64,000 bases of DNA from Siphonodentalium dalli (taxonomy: Eukaryota > Mollusca > Scaphopoda > Gadilida > Siphonodentaliidae), in assembly GCA_032622095.1 (NCBI GenBank), contig CP136069.1, positions 188,159,122 to 188,223,121 on the forward strand, in the 5' to 3' direction. Each line of letters begins with the position of its first letter. Positions within the stretch are counted from its first letter, which is position 1. Positions 1 to 64,000 of this stretch are shown piece by piece. The translations under genes and the position numbers were made by a program. The notes below the pieces were generated by a model. It was not told the origin of the DNA and made no database searches. It saw only the letters and a program-made list of their open reading frames with translations.

Positions 1-757
1 TTCAATCACGTTTTCAATAATCCGGCAGACATAAATTCTCAATACTGATTGGTCTTTTCAGACATTATGTAGTTTCATAGTGATTTTTCCTAAATAAAAT
101 AGTGCAACATAATGGCACACAAAGGTGAAATCATGAAAGATTGGAGATGAATTTCATTATCTTCTCGAATACGAGAGACTATCACCCGAGCGACAGCGAT
201 TGCTATCAAAATTTACTAACAGAAAACAAAATACTATCACAATGAGCGAAATACTTAACCAGAACGATTCAACAGACACAGAAATTTATTAAAATAATCA
301 ATTGTGAACTTATAAATTCGGTTATGCCTGGGTAGACACCGAAAACGATAGTAAATGACACTGTATTTCTACGAAGCTAACACGAAATGACATGCACAAG
401 CGACTAAACCAGAGTGGATATATACTCTTAATTATATTACCTAGCTGGTAACATAATTGAGGGTGTCTATGCACTTTGGGTTTATCAATCATATGACACC
501 ATAGTATATAGTGTTAACGGAAATCACCTATGGCAAACAGGTATATTATTTATATTGCAAATACTGCTCATATATTATAATGTATATCATTTTAATATTT
601 ATTATGTAAGTAATGTACATAAATGGATTATATGCTATCATAACACCTACGTATTTTGGGTCGATGAGATTAAACGATTTGATATTGATATCGCTTGGTA
701 TGGTGCCGTAATTATCAGGAAAAGTTTTTCTCACATTGAGTTATTGTATATACATAC

Positions 758-929
758 TTAAGATCTGGGTACATATCACCGAGTTTGGCCAGCACGTAGT
801 CGCTTTCTAAGGTCAGTAACCATCCCTCTTGGCCAGATGAGTTGTAATAATTCCTGCAGAATTTGACAGCGTCGTACTGGCAGTGTGGTTTATCATTCAC
901 AACCCACTTAATACCGCCTTTGGTCCTAT
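758..929 (-). CDS. Internal exon, C-type-lectin-like domain fragment
   Basis: On the minus strand a polypyrimidine tract ending in CTTCCAG-like CCCTTCAG forms a canonical acceptor, and the exon runs 172 bases to a GTATGT donor. It encodes 56 full codons with a split codon at each end. The peptide has K-W-V-V-N-D-K early, then C-Q-Y-D-A-V-K-F-C, then a W-L-L-T-L-E-S stretch and V-L-A-K-L-G-D-M-Y-P. This order (Trp, then A-x-x-F-C, then L-x-x-L-x-S) is that of the first half of a C-type lectin-like fold, a secreted or cell-surface ligand-binding domain. The remaining exons are not recognised; upstream exons would lie at higher coordinates and downstream ones before base 1. It could be a false exon, but both splice sites and the codon content argue for a real one. 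Confidence 0.5.
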
Positions 930-1472
930 CTGAAGGGAGTTAAAAAGGTAAACAAATCATGGTGAAACAGATAAACACGACGTCATGCTTTCTAAAAATG
1001 TCATATATCGAGTTTTGGTGCGAAAGTTGAATACATAATATTGTTTATTACATGACCATACCCTTATTCCGTTCAATAAACCCATTCTATAAATTGTGAT
1101 ATAAACCTTCGTTTAATAACAGGAAATAGTGCCAGGTGACTTTTGATTTCCGGTTTGTCGTCTGTTTACATTCTGTACGCTATGTCTCAAAATACTATGG
1201 CTTCCAATATTTTCCCAACAAACTACAATGAATGAAGAGTTTCGAAAGTTATGTCATTAAAGATACGCCATTAAATACTCCAAAGAGTCTTTATTTATCT
1301 TGGAATATTACTTTACGCCGGAAAACAACGCATTGTTACGTGAAACATCATTGCATGCCTAATAGAAGCCGATGTTAGTTTCGCGTCCCATTTGTTGATT
1401 TAAGTATGTTTTGTCGAGATTTTGGATCGTGTAATAAATAGAATCTACAATACGTCCCCAGTTTATAGCGGA

Positions 1473-1555
1473 TTTTACAAAACTCGTCCACTACTTAGGT
1501 CTGGACCTCGCCAAAGGCTCAGTCCAGACCTAATTTACTGGACTCGTTTTGTAAA
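1473..1555. repeat. Imperfect 83-bp palindrome
   Basis: Arms begin TTTACAAAAC and converge on AGGTCTGGAC / GTCCAGACCT around a 13-base centre. The inner 10 bp pair perfectly; the outer arms have a few mismatches. It probably is a small foldback element. No target duplication was identified. Confidence 0.6.
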
Positions 1556-1587
1556 GATCCTCTATTTCTAAAATAACATGTTTTCAA

Positions 1588-1645
1588 GTATCTATACTAA
1601 TAAAACTCAATTGTGTTCGTATGTTTGTTTGTCCGTTTATGGGTG
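1588..1645 (+). mobile_element. 5' end-like fragment of a second HINE-type family
   Basis: The stretch TCTATACTAATAAAACTCAA followed by TATGTTTGTTTGTCCG matches, in reverse, the sequence at about 36100-36160 (TATACTTATAAAACTCAAG then TTTGTTTGTTTGTCTGTCCG). An AT-rich start leading into a TGTT/TGTC microsatellite is the layout of the HINE array at 7.8 kb, but the sequence differs, so this is a separate family. It is interrupted shortly downstream by the MITE at 1681. Confidence 0.35.
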
Positions 1646-1707
1646 ACCGTTGTAATGAATTTACAATAAAACGTGTTTAACCCTTTACCCAACAGAAGGG
1701 CCCTGTG

Positions 1708-1774
1708 CCAATGCATTCTCTTATATATGCGAGTCGACAATAGGTCGCCTCGCATATATAAGAGAATGCATTGG
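1708..1774 (+). repeat. 67-bp hairpin module, copy 1a
   Basis: Runs from CCAATGCATTCTC to GAGAATGCATTGG; the two halves are complementary over about 32 bp around a three-base loop. The centre here reads ACAATAGGT, one base different from other copies (ACCATAGGT). Confidence 0.85.
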
Positions 1775-1855
1775 CTTAACACATTAAAAATTATAAAATT
1801 GTTAAAGAATGTAAGAAAAAATGGTAAAAAGTGTTAAAAAAAGATTTTTTTTAGG

Positions 1856-1922
1856 CCAATGCATTCTCTTATATATGCGAGGCGACCTATGGTCGACTCG
1901 CATATATAAGAGAATGCATTGG
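1856..1922 (-). repeat. 67-bp hairpin module, copy 1b
   Basis: Same hairpin as 1708-1774 but inverted: the asymmetric mismatch in the upper stem (GCGAGgCGACC / GGTCGaCTCGC) shows the orientation. Together the two hairpins form an inverted pair within the MITE. Confidence 0.85.
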
Positions 1923-2135
1923 CACAGGGCATAACTGTAACTATCACAATGTGGTCAAGGAGCCGGTTCCAATGATATCCATATTTGTATGGTTCTATTG
2001 AGACAGACCGAAGATATTTTAGGCTGTTGAAGCTTTATTTGGCCGGTTTTGGCCGGTTTGTTGGGTAAAGGGTTAATGGTTAAACCAGGTTAAAGGAATC
2101 CCGCTTGATTTAGTCTTCCCCATATCTTAATCCGA

Positions 2136-2380
2136 AAAATGCGTGGACATATCGTAAAATGCGTGGACATATCGTAAAATGCGTGGACATATCGTAAAAT
2201 GCGTGGACATATCGTAAAATGCGTGGACATATCGTAAAATGCGTGGACATATTGTAAAATGCGTGGACATATCGTAAAATGCGTGGACATATCGTAAAAT
2301 GCGTGGACATATTGTAAAATGCGTGGACATATCGTAAAATGCGTGGACATATTGTAAAATGCGTGGACATATTGTAAAAT
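2136..2380. repeat. 20-bp minisatellite, 12 copies
   Basis: Unit ATATCGTAAAATGCGTGGAC, about 12 copies with no length change. The only variable site is the C of ATCGT, which is T in some copies; in order the copies read C C C C C T C C T C T T. Three units make 60 bases, so long reading frames appear in several frames on the minus strand; these are a by-product of the period. Confidence 0.95.
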
Positions 2381-4490
2381 GTTACACTAGGACATTTAAG
2401 CTAGGTCGTGTTTCCACAAACCTTGAATTCGGTGGATATTGGATCCAGGTGGAACCAAAACAGTGTGGAACCAAATTGTTTGGTTACATGTGGTATTTGG
2501 TTCTTCGGGGAACCAAATTTGAAGCTGTTTTCTTAGAGTGTATGTCACGATTATGACATCACGGATATACAGTTAATTGGAACGTACGCATATATGCTTT
2601 GGTGATATTCTGCACCTAATTCCATAAACGCAATCGTAACTCTATCCGCGTGTTTTGTGAAACATCCCTGCAGAATGTTTTTGCAAACTCACGATTGCCA
2701 TTACAGTTGTTGGGCTCAATTAGCAATTTGCTGGGCTCAATTAGATCGAATGATCTAAGTGTTTCAATCAGAGTTAGCAATTTTCAGACTCAGAATTTGT
2801 GCCGGTTGTTTATTTTCCGACACGGAATTCCAATTCTAAATACTCGCCACATTTTCAAATTACGGAATTGTACAAATTATTGTTTTCCGTTTCTGAATTC
2901 AGTCATTTTGATTTGCCGCTGAGTGACAGTTACAACGCAAAATAATATAAGCTAAAACACTTCAATAAAATCGTATATATATGACTAAAATAAAAAAAAT
3001 GTAAAATTACGCTGTACGCTCGATTATCATCGATAGGTATGTAATGATTATATGTTGATAACTTGCCATATAATTTGGAGGAATATAATTGATTTTACAG
3101 GTTTGAACAAATTGCGAAATGTGTTTTACATGTACCGCGAATAACAGGGGAGATCGTTTACTCGCACGAATCTATAGTCAAATTAACCAAATAAGCCAAA
3201 TTTCCATTATTTCAATAAAGGTACTGTTTCAATTCTACGTTATTGGTTGCTATATACGAGCTAATGTTTTTGCAAATAATGAATGAAAAAAGTGTTTTTT
3301 CTGTTTTTACAATTTTAACCCTATTACTACTGTCACGATTGTCAGTGCTGGGCCATCGTGGGGATTCATGACGATGTGGCATAATGATATTGTATCAGTT
3401 GTAAATGTAGTTTGTACAAAATGCCTGTTGATGTTAATACAAAGTCATTTGAGTAAATATATTCCAGTAATGCCCATTACCTGAACACATATATGAAATT
3501 AAAAGCAAATAATTTCCTTCAAGTTAAGACTGGTATGTTTTACCAACCATAGATTCATGATCACTAGTCATTAGTAATGTAAAACCTCCATGTCTTTCTG
3601 TGGACAGCAATATAACAATTATTTACCATGCATACTTGTTACTATTGTGTGAGTTATAATTTGTGACTCCTTGGAATTTGAATACACGCAACTCATATTC
3701 GTTCCTCAACCATATTCTGATTAATATTATGTATGATGTACTGCATGCACACTATACCGGTACTCAATACATAACACATGGAGCAATGCTGTCATTCTTG
3801 ATACCATTGTCTTTATTTACACTGGTTCACACCCTTAGAAAGAACATATATAAATCCAAACTATTAAGCCATTAAGCCAATATTGGAATTTTACATTACT
3901 CAAAACCAAACAGGGCACACATCCCAGACAAGACCCCTAGCCATTGTAATCGGTACGGTGCTCACCCCTCCCAAACGAACGCACATTGCCATTGTAAGCG
4001 TTATGACTTGCCCTGAAACCGCTTCCATGATACAACGCGAAGAACGACCAGCCGATGCCAAATTTGGCACCCATTACGTTTACCCACTGGCCAGTTTCGT
4101 GCTCCCCCTATTCCGAGATAATGTATTGTGGGAGAACACTTAATACCTTTGATTTGACCTCGGTCAGTTGGTGGCAGATGACTTGGGGTGTTATTTTCTT
4201 ATAAACCCGGTCTCACTGACGCTATCCAATATATAACCTTCGATGCAGGTGAGATAGATACACCCGCATGGAATGTCTCGCGTTATGTAAACAAAATAAA
4301 AAGCGTTTAGGGTGCACCCCTATATATACTCTTGAAATACCGGGGGGGCACAAAGCTTACCAAGGAGCTAAGTCGTGAGTCATGATGAGTGCTAAATATG
4401 TCATCGGCAGGTCACGTTGGATGGCAGACTTTGTTTCATGGCATGTCACGAGAAGACCGTAACGCATATACAACGGTTATAGGGTCTCCG
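2381..4490. other. Stretch without a supported feature
   Basis: AT-rich unique-looking sequence with short open frames only. No convincing splice-flanked exon, tRNA or TIR element was seen. A frame at 3883-4143 on the plus strand has no recognisable domain. Confidence 0.4.
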
Positions 4491-4497
4491 CTCTGAA

Positions 4498-4780
4498 CGG
4501 GGGGGGGGGGGCATCTTGGAATTTCCAACTGCACCTCAATATACCCAACTGTAGGTAATTTCCAACAAGACAGCCCCCGTGGTTGGAATTTTTCAACTCA
4601 CTGCCATTTTAGTTACAGAAAAATACCGAAACTGCGAAAAAAGGTAAATACTGGTCAAAATATAAAACTAACTGAACACATTTTACCTAATTTTGGTGTG
4701 AAATTTCCAACTATTGAACATTTAGGCAAAAGTTGGGCATGAGACAACACGACACACCAATGTTGCCGCATCATTAATTA
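4498..4780 (+). repeat. Relic of the poly-G / TTTCCAAC repeat family
   Basis: Begins with a run of about 13 G, then CTTGGAATTTCCAACTGCAC, and ends with GGTGTGAAATTTCCAAC and a GAGACA tail. The same order of motifs occurs in the copies at 60.3-62.5 kb, so the poly-G run is a terminus of this family rather than an isolated homopolymer. Confidence 0.55.
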
Positions 4781-5439
4781 GAGATAAAATATGGGCGCAC
4801 TCCCACCGGGCGGTAGTTTTCTTGTATCTAGAGTGAGGTCTATGGGTACGTTTTTTTATAGGAAATCATGGGGTGTGCAAAAGATAGCCATGAACATTTG
4901 CCTGCAATTTGTTATGCCTTGTATACTAAGAGAAATTGTTCACCACAATTATAAACTCCTTCTTCGTACACTGTACTATATGCTTATTTTAATCTCAAAG
5001 TACTTTCAATGGCAAAAGATACATATCATTACAAAATAAGATAAAATCGATGAAGCTGGTATAACAGGATATGTACCCTTTAATATATCCACCAGCAGCC
5101 TTCACGTGACTGCGATGAACCCATCAATAATATAGTGCATTCAAACATCAAACACTTGAAAATAAAGAGACCGGAACCATCCACCAGTGCCGGAAAAGGA
5201 CATTCCCGAATATATCATCTCCTTATTTGGATTCTGCTTGAATGATATAACGCACAATAAAGTCATCGACCACATACCAGGAATATCATATTTACAAATC
5301 TACTAATATATCAGAAGATCGTGTTATATCAGATAAATATTCGTTTGACTCGGCAGTCCCTAAATATAAAGAACTTTTCGATAGTGGTGATAAAGCCTTG
5401 AAACCAATTAGAAAAATTTGTGATAACTTAAAATTTTAT

Positions 5440-5955
5440 CATGTATGCTATTTCAGACGAGATATATTCAACGATGAAAAACCATCTGGAAAAAAAACAA
5501 GTTGCGAACCTACAGAAGGGCGAAAATAAAATACCAGATAGAACCACAAAGCTTCGGATGAGCAACCATACTTTAGAAATTGAGTGAAAGACAACATAAA
5601 CTACCCGCTGATGTTAGAATTTGCAAAAAGTGTGGAATGGAGGTAGAAACCGAAGAACACTTTATAATGCAATGTCCCATTTACAATAATCTAAGAAAAC
5701 GTTTATTTGCGGAAATAGGCGACAATATTTAGACCTTTAACCAACAGAAATTTTTAATCATCTTGAGAAATGATGAACCCAAAATATGTAATATCATCTG
5801 CAACATGGTTCAAATATTTCTAGATAAACGGTGTGAATCACCAAACACTGAACATTAATATATTTATGTTACCATTACTTATAAGCACATGTTATTTATG
5901 TAACTGTTTTGACATGGGGCGTATCTATCAATAAATTTATCTTATCTTATCAACA
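5440..5955 (+). pseudogene. 5'-truncated non-LTR retrotransposon (LINE) 3' end
   Basis: The plus strand encodes the C-terminal cysteine motif of LINE ORF2 proteins: L-x-M-S-N-H-T-L-E-I-E, then L-P-A-D-V-R-I-C-K-K-C-G, E-x-E-E-H-F, and C-P-I-Y-N-N-L-R, with a stop near 5733. One frameshift (around 5585) separates the two parts. The downstream 3' UTR ends in ATAAATTTATCTTATCTTAT, a short tandem tail typical of LINE 3' ends. There is no upstream reverse transcriptase, so the copy is 5'-truncated and dead. The left boundary is not resolved. Confidence 0.65.
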
Positions 5956-6509
5956 AACCTCAAATCATCATATTCTTCTCAAGGACGTGGCGGCATGGTT
6001 TTGGGCGCCTACTTTCCTACATATATACTCTATGTGCCATTAGGGCACATATGGACCCATTGGTATAAAACTTCTACAGTTTAATACATAAAATATGTGC
6101 GGTACCAGTACCCTTATGGGAATAAGAAGTGTAAAATATTGGGGGTAGGGTTAATAAATTGGCCATGTGCACAATTCCTTGAAAATTATGAACGCATTGT
6201 TGCCAGTAGTATATTCAAGATGGACACTTCTTTCAGCTGATCTCAACTTTGTGGCATACGGTCGTGACAGGGAGCCATTTCTGAAGGTCAAATAACAATT
6301 CAGGCTTGAAAAACCTCATTTCTCCTGATCTCACTCTGGGAAATTTAGACAAAATGTTGTTATACTTACTTCTGATGAAATACATTACCATAGAAGTATT
6401 GTTGGTTTGACTGGTATCTATGGACCAGGAATATCGTTTTTCTACACTCGGCATGATATACCAGAACTCATTACTGCTGTAGATACTACTCTCATCCTAT
6501 TGAAAATCG

Positions 6510-6890
6510 ACGTTAATAAGGAAGTAAAGTGGCAACATTTAAATGGGAATATCAGTGTTAATTTTCAAGAGAAGATTATTCAATATTCACAAACCGTAGA
6601 ATAATACTTCATGTCTTGTTGGAATGTTTTCATTTTATGTTTTGTGTTGTGACATTTGATGGAAATATTATAAACAATGATAAACAAAGGTGACCTACTT
6701 TTTAATAATGTCCAATAATATCCAACCTTGGATGAAAACTAAATTCCGCTTCTCGTTGTCACCAGATAAGTCTTCAAACTTTCCAAAAATGTGTGATATG
6801 GTCACCTGCGCTTTGTCAGGTTTGATCAATCTTTTCTAAAAAATTAACACTGAATTCCCCATTCAAATGTTGCCACTTTACCTCCCTCTC
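6510..6890. repeat. Inverted-repeat element with ~52-bp arms
   Basis: The left arm (about 6510-6562, with AAGTGGCAACATTTAAATGG) and right arm (about 6838-6890, with ATTCAAATGTTGCCACTTTA) are complementary with a few mismatches across a spacer of about 275 bp. No ORF or target duplication was found. Probably a MITE or an inverted duplication. Confidence 0.5.
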
Positions 6891-7147
6891 AATAACCACA
6901 AATTGTCTTGTTATTTATAAGACAAACATACATATTATGAGTTACTGTGCAATCACTAGTCCCAAATAATGCTATATACATGGTGCAAGCCTTATTGTTC
7001 CACGTTGCTTCTAACACGATCTTAGTTCAAGAGTACATGTTATTGCGTTCGGGATACATAGACTAGTAAATTGATCTACAGTACGTAAAGCGTATACTCA
7101 ACATAAAAAGCTTGAGTGGAGAGGATTTCAAGGCACTATTGTGTAAT

Positions 7148-7175
7148 CAGCAAGATTCAATTCAATTCAGTTTAT
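7148..7175 (-). mobile_element. Possible LINE 3' tail, minus strand
   Basis: Read on the minus strand this is AATAAACTGAATTGAATTGA, the kind of short tandem tail that ends several LINE families. No coding remnant was found next to it, so the call rests on the tail alone. Confidence 0.25.
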
Positions 7176-7812
7176 TCTGTTAATCGATATGTGGATATTA
7201 CCGACAAAATATATATGACATCATGATATTCAATTATGACATACAATAACAATAAATTTCACACGAGAAATACATGAGTGATTAGATATTTGTTAAGTTT
7301 CCTTTCGGGTGATGATTTCAGGTACAGTGGGTGCGGAATTTATAGTCAAGGGTGCATATAGCTATTTAAAAAAATAGTCAAATGTTGGACGTTTCGTCAC
7401 CCGATTAGTCGGCACTTCAGACGTTTCGTCACCTGTTTTTCCAACGAAACTATCAGTGATTTTTATTTTCATTTTAAACTTCAATAAAATGTTATAAAAC
7501 ATATAAAGTGGAACAAATGATAACGATTGGGGTGAACATATACATATCACGAGTCATACACGCTAAGATTTGAGAATATCCGGTCCCGATGTGCCGACTA
7601 AGTGATAGATTATTGTACACCCAGCCTTCTGGTTGTGTACGGAACAATAAAGAGCGTTCCTTATTACGTCAACACTATTCCTGATAATTGACAAAAAAGA
7701 GCGTGTGTCTGCCATCTCCCTGAACTGTTGAAATAATTTGTGTTGCTTCTTTAAGCTTTCTCGTGACACAGACATTCCGCTTATTAGTTCCATAATAATG
7801 TATTTACTGTTA

Positions 7813-8032
7813 TCTCATATATATTTTGAAGACCTCTGTCTGTATGTTTGTTTGTCTGTCTGTCTGTCTGTCTGTCATTAATACAAATCTACGATTCTCG
7901 ACCGATCGGGACGAAACTTGGTACGTGTGTGTAGTTTGACCAAGCGGTGAACGTTGTCGTATTGGCGGGTAGAGCTATCGACTTGAAATTTTGTTTTTTA
8001 ATAGCCCGGACAACGTCGGGCTCATCGGCTAG
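7813..8032 (+). mobile_element. HINE unit 1 (220 bp, no core repeat)
   Basis: Complete 5' and 3' ends but the core is absent: ATTGGCG passes directly into GGTAGAGCTATCGACTTG. This is the shortest unit and shows what the element needs at minimum. Confidence 0.8.
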
Positions 8033-8428
8033 TCTCATATATATTTTGAAGACCTCTGTCTGTATGTATGTTTGTTTGTTTGTTTGTTTGTCTGTCTGTC
8101 ATTTATACAAATCTACGATTCTCGACCGATCGGGACGAAACTTGGTACGTGTGTGTAGTTTGACCAGGCGGTGAACGTTGTCGTATTGGCGAGCCCGTGC
8201 GGCGCCCGCTTCGCGCATGCGCAGACGAGATCTCGGAAACGGGTGGAGCTATCGACTTGAAATTTGCTATGTGAATGTATCTTGCCCCGGATACGAATTT
8301 TATCAGGTCGCCGAGCCCGTGCGACGCCAGCTTCGCGCATGCGCAGACCAGATCTCGGAAACGGGTAGAGCTATCGACTTGAAATTTTGTTTTTGAATAG
8401 CCCGGACAACGTCGGGCTCATCGGCTAG
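8033..8428 (+). mobile_element. HINE unit 2 (396 bp, two cores)
   Basis: Two core repeats; the first has GCGGCGCCCGC, the last has GACCAGATCTCGG. It has the same length and nearly the same sequence as unit 5. Confidence 0.8.
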
Positions 8429-9060
8429 TCTCATATATATTTTGAAGACCTCTGTCTGTCTGTCTGTATGTTTGTCTGTATGTTTGTCATTAATACAAAT
8501 CTACGATTCTCGACCGATCGGGACGAAACTTGGTGCGTGTGTGTAGTTTGACCAGGCGGTTGACGTTGTCGTATTGGCGAGCCCGTGCGGCGCCCGCTTC
8601 GCGCATGCGCAGACGAGATCTCGGAAACGGGTGGAGCTATCGACTTCAAATTTGCTATGTGAATGTATCTTGCCCCGGATACGAATTTTATCGGGTCGCC
8701 GAGCCCGTGCGACGCCAGCTTCGCGCATGCGCAGACCAGATCTCGGAAACGGGTGGAGCTATCGACTTGAAATTTGCTATGTGAATGTATCTTGCCCCGG
8801 ATACGAATTTGATCGGGTCGCCGAGCCCGTGCGACGCCAGCTTCGCGCATGCGCAGACGAGATCTCTGAAACGGGTGGAGCTATCGACTTGAAATTTGGT
8901 ATGTGAATGTATCTTGCCCCGGATACGAATTTTATCGGGTCGCCGAGCCCGTGCGATGTCAGATTCGCGCATGCGCAGACCAGATCTCGAAAACGGGTGG
9001 AGCTATCGACTTGAAATTTGGTTTTTGAATAGTCCGGACAACGTCGGGCTCATCGGCTAG
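8429..9060 (+). mobile_element. HINE unit 3 (632 bp, four cores)
   Basis: Cores begin near 8579, 8701, 8823 and 8945, exactly 122 bp apart. The 3' hairpin carries AGTCCGG in place of AGCCCGG, weakening the stem. It is the counterpart of unit 6. Confidence 0.8.
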
Positions 9061-9700
9061 TCTCATATATATTTTGAAGACCTCTGTCTGTCTGTATGTT
9101 TGTCTGTATGTTTGTCTGTATGTTTGTCATTAATACAAATCTACGATTCTCGACCGATCGGGACCAAACTTGGTACGTGTGTGTAGTTTGACCAGGCGGT
9201 GGACGTTGTCGTATTGGCGAGCCCGTGCGGCGCCCGCTTCGCGCATGCGCAGACGAGATCTCGGAAACGGGTGGAGCTATCGACTTGAAATTTGCTATGT
9301 GAATGTATCTTGCCCCGGATACGAATTTTATCGGGTCGCCGAGCCCGTGCGACACCAGCTTCGCGCATGCGCAGACGAGATCTCGGAAACGGGTGGAGCT
9401 ATCGACTTGAAATTTGCTATGTGAATGTATCTTGCCCCGGATACGAATTTTATCGGGTCGCCGAGCCCGTGCGACACCAGCTTCGCGCATGCGCAGACGA
9501 GATATCGGAAACGGGTGGAGCTATCGACTTGAAATTTGCTATGTGAATGTATCTTGCCCCGGATACGAATTTTATCGGGTCGCCGAGTCCGTGCGATGCC
9601 AGCTTCGCGCATGCGCAGACCAGATCTCGGAAACGGGTAGAGCTATCGACTTGAAATTTTGTTTTTTAATAGCCCGGACAACGTCGGGCTCATCGGCTAG
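9061..9700 (+). mobile_element. HINE unit 4 (640 bp, four cores)
   Basis: Four cores, complete ends. Two internal cores carry GCGACACCAGC. It is the counterpart of unit 7, which has one core fewer. Confidence 0.8.
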
Positions 9701-10096
9701 TCTCATATATATTTTGAAGACCTCTGTCTGTATGTATGTTTGTTTGTTTGTTTGTTTGTCTTTCTGTCATTTATACAAATCTACGATTCTCGACCGATCG
9801 GGACGAAACTTGGTACGTGTGTGTAGTTTGACCAGGCGGTGAACGTTGTCGTATTGGCGAGCCCGTGCGGCGCCCGCTTCGCGCATGCGCAGACGAGATC
9901 TCGGAAACGGGTGGAGCTATCGACTTGAAATTTGCTATGTGAATGTATCTTGCCCCGGATACGAATTTTATCAGGTCGCCGAGCCCGTGCGACGCCAGCT
10001 TCGCGCATGCGCAGACCAGATCTCGGAAACGGGTAGAGCTATCGACTTGAAATTTTGTTTTTGAATAGCCCGGACAACGTCGGGCTCATCGGCTAG
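9701..10096 (+). mobile_element. HINE unit 5 (396 bp, two cores)
   Basis: Matches unit 2 at 1,668 bp distance, including ATCAGGTCGCC in place of ATCGGGTCGCC. Confidence 0.8.
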
Positions 10097-10727
10097 TCTC
10101 ATATATATTTTGAAGACCTCTGTCTGTCTGTCTGTATGTTTGTCTGTATGTTTGTCATTAATACAAATCTACGATTCTCGAGCGATCGGGACGAAACTTG
10201 GTGCGTGTGTGTAGTTTGACCAGGCGGTTGACGTTGTCGTATTGGCGAGCCCGTGCGGCGCCCGCTTCGCGCATGCGCAGACGAGATCTCGGAAACGGGT
10301 AGAGCTATCGACTTCAAATTTGCTATGTGAATGTATCTTGCCCCGGATACGAATTTTATCGGGTCGCCGAGCCGTGCGACGCCAGCTTCGCGCATGCGCA
10401 GACCAGATCTCGGAAACGGGTGGAGCTATCGACTTGAAATTTGCTATGTGAATGTATCTTGCCCCGGATACGAATTTGATCGGGTCGCCGAGCCCGTGCG
10501 ACGCCAGCTTCGCGCATGCGCAGACGAGATCTCTGAAACGGGTGGAGCTATCGACTTGAAATTTGGTATGTGAATGTATCTTGCCCCGGATACGAATTTT
10601 ATCGGGTCGCCGAGCCCGTGCGACGTCAGATTCGCGCATGCGCAGACCAGATCTCGAAAACGGGTGGAGCTATCGACTTGAAATTTGGTTTTTGAATAGC
10701 CCGGACAACGTCGGGCTCATCGGCTAG
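10097..10727 (+). mobile_element. HINE unit 6 (631 bp, four cores)
   Basis: Matches unit 3 except for one deleted base (GAGCCGTGCG for GAGCCCGTGCG) and scattered substitutions. Shared private variants such as GATCTCTGAAACG in the third core mark common descent. Confidence 0.8.
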
Positions 10728-11271
10728 TCTCATATATATTTTGAAGACCTCTGTCTGTCTGTATGTTTGTCTGTATGTTTGTCTGTATGTTTGTCATTAA
10801 TACAAATCTACGATTCTCGACCGATCGGGACCAAACTTGGTACGTGTGTGTAGTTTGACCAGGCGGTGGACGTTGTCGTATTGGCGAGCCCGTGCGGCGC
10901 CCGCTTCGCGCATGCGCAGACGAGATCTCGGAAACGGGGAGAGCTATCGACTTGAAATTTGGTATGTGAATGTATCTTGCCCCGGATACGAATTTTATCG
11001 GGTCGCCGAGCCCGTGCAACGCCAGCTTCGCGCATGCGCAGACGAGATCTCGGAAACGGGTGGAGCTATCGACTTGAAATTTGGTATGTGAATGTATCTT
11101 GCCCCGGATACGAATTTTATCGGGTCGCCGAGCCCGTGTGACGCCAGCTTCGCGCATGCGCAGACCAGATCTCGGAAACGGGTAGAGCTATCGACTTGAA
11201 ATTTGGTTTTTGAATAGCCCACTGAAATTTGGTTTTTGAATAGCCCGGACAACGTCGGGCTCATCGGCTAG
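10728..11271 (+). mobile_element. HINE unit 7 (544 bp, three cores)
   Basis: Counterpart of unit 4 with one 122-bp core lost and a 26-bp duplication (TGAAATTTGGTTTTTGAATA plus GCCCAC) just before the 3' hairpin: 640 - 122 + 26 = 544. Confidence 0.8.
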
Positions 11272-11946
11272 TCTCATATATATATTTGAAGACCTCTGTC
11301 TGTTTGTATGTTTGTCTGTATGTATGTTTGTCTGTATGTTTGTCATTTATACAAATCTACGATTCTCGACCGATCGGGACCAAACTTGGTACGTGTGTGT
11401 AGTTTGACCAGGCGGTTGACGTTGTCGTATTGGCGAGCCCGTGCGGCGCCCGCTTCGCGCATGCGCAGACGAGATCTCGGAAACGGGTGGAGCTATCGAC
11501 TTCAAATTTGCTATGTGAATGTATCTTGCCCCGGATACGAATTTTATCGGGTCGCCGAGCCCGTGCGACGCCAGCTTCGCGCATGCGCAGACGAGATCTC
11601 GGAAACGGGTGGAGCTATCGACTTGAAATTTGGTATGTGAATGTATCTTGCCCCGGATACGAATTTTATCGGGTCGCCGAGCCCGTGCGACGCCAGCTTC
11701 GCGCATGCGCAGACGAGATCTCGGAAACGGGTGGAGCTATCGACTTGAAATTTGGTATGTGATTGTATCTTGCCCCGGGTACGAATTTTATCGGGTCGCC
11801 GAGCCCGTGCGACGCCAGCTTCGCGCATGCGTAGACCAGATCTCGGAAACGGGTAGAGCTATCGACTTGAAATTTGGTTTTTGAATAGCCCGGACAACGT
11901 CGGGCTGGTTTTGATTAGCCCGGACAACGTCGGGCTCATCGGCTAG
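11272..11946 (+). mobile_element. HINE unit 8 (675 bp, four cores, doubled 3' hairpin)
   Basis: The terminal hairpin occurs twice in a row (near 11887 and 11918), followed by a single CTAG end. Confidence 0.8.
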
Positions 11947-12467
11947 TCTCATATATATTTTGAAGACCTCTGTCTGTATGTATGTTTGTTTGTTTGTTTG
12001 TTTGTCTGTCTGTCTGTCATTTATACAAATCTACGATTCTCGACCGATCGGGACGAAACTTGGTACGTGTGTGTAGTTTGACCAGGCGGTGGACGTTGTC
12101 GTATTGGCGAGCCCGTGCGGCACCCGCTTCGCGCATGCGCAGACGAGATCTCGGAAACGGGTGGAGCTATCGACTTCAAATTTGCTATGTGAATGTATCT
12201 TGCCCCGGATACGAATTTTATCGGGTCGCCGAGCCCGTGCGACGCCAGCTTCGCGCATGCGCAGACGAGATCTCGGAAACGGGTGGAGCTATCGACTTGA
12301 AATTTGGTATGTGAATGTATCTTGCCCCGATACGAATTTTATCGGGTCGCCGAGCCCGTGCGACGCCAGCTTCGCGCATGCGCAGACCAGATCTCGGAAA
12401 CGGGTGGAACTATCGACTTGAAATTTGGTATGTGAATGTATCTTGCCCCGGATACGAATTTTATCGG
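11947..12467 (+). mobile_element. HINE unit 9 (truncated at 3' end)
   Basis: Normal 5' end and three cores, then the sequence leaves the repeat in the inter-core segment at TTTTATCGG. There is no 3' hairpin or CTAG, so the array end is a truncation or a later rearrangement. Confidence 0.8.
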
Positions 12468-13850
12468 ACACTACCATCGACAGCCCCTTTGCCGATATTC
12501 CACAGTTTTCGCCAGCATGACAAGTCCAGCCAGACTAAAGCAATGACCGATATTCTCGTGCGATATTATTTTGCTCTATAAAGTAAACGAATCAAACCAG
12601 GCTACGTTTTAAAGGCACGGATGGCATTCGTTGTATTTTATAATTTAGAAATAACATTAACTAATTATGAACATTTCCTCAAGAATATATTAATGGTATA
12701 GTATAATGATAGTATGATTGTGATATTATCCACAAGACATACTTTGTGTGAGAGAAAATGCAGTTCGATTGTCGCCATGTTTTTTCTCGAAAAGCACGTT
12801 GGTTTCTTTATCAGCAGAGTGAAGTTGTCCGCAATTTTTCGGAAATCGTCCGCTATGTGGCGAATCTTCCGCATAAATGACAACCACGTGTTCGCACAAT
12901 AACATTCGCAATCGCTACGTCGCGACAATTTTTTAAAATAAACATGCAGAAACAAGAAAGGAATGATGCAATGAGCACGCTCTATGTGCTATTGAGATGA
13001 CATAATATTGCGCAATCTCCTTATTTAGAGGCGCGTGCGTACATTCCTTATTTGGTGTGTAACGTAAACACGAACTGGATTAGTAAAATTAAGCTCTTTG
13101 AAAAAACAATACTAAAATAGGCACGGTACTGTCACGTTTTCTGTCGGATCATTCCCCAATCATGAATTAGGATAGTAATTAGCTGGAGTTTTAACTGCCA
13201 ACGGGTAGTTCGCATCGATTAAAATTTGAGTAACATACTTAATTTGATACCCACCTTCCACACTGTATGTGAATCGTATAAGACGACCAAACATGCTATT
13301 AATTACTCTGTGGAACAAACTGCTAACATGCATACTAAAAGGGTATATACGTATCAGGTGTGAAGGGTGTGACTAATTATTGCCCGGGTCGGGAGAGCAT
13401 GAGAAAGCCCGGGAGATCCAGAGATAGCCCGGGCGCCCCCATGGTCCCGTGGACGCTATATCTGGACGTTATAAGTATATTGTACATGCACCAGATATAT
13501 GGCTCGACTAATAAAGTTTGCATATGGGAAACTGACAATATTGTGGTATTGGTCCCACTCAATGTGAAGTGTGTATCATTAGAATATTGTAAGTGCGTAT
13601 TGATTCCAAATTCCAATTATAATCTTAGAAGAATAGGAATTTATCCAGGACGGTAAGTTATTTTAAGGGTATCGTACCACCGGTTGTTTGGTGGAGTGTG
13701 TGGTCGTAGTCAATATTTTGTGCTATTCTGACAATGCTGGTAATCGATTAAAGTCAATTTGACACAAGCGCTCTCTTGAAAACTCCAACCTGTCATATTG
13801 ATGCCACTTATTTCATTGACAGACACATCAATATCATTATCAAAGTAAAT
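12468..13850. other. Stretch without a supported feature
   Basis: AT-rich. Near 12612 is AAAGGCACGGATGGCATTCG, which recurs with changes near 28493 and may be a repeat boundary. The minus frame at 12665-12955 (96 codons) shows no domain. Confidence 0.4.
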
Positions 13851-13856
13851 ATTGTT

Positions 13857-13915
13857 AGGCCAATGTATTCTATTATTTATTCGAGGCTCCCTAAGAGAAT
13901 GCATTGGCACATGGT
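13857..13915 (+). repeat. Degenerate copy of the 67-bp hairpin
   Basis: Starts CCAATGTATTCTATTAT and ends AGAGAATGCATTGGCAC, but the centre (TTCGAGGCTCCC) is shortened and no longer pairs fully. The flanks GTTAGG and GCACATGG match those of other copies. Confidence 0.6.
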
Positions 13916-14484
13916 TTTCACAAACTTTCAGGAAGCTCCAATCATGGGAGGGTTAAATGTGACATGCAACGGTTTTTAGATTGGTCTATGCCCCCCATAT
14001 CAATATGCCATGATCGGCACTGATCCCAAAACGCTGAAACGCTGACGTCGCATATCGGCAGATAGGTGCGTCGGTTCTGACCAAACGGGCTCCAATTAAT
14101 ATTTTGCCAAATGATAAGCACCATTGCATGTCACCTTTAAGGAACGAGTCTGACTGACTCTTAGTCCCGGTATTTAACATACTGGAATTTGCATTAAAGA
14201 CATATTATTGACTTGTTCAGGTGTGTGAAACTGATAAGTTAGTACTCAGGCGATATGCCAACTGTGGGAATGTGGCATTTTAGTATCATCACCGAAAATC
14301 TCAAAGAAATCGACCATACCACTCCATAGATATAATCGTCTGAACTAGGTTTAATTGTAAATATTTACATCTCGATTCGGCACGCAACAATCGGCGATAA
14401 TCTAACGCAAATGATTTCGCCACCGAGCTTCATTGCATTTCATTAATATAAAAGAATGACGGTGTATGTGCTGTAAATTTTGTT

Positions 14485-14571
14485 TAATATTCGTAAAAAT
14501 AACTACTTTGAGCAAGATCATACTCCATTTCTATTTGATCACCCAACCGGAGTGTTTCACATCACTTTAAT
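14485..14571 (-). repeat. Dispersed repeat, ~85 bp (pair with 51700-51787)
   Basis: Contains AACTACTTTGAGCAAGATCA and GATCACCCAACCGGAGTGTT; the reverse complement, with a few changes, is found at 51700-51787. Possibly the end of a larger element. Confidence 0.5.
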
Positions 14572-14719
14572 ACAAACGTCACAATTAAAGGCTTGCTATC
14601 ATTGAATTTCTCTCAGAATGAAGTATATTATAAGATACAGGGCGAGTTGTTGCCGGATACGGTGTCATATGAGGCGAAGTGGGATTAATATCGGGCGAGG
14701 CGCTGAGCCTCATATGACC

Positions 14720-15057
14720 AGGTCAGGCACATCCTGAATTTCACTATTATAGTGGTATATGACCATTACCGTTTTGTGAATTTGATAAAAGAGGGATAAT
14801 CCAAAATCATATTTCACACAAATTATTCGAAATCAGTGTCACACTAATTTGGTATCATAAATATGTTTTGTCCAGGAGAATGATTAATCATGACGGCACC
14901 CGATAAGTAACTCAATTACTTAATTAGCATTCAATTAGTTGAAATTTGGCTGTGCACTGGTATGCGCCATCTTCTATTCCCGACGCAAATAAAGGAAACA
15001 TGAATATTTTATGGTCATATACAACTATTATAGTGTAATTCAGGATGTGCCTGACCT
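14720..15057. mobile_element. MITE with AGGTCAGGCACATCC termini, long copy (338 bp)
   Basis: Begins AGGTCAGGCACATCCTGAA and ends with its inverse. Subterminal TATTATAGTGGTATATGAC is present at both ends. It is the same family as 29885-30080, and it interrupts the foldback segment around it. Target duplication is uncertain. Confidence 0.7.
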
Positions 15058-15888
15058 GACGACACCGTAGCCGACAACAAAGAGTCCTGTAACGATTTTA
15101 TCAAGCTTTCCGGGTGAGAAATTAAATTTCTTGTACGACGTTCATTAGATTCTAGCAAGATAAACATTTCGTCTTAATTAACTTATGTAACGTCACAGTG
15201 ACGCGCCATGGTCGCTGTACGTCAACGCATTGAGTCAATGGCTAATCACCAGAAGTAGGACAACAAATTGAGTTTGACTGTTAATGTATTAGTCTTAAGA
15301 ATTCCTCACATATATCACATGCAGGTTTTGGTACATGGTACTATGTCTTTAAATTCGTAGAAAATGATTTCCGACATATCTCCCTTTGTTTGGCGCCAAA
15401 ATACAGCGAAAATATCCCCGAGGCGACAGAGTTCAAAGAAAAACTTGCTGGCCTATTAGATTGACCAATGGGAATGGAGATCTACTGACAGGAGATGATG
15501 GCATATAAGGTTCACCTTGATTGACACCGACCCCACATTGAAAGCCACAGGGGGTATATGGATTCATATGGGGTCGATAGATGCCATCTTGTTTTTTCTG
15601 GAACTTTGCCGCCTCGGGGATATTTTCATTGTATTTCGCGCAAAGAAAAAAGGAAAATCTGTCGAAAATCATTTTCTGTGCATTTAAAGACATAGTATAC
15701 CATGTACCGAAACCCGCATGTGATATATTTGAGGAATTCTAAAGACATAAATTAACTAGCAAACTCAATTTGTTGTCCCACTTCTGGTGATTAGCCATTG
15801 ACTCAATGCGTTGACGTTCAACTACCATGGCCCGTCACTGTGACGTTACATACGAAATTCTCGCATGGAAAGCATGATAAAACCGTAG

Positions 15889-16014
15889 TTGCCGGCTACG
15901 GTGTCATATGACGCTCAGTGAGATTAATTTCGGGCTCGGCTCGCGCCTCGCTCGATATTAATCTCACTTCCCCTCCTATGACACCGTACCCGACAACAAC
16001 TCGCCCTGTAACTT
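15889..16014. repeat. Compact foldback element
   Basis: GCCGGCTACGGTGTCATATG on the left pairs with CTATGACACCGTACCCGAC on the right; the centre has GAGATTAATTTCGGGCTCGG pairing with CGATATTAATCTCAC. This is the uninterrupted version of the element split at 14637-15085. Confidence 0.6.
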
Positions 16015-16605
16015 ATAATATACCCCCTGTGGCTTTCAATATGTGGTCGGTGTCAATGAACGTGAACCCAATATGCTCAGTGGATCTCCATTCTCATTGG
16101 TCAATATAATAGGCCAGCATGATAAATCATTGTATTGTAGCTTCTACATAATAGTTTAACAATTTGTTCGTTTTCATTTTTCCGTGTTTTCCCTGGGTTA
16201 TCTCTTTGTTTTTGCTTTAACACTGATCTAAGATTAAACAGTTTTTGCATTTTCGTTCTTGTTAATATTGAAGCATATGTTCCGATTGCTGGCAATCTTA
16301 CAGTGCTTCCTATTGTAAACAACGACTTTTCTTACCGCCTTGTCGCTTTCACATTTCGACTGTAATATGGTGTCAACACTCTTAGTTTCATGGCTGGTTA
16401 TCTAATGTCTAACTTTCCTCGTCAGACATCTAAATTTTTACATAAAGCAATCCATAGTATCAACACCACCCAGTGTAAAAAATTAATGTAAATATTGGAC
16501 TTAAAGTGACTTACACGCCTTATCGGCCGGGTGTATTGGACATGTAGCATAACATGTGTACACATATGTATTATATTTATACACACGTCACTATACTAAA
16601 ATATA

Positions 16606-17470
16606 TTCAATTCAATTCCAAAATATGATCTTCGGTTTTTATTCTCATTTGTTGTACCTTAAGAGAGATTCTGTATTGCCTCCTTGAAGGAGAGATATTT
16701 GTACAATTATATACATACAGGACATACAGGTAGATATAAATACAACAGTGAAGTGTGAGCATAATTAATATAGTGATCACATAAAACGTGCATGCGTATT
16801 ATCAGGCTCACTTTGGTACGGATGAGTTGCGTCTTATCTGTTGAACTTTTATCGGAGTGAGAAAAGTTAAATGAATTACAATTATCGTAATAAGAGTAAA
16901 GTAAGTGGGAAGACGGACAAATAAATAAAAAAATATATATATTTGCCACTTGGAGAAAGAAAACAAATATATATATACAATAAAATGCGCATCCGAATGG
17001 TTGCGCACCCGATGCTCGACAACATTACTATATATCGTTATATGATATACATAATGTATAATTTTTCTCTCTTCTGCATTTAAGCTACGTCACATGCGTG
17101 TGGGCTGAAATTTTCTGAATTAATTTTCTGAATTATTTTGCCCTAATTAGGGAACACATTACAAATAACAAAGATGCAGACATATCAATAAGAGAGTCCC
17201 GATATTGTCCAACGGCGTCCAAGAGTGATGGGTGATCACTTCCCAACATTAGAGACAACAAGTCCTCCTTCTCTAGACCGAACATGTACAAATATACTTG
17301 GATACCGCAGTAGTCGATGACCCGTTCCCAGAAACTATTTCGCAGCGACAGGATCGGGAACGACGAGCACGTGAACATAATGTGCTCAAGTTCGTTATCA
17401 TATATACACACGCACTGACGACAGGTAAGATTATTTGGGTACGTTGCCCTGTTAAGAAGAATTGCAAGGT
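16606..17470 (-). pseudogene. LINE remnant, C-terminal ORF2 and 3' UTR
   Basis: On the minus strand 17465-17133 encodes L-L-N-R-A-T-Y-P-N-N-L-T-C-R-Q-C, then E-L-E-H-I-M-F-T-C-S-S-F, then R-N-S-F-W-E-R-V. Two cysteines two residues apart followed by E-H-x(4)-C is the cysteine/histidine motif after the reverse transcriptase in many LINEs. The frame ends at 17133. About 500 bases of AT-rich 3' UTR run to AATTGAATTGAATATA at 16606, a LINE-type tail. No reverse transcriptase is attached, so the copy is 5'-truncated. It belongs to a different family from 5440-5955. Confidence 0.6.
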
Positions 17471-18167
17471 TCTTGTATTTTGGAATATGTCCATTCTGAC
17501 AATCATACCGTCATATATCTCAGTGAAGTCGCGATGTTTATATTATAATCATATATATGTCCACTGTTTTATGGTGAGGCAATATCAAGCTGGTACATTC
17601 CCTACTGTGAAATAGATTATTAAGGAACAAGTGTTCACAAATAAATTAATTCCCTGCGTTGTTTGTTCAATGTTACACAGTATTCCGTCAGATCTGGTTT
17701 TGAACTGGTGGAGCATGATATTTACGGGCATATATACCAGAGTAGAGATATCATGACCTGAAGGGCGAACAATCAATATGAATTTAATCGTAAATTTAAA
17801 GGTGGATTATCTCTTTATATTTACACACTAAGTGTTGTCATCACTAAATCCAGCATTCTGATTGGTCGGCCCCCACGTGGCTAGTTGCAGTTATTTCTCG
17901 GTGAATGCGCAACGCCTAATAACACCAAGCTAATAACACCATCGATACGTCATTAGGTTTGGAAAGACGAACGCGTAATGCTTTGGGCGCATTTTGACTC
18001 GCGCAGAATTGACTTAATACATCATCGGGTTTCAACATGAAGAGAAATTGTTCCTATTAACTTTTGCCAAGGGTGCTATTGGGTATTTTGGGCTGATCTT
18101 GTCACGATACACTTTTCGATTTAAATATATTTACAAAAGTGGCCTTTTCGCTAAATGTATATAAATA

Positions 18168-18326
18168 TAAGGATTAACTGTCATGTGGACTATATTTATG
18201 GAGATGTAACGGTGAGGTAAGTGGACATAGCTTGTATGTAAAACCCTTCGGGTTTTACACAAGTTATGTCCACTTACCTCACCGTTACATCTCCATAAAA
18301 ACAGTCCACATGACAGTTAATCCTTA
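18168..18326. repeat. 159-bp long palindrome
   Basis: Arms of about 70 bp start TAAGGATTAACTGTCATGTG and meet at AAAACCC-TTCG-GGGTTTT. Only a few bases differ between arms, so a very stable hairpin is possible. No TIR-type target duplication was identified. Confidence 0.8.
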
Positions 18327-18356
18327 TGTGAACATATATTATATAGTTACCGGGGT

Positions 18357-18801
18357 ATAACATATTAGATATGAATCGAAGACTCCTGTCCGGAAATGAT
18401 TGTATCGATTAATATTGATTTTATTTAGAATATTTTCGGGTCTAAAAACGTGTGGTTGTTTAACTAACGAACAATAGTGGTTACTGTTAACAACGACCAG
18501 AAATTTTATTGAGTAATTTTGTCACAAATAAACGTTAATTAGACTCATTATCGCTTATAACTATGAAATAAAACAATACAATAAATCAATCTGGGACATT
18601 TGACGTTAGGCATATAGCTATAGGAACAGCATTATGCTCTATATCGCTATATGGTATCACCTGAATGATCTGTTCTAAAAATAGACCAATAAAGTGTCCC
18701 AATTAATCATCTCATTTCATAATAAAATATTCGAAATAAAATCAATATTAATTGATAGAAGCCTTTCCGGACAGGGGTTTTCAATTCATATTTATTATTT
18801 T
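18357..18801. mobile_element. MITE-like element with ~78-bp inverted ends
   Basis: Both ends contain CTGTCCGGAAA and AATATTGATTTTATTT in inverted orientation, with the left end 18357-18435 and right end 18723-18801. The middle is AT-rich and non-coding. A partial CCTGTCCGG copy follows near 18860. Confidence 0.6.
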
Positions 18802-19436
18802 ATACCCACCAAACTATTTAAAAAAAATTATTTAAAGAGATGATCCATCTTTAATGTTTCCTGTCCGGCGAAATATCAGTTGGCATTGATTCGATTCTTG
18901 ATTCTGTGTGTCTTCATTCCTCACACTACCCCAACATGTTGATGTATAACATCTTGGTTGTGGGCGACATGACAGAGATCTTTACCATAAACTCTGTAAA
19001 CTTGTTTTCGTGTTGCCGCTGTCACTGGTTGTCTATTAGAACATATTCCTTTAAAATTCCTAACAATCCATTTATCAAACATAACTCCAAAACGCATCGC
19101 TGGCGTGTGGAGCTATTGCACCGTCAATTTAAGTAAAACTAGATAAAACCATATATTGCCATACAATAACAAAAAGTTAACCAAAATGAACCCCAAGACA
19201 TTGAATTTCCCATAAGATTGTTTTTTCTCAAAATGTGTTTGGATTGTTTACACGGTATCAGTCCCTGTATAATAGGATTAAATTGATTTACATGCTGAAT
19301 ATTTTTCCCCTCAAATGTGCCTGCATTGTTTACACGTCGTTTCCATAGCAACGACACCAAGTTTTACAGCAGGGCGGACTACGAAGCTGACATCTACTTT
19401 CATATGATAAACATGTATATTGTTTCCGTCTGTCTC

Positions 19437-19456
19437 GGGGGGGGGGGGGGGGGTCT
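19437..19456. repeat. Poly-G tract (~18 G)
   Basis: Homopolymer run between CTGTCTC and TCTGCAG. Unlike those at 4498 and 60.5 kb it is not obviously tied to the TTTCCAAC family. Confidence 0.9.
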
Positions 19457-20556
19457 GCAGAAAAAGTCCAGGCAATGGGAGGAGGAGGGCCGGGGGTTCG
19501 TGCTGCCTCTTGCCAAATTTGCCAAAGGCAAAAATAAATCACATTTGGCAAAAAATATTTTCCTTTGGCAAAGGTTTTGGCAAGTCACTTTTTAATTCCT
19601 CAAGAAAGTTAAAAAAATTGGTCAATCAATACCATTCATTGCAGGAAATTCTTACAACATATTAAAATTAGTGGTGTTTTATGAGGTTTAGGAAAAGTTA
19701 CCACCTCTATTAAGGTGCAGTTAATATCATAGCATTAGTACCGATGGTGGGGTGGGGGTATTTAGTATGGTGGTGGTGTTTACATAGCTAATCCTCCTAT
19801 GATGCGCCCTTCTGATGAAGCAACCCTTCTATCATGTTATTTTTCGGTGATTGGTTTATTGTTGTATGACAAACCACAAAAGAGATGCGAGTATACTTAT
19901 TAACTAACTGCTTTCCTATCGATAGAAAAAGTCGTTCAAACCACGAGGGTCGAAACATAAGACTCAAGGTTGCAGAAAATGATACTATCAGGGATAGCAT
20001 TTGGCAAATGCTAAAATAATTTGGCAAAAATAAATTTCGGTCCAGCGCGGACCCTGGGGAGGTTGGGTGCACCGAGGTAGGACAAACTGTGTGATGCAAT
20101 TTTTTTCCAATCAACGTATTTGACAAAGATTAAAATTGGGAAACATTAAGCTATTGGAATTATATCACTTAGTTTTGTACTGTGCTTACCTGTTGCACCC
20201 TTTCTGAGAATGATATGCCCATATATATTGATTAGAGAATACTGTATACTGTATACCAGGTTGAACACGCATGCTTTTTGTATACCGGTACATGTAGCCC
20301 AGCTGGGTAGCTGTTGAGATGGCTGATGTTTAAAGCTACTTCAATCAACAATTGATATCATTTCATTTCAAAGACACAGGTATTAAATGATATTATTGAA
20401 CCTATATTCCACTCTCAATACTATTACATGTACTCCAGGCAGTGGCTATCAATGTCTTATTATTTCTCTAGTCGATATTCAAGTCAATAAGCATGTACCA
20501 GCAGTCCTATACATGGCTACATATATAAAACATAAACCCATTTAGAATGACAAATT

Positions 20557-20640
20557 ATCATCATCATCATCATCATCATAGTCATCATCATCATCATCAT
20601 CATCATCATCGTCGTCGACATCGTCGTCATCGTCGTCATC
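20557..20640. repeat. (ATC)n microsatellite with GTC variants
   Basis: Runs of ATC with one interruption, turning into GTC/ATC mixtures at the right end. Confidence 0.95.
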
Positions 20641-20781
20641 TCGTTAAATTGACAATTAAAAAACAACCATTTTTAAATGTTTTCTATTGATATACATAAT
20701 AAATTGGCTGAATACAGTTCATATATATATAAGAGACATACAGATATGACCTGAGACGTAAGTATCTTTAGGTATCTTTAA

Positions 20782-21141
20782 CCCTTTACCCAACAAACCG
20801 GCCAAAACCGGCCAAATAAAGCTTCAACAGACTAAAATATCTTCGGTCTGTCTCAATAGAACCATACAAATATGGATATCATTGGAACCGGCTCCTTGAC
20901 CACATTGTGATAGTTACAGTTATACCCTGTGCCAATGCATTCTCTTATATATGAGAGTCGACCATAGGTCGCCTCGCATATATAAGAGAATGCATTACCA
21001 TTTTTTCTTACAATCTTTAACAATTTTATAATTTTTAATGTATTAAGCCAATGCATTCTCTTATATATGCGAGGCGACCTATGGTCGACTCGCATATATA
21101 AGAGAATGCATTGGCACAGGGCCCTTCTGTTGGGTAAAGGG
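20782..21141 (-). mobile_element. piggyBac-like MITE, copy 2 (360 bp)
   Basis: Reverse-oriented copy of 1681-2072, with TTAA at 20778-20781 and 21142-21145. It carries the GGCCGG segment on the left, hairpins at 20932-20997 and 21048-21114, and ends in AGAAGGG-type sequence on the right. The inter-hairpin spacer is shorter than in copy 1, and the left hairpin has lost its CATTGG end. Confidence 0.85.
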
Positions 21142-21145
21142 TTAA

Positions 21146-22231
21146 ACGACACCGTTAGATCCAGTAGATTATGTAGATGGCTATACGATTGTTAATATAT
21201 AATTGTTTCTGCCTCTCCTCTGATCTCATTGCAGACATCGACGGCGCTTTTCAGTTGTGATTAGTTATCTTTAAACAACAAAATTTAAATATGAGAATAA
21301 AAAGTAAAAAGATGAATAAAAATAAAGGAGTGGGTATCCGAAAACATGCAATAAAAACTTATAAAATAGTAGAAATCTGGAGTGGGTCCCGAAAGTGGCA
21401 AAATGACAAAAATAGTCTACGTGTCTCGAATTGTTATATGACACCCCTCTCATTATTGTTTTGTTTTTCTCAGTTTCAATTGAGCAAACAATTGCGCGAA
21501 CCATGGGGATTGTTTCACTGAGAAATCACTCCACCGCACACACAAACCACCGACCAAGATGAACAAACTAAATATATGCGATGTGAGATGTTATGTGACA
21601 ACCACTTTTCGTGAACACCGGCATCAATTTTTGATGGGCCATTAATTTTGGTGAAAGATCCAGCTACCCGAATAACATTTCACCATTTTGTATGAACCAT
21701 GAGATAATTCTGGACTTCATAAGAATTGTGTTCGATATTTAACGTTAAAGATGTAATTATATATAGAGCAAAGATCTGTACAATTATGTATACTTACAAT
21801 ACGGCGGGATTGGGAAGATCCTGCTTGAAACAACGTCAATTAACATTGCTACCATTGGCAATAAGATCCAATTCCATCTGGCCATAATGTTGTATCAGCT
21901 GTTTTACTAACTCCTGTTGCGGCCCTTATTTTACTCCGTATCGAATTAATGGACAGTGTAAAATTCAGAAACAACGTATTTCTAACGATCTTGAAAATGT
22001 GTTTTAAAAATCAGAAAACATTGAAAACTTTATATGTAAACCATCGGATATACACGGTGTATTGGTTATTCTCCACGCAAGCTGTCCAATCAGTTTACCG
22101 CCCTTCTACCTCTTAAGCTGTCTGTTTCTATTTGACGAAACACTGACTGCGACAACCGCCCACCAGTTTAATGTATGGGTCGATGACAAATGCACGTTGA
22201 ATTACCGGGTGCTTTATATTGATTTTCGGCG
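21146..22231. other. Stretch without a supported feature
   Basis: AT-rich, with short frames only. Nothing repeated within the window was noticed. Confidence 0.4.
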
Positions 22232-22234
22232 TTA

Positions 22235-22648
22235 GGGTACGTTCATACACTGGCAAGTTTGCACGGTATGGTTTACAGGCATTTTGTCATAGAAAACGAT
22301 ATTGTGCCATAATATGAATGGGAAAAAGCACATAAAGTGCATCTGTGCCATAGCTAACTACATGCGAAGTAAAATCTCGGTAGATCCACTAGTACCGATG
22401 CTACTGGAATTTGCCCGTAAAACTCATGTAATTATCTTGCAAAAATTAATCATGCAGGTATTTGAAGGCAAATTCCAGTAGCACTGTTACAAGTGGAACA
22501 AGATAAATGTTACTTCTCATGTCTTTCGCTTTAGTAAAGATGCAAGTTATGTGCACGTTTCCGTTTTTATTCTGGCACCATGTTGTTTTCTATGACCAAA
22601 TGCCCGCAAAAACATACCGTGCAAACTTGCCAGCGTATGAACGTACCC
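22235..22648. mobile_element. PIF/Harbinger-like MITE with long TIRs (414 bp)
   Basis: Ends GGGTACGTTCATAC and GTATGAACGTACCC, flanked by TTA on both sides (22232-22234 and 22649-22651), the 3-bp duplication typical of PIF/Harbinger. The inverted similarity continues inward (GGCAAGTTTGCACGGTATG) for about 65 bp, and a second internal inverted pair has GGAATTTGCC / GGCAAATTCC, so most of the element can fold on itself. It has no transposase. Confidence 0.75.
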
Positions 22649-22976
22649 TTATGGAGACGGATGTGTTGGTGTGTACAATGTATAACAGCCCCCACAAACT
22701 GATCAAAGTTTTAACAATAGAAAAATGATATCACTGAAGCAACAGCAGTTAACAATTTCAGATGAGAAAATACGCTGAGATGTTATCGCATAATATTTTT
22801 TAGGTCAAGGTCAAATATTTTCTGACTTTGTGTGAATGTTAAGATAGAAATCATCACACACAGCCCCAATCTCTACAAGAGTTGTCCATCTTACGTATTT
22901 TCACATCTGTTACAGCACCTATTTTTTACAAGATTCTTGTAAATTCAGAGAAATGCAAATATCAACAATATCGAGA

Positions 22977-23971
22977 CGCGGTGGGGAATCACGTGGTTTC
23001 GAGTTGGTGAGTATCACACATTCAAAATGGCAGAGGCGATCTAAAACGCAACCAACGTGAGGAAAAAATGTAATAAACTAAGATATGAGATATTACATAG
23101 TATTTTGACAGCTACGAGCAGATGCTATACTATTTTTCAAACAATCTGATACCTCATTGATGTCAAAATTCACATGTGTTTGCTCTAACATTCTGACCAA
23201 AGTCGTCAGTCGAAGGAATTTCCAAGATGCCTGGACTGGTGTATTTCACGTACCTCCGACTGGCAACTTTGGTCAGAATGTTAAAGAAAACCACTAAGTA
23301 TTTCCGAACACATACATGTAAGGTTTCAAACTACTTGTTTCAAAATTAAACCACCATATGCTCGTAACAGTCATAAATAAACCAGCATAAGCTCGTAACA
23401 GTCAAACTGCTATGTTTTGTGTCAGTTTCTCGTGTATTATTATTTTGTGCGTTTGCTATCGCTTTAGGTTACACTGGTGTAAATAAGGTTCCAAGTGACA
23501 TCTAGCGGATGCGGGAGGAATATATAGGAGAGAATAAAATAGAAACTGGGCCCTGATTGGTCAATAGCCTTGTGTGCTTTTCACATAAAAAAATCTTCAC
23601 ACCTCTTCCCTATGATTTCCCATAGGTAAAATAACCATTGGCACAGGAATTAACACTTTGTAGTGAAGTTTGAATTTTTTGGTGTGGTCTAAAATATGAC
23701 TGTATTTTTTTATGCGGTTCTGACACTAGTTACGAAAACATAAGATTTAAAGGCGATTTCCCTGCTAGACAGACATGATTTTTTTGTGTAAAAAGTTTCC
23801 CAAAATGTCAATTTTTCAGATTTAAAGAAAATTTTGGACCCAACATTTATATTGCCAACACTATACGCTAAAACGTTAGCACTGAGGCCTATGGAAAACA
23901 TTTACACCAGTGTAACCTTTGGAATGCGTGGTACCCACCAACCTCGAAACCACGTGATTCCCCACCGTGCG
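22977..23971. mobile_element. ~1-kb element with GGTGGGGAATCACGTGG ends
   Basis: The left arm (22977-23013) and right arm (23931-23971) share GGTGGGGAATCACGTGGTTT in inverted orientation. Inside is a 100-bp hairpin (23187-23283, AACATTCTGACCAAAG arms), a short two-copy repeat with GCTCGTAACAGTC, and the element at 23466. No coding frame supports a transposase. Confidence 0.55.
23466..23918. mobile_element. TIR element nested in the 23-kb element (453 bp)
   Basis: Perfect 19-bp TIRs: AGGTTACACTGGTGTAAAT and its inverse. The target duplication is not certain (flanks TTT and TTG). The interior is non-coding. Confidence 0.65.
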
Positions 23972-25000
23972 ACAGCCACAACACAGACGGCAAACTCCAG
24001 GCAGAGTTATCTCCCATCGCTCCGCTGAGATACCACTGCCATAAGGACATTAATTGGTAAGGAATTCTTACGTGTTTTTAGTTCTTATGTTTTAGGATTA
24101 AAATTGTCTATGTCCGGCTCAGTTCATATTGTTCTTATCAATACCGAAAGAATTACCATTATTGCAAACTTCTACCTCTATCGTATATATTATTCTATTG
24201 CATCATATAATCACTTCCGGGACGATTGGAATAGTGCTGCGAAGTTATCTTACTTGTCATTTTGCTAACTGTGATCGACGCGAGAAATCATATTTATCAG
24301 GTGGTCTCTCGTGGTATACTGTGTGTGCTCATGCATGCATGACTTCGACTGTAGAAGGCAATGCGAGTTAAAAAAGCTATTGAATAAAGTGTATGTCATA
24401 CAACCGCCGAAAGCGAAATGACAAAAATGAAATTTCGTTTCGTTTCACTTATTTTGCTCTCCACTCCATTAAAGAACCAAGGACTGTGCTATATATGCAG
24501 CAATGCGCGAATTTTGGTTTTGTAATTTCGATTGTTTCACCTTGTCCGGAATAGGCTGAAACGCCGCTAAATCTAAACTAGATTACAAAATGGAATAATT
24601 CTTATTTAAAAGCGTCTTCAAAAAACATCGAATGAAAACAACCCGATAATGAGTACACGTAGTTGCAGAGAGCAATATGTGTTGAGCACCAAAATAACTC
24701 GTGATAAAGTTTTCCCCAACTGCTGTTTTCGTGAATTTAGGACGTCGGACAGAATATAACCCTAGAATATAACTGGTCGTACAACGACCTATGGAATTTG
24801 ATGGAAATGATGGGTATTCAACAAATTTGGCGCGCTTGGCGGTCTTTTTAACAACATTTATTAATTCCAAAATTATATTTTCAGAAGAAGGCCGACTATA
24901 TATGCAGAGACCGTTGGGTTGTCACCGCTGTCGACTTCTTTCAACACCTTCTTTCAATAATCGAGCACAATAATACAATACTAATGTTGAATTTATAGTA
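23972..25000. other. Stretch without a supported feature
   Basis: No repeat or exon was supported. A short hairpin with GCGAAATG / CATTTCGT-like arms lies near 24410. Confidence 0.35.
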
Positions 25001-25002
25001 GT

Positions 25003-25421
25003 ATATATGTGACCCGCTATATCAAAGTCGGGATTTTTTTTACCCTGTGCCAATGCATTCTCTTATATATGCGAGTCGACCATAGGTCGCCTCGCGTATA
25101 TACGGGAATGCATTGGCCTAACAATTTTTTACAATTTTAATAATTTTTTCTTGTATTCTTTAACAATTTTATAATTTCACCCATACAGAGCCCCAGACAA
25201 ACATGAGCAGACGACATTCTTCTATATGCTTCTATATATGTGTGGGGCTCCCTGCAGGGTAATGGATGTTTTTTTATTTTATGTCCTAAAAATTGTCAGA
25301 AACATTTATTTAAAAAAAATGATAAAAATTGTTAGGCCAATGTATTCTCTTATATATGCATTGGCACAGGGTAAAAAAATCCCGACTTACGACTGGATTT
25401 GATATGGCGGGTCACATATAT
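25003..25421. mobile_element. MITE with ATATATGTGACCCGC ends carrying the shared hairpin
   Basis: The ends ATATATGTGACCCGC and GCGGGTCACATATAT continue inward as AGTCGGGATTTTTTT and ACCCTGTGCC on both sides, with a roughly 10-base insertion in the right arm. Next to the left arm is a full 67-bp hairpin (25050-25116), and next to the right arm a collapsed version (25337-25364). The centre holds GAGCCCCA / TGGGGCTC. The termini differ from the piggyBac-like MITE, but the hairpin and its ACCCTGTGCC border are the same. Confidence 0.7.
25050..25116 (+). repeat. 67-bp hairpin module in the 25-kb MITE
   Basis: CCAATGCATTCTCTTATATA to the inverted end, with centre GCGAGTCGACCATAGGTCGC. The right arm has two substitutions (GTATATACGGG for ATATATAAGAG-type sequence). 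Confidence 0.8.
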
Positions 25422-25554
25422 GTGGCTGAGCTAGTTATCACTTGATGCTTTGGCTACTCGTTCCCTCTTTTTTTAGTCTCTAGATATACTCGGAGAGCAG
25501 AGGTCTAAAGTGTCATGTATTATAGCCAGACTTAGACCCACGTGCGTGTAACGT

Positions 25555-25583
25555 TTTTAGTCATTCATGCCGAATGACTAAAA
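25555..25583. repeat. Short perfect hairpin
   Basis: TTTTAGTCATTC and GAATGACTAAAA around ATGCC. The 12-bp stem is not followed by a T run or other recognised signal. Confidence 0.6.
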
Positions 25584-26621
25584 TCGCACGGTCATGTTGT
25601 TCCAGTATGACCATGTAGAGCCGAGCAGACGATATGACCATGCAGAAACGAGCAGACGAAGATTTCACATATTTAACCACGCTTATATCTGATTTACATG
25701 ATGTATTTGTTCACTTGTGAATACATGGCCGGATAGTGTTAATCGTCACATGAGTAACAACAACAAAAACAACAAAAGCACAGGTAAAAATCGCAACAAC
25801 ATGAATACAAAGAGTTGGTGAGTTAAATTCACTATTTGTTTTCCTATTGCAATTTAATATAACGGGACCAGACATATATAATCAATTTTATATGAATTCT
25901 TGATCACTGGTTTCGTCGAGATCGCTTTCTCGTGACACATTGATATCATGTTTATCGTCTTTGTAGTGTTAGTCATATACTCTATAAATAGTGTTTTGTA
26001 TTTCCCGAGTGATCGCAGGTAGGTTGCCGTATCCACTGCCTACACTCTCAAATAAAGCAATTGATTTAGGTCCCCCCATATAACCAAAAGCCGCGATAGT
26101 ACCAGACAGTTTGGTACTATAAGCCTTTAGAGCCTGCTTAGCGTTATAGAACCCAGATGAGTTGGTACCAACAGAGGGCCAATCGTTGGTTCCAAGCTGA
26201 TTGTGTGAGACCGTGGGTGTGTCAATATCGAGTGCCGTGTGCAAACGATCAACTTAAAGTGAAAAGATGGCCGCCCGTCGACTCGCGGTCATAGATCTGT
26301 CGGATTATTTCATTTAGCACCATGCAAGGGAGTCTTTGTGGTTTTGTACTTAATTCGATGTTTAAACGCGGCAGCATCATTTGGAATCTAACATGCCACA
26401 TTGTTAAATTTGCCGGTATCTGGGCTGTTTTGTTCTCTGGAGTACCAAAAATGCTGGAGCTATGCGTAGTACCTAAATACTCGCTGTCTTGATGTTTTGA
26501 TACTTCAGATAATATAATGGGCGTGTCAAGAGAGCATCTATTTCTTGGCAATTCATATCGTGTGCGTCATGGCTTCGGTGTCATAAATGCGGGGTGGCTA
26601 TTATATGCATAAAGCCCGGAT

Positions 26622-26836
26622 ACATATAGGTACTCTACATAACCTAAATATAGGTAGTGCAGAGAACCTAAAATATAGGTACTCCAGAGAACTTAAATAT
26701 ATAGGTACTCCAGAGAACCAAAATATACAGGTACTCCAGAGTACCTAAATATTGATTAGGTACTCTAGCGTACCAACAAATTGGTACTCCCCTGGGACAA
26801 AGCTTAGTACCTACGTAGGTACTCCAGAGTACCTAT
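26622..26836. repeat. Degenerate tandem array of GGTACTCCAGAG units
   Basis: Seven or so copies of ATAGGTACTCCAGAGAACC-type units spaced roughly 26-35 bp. The motif AGGTACTC-N-GAGTACCT is itself near-palindromic. Similar GGTACC/GTACCT motifs appear in 26100-26480, suggesting an older extension of the array. Confidence 0.65.
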
Positions 26837-27240
26837 TGTTTTAAGAGTGTATCACGGTATCACCTTATACACATATCCATAATTTTGCTAAGAACGTTAC
26901 TAAGTTTGATAATTTTTCTGGCATATATATTGAGAAACTGTCTTTCGTATTCATTCCTTTCATTCATTCTTTGCACTCGTTTTACCTTCTGGCTGTTCCT
27001 CCGTGAGTCCAGTTCTCATGCATTTTTCAAATATTCCATCCTATTTTCATTATCCTCTTCAACGCTCCACCACGCCTTTTTTCAAAATATTCGTCTTCAT
27101 TGTCCGAAAACTAATGTATTACCTTGTAAAGTGGTCTAATTGTTTCTTATTGATCGGATAATCATCATTCTTTAATTTTCGCTTCTCGGCACATCAATTT
27201 TTAACGTGTCAAAAACTACACCACACTCACCACAGTCATT

Positions 27241-27720
27241 TTGAACTGCCGAACTGGGGTGTATGTCGGCCAAATCGAGTTTTCTTTCTGTATTTACTTA
27301 TTTTCCATCGATAAAAAGTAATTAAATCGGTTAAACTGCGTTGGGGGAATCTGCTGAACTGCTCGATATGACCTGCTGAACGGGATTTTGAACTGCTGAA
27401 TTGGGGTGGACGTCCGCCAAATGGTTTTCTATCCATGTACATGATAATGGCCCATCGATTACAAGTCATTTGCACAACTTAAACTCTGCTAACTTCGTTA
27501 CAATTGAGTTAAACTGCGTTCGAAATAATCTGCTGAACTGCAGCCACCGTACTGCTGAACGGGAATTTGAACTGCTGAACGGGCATGCCGGGCGGTCAAA
27601 ATGTGCCCCCTTCCTGTATTGGTATATAACACATATATTACGTGTCAATTGCACAACCTACAACCGGCCATCGTCCTTACATTTGAGTTAAACTAAAATC
27701 GGGAAATCTGCTGATCAGCT
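27241..27720. repeat. Three degenerate copies of a 150-180-bp repeat
   Basis: Copies begin TTGAACTGC near 27241, 27388 and 27567 and share GAACTGCTGAACGGG, CCATCGAT and GTTAAACTGCGTT blocks. The spacing is unequal because of indels. Confidence 0.65.
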
Positions 27721-28628
27721 GCTGATTCACCATTTTAGGCACACATTTTAGGCATCATGTCGTCCTCGAAATATTCACCGGTATGCCTTTGATATATCAG
27801 TCACAACACTCAAGTGTAACAACCTTGGCTTGGAACACCATGGAACAGTCAAATCAACAACTGGAAAATATCAATGTTTATTGACATCGGCCGGTTTTGT
27901 TACATTAACATCTTGTTCGGTTCACATGCAGTCCGAAATCAGCCAGTGCTGACATTATTCCACACAACTTCTACAGCACTAGAAGTAACAGATTGGATCC
28001 TATTTCGCCCAAATTGGGCAAAATAAAAAAAATATCATTTTACGGCTTCGTTAATTCTGATTGGCGCCAAGTTATGGTACAACATAGACATTTAAGCCAC
28101 ACTAAACGTGTACCTGTAAGTCAACCCGAAGTAGGATCCAAATAAAAGGTGTAAGCGGGTGTCATGTCGCGTTTTCTACGTTGTTTTACGGTATTGTAAA
28201 ACGATTCGAGGCGGCCATTTTGTTTACTTCAACTTGATAATTTATCGCGCACCACATGATTGACACCAGCATCCAATCAGCTTGCATTCTACGGTCACAT
28301 AATACCATTGGCACTATTGGAAGTTACCTCAGTTAATTAGGCAGGCACCCCACTCTAGAGTGCCTATATTAATTAATTTGTTTAATAGTGTGGACTTAAA
28401 CTAACATATCGCTATACTATATATCACTAGCTGGTTTACCTCCAAGGAAACTTGGACTGCCTCCGCCGTGTATGCATCGCAAATCCCCGCTTAAAGGCAC
28501 GGGCGGCGTTCGTTGCAGAAATATTCATATTTGTTCAAATCGCCACCAACAGAAGGACTATTAAAATATATATAGTTTTGTTCATATGCCGAACATAATC
28601 AGCGCGTAAATAGTATAGTGTCGTCAAG

Positions 28629-29019
28629 ACGTACGGTGGTGGACGTAAACAACAGCCTGATTGTGTTACAGAGGTTGTGCTTCTGTTTACATAACACAGC
28701 GCAATTCTATTGGTTAATCACACAGAAATGATATAAACGCTCTTTATTATTTCCATATCAGGAAAACAGTAACAAATAATGCTCTTTATGTTTACCATAT
28801 CCGGATCTAAACAAAAACCAGGAAACGTAACGTTTTTTGCTTTTATTTACATAACAAAAGGAAAACAATTAACAATAACATACTGTTTATTCCATATTTC
28901 TGAATGGTATAAGAACAAAGTATGTCTATATTTTACTATTATTTCTGTTTATGGCGGTTTTTGTCGGAGGTGAATATTTTAACAGCATACCCACCGCCAA
29001 CACCGTCCGTATCTTTAAC
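28629..29019 (+). repeat. ~390-bp dispersed duplication, copy A
   Basis: Runs from CGTACGGTGG to CACCGTCCGTATCTTTAAC and matches 44427-44789 at roughly 85-90% by eye. It includes two AACGCTCTTTAT-type motifs and CATACCCACCGCCAACACCG. No intact protein frame is shared, so a transposon or pseudogene fragment is likely. Confidence 0.7.
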
Positions 29020-29483
29020 AGTCGGAAGGATTTATATAAAATACCAACAACCAAAAGTACTTCTATGTAGGTGGACCGGTGCCGTCACCAACATGTATAG
29101 ACCACACGGCTGTCCGGTTGCCATTCCTATTATTGGTGCGCATTGTATTTTAATAGATTTTTTTGGCGCAAAGACAAGAATAAAACGATAACTTGAAACA
29201 AATAACGTTTTTTATTGGACACGCTGACTGACTCATTAGTATTAAGATCAACGAACGGCCGTCTCGTTTGTTGAATATTAAAACTAATCGACAATATGAT
29301 TCAATAGACTTTAGGAATCTATATCCGAAAGTGTTTGAATATTGATACTTGACAATAAAAGAGACCATACACCGCAAAGAAGTCGGCCACTTACTGTTAT
29401 CCTCAAAGTGTCCAATAATATCGATGGGGTAAATGTCACAAGGCTTCGATCACATTGCTGGTCAGCTTTTCAAATCGGTTGCA

Positions 29484-29620
29484 AGTGTATATATGTCAAG
29501 TGTATATATATATCAAGTGTATATATATCAAGTATATATATATCAGAGGAATGTGTATATATATCAGAGGAATGTGTATATATATCAGAGGAATGTGTAT
29601 ATATATCAGAGGAATGTACG
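29484..29620. repeat. 21-bp minisatellite
   Basis: Four near-identical GAGGAATGTGTATATATATC units, preceded by shorter TATATATCAAGTG repeats. Confidence 0.9.
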
Positions 29621-29729
29621 GTCTCAGTATGGGTGTTCATTGATTCAAATGTGCTTGCTTCAGTGATCGTGAACACATTATCATGTATCATCGAAATAGC
29701 CATGGCCATGTGTCGATCTGAATGGCACA

Positions 29730-29815
29730 TTGAGATGTCCCTCAACTTAGATCAAGCTCGAAAATCGGTCTCGATTTGTGCCCATGTCGGGGTTCGAACC
29801 CGTGTCATATTTTCA
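29730..29815 (+). repeat. tRNA-like (SINE head?) fragment
   Basis: CTCAACTTAGATCAAGC resembles an A box, and GGTTCGAACCC about 50 bases later is a B box. The T stem does not pair well, so this is not a functional tRNA. A 9-bp hairpin (TTCACCAGC / GCTGGTGAA) follows at about 29811-29841. Confidence 0.3.
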
Positions 29816-29884
29816 CCAGCGATTACTGTCGTTGCTGGTGAATGCGATATATCGGAAAATATTCTGGCAATAGCGTGCATGATC

Positions 29885-30080
29885 AGGTCAGGCACATCCT
29901 GAATTCCATTATAATAGTGGTATATGACTATAAAATATTCATGTTTCCTTTATTTGCGTCGGGAATAGAAGACGGCTCATACCAGTGCACAGCCAAATGT
30001 CACTCTTAACAATATCGCAGCGAATGAACAGTAATTGTCAAATACCACTATAATAGTGAAATTCAGGATGTGCCTGACCT
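29885..30080. mobile_element. MITE with AGGTCAGGCACATCC termini, short copy (196 bp)
   Basis: Inverted termini AGGTCAGGCACATCCTGAA. The left half corresponds to the reverse of the right half of the 14720-15057 copy (CATGTTTCCTTTATTTGCG, CCAGTGCACAGCCAAAT), so the two are one family with an internal deletion here. Flanking ATGAT occurs near both ends but is not adjacent. Confidence 0.75.
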
Positions 30081-30182
30081 AATGATAGTGCAACCTAAAA
30101 TACAGAATCTGGTTGAACAATCAAACAAGCTTATGTAGTCAACATCAATTGACCCAACCTTAAAATATCTTAACCTATACAT

Positions 30183-30805
30183 CGTCGCGTCAGAACTAAA
30201 CTGTTCTATTTCCATTTTGAAGGGAAAATGAGATATTGGTATCTTTCGATTCGGTGCTTGATTTCCTGTCCGAAAATCAGCAGATATCTTGTCTAACGTT
30301 TACCAGATTTAAATGAGAGGCTGTGTAAATCTGTTCGATCTCAAAAACTCACCTTTTTTGGACAGTGCTATATTGTTCTATCTCCACTGTGGACCAATGA
30401 ATCTATATATTTTGTAGTATTTGATTAAATAAATTTCAGTGCTAAAATGTTGTATCTCTGTCTTTCAACAGAGCCCTAACTTCGCAGAGTGCCAGCGAAG
30501 TGACTTGTTGGAAATAATGCTTTCTCACTCCTATGTGTGAACATCTTGTTTTCTATGATAATTATTTAGTTAAAAAGACGGAAAATGGAATGATTTTGGA
30601 TTTTCTGAGTGTTTTTTTCGTGATTACACCCAAAATATCATGTTTTATCTCGAAACTCGTCATATAATACTATTTTTACACCAGCTATCATACCTGCTGT
30701 GTACTTTCTTCCAATCAGAATGAAAACGTGTGAACCAGGGGGTCAAAACTTTAGACTCTGTTTCCCACAAAAATGAAGATAGAACCCTTTATTTCTGACG
30801 CGACG
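30183..30805. mobile_element. TIR element with CGTCGCGTCAGAA ends (623 bp)
   Basis: Left CGTCGCGTCAGAACTAAAC and right inverse, with similarity continuing through GTTCTAT and TTCATTTT. Non-coding interior. Superfamily unknown; no clear target duplication. Confidence 0.6.
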
Positions 30806-31866
30806 AAATTCTCGCTCCACGTGGACCCCTGCCTGACTTAGACTCATCGCCGATCAGGTTGTCATCCATCTCAGAATTATGTTAAGGAAATCTGTTGATT
30901 CTTATGCGTTCCCTACACAAAGGACGACATCAAATGACATTCCTATCTAAACAAAATGACAGATCCAACTGCAAAAATGATTTCCCTTTGTATCTACTCC
31001 CATATGTCCGTCTAGGGATTCTTGAAATGTACTTGCAGACTTAGAATATTTATGATTGCTTGAAGAAGAGACTGAAACTTCGGGTGGGTCTAATACATTG
31101 TAACATGTAACACCACCCACCCAACGCCCTGGTATAGGTTTAATTGCATGCCACATCTTGTCCCAGTACACATAGTAATACTGATGAATTGGCTTTTATC
31201 CCATTTGCACTAAATTGCCCAGGTTCATACAATTGGTATTGTGTTACCCAGGTTCGCTGAAACTGGTATTTTGATACCTAAGTTTGGTACCCACCCCGTA
31301 ATTATATATTAGATTCGAGATTAGATTCGTTTTGCGAACCTCAGCCCTGATGCGATTGGAGATTAGAGTCGACTGCAAACACCCGATTCGCAGGGCCCTA
31401 ATAGGAACGTACTTCAGAAGAGTATGTCGGTTGGACAAACCACCACATTGTCCAGTGTGACACTATCATAGTAATCACACATTACATTACATCCGTTCTG
31501 CTTCGTTTAATGTATGGGTACATCGCTACAATCTGATAGTATATCATTTATCCTAGGATGCATCATATATACAGCGGAAGATTGTCTTGTATAGTTAGAA
31601 CCATATATTGATTGCACTATTAATTTAGCATGACATGTAAGCAATATGTTGGAGATTATTTACAATAAATTTATCAACCATATATACTTATAAACATTTG
31701 GGAAAAGCAACCATAAACAAACTTTAAATTAGATTACCACAAAATCCTTTTTCACATTATAGTCTTAATTGGAAACTATGCATGCTGTTGATTGGAACGT
31801 ACATACACGAATTCCCAGTGCAATTAATATTCGCAGTAGATGGGAGAGTTCGTGAAGTTTTAGTCC

Positions 31867-32050
31867 TAATTCAGACAACGTTAGAACAATGAACCCATTT
31901 GTTTGTAATAGTTGTCAAGATTAGTCATTTTCTATGCAATAGTCATTAAATAGTAAAACTAATTCAGACAATGTTAGAACAATGAACCCATTTGTTTGTA
32001 ATAGTTGTCAAGATTAGTCATTTTCTATGCAATAGTCATTATATTGTAAA
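31867..32050. repeat. Two-copy 93-bp tandem duplication
   Basis: TAATTCAGACAACGTTAGAA begins both copies, with three or so differences over 93 bp, so it is recent. The second copy ends where the SINE begins. Confidence 0.85.
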
Positions 32051-32316
32051 ACTCAGTCGGTAAGGGGCTCTGCTCCAGACGACTCGCTCACCAGCGCTGG
32101 TGGTATGGGTTCAATTCCCGGTGGAGTCATCGCTGACTTTTGTATCTCATCTGGATAACTGGGGGAGTCGCCAATTACTCGCCGATGGTCAGTGGTTTCG
32201 CCGGGCACAATGTGTCATTTTTCTAGCCAATGAAATCACTGCTAGATTTACCTTAGTGCATGGACTATCATTTAAACTGACAACGTCGTGATATAACAAT
32301 AAATAATAAATAAATC
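32051..32316 (+). mobile_element. tRNA-derived SINE
   Basis: A box-like TCAGTCGGTAAGGGGCTC is followed about 45 bases later by a B box, GGTTCAATTCC (32108-32118), the internal RNA polymerase III promoter of tRNAs. Downstream, GTGGTTTCGCCGGGCAC resembles a conserved block in the body of several marine-invertebrate SINEs, and the element ends in AATAAATAATAAATAAAT. The intact tRNA cloverleaf is lost. The size, about 266 bp, fits a SINE. Confidence 0.6.
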
Positions 32317-32456
32317 AAGATACCTGGTCTATTACGATGTCATCATACAGGTCGTCCCAGGGAGCGTTGATGAGTACAAAGGGCTTTCCTATAGAGAGAT
32401 AAGTTCAATAGAACGTTATGTGAGTAACTGCATAGTCTGGTTTTCGGCCATCTCTC

Positions 32457-32862
32457 TTGTTGTGATCAAGCCTGAGATTAGTGTGCCTGTCATTTGCAGA
32501 ATGAGGTCCCCAGAGGATGACTTTAGTGACGCTATCCCACATAGCGGGCTAGCATCACTAAATTCACCCTCTGTGGACCTCATTCTGCTTAGGCCTCATC
32601 TTCTCTGGAAAGTTTCTTTATTACCAAATTTCTATAGAAACGTCTTCACATAGATTCTATTTCTTTTTTAGTTTAGTTTCCCAATGAGTTTCCCAATGGG
32701 TGTCAACACAATATTCACCATTTGGGAACTTCAATATTAGTCTATGTCTCCCATAGCAGATTAGGCCATGCAGAATGGGGTCCACAGAGGGTGAATTTGG
32801 TGATGCTAATCCGCCCTCTGGGGACAGGCACACTAAACTCAGACTTGATTGTGATATCTGAC
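32457..32862. repeat. Inverted duplication with ~120-bp arms
   Basis: GATTAGTGTGCCTGTC and AAATTCACCCTCTGTGGACC in the left arm (32457-32605) recur inverted in the right arm (32745-32862). The left arm itself contains a further hairpin (AATGAGGTCC / GGACCTCATT). Confidence 0.6.
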
Positions 32863-33038
32863 GACATTCCTGCCGCACAAAAAGCCACCAGTCTCACAAG
32901 ACTGATATATCGAATTCCAGAACAAGGTATTCATTGGGTGGTAAACTCCTTTTGTGTTTATCACGTTAAGTGGTCCACTCAACAGTTTCTAATTAAAGAC
33001 CTTGGACTCTTGACAATCGTTATTGGTAAGTATACATG

Positions 33039-34470
33039 AACCCAGAGACTATTAACCGATCGAAAGTATTGCGACGGTCAATATACAGGTTTCGACAAAC
33101 TCACGGGTACATGTACATGTACACAGGGACTATTAACCGATCGGAGGGATTGCGCCGGTCAATAGACAGGTATCGACAAACTCACGGGTACATGTACCCA
33201 GAGACTATTAACCGATCGGAGGGATTGCGCCAGTCAATATACAGGTTTCGACAAACTCACAGGTATATGTACCCAGAGACTATTAACCGATACGAGGGAT
33301 TGCGCCGGTCAATAGACAGGTATCGACAAACTCATGGGTACATGTACACAGGGACTATTAACCGATCGGAAGGATTGCGCCGGTCAATAGACAGGTATCG
33401 ACAAACTCACGGGTACATGTACCCAGAGACTATTAATCGATCGGAGGGATTGCGCCGGTCTATAGACAGGTTTCGACAAACTCACGGGTATATGTACCCA
33501 GAGACTATTAACCGATCGGAGAGATTGCGCCGGTCAATAGACATGTATCGACAAACTCACGGGTATATGTACCCAGAGACTATTAACCGATCGGAGGGAT
33601 TGCGCCGGTCAATAGACAGGTTTCGACAAACTCACGGGTATATGTACCCAGATACTATTAACCGATCGGAGGGATTGCGCCGGTCAATATACAGGTATCG
33701 ACAAACTCACGGGTATATGTACCCAGAGACTATTAACCGATCGGAGGGATTGCGCCGGTCAGTAGACAGGTTTCGACAAACTCACGGGTATATGTACCCA
33801 GAGACTATTACCCGATCGGAGGGATTGCGCCGGTCAATAGACAGGTTTCGACAAACTCACGGGTATATGTACACAGAGACTATTAACCGATCGGAGGGAT
33901 TGCGCCGGTCAATAGACAGGTTTCGACAAACTCACGGGTATATGTACCCAGAGACTATTAACCGATCGGAGGGATTGCGCCGGTCAATAGACAGGTATCG
34001 ACAAACTCACGGGTATATGTACCCAGAGACTATTAACCGATCGGAGGGATTGCGCCGGTCAATAGACAGGTTTCGACAAACTCACGGGTATATGTACCCA
34101 GAGACTATTAACCGATCGGAGGGATTGCGCCGGTCAATAGACAGGTATCGACAAACTCACGGGTATATGTACCCAGAGACTATTAACCGATCGGAGGGAT
34201 TGCGCCGGTCAATAGACAGGTTTCGACAAACTCACGGGTACATGTACCCAGAGACTATTAACCGATCGGAGGGATTGCACCGGTCCATAGACAGGTATCG
34301 ACAAACTCACGGGTATATGTACCCAGAGACTATTAACCGATCGGAGAGATTGCGCCGGTCAATAGACATGTATCGACAAACTCACGGGTATATGTACCCA
34401 GAGACTATTAACCGATCGGAGGGATTGCACCGGTCCATAGACAGGTATCGACAAACTCACGGGTATAGTT
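33039..34470 (+). repeat. 75-bp minisatellite, 19 copies, open in one frame
   Basis: Unit CCAGAGACTATTAACCGATC plus 55 more bases, 19 copies. As 75 is divisible by 3 and one frame lacks stops, the array translates as a 482-codon frame (33036-34484) of a 25-residue repeat rich in Arg, with T-I-N-R-S-E-G-L-R-R-S and Q-T-H-G-Y. A TAA lies just upstream of the ATG and a TAG just after the array, so the frame is essentially the repeat alone. The only indel is a 6-base insertion in the second copy. A T/A site giving Phe or Tyr alternates in part of the array, hinting at a 150-bp higher-order unit. Many differences change the amino acid. I treat it as a minisatellite; a coding role is possible but not supported. 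Confidence 0.8.
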
Positions 34471-34620
34471 ACGACAACGTTTAGGGCACTACATCATCAA
34501 CGTGTACGCACGTTCTGATCAAATTATACTCACGTTCTAACTGTAGCCGTTGTGTTCTAACCCACACAACGGATCGTGTATCAATTTCTTCGGATTGCAC
34601 CAAAACTTGATATATGTCAT

Positions 34621-34775
34621 CAACGTCTTTTTTCGGTTGATCTATGAGCCTATAGATCGATCAGTAGATGAATAATATAATATATAATTCCGCGAAGCGG
34701 ATTATACTAAGTATGTTATCCGTCTACTGATCGATCTATAGGCTCATACATGTAGATCAACCGAAAAAGACGTTG
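34621..34775. repeat. 155-bp long palindrome
   Basis: Arms start CAACGTCTTTTTTCGGTTGA and converge on ATTCCGC-GAA-GCGGAT. The AGCCTATAGATCGATCAGTA blocks pair perfectly; a few small bulges occur. Size and design resemble 18168-18326 though the sequence differs. Confidence 0.8.
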
Positions 34776-35904
34776 GTGGCTTATAATTACAAGAATAACA
34801 CTTTGATCAACTATCTACTATTAATCCATCTCAGAAAATAAATTTCCACAACAGGATTTTCCGTTGGACGACATCCGAATTTGGTTGATGGGCCCAAAAT
34901 AAATTGGCCGAAATTGTCAACGACGAAACAAACTTTCAGAAAATAAATATTTAAACCTCAACTTCTATTTTCAGCAATAAACAAACTATCCACTATCCAT
35001 GTTAAAAAATACTTGTTTGGCTACGATTTACGTTTAAAATCACTCAATAACGACTCAACCGAAGCGACCGGATCTCCGGTAAAATTATTAACCCCAGACT
35101 CCATGTGTGCACGTCTCCAGTCCCGATGTCATTTGTAACAAAATTAATGCCCTGATCACATCTAATGTTCTCGTGACAAATGCCATGTCATTACCATTGG
35201 TATGAGGCATAACAATGTTAATAAGGTTGTAATCGGCAAATTCCACCGAAACTCGTAAAAGGGAAAAAATGGAAAATCGCGAATCCAGTGTTTTATATTT
35301 TGAACACTGCATGTGTTTGGTAGTACGGGCAACATCATTGCGATTTTCCAAGATTTAGAGCTGACGGTAAGCACTCAGTTAGAATTATCTATTGTGATAT
35401 AGTTATCTCTCGATTACAGTTAACTCTATTACAAAGATGTTAATGACTATAGTGTAGCGATGAAGCACTGAAATACTAATTAATTAATTAACTAAGTGGT
35501 CTTTCCTCCGCCATTAAAACTAAAAGATTCTGAATCCGAAACTGAAAGAACTATTCAATAAATGCGAAATAACAGAGTTATGGTACATTAATATGCTTTA
35601 CACCATTTTGATCTACATGTCGATTACGATATAATCAGACACGCCAAATTTCGTGACCGTTAAACAGGATTTGGGCGTCCTGTGGAGGGGTTATAAATAG
35701 CCCTAAAATGTATCCCTACCGAATAAAAATGAACTGATTGGCTGGGGTGGATGGTGACCCAGTTGGTCAGTACCATGATGCATAATACCGTCATTAATCA
35801 TCCACGCTGCATCGAACCATAGGAATAAAACCTTTGGAATATATATCTTATTTAGAAATGTCAATGCAAGTCCACAATCAGATCACAAAGCACCAATATG
35901 GATT

Positions 35905-36165
35905 CCCCGAGTCAAATTACCCAAAGGTACACATTTTCAGCTCCGACTGTCCAACCGTTTGATCGCCTCAAGCCAAAATATATAATAATTATTAGTGTCC
36001 TGTTAACACATCTGACGTGAATGGGACCTTTCTAATAACACTCCCCGGGTCAAATTACCCCATATATTAAAATTTTCAGCTCTGATGGTCCAGATGTTTG
36101 ATCGCCTATCAGCGGACAGACAAACGAACAAACAAACTTGAGTTTTATAAGTATATATATATTGG
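35905..36165 (-). mobile_element. Second HINE-like family with a 137-bp core repeat
   Basis: On the minus strand: TATACTTATAAAACTCAAG, a TTTG/TCTG microsatellite, then GGCGATCAAAC and two copies of a segment with GAGCTGAAAATTTT and GGGTAATTTGACCCG (spacing about 137 bp). This repeats the plan of the 7.8-kb array with different sequence. A 3' hairpin and CTAG end were not found. Confidence 0.45.
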
Positions 36166-36639
36166 AGCTTGGGACCTTCACCAACAGCGAAATACATTAT
36201 TAAAGAACAGATATTAAGTAAGAAAATAATATATCTCATGACTCGGGGAATCCTATTAAATAGGTCATGTTGACCCCAGATGTCTTAAAATGGCACATAT
36301 AATGAATTTAACTAAATAATTCATTATATACACAGAATGGTTGCGATTCTGGTTGCGGTGAAAATTGAAACTCGGGGATAACTTGACCCGTAGAGTGTCA
36401 TGATATATATGTCGTTGACCTCTGATGACTTGAAGGGGCAAATATGGGCAATGACGAGCTTTCCTTATCAACTAGGAAAATTTGTACATACGGGTCACCT
36501 GACCATGGAATGTCATGGGGAAATGTACATTTTTGAATATTTTATTAATGGTGGTGCTGGTGTTTGCAAAACGACAGGGATATAGTAGCTATCTCCATTA
36601 TAACATGGTATGTAACAACCAACATGGCTATTACTAAAA

Positions 36640-36975
36640 TAATACACCATATGCATGTTTTTGATTTTTTTTATACTTTATTTAGTGGCTTTTCCTTTTT
36701 TCAGATTAGTAAAACACCGAGAACATGGCAACATTAAATAACATAAAAATAAAATAAAATTAAAAATGTTTATAACAGCATCGCTTTGCCTTACCAGCAT
36801 AATGCCAATTCAGCAGGATCGTCAGAACCATAGCAAAAACTAGAGGTGTGCTGTCCCAATGGGACTAAGGATACCTCTATGACAGCCAGGGGCGGAAATG
36901 TTTTACGCACTCAAGTTATGCAGTGGAAAGTAAGTGGACGCACACATAGATGGAAAATGTAGGAATTATTGTGTA
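36640..36975 (+). repeat. Dispersed duplication, copy A (pair with 39020-39480)
   Basis: Shares ACCATATGCATGTTTTTGA, ATGCCAATTCAGCAGGATC and TGGAAAGTAAG-GGACGCACAC with 39020-39480. The copies are about 2.4 kb apart in direct orientation; the second has an extra segment with ACTACTCGACCAG. Confidence 0.7.
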
Positions 36976-37796
36976 ATTGAATAAAAGATTACTGTACACG
37001 CTGTGCTTAATCCCGTGGATCGTGCAAAGCGAAAACTCAAAATACATTTTTGGCCCGAAAAAAACTTTACAATGACGAATAGCTACATGTAAACTGCTAA
37101 CCGTGAGTTTGCTCAACCTCCTTAATTACCCTGACCGAATAAATGCGTTCGAACACCAGGACTTCGATCGTGAAGTATCTAGCCTAATTATTTTTGAATT
37201 TACGAGTCTCGCGAAGACAGTATTTTGTGATAAACATATTAACAAGTTAACCCTTACAGAGGTCCTGCTAAATTCCTATGGGTCATAACTCACGCATTCT
37301 GAATATATATGATGCTGGCATGGAAAAGCGATTCTGTTAAGAAAAAAGTACCGTTATTTGTTTAGCATGTGTCATGTTTGCGGTGTTTGGCTAATCAGAG
37401 CGAACTGACCAAAAGCCAGTGTCTATGAAGTGCGCGCACATTGAAGAACATAGATATTGTAAAATATTTTAATGATGGCGGTGCTGGTTTTTGCAAAGAA
37501 AGGAATAATCATCTCCATTACCTTACTCGTATTTAAATTCGCGCAATACTATTTGTCGCGCACCCATCGGTGCGTGAATTGAAAATTGAGCGAAAAATAA
37601 TACGACTCATAAGTTTATACCAATTAAAAATAGGAAAATTAGAGGGCTATTTTAGATAGAAAATAGACAATTATATTCACATGCGGGGAAAATAAGCTCA
37701 ACGACATTATCCATATGTAGGCTACATGTAAAGCGTTTAAGCATGGTTAGATCTTTCGTGTTGAAATGCTTCTAAGACATACACACATTCTAGCCA

Positions 37797-38564
37797 GGGC
37801 CCTATACTATGGACCATAATAATTGTAATCACAAGGTTATTGGAGGTACACAGGAGGCGGGCAAGTGCAATAGACCACTGTATTGTAATAGTGTAGATTA
37901 TACCCGTGTGCTTGTGGGCTCATTGCCGATGGGTGATTGGGTTTGATCAGAATGGCATTCACACTGCGGCAATCAAGCGGTTGTCTCGTGGCAAACAACC
38001 TAAAGTCTGTATTGGAGTATTGACCAATTATGACATTCGCGCAGGGACGTTGTTAGAGGGTCTCCTTTGGGGTACACAACTTGGTGTTTAAACCTGCATC
38101 TGAGACCTTCTAGCTATGTCTCTTGTACATATTATCAATAGAATACTCCAGCGATTTTGAATGACAAACCAACGAGAAATTGAAATACATCGTACGACTT
38201 GAATTGTTGGAACAGACGATAACCATTGATGAAATATAACACAATGCACGAACGGTTGCGGTGTACTCACTGGGCGATTATTTAAAGGATACCGATTACC
38301 ACTAATCAAATTGAACACGGCTCACCCATGCGCTAGCGATAACATATCAATGAGTGTCTCCGAGGAATCATTTATTTTATTGGTCAATCAAGTCACATGT
38401 GAAAAATCTATTATTGTATTGGTCACCATGCATGTGAACGCGGAATTACAAGAAGTCGCCTTTGCACTGTTAGAATAAGAGTGGAGGTCTATGGTAATCG
38501 ACACATTTTGTGTGCCCCACAGAAGCTTGTGATTACAATAATTGTGTTCTATAGTATAGGGCCC
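37797..38564. mobile_element. TIR element with GGGCCCTATACTAT ends (768 bp)
   Basis: About 40-bp TIRs: GGGCCCTATACTATGGACC and ATAATTGTAATCACAAG on the left, inverse on the right with minor changes. Short frames on both strands (61 and 76 codons) show no domain. The target duplication is not evident. Confidence 0.65.
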
Positions 38565-39019
38565 AGGAGTGGCACGAAAGCACGTCTCCGTATTCTCAAC
38601 CCTGCATGGGGTGACACTCCGTGGTCAAACAATCTGAATTAGATATGCATTTTATGCAAGCAACCAAGAGTTGATTCTTTCTGAAGTCAGCAAGTCAAGT
38701 CAAGTTCAATTCCAGGATGTCCATACATATTTATTAAATATCAGAGTGATAAATTATAAATTGTACCATGCATGCATATAAGCACGCATCTTCACAATGA
38801 AATGATGATACAGTTGTGTTATATGCGAGATATATTTTCATTAATATATACACATGCATCATTGAGGATAATTAAGAACTGAAACTGTCATCACATAGGC
38901 ATTTACGAAAATATTTCAAAGTGCGCGAATTCAAAACTGGGCGAAAAATAGTACTGCGCGAATTTAAATACGAGTAGGGCATGGCCGGTATTCAACAACC
39001 AATACAGATAGCACTAAGA

Positions 39020-39480
39020 TAGTATACCATATGCATGTTTTTGAATTTTGTATCAACATATAGGGGCTTTTCCTTTTTTTTCAGATTAGCAAAACAGCGC
39101 GAACATGACAACCGTAAATAAAATAACGATACTTTTGTTTTAAACAGCATCGCTGTCACCTACCAGCATAATGCCAATTCAGCAGGATCATCAGCATCAT
39201 AGAAAATTAGCAGGACTACTCGACCAGAGGTGATAACTCTATTCAGGACTACTTGACCAGGGTGAAAATGTTCAACACCATTATATCGAACAGAGATTCC
39301 CTATATATTTGAAAGCCGGAATAATTATTGAAATATATAAACAAAAACTAGAGGTGGGGTGTCCCAAATGCGACTATTGATACCTCAATGACAGCCAAGG
39401 GCGAGAATGTTTTACGCACTCAAGTCATGCAGTGGAAAGTAAGCGGACGCACACATAGATGGAAAATGTAGGAATACAAG
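39020..39480 (+). repeat. Dispersed duplication, copy B
   Basis: Counterpart of 36640-36975. It contains an internal fragment of the GGACCACTTGACCAGGGGTG family also seen at 43.2, 44.15, 56.6 and 59.8 kb. Confidence 0.7.
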
Positions 39481-39709
39481 CTAGGGCAAAATTTCTAAAA
39501 TATTGACCGAAAAAAATGTAGGAATACAAGATAGGACAAAATTTTGCATCTTGTTAACATTTTCTGAGCCGAGAAAAGTGAGATAACTACACACAAGAAA
39601 ATGTCGGGACAGATATAATCGCACTCAAAGAGGTTCCCATGGTACTAGATATATATAACATAACACAATAACTGTCACTGTCAGCCGGATATATATTAAA
39701 ACTTGACAA

Positions 39710-39771
39710 GGTGCACACCGAACGAAAAACATCGGAAAAAGGTGCACACCGAACGAAAAACATCGGAAAAA
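39710..39771. repeat. Two-copy 31-bp tandem duplication
   Basis: GGTGCACACCGAACGAAAAA begins both copies, which are identical. Confidence 0.9.
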
Positions 39772-39904
39772 GTAAAGAAAATCCGGTTTTCAAGTTAAAG
39801 AAGTCATTGCAAACACGACAAACATATTACCTTGTGTGTTTTGGTGAAAACGGACAGATCTTGAATAAATTTGAAGCAAAAATGATGGATACGTTCTAAT
39901 TTAT

Positions 39905-41100
39905 ACATACCATTTGGCGATGGCGCATCCACACAGACTCGTGGCAAAATTATTTACTTGTACAGTTTTAACGAAGTGACACGCGTCAAGTCGTATTCGT
40001 GGATTCATAAGCATATCACATGATTTGCGTATTTTGTCTACAGCTGTTTCTATAAAATTTTCCTCATTTTTGAGTTTCCAAAGTGTTCTACCAAGATGCC
40101 TTACTTCTATCAATTTTGATTCCCATTTCCTTGAAGAGTTGGTAAATTGTGAATGAGTCTCATTGAAGTTTATAACTGTCGGTTGGAATTGATGTAGATG
40201 AAACACCATTTTGTTGAGTATTCATGACAAACATTAATTAGATTTTGCAAAAGTTTAAATCTGGTGCTATAAGCTTTATGTCCTCGGCATGGGTAGGTGC
40301 TACAACATTCTTGTAATTTGACAATCAATTCGTTTATAAATAAGGTGTAGCAAAATGGGGAAAGAATTATCACTTGTCCTAGTACTTTGATACACCGGCA
40401 ACTTACTAGAAACTATACCTCGGAATTTGACTTTGCTTGACAGGCCACTGATTAAATTTTGGAAAAATTACATTTATACCATTTTGATGTAGTTTATGCA
40501 GTAATCCAACATGCCATACAGTGTCAAATGTCTTGTGTGTACAAAAAGCTCATAATTATATATTTTACTACCTCTCTCATCAGCGTGATTGATACCAACG
40601 CATCGATACCAGCTTGATACCCAGGCTGAAGGCCACCGACATTAAGCATTTCCGGACATCATACTTTAATTCGCTCCAGTAGTAACATTTCAAAATGTGT
40701 GTAGACTATCGGCAATAGAGTTATCCCCCTGTAATGTCTAACTCCGTAACAATTTGGTTCCCTCATTTGAGTTGATTTACTATCAGCCCTTGCTTCACCG
40801 GAGTAGGCACACAGTGGTGTTTCAGAAAAAAATGCAAATAGACCAGCTAAGTACGGAAACACTTTTTTAGCATGTATTATGTCTTCATTTGTCAATCTGT
40901 CATGACCACAAATTTGTTATTCTTTAGTGATTTAACAATCGTTGAAAGTTTATATACTTCAGTCATAGTCTTGAAATCCAGCTGAGACTATGGTTCAGAC
41001 CAAAATTGTTTTACCTCCTTTTCAATGTCATTTCTAAATGATGATGTAAATGTATAGCCGTATGAGTCTTGATCAAGTTTCACTGAAGGCCAACAGATTA
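39905..41100 (-). pseudogene. Degraded non-LTR retrotransposon reverse transcriptase
   Basis: In order on the minus strand: K-S-L-K-N-N-K, G-H-D-R-L-T-N-E-D-I-I (about 40880-40940, with a frameshift between), Y-R-G-I-T-L-L-P-I-V-Y-x-x-F-E-M-L-L-L-E-R-I (near 40700), then L-S-P-F-x-Y-T-L-F-I-N-E-L (near 40340) and a weak C-terminal part to 39905. These are the fingers, R-x-I-T-L-L and S-P-x-L-F-x-L-Y-I-N-E-L blocks of LINE reverse transcriptases. Stops and frameshifts interrupt it and a recognisable F-A-D-D catalytic box was not found. Dead copy. Confidence 0.7.
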
Positions 41101-41653
41101 TGTGCATTATACACTAGTGAGTCCACGAAGGTGTTAGCATTGAATTCCTATCATCTTTTTTCTAAATGAGTTATTAAAAAGTTCTGTACACACTTTTCAG
41201 ATGCTTGGTTTATATATTTTATCCAATTTTGCTTGTTTCAAACTTCGATGACATTGACCTGTCAGTGTTGCAGAAACTTTACGCCATTATCAAATTCGCC
41301 ATGGTGTTGACAATATTTACGAAGATATCAATGACATGATCAATGAGAGCCCCAAAATACGTACAGGAACAACACTGGACAGCGAGTATGCAGATTTTTT
41401 ACAGAAAACAGCCATTATTTTGTCCGGGGTACTGGCACAATCTTACCTTTCTGAATAATCAGTATAATATATTGGATAAAAAATCTGTAACTATGTCGAA
41501 TATATTCCTAACGCACAAAGACATGCATATTTGGTAGAAATTTGAATAGATATCTTCTGACATTAGATCGATGCGAACATGCACTGGTATTCAAGGTTGG
41601 GTACATGAAGGTATATTTAAGTACTTGTGTTCCGAACCAATGTTTATACTATG

Positions 41654-41860
41654 TTTAACCCTTTGAGTGCCAGGGGCCGATCTCATCGGCCCTAAACCTA
41701 CAAAATAAATCTGTTAAAGATTTTAAGAATAAATTATTAAAATTGTAAAAAATTTAAAATAAAAAAAAATTGTTAGGCCAATGCATTCTCTTATATATGC
41801 GAGGCGACCTATGGTCGACTCGCATATATAAGATAATGCATTGGCACAGGGTATATGGGT
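41654..41860 (+). mobile_element. Partial MITE with the shared hairpin
   Basis: Starts TTAACCCTTTGAGTGCCAGG with an inner GGGCCGAT / ATCGGCCC hairpin, an A-rich spacer, then a complete 67-bp hairpin (41778-41844) ending GGCACAGGG. The TTAACCCTTT start suggests another piggyBac-like family. No matching right terminus was found. Confidence 0.55.
41778..41844 (-). repeat. 67-bp hairpin module at 41.8 kb
   Basis: Centre GCGAGGCGACCTATGGTCGA; the right arm has one change (AGATAATGCATTGG). Orientation as in 1856-1922. Confidence 0.85.
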
Positions 41861-41936
41861 TGATACAAAAATCAAGATACAACTATACAGACAATTCAAG
41901 AAATTTTAAAGATGCACTGATCGATTTGACACATTA

Positions 41937-42031
41937 GATTACTATGAGGTTTTGATGTAAGATATATCGATTACTATGAGGTTTTGATGTAAGATATATC
42001 GATTACTATGAGGTTTGATGTAAGATATATC
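41937..42031. repeat. Three-copy 32-bp tandem repeat
   Basis: GATTACTATGAGGTTTTGAT starts each copy; the third lacks one T. Confidence 0.9.
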
Positions 42032-43220
42032 GATAAGTTTTACAGAAAACAATTCAAGTGTTGTCTCTGATAACGAGAGCCAATGTTTTCATTTTCCAAA
42101 TGCAGTAGATAATAAAACGTTCACAATTATGATCGCTTATACTTGTTTTCAACCTAAACCTGATGATGGATGTGTTTTTGTGGATTTTGTAATGTTAGAC
42201 ACATTTTGTGTTAAATCTGACCGTGGATCTGTAATTCAGAGAACATCCAGTAGAACTTGACGAGCACATGCAGTAGTTTAGGGAGTTTTAATTGTGCTGG
42301 ATCACCACACTTTTTTTGACTCGATCGACTGACTAGCATAATATTGTAAGATTTATAGAAGACCCACATACGACCGAATATTACACTGTATAGAAGTAAA
42401 CATAGGGGCTGTTGTAATCGATAACAAAGTATACCGTGGCATACCACACGATGATATGGGCTGAATATTCGACAACAATGTATACCGTGGCATACCTGGA
42501 CATATATCAGGGATGTACCGGATTACATGATTATTTGCATCCCTTTGTGCATCCCTCAGTCAGTACAAAATGAATACAAAAAGTAACCAGTGACTCTGCA
42601 AAAGGCTCAGAGTGAAAGTTAGGATTATTTTTGCAAAGGTTTTGATATAATGTTGTACTGTTGACATGCGGATGTCACATTGTGTCATTCAAAACGGTTT
42701 TGTATTTTATGTATGTAGCAACGAGGACGGCTAGTGCATGCTTATTGACTTGAATATCGACTATCAGAAATACCGAGAAAGAATAACACATTGAAGTACA
42801 TGTAATTGTATTGAAAGTTGAGTATAGTTTCACTCATATCATTTAACAATATTTAATCCACAGTCGCCATATTTTCTATTGTTCTCCCTTGCACAATATC
42901 CAGCCGATTGCCCACTGGTAACAATAGCTGTGGATTATTTAAACAATAAGTGTGCATTATTTTAACAATAACTGTGGAATATTAAAATATTCCCCAGGTA
43001 TTGTCATAACAATCGCAAGTCATTGTTTGCTGTGTGCTCCACTTGCTGACACACCGGAATGTAAAATTGGTGTGACCAATCAATCAAATAAGAAACTGAA
43101 CAGTCTTAGGTGATTATAATGATCATAGGGATACTAAGAAAGACGGTGGGTGGAATTTGTTTAATGTAATAACAACAATTTTACATCAATGTTAGACAAT
43201 TCGGACTAGAAAAATATATA

Positions 43221-43405
43221 TCACCCCTGGTCAAGTGGTCCAGCAATATACTGAATTATGATCTGGTTATGTGTTAATTTATTGTACTATTAATATGTGT
43301 ATTATAAATAAAATTATCCTATCCTATCCTATCTGCTATGATGCGGTTGGGTCCTGCTGAATTGCTCTGATGATGGTAGGGCAAACTGATGCTGTTAACA
43401 AATAG
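43221..43405 (+). repeat. Dispersed GGTCAAGTGGTCC repeat interrupted by a LINE tail
   Basis: CACCCCTGGTCAAGTGGTCC and TGCTATGATGCGGTTGGGTC, contiguous in the copies at 44.15 and 56.6 kb, are here separated by about 90 bp ending in ATAAATAAAATTATCCTATC-type repeats (43245-43333). The insert looks like a very short 5'-truncated LINE copy. Confidence 0.6.
43245..43333 (+). mobile_element. Very short 5'-truncated LINE insertion
   Basis: Only 3' UTR-like AT-rich sequence ending in a (CCTAT)n tail. Defined by comparison with uninterrupted copies of the host repeat. Confidence 0.5.
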
Positions 43406-44149
43406 TACCGTGAGTTCCACAACGAATTAAAACAATGTACAAGCTAAAATTGAAGTCTGCTCTTGTGTGAGTTTGGACAATATGCATAGCAAATGCATTG
43501 CTCAACGCCACATATGCTAAGTCAGTGTCGTAATTTGGTTGCGAACAAACAATATATTTATTAGATTTATTATTTAAGTTACCAGTGTGATTATGGGAAT
43601 AAGTGGTTTGAAGGTCTAAATTATGCTCGCGTTTGTTATATTCGTATAAGGCCTCTGTATGCCGCACATAGGTGACATAGCCTAGTTCAAGAGATTGAAT
43701 TGAGAAAGTTCGGTTCCCCAACTTCTTTGGCATTGAACAATAAAGAGCGTTCCTTGTTAATACATTCATGGTGTGGTATGAATAAAGAGCGGTTGTCTCT
43801 CACTTGTGTGCGAAATATTTAAAACAGCTGAAAAATATATGTTATATTAACATTTATTTTCAGAGCACACAAAGCCGGTATATCACTGGGGCTCTCCTCG
43901 CCTTTGTCGATTATGCAGAAGCTTGGAAGCTTCAAGTCAATCCAAAAAAAATATAATGATTTTCACGAAGAAATGGTCGAAAAATCTCCCCACATTCAAG
44001 TATGGAGGCTGTAGCCTAGAAATAGTTAAATAATTCACTTATTTGGGGGGGGGGGGAGAAATTATTTTATAATCGTCGATTCCGCCAGAACATAAAGAAA
44101 ACAGTTACAAACCGGAATGTGAAATTGGTAATTTCGGAATTAGACAATT

Positions 44150-44275
44150 CGGACTAGAAAAAATATATTCCACCCGGTCAAGTGGTCCTGCTAATCTGCT
44201 ATGATGCGGTTGGGTTCTACTGAATTTCTCTGATGATGTTAGGGCAAACTGATGCTGATAACAAATACTACCATT
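44150..44275 (+). repeat. Dispersed GGTCAAGTGGTCC repeat, uninterrupted copy
   Basis: ACCCGGTCAAGTGGTCCTGC then TGCTATGATGCGGTTGGG and AGGGCAAACTGATGCTG, as at 43221-43405 but without the insert. Confidence 0.65.
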
Positions 44276-44426
44276 ATATATTTTTTAATTTGTCTTTTTC
44301 GGGGTGTTGCGATAATCTGAACATATCCACGAAAAGCCATTATGCGTATCAAACATTCAAAACATATTTATTGCGAAATATGTTTAATACTGGTTGTATT
44401 AGTTGATGAAATTCGACTATATTTTC

Positions 44427-44789
44427 GTACGATGGTGTACGTAAACACACACAAGTTGTGCTCTGCTTACATAACACAGAGCAATTCGATTGGTTATTCA
44501 TACACAATGATATAAACGCTCTTTATTATTTCCATATCAGGAAAACAGTAATAAATAACGCTCTTTATGTTTACCATATCCGGATCTAAACAAAAGCCAG
44601 AAAACGTAACATGTTTTGCTTTTGTTTACATGCCAAAGGGGAAGAAATCGACAATAACATACTGCTTATGTCATATTTCTGATTGCTATAAGAACAAAGT
44701 CTGTCTATATTTCACTATTTATGGCGGTTTTTGACGGATGGGAATATTTTAACAGCATACCCACCGCCAACACCGCCCGTATCTTTAAC
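44427..44789 (+). repeat. ~390-bp dispersed duplication, copy B
   Basis: Counterpart of 28629-29019, with several small deletions. Confidence 0.7.
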
Positions 44790-45527
44790 GACACATTTGC
44801 AATGTATTTGAGACTTGTTCTAATAATGAAAAACTTACGAAGGTGGAGCCTTCTTATAACACGGAATCACTCGCACGATATAATTTTCTGGTAAATGCTA
44901 AATATTTAAATGTTGATAATCCAAATCAGTTCGTAATGTCGGGTACACCACACTATAACTTAAGTGGATTAGTTACGTTGATTATATGGATTTTAATAAA
45001 ATGTTAAGAATTTGATGTCAAAATGCTGAAATTGAAGATCGTTTTATACGGGTAACGACTACTATATATTTATAGTAAATAAACCTCATTCGATAACTTA
45101 CGTTGGTCAAGAACTCCTTGTAAATCCAACTTCGAATTCATGGAAATAAATCAGATAAACAGTACAATACGAAAAGGACTCATCGAAAGATTGTTTTGTT
45201 CCAATATTAACGGAAAACATCAGTTTGATCATCGGCTGGATTGTCATTTACCTCCGGGTGCTTGTGATGTTTATTTCGCTTATAAAATGAACGCCATGCT
45301 GATAACATATAACTATGTAATATCCATTTAGATAACGTCGACACAGAAAGTTTAGAAAATTACTTCATTCCCTGTTCGAATGCGGAGTTTGGTCACGTCA
45401 CGTTTTACTGACAAAATTCACTCTTCTCACATTCAATTTACAAATGCGCCCGAGAACGACGTGTTAATTAATTAGATTAAAGCGTGGGGTAAGCTAATCG
45501 GCGACAAAGGCAATATCATGTTTGGGG

Positions 45528-45720
45528 CTACCTATAACTGATATCCCGATAACCACTCATCATAACTGGATTGTCAACGCGGCTCAGTGCATACCAACTC
45601 AATGCGACAATTTTGATTTGTGACAATGCAGCGAGGACGAGCAGTATCAGGCCAAGCAAATTAAATGTTTGTTGTAACTGGAAGGTGTCCATGCACATAT
45701 GCACTGGTGTCAATTAGACT
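45528..45720 (-). CDS. Candidate exon with hydrophobic segment
   Basis: The minus-strand frame includes L-L-G-L-I-L-L-V-L-A-A-L followed by I-K-I-V-A-L, which could span a membrane. ACCTTCCAG before it could be an acceptor and TATAGGTAG after it a donor. No family is recognised and the frame is short. Confidence 0.2.
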
Positions 45721-46103
45721 TCCGCCCATGTGTTATCTGAGATATAACATAATGTGAGTCATAAATATTGTGTTCATATTGGTTTATAAATGCACAGCTA
45801 AGTAGGATATATAGCAGGATTGGCCATATTTCATGGGGCGGGGGGGAGGGGGGGTGGCGATTGACACATTTTTAATGACAATTTTAATTCCAAATCTCCA
45901 GATCACTATTTAAAGTGGCAACTGAATTTGCGTACAAATCTTTATTTGTCTGGCAGATTAGGAAATTGTTTGATGGTCATGTTCACATTTTTTGTTAAAA
46001 CTTTTATTGACTTTTAGTTGAATATATCATACATTGTAATGTCATTGACAAATTTCAAAGTAATACTATAGGTAAAATTAAATTTCGTCTTGTTATTCTT
46101 TAA

Positions 46104-46352
46104 TCACTGAGGATTAAGCCAGATATTCCCCTCGCTGTCGGCCATTCGTCCAAATATTCTCGGGGAATATCCTATACATAGATCCCGCTTCCGAGAAAAC
46201 GTGGCTTCCAGGTTATTGAGTTTGTAAACATAAAACACTTGTGTAACCATGCTCAAGAAAACCACCAAGATTTCATCATTTCGTGATTTTGCAAATCCAA
46301 ATGAAAGAATGGTGACAGATTTACAGAAGCCGAATGTTGCGTCCACTTACAT
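46104..46352 (-). CDS. Candidate exon or pseudo-exon, unrecognised
   Basis: An 80-codon minus-strand frame with protein-like composition: N-D-E-I-L-V-V-F-L, V-F-Y-V-Y-K-L-N-N-L and R-M-A-D-S-E-G-N-I-W-L. The last part vaguely recalls a beta-propeller blade, but this is not a domain call. The acceptor upstream is weak. Confidence 0.2.
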
Positions 46353-49300
46353 ATTTGTTGGCGGTTTCATTTCATTTCTGTTTCCAAACTTCATAACAAA
46401 TGTTGATTAAATTTAGTTATCAGATTACTTGCACTGAATAACTGTACTTCAAGGCATATTTATCAATCGTGTTGACCCAGATCCATTGGAAAATGTCAGT
46501 GATAAAGACTGAGTTCTGCGAAATAATGGTGAACTTTATTTTTTGCCCAATGCCACAGCATTGTAACGCTTCCAGTAATGAGGAGCAACATGCAACAATA
46601 AATAAAGTAATGCAGCGAAAACAAACTTTTACCCCGAGTGTAAAGGTAGCATATCATTTAAGGGGAAGAGTGGTTGAGGACTAAATATCCCCACAACTTC
46701 ATAAAACTACCATGGAAATGCAAAGTTACCATTTGGGAACAAATTTCAAGTTGATAGTGTGTTAATTAGCTCGCCTGTGTGTATGTCACAACAGCTACTT
46801 TACTGTGTCAAAAATGTCCGCGAAGAATGTATGCTATATGTATGTGCAATAACTAGGAACAGGGCATTAGATTGAAATGCAATGATAACAGCCATACACT
46901 GTCAGTTTACTTACATGTGCATTAAATCTTATCAATACATGTCTGGTCAATTTCCTTGTAACCTCGTATTCACAGAAGTTGCAATTGTAGGTGTCCAATC
47001 CCTGTTCCTCTGAGATGAAATGATATGAATTGTTGCTTGAAGAAGCTTAAAGAAACCCAACTAAATAGCTACACAGCTGGGCTACATGTAATGGTTTATT
47101 ATAATGATTAGTGTCCAACCTTGGTGATGCATACATTGTTCTGTCTGACCTCGGACAACCCAACCACCCCGTCCCTATGTCCGGAAATATTCTGCAGAAC
47201 CCACCCCTGTGATACGGGACAACTGGAATTAGAAAGTATTTGTTTCGATGATTATATTTTTAAAATACAAGTGCAAATACAGGCAAATTAATGAAATATT
47301 TAAAAAAAATGGTACATAATAACAAAATTGAGCATACATTATTTGTAAAATTATGAAGTAATGATTATATGGCTGCAAAAGGTAGTTACTGTAATGATGA
47401 CGTCTTGGTGGATGAACGGTGTTCTTGTTTGAAAAAAAGATTCTGAGAAAGTTAGGAAACATATTTCGCAAAAGTACAGTCTAAAATCATAATTTTAGAA
47501 CCAGAAGGCATGCTATAATCTCTTGAGAACAGTTATGACTATAAATAAAAGGTGAAATTATATGTTAGAATGGAAAGATTTGTACAGATAACAAGATCAT
47601 TTTTTCAAGGTTGCAGAGCATCTGATTAATTTGAAAACGGGAGCAATATCAAGTGGGCGTGGTCCATGCGTGGCGAGTCGAAGAAACAATAGGCATTCAA
47701 CGTGTTTCTAGATTACTATTTAATCGAACAATTAGAGATGGGGGGTTTCAATAAGTGGTGTAGTCAGTGAAAATCTATCTATATAAAAGTACATATCTAT
47801 GATTTAAAGGTTCATATACTAGCAGTGTGGAATAGACTATATATCCACATACAATATTGGGTCTGTGGCCTTTCGTAGAGTTTTAATTTCCCAGCCACGG
47901 GATTTCACGTCAGTATAGTGCCAATCATAACTCACAATTAGTAGCACCAAGATCGAGAAGTCCAATTGAAACGATTAACATAGTGCGATGTGTCGTAATT
48001 TGGGCTAATACCACAAGCCTTCCAAAATTAAAAGTCAGCAGGATTACGATAGACTCAGTATCCGTATGAATATGAGTGTATGTTCACAAAGACCGATATA
48101 ATGGGTAACAGATGGAATTAATCAGTATAGTTTTAGGGTTTATACAACCAAAATCTTATGCCTTAGGTGTATTGAAATCTATTTAAGAAAACAAGTAATA
48201 ATGGTACGGGTTTATATAGAACCAGATTGTTACATTCGGGGTGCATATTAACGTAAAATCTTGTATATCATTTGAACCACAAAGTTACTGGTGAATTGTT
48301 GGAAGAAAATATTAAATTGACTAATAGGTCTATAATCGATGGTACTCAATCTGATACGAATATATATATGGATGAATGAGCTGACATTTTAGACATTTTG
48401 AGCTTAAATACATTGTTGTAACGGTCAAACACTTCTATATATTTTAGAAGTGTGGATATCATAAAGGATCAGGTTCTGTATGTTCTCTGCAAAATAAAAT
48501 ATTGGGGAGGGGGTATCTTTGAATATAAGTTCATATCTAGAGAAAAAATATATGTTCTGTACTGAAATCGTGTATATAGTATATATACTTTATAAGCAGA
48601 ATCCATGTATTGGGTTATTCTAAAGTGGATCATAATTTGCTGAGTTATGTACCTAATTCCATAGTAAATTGTGAGTGGGGGTTTACTTCATATAACAACA
48701 GCGTTTTTATGTGTAGGCGTTTTTTTTGTACTCAGTTTTGTATATAATGTGATATCCAGAGTGTTACAATATTTTACATTCTTATGGGCACATATGAGCT
48801 ACTTTGCAACTAAATTGTTGCTTTAGAGAAATACGCGGATACGTAGACAAAAGGTAAATCTGAATCATTAAGGGTATATATGTACTAGAAGGATCTATAA
48901 AGTTGTCAGTGTGATTGTCTTTTTCATTAGAAGTCTTATTTAAGCATAATTGTTCATAAGGTAAAATGTTTAAGTAAAACACATCAGGGTAACCACATTT
49001 TTAAAGTGATTTCAGAAAGAGATTTATATAATACATACAATCTTCTTTACACTAGGCATGATGAGTACCTGTAACATGCATCAATAACAATGACAAAGAC
49101 ACCAACAAATTGATCACATGTAGAGTGTGTATGAATAAGTATTTTAAATTATTTTTGGTATAAACCAATATACAAATTATTTTGATACCATAATATATGG
49201 TTAATACTAAATGAAGTATCTAAAAACAGTTGACAAAAATATTCCAACTGAAACTTCCAAATTAATGTAAAGATACAGATACCAAGTTTGACAAAATACA

Positions 49301-49400
49301 AGTTAATAAACATGATGCCAGCATCAATGGAACACAGAAATGGAACACAGAAATGCACACATCCATTGGATAAGTTCAGTGTTTTGAAACAGGTAGTATT
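46353..49400. other. Long AT-rich stretch without a supported feature
   Basis: Very AT-rich with only short frames. No TIR pairs or tandem repeats were noticed beyond short simple sequence. Confidence 0.35.
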
Positions 49401-49419
49401 CACATCATAATATGATAAC

Positions 49420-49990
49420 ATTAGCAACTTGAGCGCTAAAGTTAGACCCCCATGGCTAAACCATCGAGATGTAGAAATAGATGTTTAAAACATGCATGGA
49501 ACAATGCCATGAAATTATAGTGGTCTTCTTCAATTTGAAGGATTTCTTTGATGAAATCAAAGGCAATAACAATGTTGGTATTTCTCGTTCTACATGAAGA
49601 ATTGTAAACACGTGTAATAGCATGCAAAGCATCTTTGCATATAGTCCATTTCAATCTGTTGCAATCATAATAGTAATGCAATTTCAAACTGGTCTAATAT
49701 ATTGCCAAACATGTGTGATGCAGTAGTATTAATACCACCATGTACATTACTAATGGGTCTCCCTTTAAGTGACAACTCATTGTCTGGAAACGGAAATTCT
49801 TTAAGTTTGTGTATCTTAAATACAATTCTAAGGGAAGGTATAATAATATCCGAAACCTTTACTTTTATCAGTTTAGACAAATGGTGTTAGCCGATAGAGG
49901 AATTGAAAGACGATTGCATGCATATCAGAAACACCTGAGTTAATAAAACCAGACATGGTATCAAAAGGATACTGTTCATAAGTAGCAGTA
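49420..49990 (-). pseudogene. Penelope-like reverse transcriptase remnant
   Basis: On the minus strand: L-R-I-V-F-K-I-H-K, then K-G-R-P-I-S-N-V (near 49760), then about 100 codons later F-L-H-L-D-G-L-A-M-G (near 49445), continuing after a one-base shift as S-x-x-S-A-Q-V-A-N-V-I. P-K-I-H-K, G-R-P-I-V-S and G-x-A-M-G-S-x-x-S-x-x-x-A-N-x-x are blocks of Penelope-like element reverse transcriptases. The usual D-D catalytic box was not found. Several stops and shifts make this a dead copy. Confidence 0.5.
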
Positions 49991-51699
49991 TTGTCAAATG
50001 CCGACGATATTCATCGGCATACCAAGCAGTGGTATTAATAGAAATGCCAAGATTCTTTTCTCTAAGTGAGATTATAATACTAGGGTGATTTGAATAATAA
50101 TAAATGGCTTCGGTTTCAAAATTGGATTCTTAAAATATAAGATATGGGCTGTATGATGCAAGTTAACACAAGTATGCATATGCTTGAAACTGCCAAGCAC
50201 AGAACTGACCATTGATTGAGACAGGACTGGGTTATTTACATGTGTATATAAAAGCACACTGGATGATGGTGTGTGACATAATGGTAGTCATGGGAGCTGG
50301 CATATGTTACGCTGATTTATAAGTCCCAAGCCATTTTAAACCATGCCTGTGAGTCGTTTCTTACATGTGAAGGATAAAGTTATCCCTTACAAAGTGTCAT
50401 AATAAGATTATCAGGAAGGCGCCATGGTAGGCAAATAAATAGGTTTGGCAATCGGTGATATCTTCTTTACTAACTGTAAACAGATACCAGTCTAAATCAT
50501 GTAGTTGGGACAGTAACGGATGTCATCTATCTGAATACCTAAGCATCTAACTCATTATACTGTGAGTTATCAAGAGGTGTATGTCTGTTCTGAGATAAAC
50601 TATCACCTGAATAATGTTTCATTTCATTGCGCTAAGTCTATGACAGTCTTTCTTTCAGAAGTATCATTGACATTAAAAATGCCATACAATTCAGTCTGAG
50701 TTATATCGTTAATGTAGGTGATACCGGAATTCTGTAAATTTGCGACAACGTTCGTAACATTTAACAATATGGAAGTGTCATATCAATGAATGCCGTGGCA
50801 TAGGTGTAATTGACATGGTTAGAAACATTATAATATTTCCCTTCAAGTGACATAATGTTCTTTGTATGCATGCCAAGGCACATTACAATTAAAAAGTTTG
50901 GCATCAGACATACTGAAAGAATGTATGAGATTGATTACCAATGTCGGCACATAGGGTACATATCACTGATGGGAATGATGTGGTTTGTTGTTAGCATATA
51001 ACATGTGTTGGAATATGGGGAGGGTATCTCTTGTAGCATGTGAAGCATAATAAATATGCTTATCATAGGATAGGTATACTAAAATATGCATATAATACAT
51101 GGTTGGAAATTAGAAAAATATCTGTCTAACTATAACTAGTAAACAATTAGGAACGTATATATACAAACATATGTTACATCAGGGGGTAAACCAAGGCCTT
51201 TTTTCGGCCATATGCATAGATTCAAAAAATTGGGAGTGGGGTGAAAAGTAAAATAACATGATAATTATATACATGCTATCAGGTAAATATTGTACGAACA
51301 TCTGAATACATAATATTGATCAAGTTATGCAAGGTGTCTATTGAGTAGAGATTATGTTCGATCCAACCTTGATTTTAAATGGTATCGATTGTTAGGGAAG
51401 CCATAAGCCTGTTATGAAAATGAATGATATTAATAGGTGTCCATTGTATGTATATAAGGGTGCAGTACAGGGTGAAAACATATAGCCATTGTACCATACT
51501 GTGGTAGATACCAGTATAATTATTAGTTGAAAATTTAAACCTGGCAAAGATTAGTAATGCGTATGATAATAGCAGTATTGAATAAAATAGTTATTGATAA
51601 GGGTAGTTACATGATTAATAAAGTCAAATCACAGCTGTACTGCTGTAGAGTGGTATAAATATAATATTACCATTGAAAGATTTTAGTTATAGAATACCA

Positions 51700-51787
51700 T
51701 ATTAAAGTGATGTGAAACACTCCAATAGGGTGATCAAATAGAAATGGAGGATAATCTTGCTCAAAGTTGTTATTTTTACAAATATTA
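51700..51787 (+). repeat. Dispersed ~85-bp repeat (pair with 14485-14571)
   Basis: AAAGTGATGTGAAACACTCC and AATCTTGCTCAAAGTTGTTA, the reverse of the 14.5-kb copy. Confidence 0.5.
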
Positions 51788-51920
51788 AATCCAAACTGAC
51801 AACACATACCATCGTTATTATATATTAATTAAATTCAGTGACTCTCGATTGAGAAATCGTTTTCGTTACATTGTCACAGATAGTTGCGTCCCGAATTGAG
51901 AAGTAAATATTTATAATTTA

Positions 51921-52971
51921 AGCTGCTTTCACATACATGCGTTTAACGCATGCGTCTTACGCATCCGTATGCACATCCGTACGCGCATCGTTTCGGTCTC
52001 CAATGTTGTCACTGGGGCTTTCACATACCATCCGCAAATGCGCGCGCGTGCGTGCGCACATAACTTTTCGCTCCGAGACCGAAAACCTATCCGCTAAGCG
52101 CACAAGCAGACAGGGGTATTCGGTGCGATGTCGTAATCATGGGAGATACCGCAGATATTTTGTGGTGTTTACGAAGAAGAATGCTATTATATGTGGGGGC
52201 GTATGATAGCTTGCACCATGTTATCTATTCTTGGGTTAAATTAAACAAGAATTAAATAATTGTGATGGCAGGTATAGGTAAAAATATACATTAAATGACA
52301 TAGAATGCCATGGGGTTGTGGGAAGTTAGCATTTTTGCTGGCAGTCTCGCATATAGGAGCATAGGTATACCAGGTATACCATGCCTAAAAAGAATAGGTA
52401 CGATGCTTGTTTTGACGAGAAACTTATAGATTCAGTACGGAAATATGAACACCTCTTCAATCTTAAAAATATTGGATGCCACGATGCACAGATGTCCCAA
52501 AATTCATGGGAAACTATTATAAACAACATGAAGAACTCGGGACATGGAGAATATGAAGGCAATTAAGCTCTCAGTTCATGCATGATGGCAGGGTGACACA
52601 GTGTGTTTAGTATTTGTTGTTTATTTTGGGGAGGGTATAGTTCATCAGTTATTTTAACTGACGCTAAATTCAAGTCAACATCAATATAGATTCAATATTC
52701 ACTATTCCATAATTCAGCATTTGGTATGTCGGTATTTCTGTTAAATATATCAATATCATGGGATATATTACCAAATTATATTGCCAAACGTCCTCATCGT
52801 CGGGGGAATCCATGACGAAAGGACAATATGTAAACACAAATAATTCTTCACTCATCCGCTAACAGACGCGTACGCGCAGAGGTAAACGGAGGTATTTGAA
52901 AGCTTAACATGGACGTCTGCCTAACGCATCCGTAAAACGCATGCGTTAAGCGCATGTATGTGAAAGCAGCT
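51921..52971 (+). mobile_element. PIF/Harbinger-like transposon, non-autonomous (1,051 bp)
   Basis: TIRs of about 42 bp start AGCTGCTTTCACATACATG, and TTA flanks both ends (51918-51920 and 52972-52974). CTTTCACATAC recurs once inside the left end, giving subterminal repeats rich in ACGCATGCG. The element carries a MADF-like frame (52381-52566) but no DDE transposase, so it is an internally deleted derivative of an element with the two-gene Harbinger plan. Confidence 0.75.
52381..52566 (+). CDS. MADF-like DNA-binding domain fragment of a Harbinger element
   Basis: 61 codons from ATG to TAA. After a short basic start, F-D-E-K-L-I-D-S-V-R-K-Y, L-F-N-L and N-S-W-E-T-I-I-N-N-M follow the MADF pattern (L-I-x-x-V-x-x-y-x-x-L at the start, W-x-x-I near the end). 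PIF/Harbinger elements carry a second gene for a Myb/SANT- or MADF-type protein that assists the transposase in binding DNA. The domain is usually about 80-90 residues, so this frame lacks the end. It may be truncated or continue through an unseen splice. Confidence 0.6.
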   Translation: MPKKNRYDACFDEKLIDSVRKYEHLFNLKNIGCHDAQMSQNSWETIINNMKNSGHGEYEGN

Positions 52972-53176
52972 TTAGTGTAGTTCAGTGTGACTTCGCGTGG
53001 GAAATGGATATGTCAACAGCATGGATTTGAACAATACCGTATATATATAACAGAACTAAAGAACTAGATTCGCACCTATCACAATTAAAGGTAATGAGAA
53101 TGTATTGATGTAAATTGTCCATTCCATCTGGAATCCAGATACTACCAGTAAATAGGATGAACAACAGCGTTATTTT

Positions 53177-53384
53177 TTATAAGCTTTCGGCAGCTGACCT
53201 TTTTCAGAAAGTATAAGTAATTACACAATGTACAGCAGGCATAAGCATATACACCACATCAGTGCAATTACATGCTCATGTGTGTTGTTGAACTGGTATA
53301 TCGTTTATGTGTATGCCTACATGATGTAATTACCCAGGAAGATAATGGCTGAAGAAGATCATGTATCAGTTGAAAGCTTTATAA
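53177..53384. repeat. Inverted pair resembling Penelope-like element termini
   Basis: On the plus strand GGCTGAAGAAGATCATGTAT runs to GTTGAAAGCTTTATAA (53347-53384). An inverted, diverged partner at 53177-53216 reads on the minus strand CTGAAAAAGGTCAGCTGCCG then AAAGCTTATAA. CTGAAGA...GAAAGCTTTATAA is what I recall from Penelope-like LTR/hammerhead regions, where CUGANGA and GAAA are ribozyme core boxes. The stem between the boxes is weak here, so ribozyme activity is doubtful. Confidence 0.4.
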
Positions 53385-54047
53385 AAGAGTGTTATATTCG
53401 TCCAAGATAATGTACAAAGGAAACGTTCGAGGATGGTTCCGCTGCTAAGAAAAGAAAAGCTGCCAGTGATTCGATTCCAAAGATGCAGAAAGTGCCAGAA
53501 ACTCCCACAAAAAAATCTCCCACCGTGTAAAAGATACAGAAAATTTGAGGATCCCGTGGACGCAGCAAGAGGACCGAATCTTATTCCATTCAGTAAAGGA
53601 AACTTGTGTCAAAAACCGACAAAGGATTGTTTTATCGAAACCCATAACAGAACTTGCCTTTCTTTTGACGTAGTGAACCTACAAAATAACTTACTAGTTC
53701 TATTCCATTAACTAAATTTATCGTCCTATAACAAAAAATGAACAGAGAGTCGGGAAGATAAAAAAATGGACGGGTCCCCGTTTGAAAAAAGAAAACAAAT
53801 AAAATTGCATAAATTGTAAGTTAGAGATAGACAAATTCAACCCAATATAAGAAGGAGTGTGAATATGTGTGGCTTTTTCACATAAAATGAAAATATAATA
53901 TGCCCGTAAGGAATAAAGTTGGAAATTAGACTGTTTATCCCACTTCAATAGATAACCTCTCGCCTACAATATCAGTTGGAGTTAACTTCCTTAAGATCGG
54001 TAAAATAAGAACAGTTAATTTTACGGTTCATTAGCAATAAACTCAAG

Positions 54048-54053
54048 TTTATT
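54048..54053 (-). promoter_or_regulatory. Polyadenylation signal AATAAA
   Basis: TTTATT on the plus strand gives AATAAA on the minus strand about 40 bases after the stop of the terminal exon 54090-54653. Confidence 0.55.
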
Positions 54054-54089
54054 TGTTTATCAATTATCTTATTTGATGTATTATTATTA

Positions 54090-54653
54090 TTATATGTCTT
54101 TCCCTCTAAGTGTTTGAAAAATCCTGGGCACATCAGACATAAGCAACAGTACCAAGGGCGTAACGGCAATAATCAATCCACTGAACCCTATGGACTGAGA
54201 CGAGGGTCGGTCGTCCATTACACTTATTTTGCTTCGAATGGCGGAGCTGGTGGTCTTTGCGTCAATAGTAAGCTCTTTCTCTAACTTCGCGATTGCTTCG
54301 TCGAGAGCCGATCCGGTAAGGACGACAGTTGCATTTGGTCTGGAACATGCTTTGGTTTCAGTTGTTGTCACTGTGGCTAGCGAAAAGCTTGGCGAAATTG
54401 TTTGTACAATGGTCGATATCGCCGTGAATACCATTCCGCTACACGTGTTGGTAATAAAAGTCACATCATTGCTTACGGTATGTGGTACTATTTCAGTCAC
54501 GGTAATGACGTCACTGCTCGATATACACTGTTGCGTGATGATGAGGGTATCCGTTCCACCGTTGGCCGTCACTGTGTCGCACGTTTCTGTAATAACCGCA
54601 GCAGACGCAAATGCCGTTTCCGTGACCGTGACGTAAACCGGCGACTGGGTTTG
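54090..54653 (-). CDS. Terminal exon, Thr/Val-rich single-pass membrane protein
   Basis: The exon follows an acceptor reading TTGTATTTACAG and has 188 codons to a TAA. Residues 1-70 form a Thr/Val-rich module with V-Y-V-T-V-T-E, C-D-T-V-T-A-N-G-G-T-D-T and V-I-T-V-T-E-I-V-P-H-T-V-S; cysteines lie at 25, 43, 71 and 103. N-A-T at 107 is a glycosylation sequon. Residues 117-128 (D-E-A-I-A-K-L-E-K-E-L) could be helical, D-D-R-P-S-S follows at 147-152, and 156-173 is a hydrophobic transmembrane segment with a short basic tail. A type I surface protein is likely. The same module occurs in the upstream exon at 63241-63524 with about 90% base identity over 200 bp. The D-D-R-x-S-x(4)-G juxtamembrane region resembles one I recall from molluscan surface proteins; this is memory, not a search. 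Family not identified. Confidence 0.7.
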   Translation of the reverse strand, partial: QTQSPVYVTVTETAFASAAVITETCDTVTANGGTDTLIITQQCISSSDVITVTEIVPHTVSNDVTFITNTCSGMVFTAISTIVQTISPSFSLATVTTTETKACSRPNATVVLTGSALDEAIAKLEKELTIDAKTTSSAIRSKISVMDDRPSSQSIGFSGLIIAVTPLVLLLMSDVPRIFQTLRGKDI

Positions 54654-54659
54654 CTGTAA

Positions 54660-57360
54660 ATACAAATTTACGTTACATTTGTTTAATAGACATTTATGTG
54701 TATATAACGTGTTCCAAACCTAAACGGAACGTTTTATAATTTTATGATTCTATCAGCGTTTAAATGTGGGTGTTTAGCGACAAAGTGTGTATCTTGTTGC
54801 AAGTTTGTATGAATATTGTTGTGAAAATTCGCAATGCTATGGTCATTAGCTGATATTGTATACACTAATGGCTTTATTGCCGAGGAAACCACCTTGGGCA
54901 ATTGTCGGACATGGGATTTGAGTTCTACATGTACTCATGTTTTAAATCATTTTATTACCCCCACCGCTTCATATGCTACGCATAACCTACGGGAACAGGA
55001 TACCCCATATATTCCTTGCGAGTGGAAGCATCGTTGTTGTCGATTAGAGCAATGCCATTGTTTGAGCATGTTAACTTTTGAATGTTTTAAATCAATATAA
55101 ACGATGTGTTTAACCAGCGGTCGATCTAAAAGCCATTTGACTCTTGTAAATCCTTACATTTGGTAACAACCTTGATTACATTCTTCAGGTATCAGAAACC
55201 GAAACGTTCATTAAAGCGTGGAAATGGTTGGATCGTTGGAGAAGCAGACAGGTTATTTCGAAGGACAAAAGACAAAGACAGTCCTTGATGTAAAAAAGTA
55301 AGATCACAAGTTACCATCCATATATATCAACATACTCTAGCGGACATAAGACGATGTGCAATGACTTGTTGGGTGTTTAGAAAATGGCGAATTTCGTACC
55401 CAGCTTCTACCATCGATTTAGCTGAAACGAGTGACTTAGTAGTTGACGTTTCGGTCAGATTTTTTAGTGGTGATATCAAATATGCATAAACGTTTTGGAC
55501 ATTTGCTTGTTGACCAATGAGGTATACCAACCCAAGGATGTTTGGTTATCTAATCTTTCAAAGCGAAAAATTCAAATAGGAAAAACATAAAAAAAAACGG
55601 TTGCTCTAATTATAGTACATGTAACATCGACAAAATTTTCTTTTTGTTATTTTAATTTAGAGGCGCGCCATCACCGCTACAATGTGCTTCTTTCTGTAAT
55701 CAACACATTAAAAAGGAATTTAGGAACATTCTGTAGAAAATTTAACCCTTACAAACCATAACGTATAATAAGAATGTGTCTTCTTTTCAATGATGTGATG
55801 TTTGAAGACTTCGACACATGTACACATACAGAAAGACAGACCGCCACCGAACCCCATCTAGTGTTATTTGCTCCAGATGATAGTGGAGATATGCAGGGAG
55901 CAGTTGTCTGGACTTTCAGCCTTATTCCGATGCGTCATTGTTTATGCAAATCAGACTAGAACTACAAAACATAGTCGTACAAAACGACGTACTTTATCGC
56001 ACAGGGTTATAGATGCGTAAACTTAAACCAAAATTTGGGTACAAACATAATCATGTTTGATCACGAGATCTTTCACTCGTATATATCACTACATCATACC
56101 GCATGACATTTCAGATAAGTAAGCTATACACTGATATTGCGAAGTACTTAGACGAAAATAAAACATAATTATAAAGTACATGTATTTTGGCAGTATTGCT
56201 ATTTAGTTAGCGAATGGGGATAATTTGAAGAGCAGAATCATAGGAATTATATCTTTGGCCGGGGGATGCGCGCAGTTATACTGCGTTAAACATTCTTTCC
56301 AATAATTTCTTTGCCGAAGACAGTCGCTTGTGTTGACAACCCTCCCTCCCTCCCTGTTTTTTGTTTTGGGACATACGCATTCGATAGATGTCTCCCCCTT
56401 TGGCCTACATCTGAATAGGCGGTTATTGTGCCTCAAAAATTGTCACCCACATGTTTGTATTGGTTACTACTACATTTATTGTATCGGCTTCCTGTAAATA
56501 ATTATGATTTTCTAAACAGGTAGCTATGAAACGCATTCCAGTTGTTGTCTTTCACTCTAACCCTGTGGGATAAATATATTTCTAATGAAATGTCGAACTG
56601 TATGAGAATGTCTTATTTAATTATAAAGTCTGTTACCACCCCTGGTCAAGTGGTCTTGCAGAAGTGCTATGATGTTGGTGGGTCCTGCTGATTTGCTATG
56701 ATGCGGATAGTACAAAGCGATTCTGGTGACTGCGTGATATTTCAAAACTCACATCGAGAGTTTAGACGTAATTTGATAAATTTAAAATGGTGTCTTGTTG
56801 ATTCAAGTGGTGCAATCGTCTGCTGGAATGCTTCTGCAATCACACTAAAGTTTTTTTTAGATTAAATAGGAATTAAATAGGTCATTTTCATCCAATTTGT
56901 GACATTCCTGTTATTTCGCCATTAATATCCAAATAGTAGGGATAATTTATAAACATGATATGTAGAGAGGTATAAACAAGCATAATGAAGTCTTTAGGCA
57001 GTGACAAGTGTTTGGACATGGCATATATTCGGCACAAGCAGGTGACAAATAAATTGATGGATCCAAATTTATGTTGTTGTAGATCCGCTCTGAAGCTGTT
57101 AAATATACAAACCGATGTTGGTGGGGGTACAAAATGATGTTGTTTGTGAAATAACATGCCATTGTTTCGGTCGCGATTTATGTTAGTTATGGCCATCTCA
57201 CGGTCGTGTGACAAATATTCAAGAACGAATGAAACACCTCAACTCATCGAATGTCCTTCTCCGCGCTCAAGTGTGGTGGTCGCAAAAACAGAAGAATTAT
57301 CGTTTTCGTGCTTTTTCTGGAAATGGTATCCCTAAGTGTATTTTTATATATGTGTAGGCA
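54660..57360 (-). other. Intron-like stretch
   Basis: Probably part of the intron between the two Thr/Val-module exons. It has minus-strand frames at 55327-55530 and 56203-56436 without recognised domains and a dispersed repeat at 56630-56740. Confidence 0.35.
56630..56740 (+). repeat. Dispersed GGTCAAGTGGTC repeat
   Basis: ACCACCCCTGGTCAAGTGGT, then GAAGTGCTATGATGTTGGTG and GATGCGG. Reverse of 59811-59900. Confidence 0.65.
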
Positions 57361-57465
57361 TATTGCACAGGTCCCCAGAACAAAAATTGCCCCCATCCAA
57401 TAGTACTTGATCATATTAGTACTATTGGGGTGGGGTAAATTTGTGTTCTGGTGAACTGTGTCATA
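57361..57465. repeat. 105-bp palindromic element
   Basis: AGAACAAAAATTGCCCCC and CCAATAGTAC on the left pair with GTACTATTGG and GGGGTAAATTTGTGTTCT on the right; CACAGGTCC and GGTGAACTGTG extend the arms. Confidence 0.7.
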
Positions 57466-57959
57466 TATGCGCCTACTAGGACGTATAATCCCGCCATATT
57501 AAGGCGGATATAAATGTATACACAGTATTGTGATGTATAAGTACGGCGGATATATGCTGTACCATTATGCGGCAGTACGTGGTACTACATGTACATTGTG
57601 CATGTTATTACACCATACAGGATTTGTTTTACTAACTCTGCTAAATAATGATACGTACAAGCCAGCAAGCGAATCAAAGAAACAAAGAAATCCGACTTTA
57701 AATCAAACACTTATACAAACTTATGACAAACTCGGGGGTGACCGGTGATATGTATATATGTTCAACTTGTTTTTGCTAGTCATGTTGCTTTGCCATTACT
57801 AATTATTTTATTTTTCAGTGTAATAACATATGGGAGAGGGGGTACCCATAAGTGAGTCAGCACTTGTCCTCCAATCCCATTGTCTGTATATACAATGTGT
57901 GTGTCATATATAATATAATATGTTACATAAATTAGACAAATAAATATGTTTAAACTATT

Positions 57960-58160
57960 ACACCATACAAGAGGGCGTAATTACGCCATATTACGGCGAA
58001 TATATGTCGTACTGAGACGTAATTACGCCGTGTTACAGATAATATACACCACATTATAGGGCGTAAGTACGTCGTGTTCAACTTAACTGCGGCGTATATA
58101 TGTCGTAATGTGTAGGGTGTAAGTACGTCGCACCATGGTGTAATTACGCCATACTAGCGC
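57960..58160. repeat. Degenerate GGGCGTAATTACGCC array
   Basis: Four to five copies of GGCGTAATTACGCC/GTAAGTACGTCG alternate with GGCGAATATATGTCGTA at roughly 50-bp spacing. The motif is itself palindromic. Related sequence (ATTAAGGCGGATATAAATGT) occurs at 57.5 kb. Confidence 0.6.
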
Positions 58161-58359
58161 TTTTGGTTTTTAATTCATTCAGAAATGAAACTCGGTAAAA
58201 TATTTTGGTCTTCAAAATACAAGGATGTAGAATTAAAATAGAATTTGAATACAGTGAATAGCATTAGAATATGAACTCGATTCTTCTTCTAATACCACTT
58301 TTATATCATGAATGGGTACCCGTGTTAAATAATGTGGTCAAGATTAAACGATAGAAAAA

Positions 58360-59250
58360 CCGAAAACCGCACCCCATGATTGTGCCAAAATAAACGGTGC
58401 GGTATGGTAGCCCACCTCATTTTATATTAGAAAAACCGAAAACCGCATCCTTCAAGCCATTGCGGTTGGCCCAGAAGGTGGAAAAACGGATATCCAATGC
58501 CGATTCGGTATTTATAGACCAATTTTGACAAAATAAATGGCGCAGTAGGGTGTCCCACACCAAATTATACTATAAAACCGAAAACCGCACCCCTCTATTC
58601 CGTGCGGTTGCCACAGGAGGTGGCAAAAAGGGTACACATTGACGTTTCGACATTTATGGACCGATTGTGACAAAATAAACGGTGCGGCATGGTAGCCCAC
58701 CTCAAGTTATGTTTCAAAGAACGAAAACCGCACCCTCTAGCCCATGCGGTTGACACAGGAGGTGGCAAACTGGACACACTTTGCCGTTTCGATATTTATG
58801 GACCGATTTTTACAAAATAAACGATGCGGTAGTGTTGCCCACCCGAGTTATACTATAAAAACCGAACACCGCACCCCTCTAGCCCGTGTGGTTGCCACAG
58901 GAAGTGGCAAAAGGGACACCCATTGCCGTTAACTAAATTTCGGTATGATATAGACATATTTTAACCAAAAAAACCGTGCGATAGGGTGGTTCATTCCAAG
59001 TTATACTATAAAAACCGAAAACAGCACCCTCTTCTCCCGTGTGGTTGCCAAATGAGGTGGTAAAAGTGACACACATTACCGTTTGAGTATTTAGGGCAAC
59101 AGCACGGGTTAGAAGGGTGCGGTTTTCGGTTTTTCTAACATAACGTTGGATGGGCCACGCTACTACACCGATTATTTGGGCTCAATCGGTCCATAAAAAC
59201 GGAAACGGCATTGGATGCGGTCTAGAGGGTGCTGTTTTCGGTTTTTCTAA
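58360..59250. repeat. ~145-bp tandem array with inverted copies at one end
   Basis: CCGAAAACCGCACCCC recurs near 58360, 58436, 58577, 58720, 58859 and 59012, with GCCACAGGAGGTGGCAAAA and GACAAAATAAACGGTGCGG between. Near 59120 and 59228 the motif is inverted (GGGTGCGGTTTTCGGTTTTT). CACAGGAGGTGG-type segments suggest small internal hairpins. Non-coding. Confidence 0.75.
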
Positions 59251-59810
59251 CATAACATGATGTGAGCCACCCTATCGCAGCGTTAATTTGGTAAAGTTTG
59301 CATGCTTCCGAATAAGAAATAAGTAACTGAGAATAAGTAACCAATGTCCTCGTAGTGTTTTAAATCGATGTGTTCATGAGTATGGAAGAAAAATATTTCA
59401 ACAACATCAGAGTGGATCCTCAGCAACATCAGTGTGGATTCTCACCAACATCACCGTGGTCCCAAACCAACATCAGTCTGGACCCTAAAATACCGAATCG
59501 GGCTTGTCTCAAGCGTATGCTGTATATCCTTTGAATGAATGTGTATCTTTGTTGTTAAATTCATCATTCACGTCATCTGGGATTATTTCAGCCATGTAAC
59601 GCAACAAAAAACTTGGGTGTTTGGGCATAACAATAACTAGGTTAATACTCGCCAAAGAACGCCATTCTTAAGTCGTCCGCGGAGTTGCAGAATGTATGTA
59701 TATCAGAGGTTTTAGTGCATTCAGGTGTGATCATCAGAATGTTTACATCGTGTTGTAATTGCTTAGTTTCGATGTAAACACGAGGCGGAACGCACACGCT
59801 GTCACCAGCA

Positions 59811-59900
59811 TCGCTTTGTACTAACCGCATCACAGCAAAACAGCAGGACCCACCAACATCATAGCACTTCTGCAGGACCACTTGACCAGGGGTGGTTACA
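59811..59900 (-). repeat. Dispersed GGTCAAGTGGTCC repeat, reverse copy
   Basis: CACCAGCATCGCTTTGTAC through GCAGGACCACTTGACCAGG, the reverse complement of 56630-56740. Confidence 0.65.
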
Positions 59901-59960
59901 GATATGTACATTTGGCAGATCCTGATAAATATTTTGACACTTGAATAAAATATTCTATTT

Positions 59961-62833
59961 TATAAACACATTCAGTCAGATGCTCGTAGCCCGTTTATAT
60001 ATAACCATGGGTATATGCGAAAAATACACAACGAAAACACACTCCACAGTTTGGATCGATAAGTCTTGCCCTGTGTATTTTGATGTTGAATTTTTTGACA
60101 ATCGGTCTTCCGTATCATTTCTACAACACAATTATCGTCTTACTTGCAGCACGACTTTATCGTGTGATCGTCACGGAAGCGTTTTCTTTCAGAGTATGGT
60201 TAATACATTGCCGCCGGTGAAGTGTATTCTCGGATAAGAAACAAATAGGCCTATGCCAGGGCAGAAACTAAAGTTGCGAGAGGCACCCCTGGTTGAGTGT
60301 GGGATATTTGGCACTCGAGTCTTTGTTATAGAGGGTTTTCGTTGGGGTGGTCTCCACCTTGGAATTTCCAACTGCACCCCACCCCATTGAACCACACAAA
60401 ACTCATAAGTTTGCGTAAATCAATTTGCACCCCCCCCTTTGATTTTTCCCAAATGTTCCCAAATGGTAGACTATTCCAAATGAACCAGTAGTATTGTGGC
60501 CACTTGTCGTGCGGGGGGGGGGGTGAAAAAGATGGTTCGGTCCAGTATGAGATTAAAACATCTTAACATCTAGTGGTATAACACCACACAAATTTACACC
60601 CCGATCTATTTTTTCTTAAATGAATTAGCGAGTAACTACTGGCAAGGACACAGAACACACGGGTCGGTCGATGGTTAGGCCCGATATGAGAACATTTTTT
60701 GAAATATGAACATGAACATTTGACAATCCTATAGCATAGACCGGCCTCAAGTTGTCCAATTCTGGGAAATTATTAACCTGACACTCACCCATAGGTTTCA
60801 AAATTGCCAACTGATGGCCATTTGAGTCCATAATTTTGCAAATGAAAGGGAAATATGCTAATGTTGGTCTAAAAACAACAAATTCGTCACTAAGAAAGTG
60901 TAGGAAAATCAAACTACGAGAACAATTTTAGCCTAATTTTGGTGTGAATTTTCCAATTAATTTTGCTCGGGGTATTATGTATGACTACAATTGGGGGGTA
61001 AGACCCCTGCATAACCACCCCTGTCGGCAAGTCCCTACTTGACACCCCATGCTAAATAATCGATACTAAGTTATGTTGGGTGGCACCGGGGGAGAGTCAG
61101 GGGCTACATCCCAGCCATGTCGGGGAGTCATAGCCATCCCCCGTCGGTGAGTTATGTAATGGTCAACCCGGCAGCTAAAGCCCGCCCCCCCCCTGTCGGG
61201 GATATCCTGGTGCCACCCATGTTTGAAATCATATAAAACTTTTGAAGAAGAAGACCACATATTGAACAGAAATTAGGGGGAAATGAGCTCTCGTAACCAC
61301 ACAAGTGCACTAAAGACATCCCAATAAATCCAAATTAGATGCAACCGCATATTGTATATATATGGTATATCGTTCTGTTTGCCTCTCTATATCCAGGGAC
61401 GTGGCTACGTGGTTTCCATTAGGGGGTGTCCACCATGGGAAATTCCAACTGCACCCCCTTGAATCAGAATCACCCCAAACACAAATTCTATTTGCACCAT
61501 CCCCCTTGTACATCAGTGGTCACGCCTAATATCCTATATATATATATCTATTTTAAACATGGTTCTATATTCCAGGTTTGAAAATTCAGATAGTTTAACC
61601 TGAACAATTGCATAAATCATAACATCTAATGGTCTAACTCCAGACAAATGCCCACGGCTACGGACAAGAGGCGGGGACACACCAGGTTGACCATGGTTCT
61701 TCGACCCGGTGTGAGAAAATTTTTAAAACTATAAAAGAAAATATTAAATCCTAGCATGCATCTAGACTGGTCTCAACTTAACCTTTCCTGGTGTTGGAAA
61801 TTTCAAACCTCATACTCCCCCTCAGGTTGGAAAACTCTCCAACTGATGACTATGTCAGTCCACAAGGTTGACCAAATGAAGTAAAATATTGTTAAACTAA
61901 TTAGCAGCTTTGTATTGGCCACGGGGGAAGGGACAATGACAACGATAGTCGGCCCGGTATGCAAATTTTTTTTAATCTGAACAAGAAAATCTCAAAATCC
62001 TAGCATCTAGACTATATAGCCTCAAACTTTCCTAGAGTTGGACATTTCAAACCTGACACCCCTACTTAGGTTGGAAAATTTCAACTGATAACAATTCCAA
62101 TGACAATGTTGACCAAATGCATGACAATATTGTTTTCTTAAATTAACTAGCAGTTTTTTGACTGGCCTCGGGGGAGGGACCAGGACACAAACTGTCCAAG
62201 TGTTGGAAATTACCAACCTGTCACCCTACTAAGGTTGAAAATTTCCGACTGATGACCATTTCAGTCCAAAAAATATTTACCAAAAATAGGAAAATATGCA
62301 AATAAATTGTTTGAAAATCAAACTACAAGAAAATTTTCAACTTAATGTTGGTGTGAAATTTCCAACTAATGTTTTGGTAAGTATGAAATTTCCAACTGTT
62401 GAAAATTTTGACCAAAGGTGGGGGTGAGACACCACAACCCCCCCCCCCCCTGTCGCCACGTCTCTGTCTATATCATATAAATACTTTTTCTAAAAACCCT
62501 TAAACCAACTCGACGTGCGATTTCCCTGCGCTCCTGTTGCGCAAATTCTAGTATAAGAAGTGCGTCTATTTCAGACAAAGTTCAAACAGTAAATGTGACC
62601 AGACAAGACATAGAAACCGCTAATCTCATATTACAAATCTGACAACACCAGTCGAACATGATAACCTTTCAAAGCAATAAAACCGGGCACCATGTTACGG
62701 ACAACCACAGGCATGCACACCATGGATAAATACACGGTAAAAAGAACGGCGTTTTTTTGGTACGGTTATATCTGGCATATACCCATGGTTATATATACAC
62801 GGGCTACGAGCATCTGACTGATTGTGTCTTATA
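59961..62833. mobile_element. 2.9-kb interval bounded by ~58-bp inverted repeats
   Basis: The left arm (59961-60018) and right arm (62775-62833) share CAGTCAGATGCTCGTAGCCC and ATATATAACCATGGGTATAT in inverted orientation. Between them lie the poly-G/TTTCCAAC repeats. Either a large foldback element or a repeat cluster framed by an older inverted pair. Confidence 0.5.
60300..62475 (+). repeat. Degenerate copies of the poly-G / TTTCCAAC family
   Basis: At least two or three copies with GGAATTTCCAACTGCACCCC near the start, AACATCTAGTGGT and GGTTGGAAAATTTCCAACTG in the middle, and GGTGTGAAATTTCCAACTAAT near the end. A well-preserved copy runs from about CCAGGGACGTGGC (61396) to GTCGCCACGTCTCTG (62472); these ends are inverse and next to G or C runs. 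Non-coding. Confidence 0.6.
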
Positions 62834-63240
62834 AACGTGTCCAGGTGTGTATAAAGTGTAACAACGCCATTAACGTCTGGATGTGTTTTAACCTAAACAC
62901 ACCGACACATCAACAAAGGACATTACTATGTTATAACCTAAATGCCATTACTATAAAGTGTTTATATTCTAGACATCCAATTTGTTTAATAACACAAACG
63001 TGGTGTTTGGGTAATAAACATAACAATATGTTTAGAACACAAATACCATGTTTAAGTGCGTTATGTGTTTATTCCTTCAACGCATTGTTTCATTTTCTAA
63101 ACATATTTGATATTCAACAGTAAAAACCTGACGCTTAGGTAATAATAACCCCATTAAAAATATATATGCATTGACCCGTGTATAAACTGTAACAGGATTG
63201 CGTTTACCAATGTGTTGAGATCCTAAACTCCTATTTTTAC

Positions 63241-63524
63241 AGTGTTGGTAGTAATAGTCACGTAATTGCTTACGGTATGTGGTACTATTTCAGTCACGGT
63301 AATGACGTCGCTGCTCATAATACACTGCTGGGTGACGATGAGGGTATCAGTTCCACCGTTGGCCGTTACTGTGTCGCACATTTCTGTTATAACCGATGTC
63401 TCCGTGACGTAAACTGGCGACTGGGTCTCGGTGATAGTATCAGTCTGAACCGACGTAAGCGTCGTGGTCATATCTTGACATATATTATTGGAAGAGAATG
63501 ACCCAATTGTTGATGCTATACTAG
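63241..63524 (-). CDS. Internal exon, Thr/Val-rich cysteine module
   Basis: Acceptor TCTTCTTTATTTGTAG and donor CAACACT|GTAAAA enclose 284 bases: 2 bases of a split codon plus 94 codons, ending in phase 0. The terminal exon at 54653 begins in phase 0, so the two join without a shift. Residues 33-94 (T-Q-S-P-V-Y-V-T-E through V-T-I-T-T-N-T) repeat residues 2-70 of the terminal exon; cysteines 49 and 67 align with 25 and 43. Residues 1-30 are Ser/Thr-rich and unique. The about 8.6-kb intron may hide more modules, and earlier exons lie beyond the window. Confidence 0.7.
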
Positions 63525-63828
63525 CTACAAATAAAGAAGACTTAAACGTAGGAGGGTGTATATATGGACGTGGTGACAGTGGGCACAATTATCATTAGTT
63601 GGAAATTTCATGCCTGACGCTGGTATTTTAATTAGCATTTAGTGTGAAATTTGTTGTTATATGCCAAAAGTCGACTACTTTACTACCTTCGGGTCATAAC
63701 GGGGGGGGGGGGTGTGTTAGGTTTGAAATTCTATAACAGATGGCAATCTTGAGACACCAGTTGAAAAATTCGAACTGAATAATGTTACGAAATGGAATAC
63801 ACTGGACTGGTCTGCGTTTAGGATTTAA

Positions 63829-64000
63829 CCCTTTATCCAACAGAAGGGCCATGTGCCAATGCATTCTCTTATATATGCGAGTCGACCATAGGTCGCCTCG
63901 CATATATAAGAGAATGCATTGGCTTAACACATTAAAAATTATAAAATTGTTAAAGAATGTAAAAAAAAATGGTAAAAAGTGTTAAAAAAAAGATTTTTTT
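63829..64000 (+). mobile_element. piggyBac-like MITE, copy 3 (cut by window end)
   Basis: TTAA at 63825-63828, then CCCTTTATCCAACAGAAGGG (one change from copy 1), a 67-bp hairpin (63856-63922) and the A/T-rich spacer. Same orientation as copy 1; the right end lies outside. Confidence 0.8.

What the first reader, a model, noticed from the sequence alone, without database searches (positions are those of the whole stretch)
7813..12467. Helitron/HINE units fused head to tail nine times
Every internal junction reads CGGCTAG|TCTCATA with no base between one element's 3' end and the next one's 5' end. Ordinary insertion would leave host DNA between copies. Exact end-to-start fusion is what a rolling-circle mechanism with failed termination or a circular intermediate would give.
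Basis: partly seen in the sequence, partly recalled or inferred. Interest (0 to 1): 0.75.

Follow-up and report, generated by a model that had tools for sequence, protein, structure and literature searches.

The report
Helitron transposons stacked by 5'-end insertion
A run of nine small rolling-circle transposons joined end to end with no DNA between them was probably built mostly one insertion at a time, each new copy landing exactly in front of an older one, a pattern repeated thousands of times in this 2.2-billion-base genome.

Summary
The array is real: nine units at 7813-12467 with eight exact CTAG|TCTCATA junctions; the last unit lacks its 3' end. The units are short non-autonomous canonical Helitrons (TC...hairpin...CTAG, inserted between A and T), not HINEs. 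An autonomous partner has the same 5' end, a 3' end differing by one base, and a Helraiser-like Rep/helicase ORF.

Genome-wide, 8,207 of 16,426 exact 5' ends directly follow CTAG and 7,593 follow A; 13,410 of 17,881 exact 3' ends are followed by TCT. The rolling-circle reading is not the best fit. Different families are fused just as exactly: 1,480 A-to-B and 273 B-to-A junctions. Neighbours are nearly as different as copies from different loci, 3.5% against 4.2%. Insertion need not leave host DNA, because an element's left boundary (host A + element T + ATATAT) is itself a near-ideal target.

Best explanation: serial insertion at left ends of resident Helitrons, plus local block duplication (units 2-3 = 5-6 here). 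Concatemers may contribute a minority. Tandem Helitrons are known; the scale, mixed-family stacks and evidence for left-end targeting are the new part.

The parts
7813..8032 (+). unit 1 (220 bp, no intact core repeat); 5' boundary host A|TCTCATA, 3' end CTAG
8033..8428 (+). unit 2 (396 bp, 2 core repeats); 99.75% identical to unit 5
8429..9060 (+). unit 3 (632 bp, 4 core repeats); 99.37% identical to unit 6
9061..9700 (+). unit 4 (640 bp, 4 core repeats); same microsatellite as unit 7
9701..10096 (+). unit 5 (396 bp, 2 core repeats), near-copy of unit 2
10097..10727 (+). unit 6 (631 bp, 4 core repeats), near-copy of unit 3
10728..11271 (+). unit 7 (544 bp, 3 core repeats); microsatellite of unit 4, 98.0% identical to unit 8
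11272..11946 (+). unit 8 (675 bp, 4 core repeats); 5' end variant TCTCATATATATATTTGAAG
11947..12467 (+). unit 9 (521 bp, 3 core repeats), 5' end intact, 3' end missing
8003..8032 (+). 3' terminus of unit 1: AGCCCG-loop-CGGGCT hairpin, then CATCGG and CTAG; all of units 1-8 end in this way
8032..8033 (+). first of eight exact element-element junctions CTAG|TC

Best explanation
The array is a stack of non-autonomous canonical Helitrons built mainly by repeated insertion at the 5' (left) end of a resident Helitron. The family inserts between A and T of sites that read roughly A|TNNN(TA)n. Every resident element carries such a site at its own left boundary: the host A, the element's first T, then ATATATAT. 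A newcomer inserted there gives A|new...CTAG|old with no base between, and restores the same A|T site at the new left edge. Stacks should therefore grow leftward, may mix families, and need only an intact 5' end in the old copy; the 3' end of the oldest copy may be lost, as in unit 9. Local block duplication (unequal exchange) then enlarges some arrays, as with units 2-3 and 5-6 here. Shown: exact junctions, counts, host target sites, mixed-family junctions, neighbour divergence, an autonomous partner with matching ends. Inferred: the direction of growth, that the transposase treats left ends as preferred acceptors, and that this holds for the all-A junctions of this window, which by themselves fit other origins too.
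For: (1) Of 16,426 exact A-family 5' ends, 8,207 follow CTAG and 7,593 follow A, together 96.2%. (2) 13,410 of 17,881 exact A 3' ends are followed by TCT. (3) Exact junctions between families are abundant: A3'>A5' 5,764, A3'>B5' 1,480, B3'>A5' 273, B3'>B5' 2,202. Chains such as A|B|A (L083), A|B|A|A (L084) and B|B|A|B (L081) occur among 16 fetched B>A loci. (4) The 21 B copies compared directly 3' of A copies differ from each other by 12.9% (median), the 20 A copies next to a B by 5.7%, so the A>B junctions are not copies of one composite. (5) 79 adjacent A pairs in 37 arrays differ by 3.53% (median), 500 between-locus pairs by 4.15%; at most 1% different: 5 of 79 and 0 of 500 (a looser first count gave 3.73% and 4.12%, 5 of 89 and 0 of 395). 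Ten common variants agree between neighbours in 542 of 708 comparisons (0.766; random 0.704), sibling fraction 0.21 (0.04-0.40); a second marker gives 35 of 58, fraction 0.13. (6) TATATA lies within positions 3-13 in 48 of 66 unique host flanks, against 179 of 12,544 window AT sites; the element's own 5' end scores above 99.78% of AT sites. (7) Helraiser also prefers AT-rich DNA, most on the 3' side of the insertion, and its left end is AT-rich near the cut (PMC4778049, passages).
Against: Like-with-like junctions exceed a free mix (odds ratio 31), which concatemers, local duplication or family-specific targeting could each cause. Neighbours are slightly more alike than random pairs (Mann-Whitney p 0.002), and the nearest relative lies in the same array in 20.7 of 71 cases, against 2.5 in shuffles. 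The autonomous A pair on C2 is 99.8-99.95% identical in the ~5 kb compared. The age order expected from leftward growth was not found in the B>A sample: the 14 downstream A copies differ by only 2.9%, the 16 upstream B tails by 9.4% (A tails overall 6.8%); and by eye distance from consensus shows no trend along the A arrays. Two of the 16 fetched B>A junctions have upstream units with an A-type body and a B 3' end (L073, L076), so they may be like-with-like for a hybrid family. Target resemblance over 12 bp is not enough on its own. No reads and no empty sites were examined.
Confidence: 0.72

Rival explanations
1. Rolling-circle concatemers or insertion from a circle: the transposase fails to stop at CTAG and copies the element again, or a circle with joined ends is copied several times, so multimers insert in one step.
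For: Exact CTAG-TC head-to-tail junctions are found in Helraiser circles (PMC4778049, passages), and tandem Helitrons have been taken as support for rolling circles (PMC5876387, passage). One autonomous pair is ~99.9% identical in the parts compared. Up to 40% of adjacent pairs could be siblings.
Against: It cannot make A>B and B>A junctions. Neighbours differ in core-repeat number, microsatellite and common variants almost as much as random copies.
Confidence: 0.13
2. Unequal crossing-over or replication slippage: one insertion, then local tandem amplification.
For: Block duplications: units 2-3 = 5-6 in the window; near-identical units in L034, L032 and L038; 23 junctions within 21 kb on C1 with spacings repeated at 13.3 kb; 17 B>A junctions over ~90 kb on C2.
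Against: It needs a first exact junction between two elements, and does not bring different families or unlike units together. Most neighbours are not siblings. Of 54 clusters formed by the first 100 listed CTAG-preceded 5' ends, 34 hold a single junction.
Confidence: 0.1
3. End bypass and composite transposition: an element pair is mobilised as one unit (5' end of the first to 3' end of the second), and such composites spread.
For: End bypass is reported for Helraiser (described in PMC5148889, passage). L078 and L079, 0.8 Mb apart, hold chains alike in order, with B of 729 and 739 bp, A of 631 bp in both, and the same next start.
Against: B partners next to A are too diverse (12.9%) compared with A (5.7%) to descend from few composites.
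Confidence: 0.05

Closest known systems
Canonical Helitrons (Helraiser / Helibat1, bat; PMC4778049, PMC5876387, passages read)
   Same: 5' TC, 3' CTAG after a palindrome, insertion between A and T, AT-rich preference strongest on the 3' side, homologous Rep/helicase (PDB 7lcc, E 1.8e-267).
   Different: Here half of all exact 5' ends abut another element's CTAG. Retransposed Helraiser insertions were not clustered round their donor sites; targeting of left ends was not reported in the passages read.
Tandem Helitrons of Metarhizium acridum (PMC5148889, passages)
   Same: Three copies in tandem; [quoted passage not shown]
   Different: One case, Helitron2-like, left undecided. Here thousands of junctions, with mixed families that favour 5'-end insertion.
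Tandem Helitron arrays in plants, centromeres included (cited in passages of PMC5148889 and PMC5876387; the original papers not read)
   Same: Head-to-tail Helitron arrays.
   Different: Cited as truncated copies (PMC5148889); [quoted passage not shown] Here the inner 3' ends of the window array are intact.
HINE / DINE-1 / Cg_HINE / Pearl (PMC4067079, PMC7492417, passages)
   Same: Microsatellite plus central satellite-like repeats plus a 3' palindrome in a small non-autonomous element; high copy number.
   Different: HINEs insert in T-rich TT sites and belong to endonuclease-bearing Helentrons; these insert at A|T and their partner shows no endonuclease domain.
IS91 and IS200/IS605 single-strand transposons (recalled; for IS608 only a search listing seen)
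   Same: Recalled: the target sequence stays next to the left end and is cut again by the same HUH enzyme, so a left end is also a target.
   Different: Bacterial, with four-base target motifs; the relation to the present case is an analogy only.

Membership tests
canonical Helitron | 5' TC and 3' CTRR termini | tested here: met
   TCTCATA...CTAG in all eight complete units and at thousands of exact ends genome-wide
canonical Helitron | insertion between A and T without target duplication | tested here: met
   7,593 of the 8,219 exact 5' ends not after CTAG follow A; in the sample 47 of 49 such starts follow A, and 140 of 141 complete units are followed by T. Empty sites were not examined.
canonical Helitron | 16-20 nt palindrome about 10 nt before the 3' end | tested here: met
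   family A: 6-bp stem, 8-nt loop, 10 nt before the end, though 13 of 200 shuffles fold as well (z -1.79); weak in family B (z -0.27)
canonical Helitron | autonomous partner with Rep and PIF1-type helicase | tested here: met
   1,649-aa ORF in L088 with Helitron_like_N (4.5e-46) and PIF1 (3.5e-67), similar to Helraiser over residues 203-1626; 22-base 5' end identical, 3' end differing by one base
HINE / Helentron | insertion in T-rich TT sites | tested here: not met
   A|T with TATATA downstream
HINE / Helentron | endonuclease domain in the autonomous partner | tested here: not met
   none among the 6 Pfam families at E up to 0.01 in the A-family ORF; one protein examined
HINE / Helentron | subterminal inverted repeats | not tested
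   no search made
rolling-circle concatemer | neighbouring units identical at birth | tested here: not met
   5 of 79 adjacent pairs at most 1% different; implied sibling fraction 0.21, 0.04-0.40. Not met as the main origin; a minority is allowed.
rolling-circle concatemer | an element's 3' end joins only its own 5' end | tested here: not met
   1,480 A>B and 273 B>A exact junctions
truncated tandem Helitrons as cited for plants | inner copies truncated at the 3' end | tested here: not met
   3' ends intact at all eight junctions of the window array
truncated tandem Helitrons as cited for plants | concentration in centromeres | not tested
   centromere positions in this genome not known to me

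The most novel reading that the evidence does not exclude
Resident Helitron left ends are active acceptors, not merely lucky AT-rich sites. The transposase treats the A|TC boundary of a resident copy, the very place it cuts to start transposition, as its preferred landing site, across families. A rough estimate puts insertions per left end at about 36 to 670 times the rate at host A|T sites of equal 12-bp score (it rests on a 59-kb background from this window, 66 host sites and assumed numbers of left ends). Helitrons would then form self-renewing, leftward-growing, multi-family stacks, a form of targeting that keeps new copies off the host's genes and seeds satellite DNA.
Probability: 0.45. 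Interest if true: 0.75.

Novelty: new variant of a known kind. Interest (0 to 1): 0.58.

Why it matters
Tandem Helitrons are cited as support for rolling-circle transposition (PMC5876387, passage). If such arrays can be built by insertion at left ends, that inference weakens, and a simple rule (the target site is regenerated at the 5' boundary) explains exact junctions, mixed-family chains and intact inner 3' ends. It also offers a route from dispersed transposons to satellite-like DNA, and a case where a transposon's favoured target is other transposons. The Helitrons look young (about 4% between copies, open frames of about 1,650 codons), so it should be directly testable.

Tried and rejected
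Age gradient along A arrays: only 1-4 differences per module in most units, judged by eye, no trend; not used as support. B>A age order: opposite to a simple expectation, reported against. Paralogous loci L021 and L030 (same 5' flank and same following B start, three and four units): they share two units and look like a segmental duplicate, so they give no empty site. The first unit definitions merged some units, and those let some B starts pass as A starts; one search repeats the neighbour test with strict A units and its numbers are the ones used. still rests on the units, kept only if they hold the A 5' module. Rejected: HINE membership, chance, host DNA between copies. Assembly artefact is thought unlikely (thousands of junctions, unlike units) but was not tested. 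On print: searches of the open PMC library listed no paper whose listing, or passages that I read, showed genome-wide stacking at 5' ends; I read passages of six papers only, and most subscription papers are not held.

Dropped rows: one search used 66 of 100 listed flanks (73 unique; the pure TA run and six element-like starts removed; all flanks begin T then A/G by the search pattern). One search used 141 complete strict A units from 63 stretches (62 loci and the window; L041-L049 and L072-L088 not included). One search had 149 units and 395 of 400 random draws (five fell in one locus). One search used 143 of those 149. One search used 16 of 273 B>A junctions, all on C1. The fetched arrays and singletons lie on C1 below 54 Mb, chosen from the first 100 places listed by the pattern searches, the arrays for having junctions, so array-to-singleton ratios are not estimated from them.
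Full report
WHAT IS THERE. The window holds nine units from 7813 to 12467, joined by eight exact CTAG|TCTCATA junctions. Each unit starts TCTCATATATATTTTGAAGACC (unit 8 with a small variant), then a TCTG/TATG microsatellite, a unique stretch (ACAAATCTACGATTCTCGACCG...), 0 to 4 core repeats of about 122 bp, and, in units 1-8, the tail AGCCCGGACAACGTCGGGCTCATCGGCTAG (unit 3 also has it from CCGGAC on) with a 6-bp hairpin. Unit 1 follows a host A. Unit 9 breaks off in a core repeat and has no CTAG end. Adjacent units are 96.1-98.0% identical, while units 2 and 5 are 99.75% and units 3 and 6 are 99.37% identical. So at least one block of about two units was duplicated locally; unit 7 has the microsatellite of unit 4 and is closest overall to unit 8 (98.0%), as an unequal exchange would leave it.

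WHOLE GENOME. G000 has 2.23 Gb in nine contigs. Exact counts (lower bounds by the tool's own note): 3' end GTCGGGCTCATCGGCTAG 17,881; 5' end TCTCATATATATTTTGAAGACC 16,426; the two joined 5,764. The reversed-letter controls of these three gave 0; the shorter pattern CTAGTCTCATATATA gave 9,731 against 11. Of the 5' ends, 8,207 follow CTAG and 7,593 follow A; 626 follow something else. Of the 3' ends, 13,410 are followed by TCT. A slightly shorter 3' pattern followed by T and then A or G, thus not by a TCT start, has 2,890 matches. The first 100 listed CTAG-preceded 5' ends fall in 54 clusters, 34 of them with one junction, so large local arrays do not carry the whole count, but they carry part: 23 of the 100 lie within 21 kb on C1.

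WHAT THE UNITS ARE. They are non-autonomous canonical Helitrons. On C2:141790964-141808110 two autonomous copies are fused with the same exact junction. Their 22-base 5' end is the family's, their 3' end differs by one base (GGGCACATCGG for GGGCTCATCGG). An A-family 3' end of the non-autonomous type stands directly before the first, and DNA beginning TATTATATATAA follows the second. The two copies are 99.8% and 99.95% identical over the 2.9 kb and 2.0 kb compared. The ORF of 1,649 aa has Helitron_like_N and PIF1 domains and matches the solved Helraiser protein over residues 203-1626 with E 1.8e-267. No endonuclease domain was found at E up to 0.01, and insertion is at A|T rather than TT, so the HINE label does not fit. 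The genome gave 151 Helitron_like_N matches, a lower bound.

MIXED FAMILIES. Downstream of many units stands another family's 5' end. The commonest seen, B, starts TCTATTATATATTTTGGAAGATCTG, has its own 3' end GTCGGGTCACCTTCTAG, and its Rep-bearing copies are fused too (L046, L047). Exact junction counts are A>A 5,764, A>B 1,480, B>A 273, B>B 2,202; odds ratio 31. Chains alternate: A|B|A in L083, A|B|A|A in L084, B|B|A|B in L081. Other starts seen after CTAG include TCTAATATATATTTTGGGAC and TCTACTATATATTTTGAGAC. In two of the 16 fetched B>A cases (L073, L076) the upstream unit has an A-type body with a B 3' end, so hybrids exist. B copies directly 3' of A copies differ among themselves by 12.9% (21 copies), the A copies next to a B by 5.7% (20 copies), so these junctions are not copies of one composite.

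NEIGHBOURS ARE MOSTLY NOT SIBLINGS. Among 141 complete A units from 62 fetched loci and the window, 79 contiguous adjacent pairs in 37 arrays differ by 3.53% (median), 500 random between-locus pairs by 4.15% (Mann-Whitney p 0.002). Pairs at most 1% different: 5 of 79 and 0 of 500. A looser first count gave 89 pairs at 3.73% against 4.12%, and among pairs three units apart 5 of 26 at most 1% different, which fits block duplication. Because a burst could make all copies equally distant, I also used common variants, most of which should predate insertion: agreement 542 of 708 between neighbours against 0.704 expected, sibling fraction 0.21 with bootstrap 0.04-0.40 over 37 arrays; a second marker gives 35 of 58 against 0.545, fraction 0.13. 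Nearest-neighbour counts in the earlier sample (20.7 of 71, shuffles 2.5) show that some local duplication is real.

WHY INSERTION LEAVES NO GAP. In 66 unique host flanks (T first by the search pattern) TATATA lies within positions 3-13 in 48, against 179 of 12,544 AT sites in the window. Scored on positions 3-14, the family's own 5' end is above 99.78% of AT sites, that of B above 99.91%. An element's left boundary is therefore a good target, and insertion there gives CTAG|TC with nothing between, and a fresh A|T at the left. Insertion at the right boundary would need G|T, which is rare: of 49 starts not after CTAG, 47 follow A, one T and one G. The resemblance alone seems too weak: about a million host sites would score as well, so left ends are used some 36 to 670 times more often per site under the assumptions tried. 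Either left ends are recognised by more than 12 bp, or selection removes insertions elsewhere, or duplication inflates the count.

MECHANISM AND STATUS. Shown: junctions, counts, target sites, mixed families, unlike neighbours, matching autonomous partner. Inferred: leftward growth and active left-end targeting. The parallel with IS91 and IS608, whose left ends keep the target sequence, is recalled. Against: like-with-like excess, neighbours slightly more alike than random, the near-identical autonomous pair, no age order in the B>A sample, no trend by eye along A arrays.

WHAT IS KNOWN. From passages read: Helraiser inserts at A|T with CTAG|T, prefers AT-rich DNA most on the 3' side, has an AT-rich left end, makes circles with exact CTAG-TC junctions, and shows no clustering round donor sites (PMC4778049). 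Tandem Helitrons are cited as support for rolling circles (PMC5876387). For three tandem copies in Metarhizium both explanations were named (PMC5148889). Tandem copies with truncated inner 3' ends are cited in PMC7492417. HINE features: PMC4067079. The wheat paper PMC13286980 reports A|T insertion and circles. The present case differs in scale, in intact inner 3' ends and in mixed-family junctions.

Noticed in passing
G000 C2:103714336-103803862 (minus strand): 17 of the first 100 listed B>A junctions lie in 90 kb, four of the steps being ~1.83 kb and several ~4 kb: a satellite-like array made of fused Helitrons (listing).
   Followed up: no
G000 C1:31736875-31757835: 23 A-start junctions in 21 kb with three of them repeated at a distance of ~13.31 kb, a segmental duplication of a Helitron stack (listing); part of it was fetched as L051.
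   Followed up: partly
L002:332, L007:794, L033:1446: Variant junction CTA|TCTC lacking the final G of CTAG; it recreates an A|T site inside a stack. L002 and L007 lie in the same host repeat on the 3' side and may be one event.
   Followed up: no
L046:2237-3093, L073, L076: Units with A-type core repeats but a B-type 3' end, in L046 lying between two B-type elements: the families exchange modules.
   Followed up: partly
G000 C6:36914596-36934946, C1:179793298-179817598, C9:50089810-50141471: Same-strand runs of three Helitron_like_N matches spaced about 8-26 kb; one interval of the C6 run was read (L047) and holds a B junction.
   Followed up: partly
window 33036-34467: Nineteen copies of a 75-bp tandem repeat, 94% matches.
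   Followed up: no
window 58378-59093: Five copies of a 142-bp tandem repeat, also scored as a 284-bp repeat.
   Followed up: no
window 2136-2381: Twelve copies of a 20-bp tandem repeat, 97% matches.
   Followed up: no
L088:403-5352 (A autonomous ORF): The N-terminal part has five stretches matching Pfam STPRs (score and three amino acid peptide repeats), best at residues 101-172, ahead of the Rep domain.
   Followed up: no
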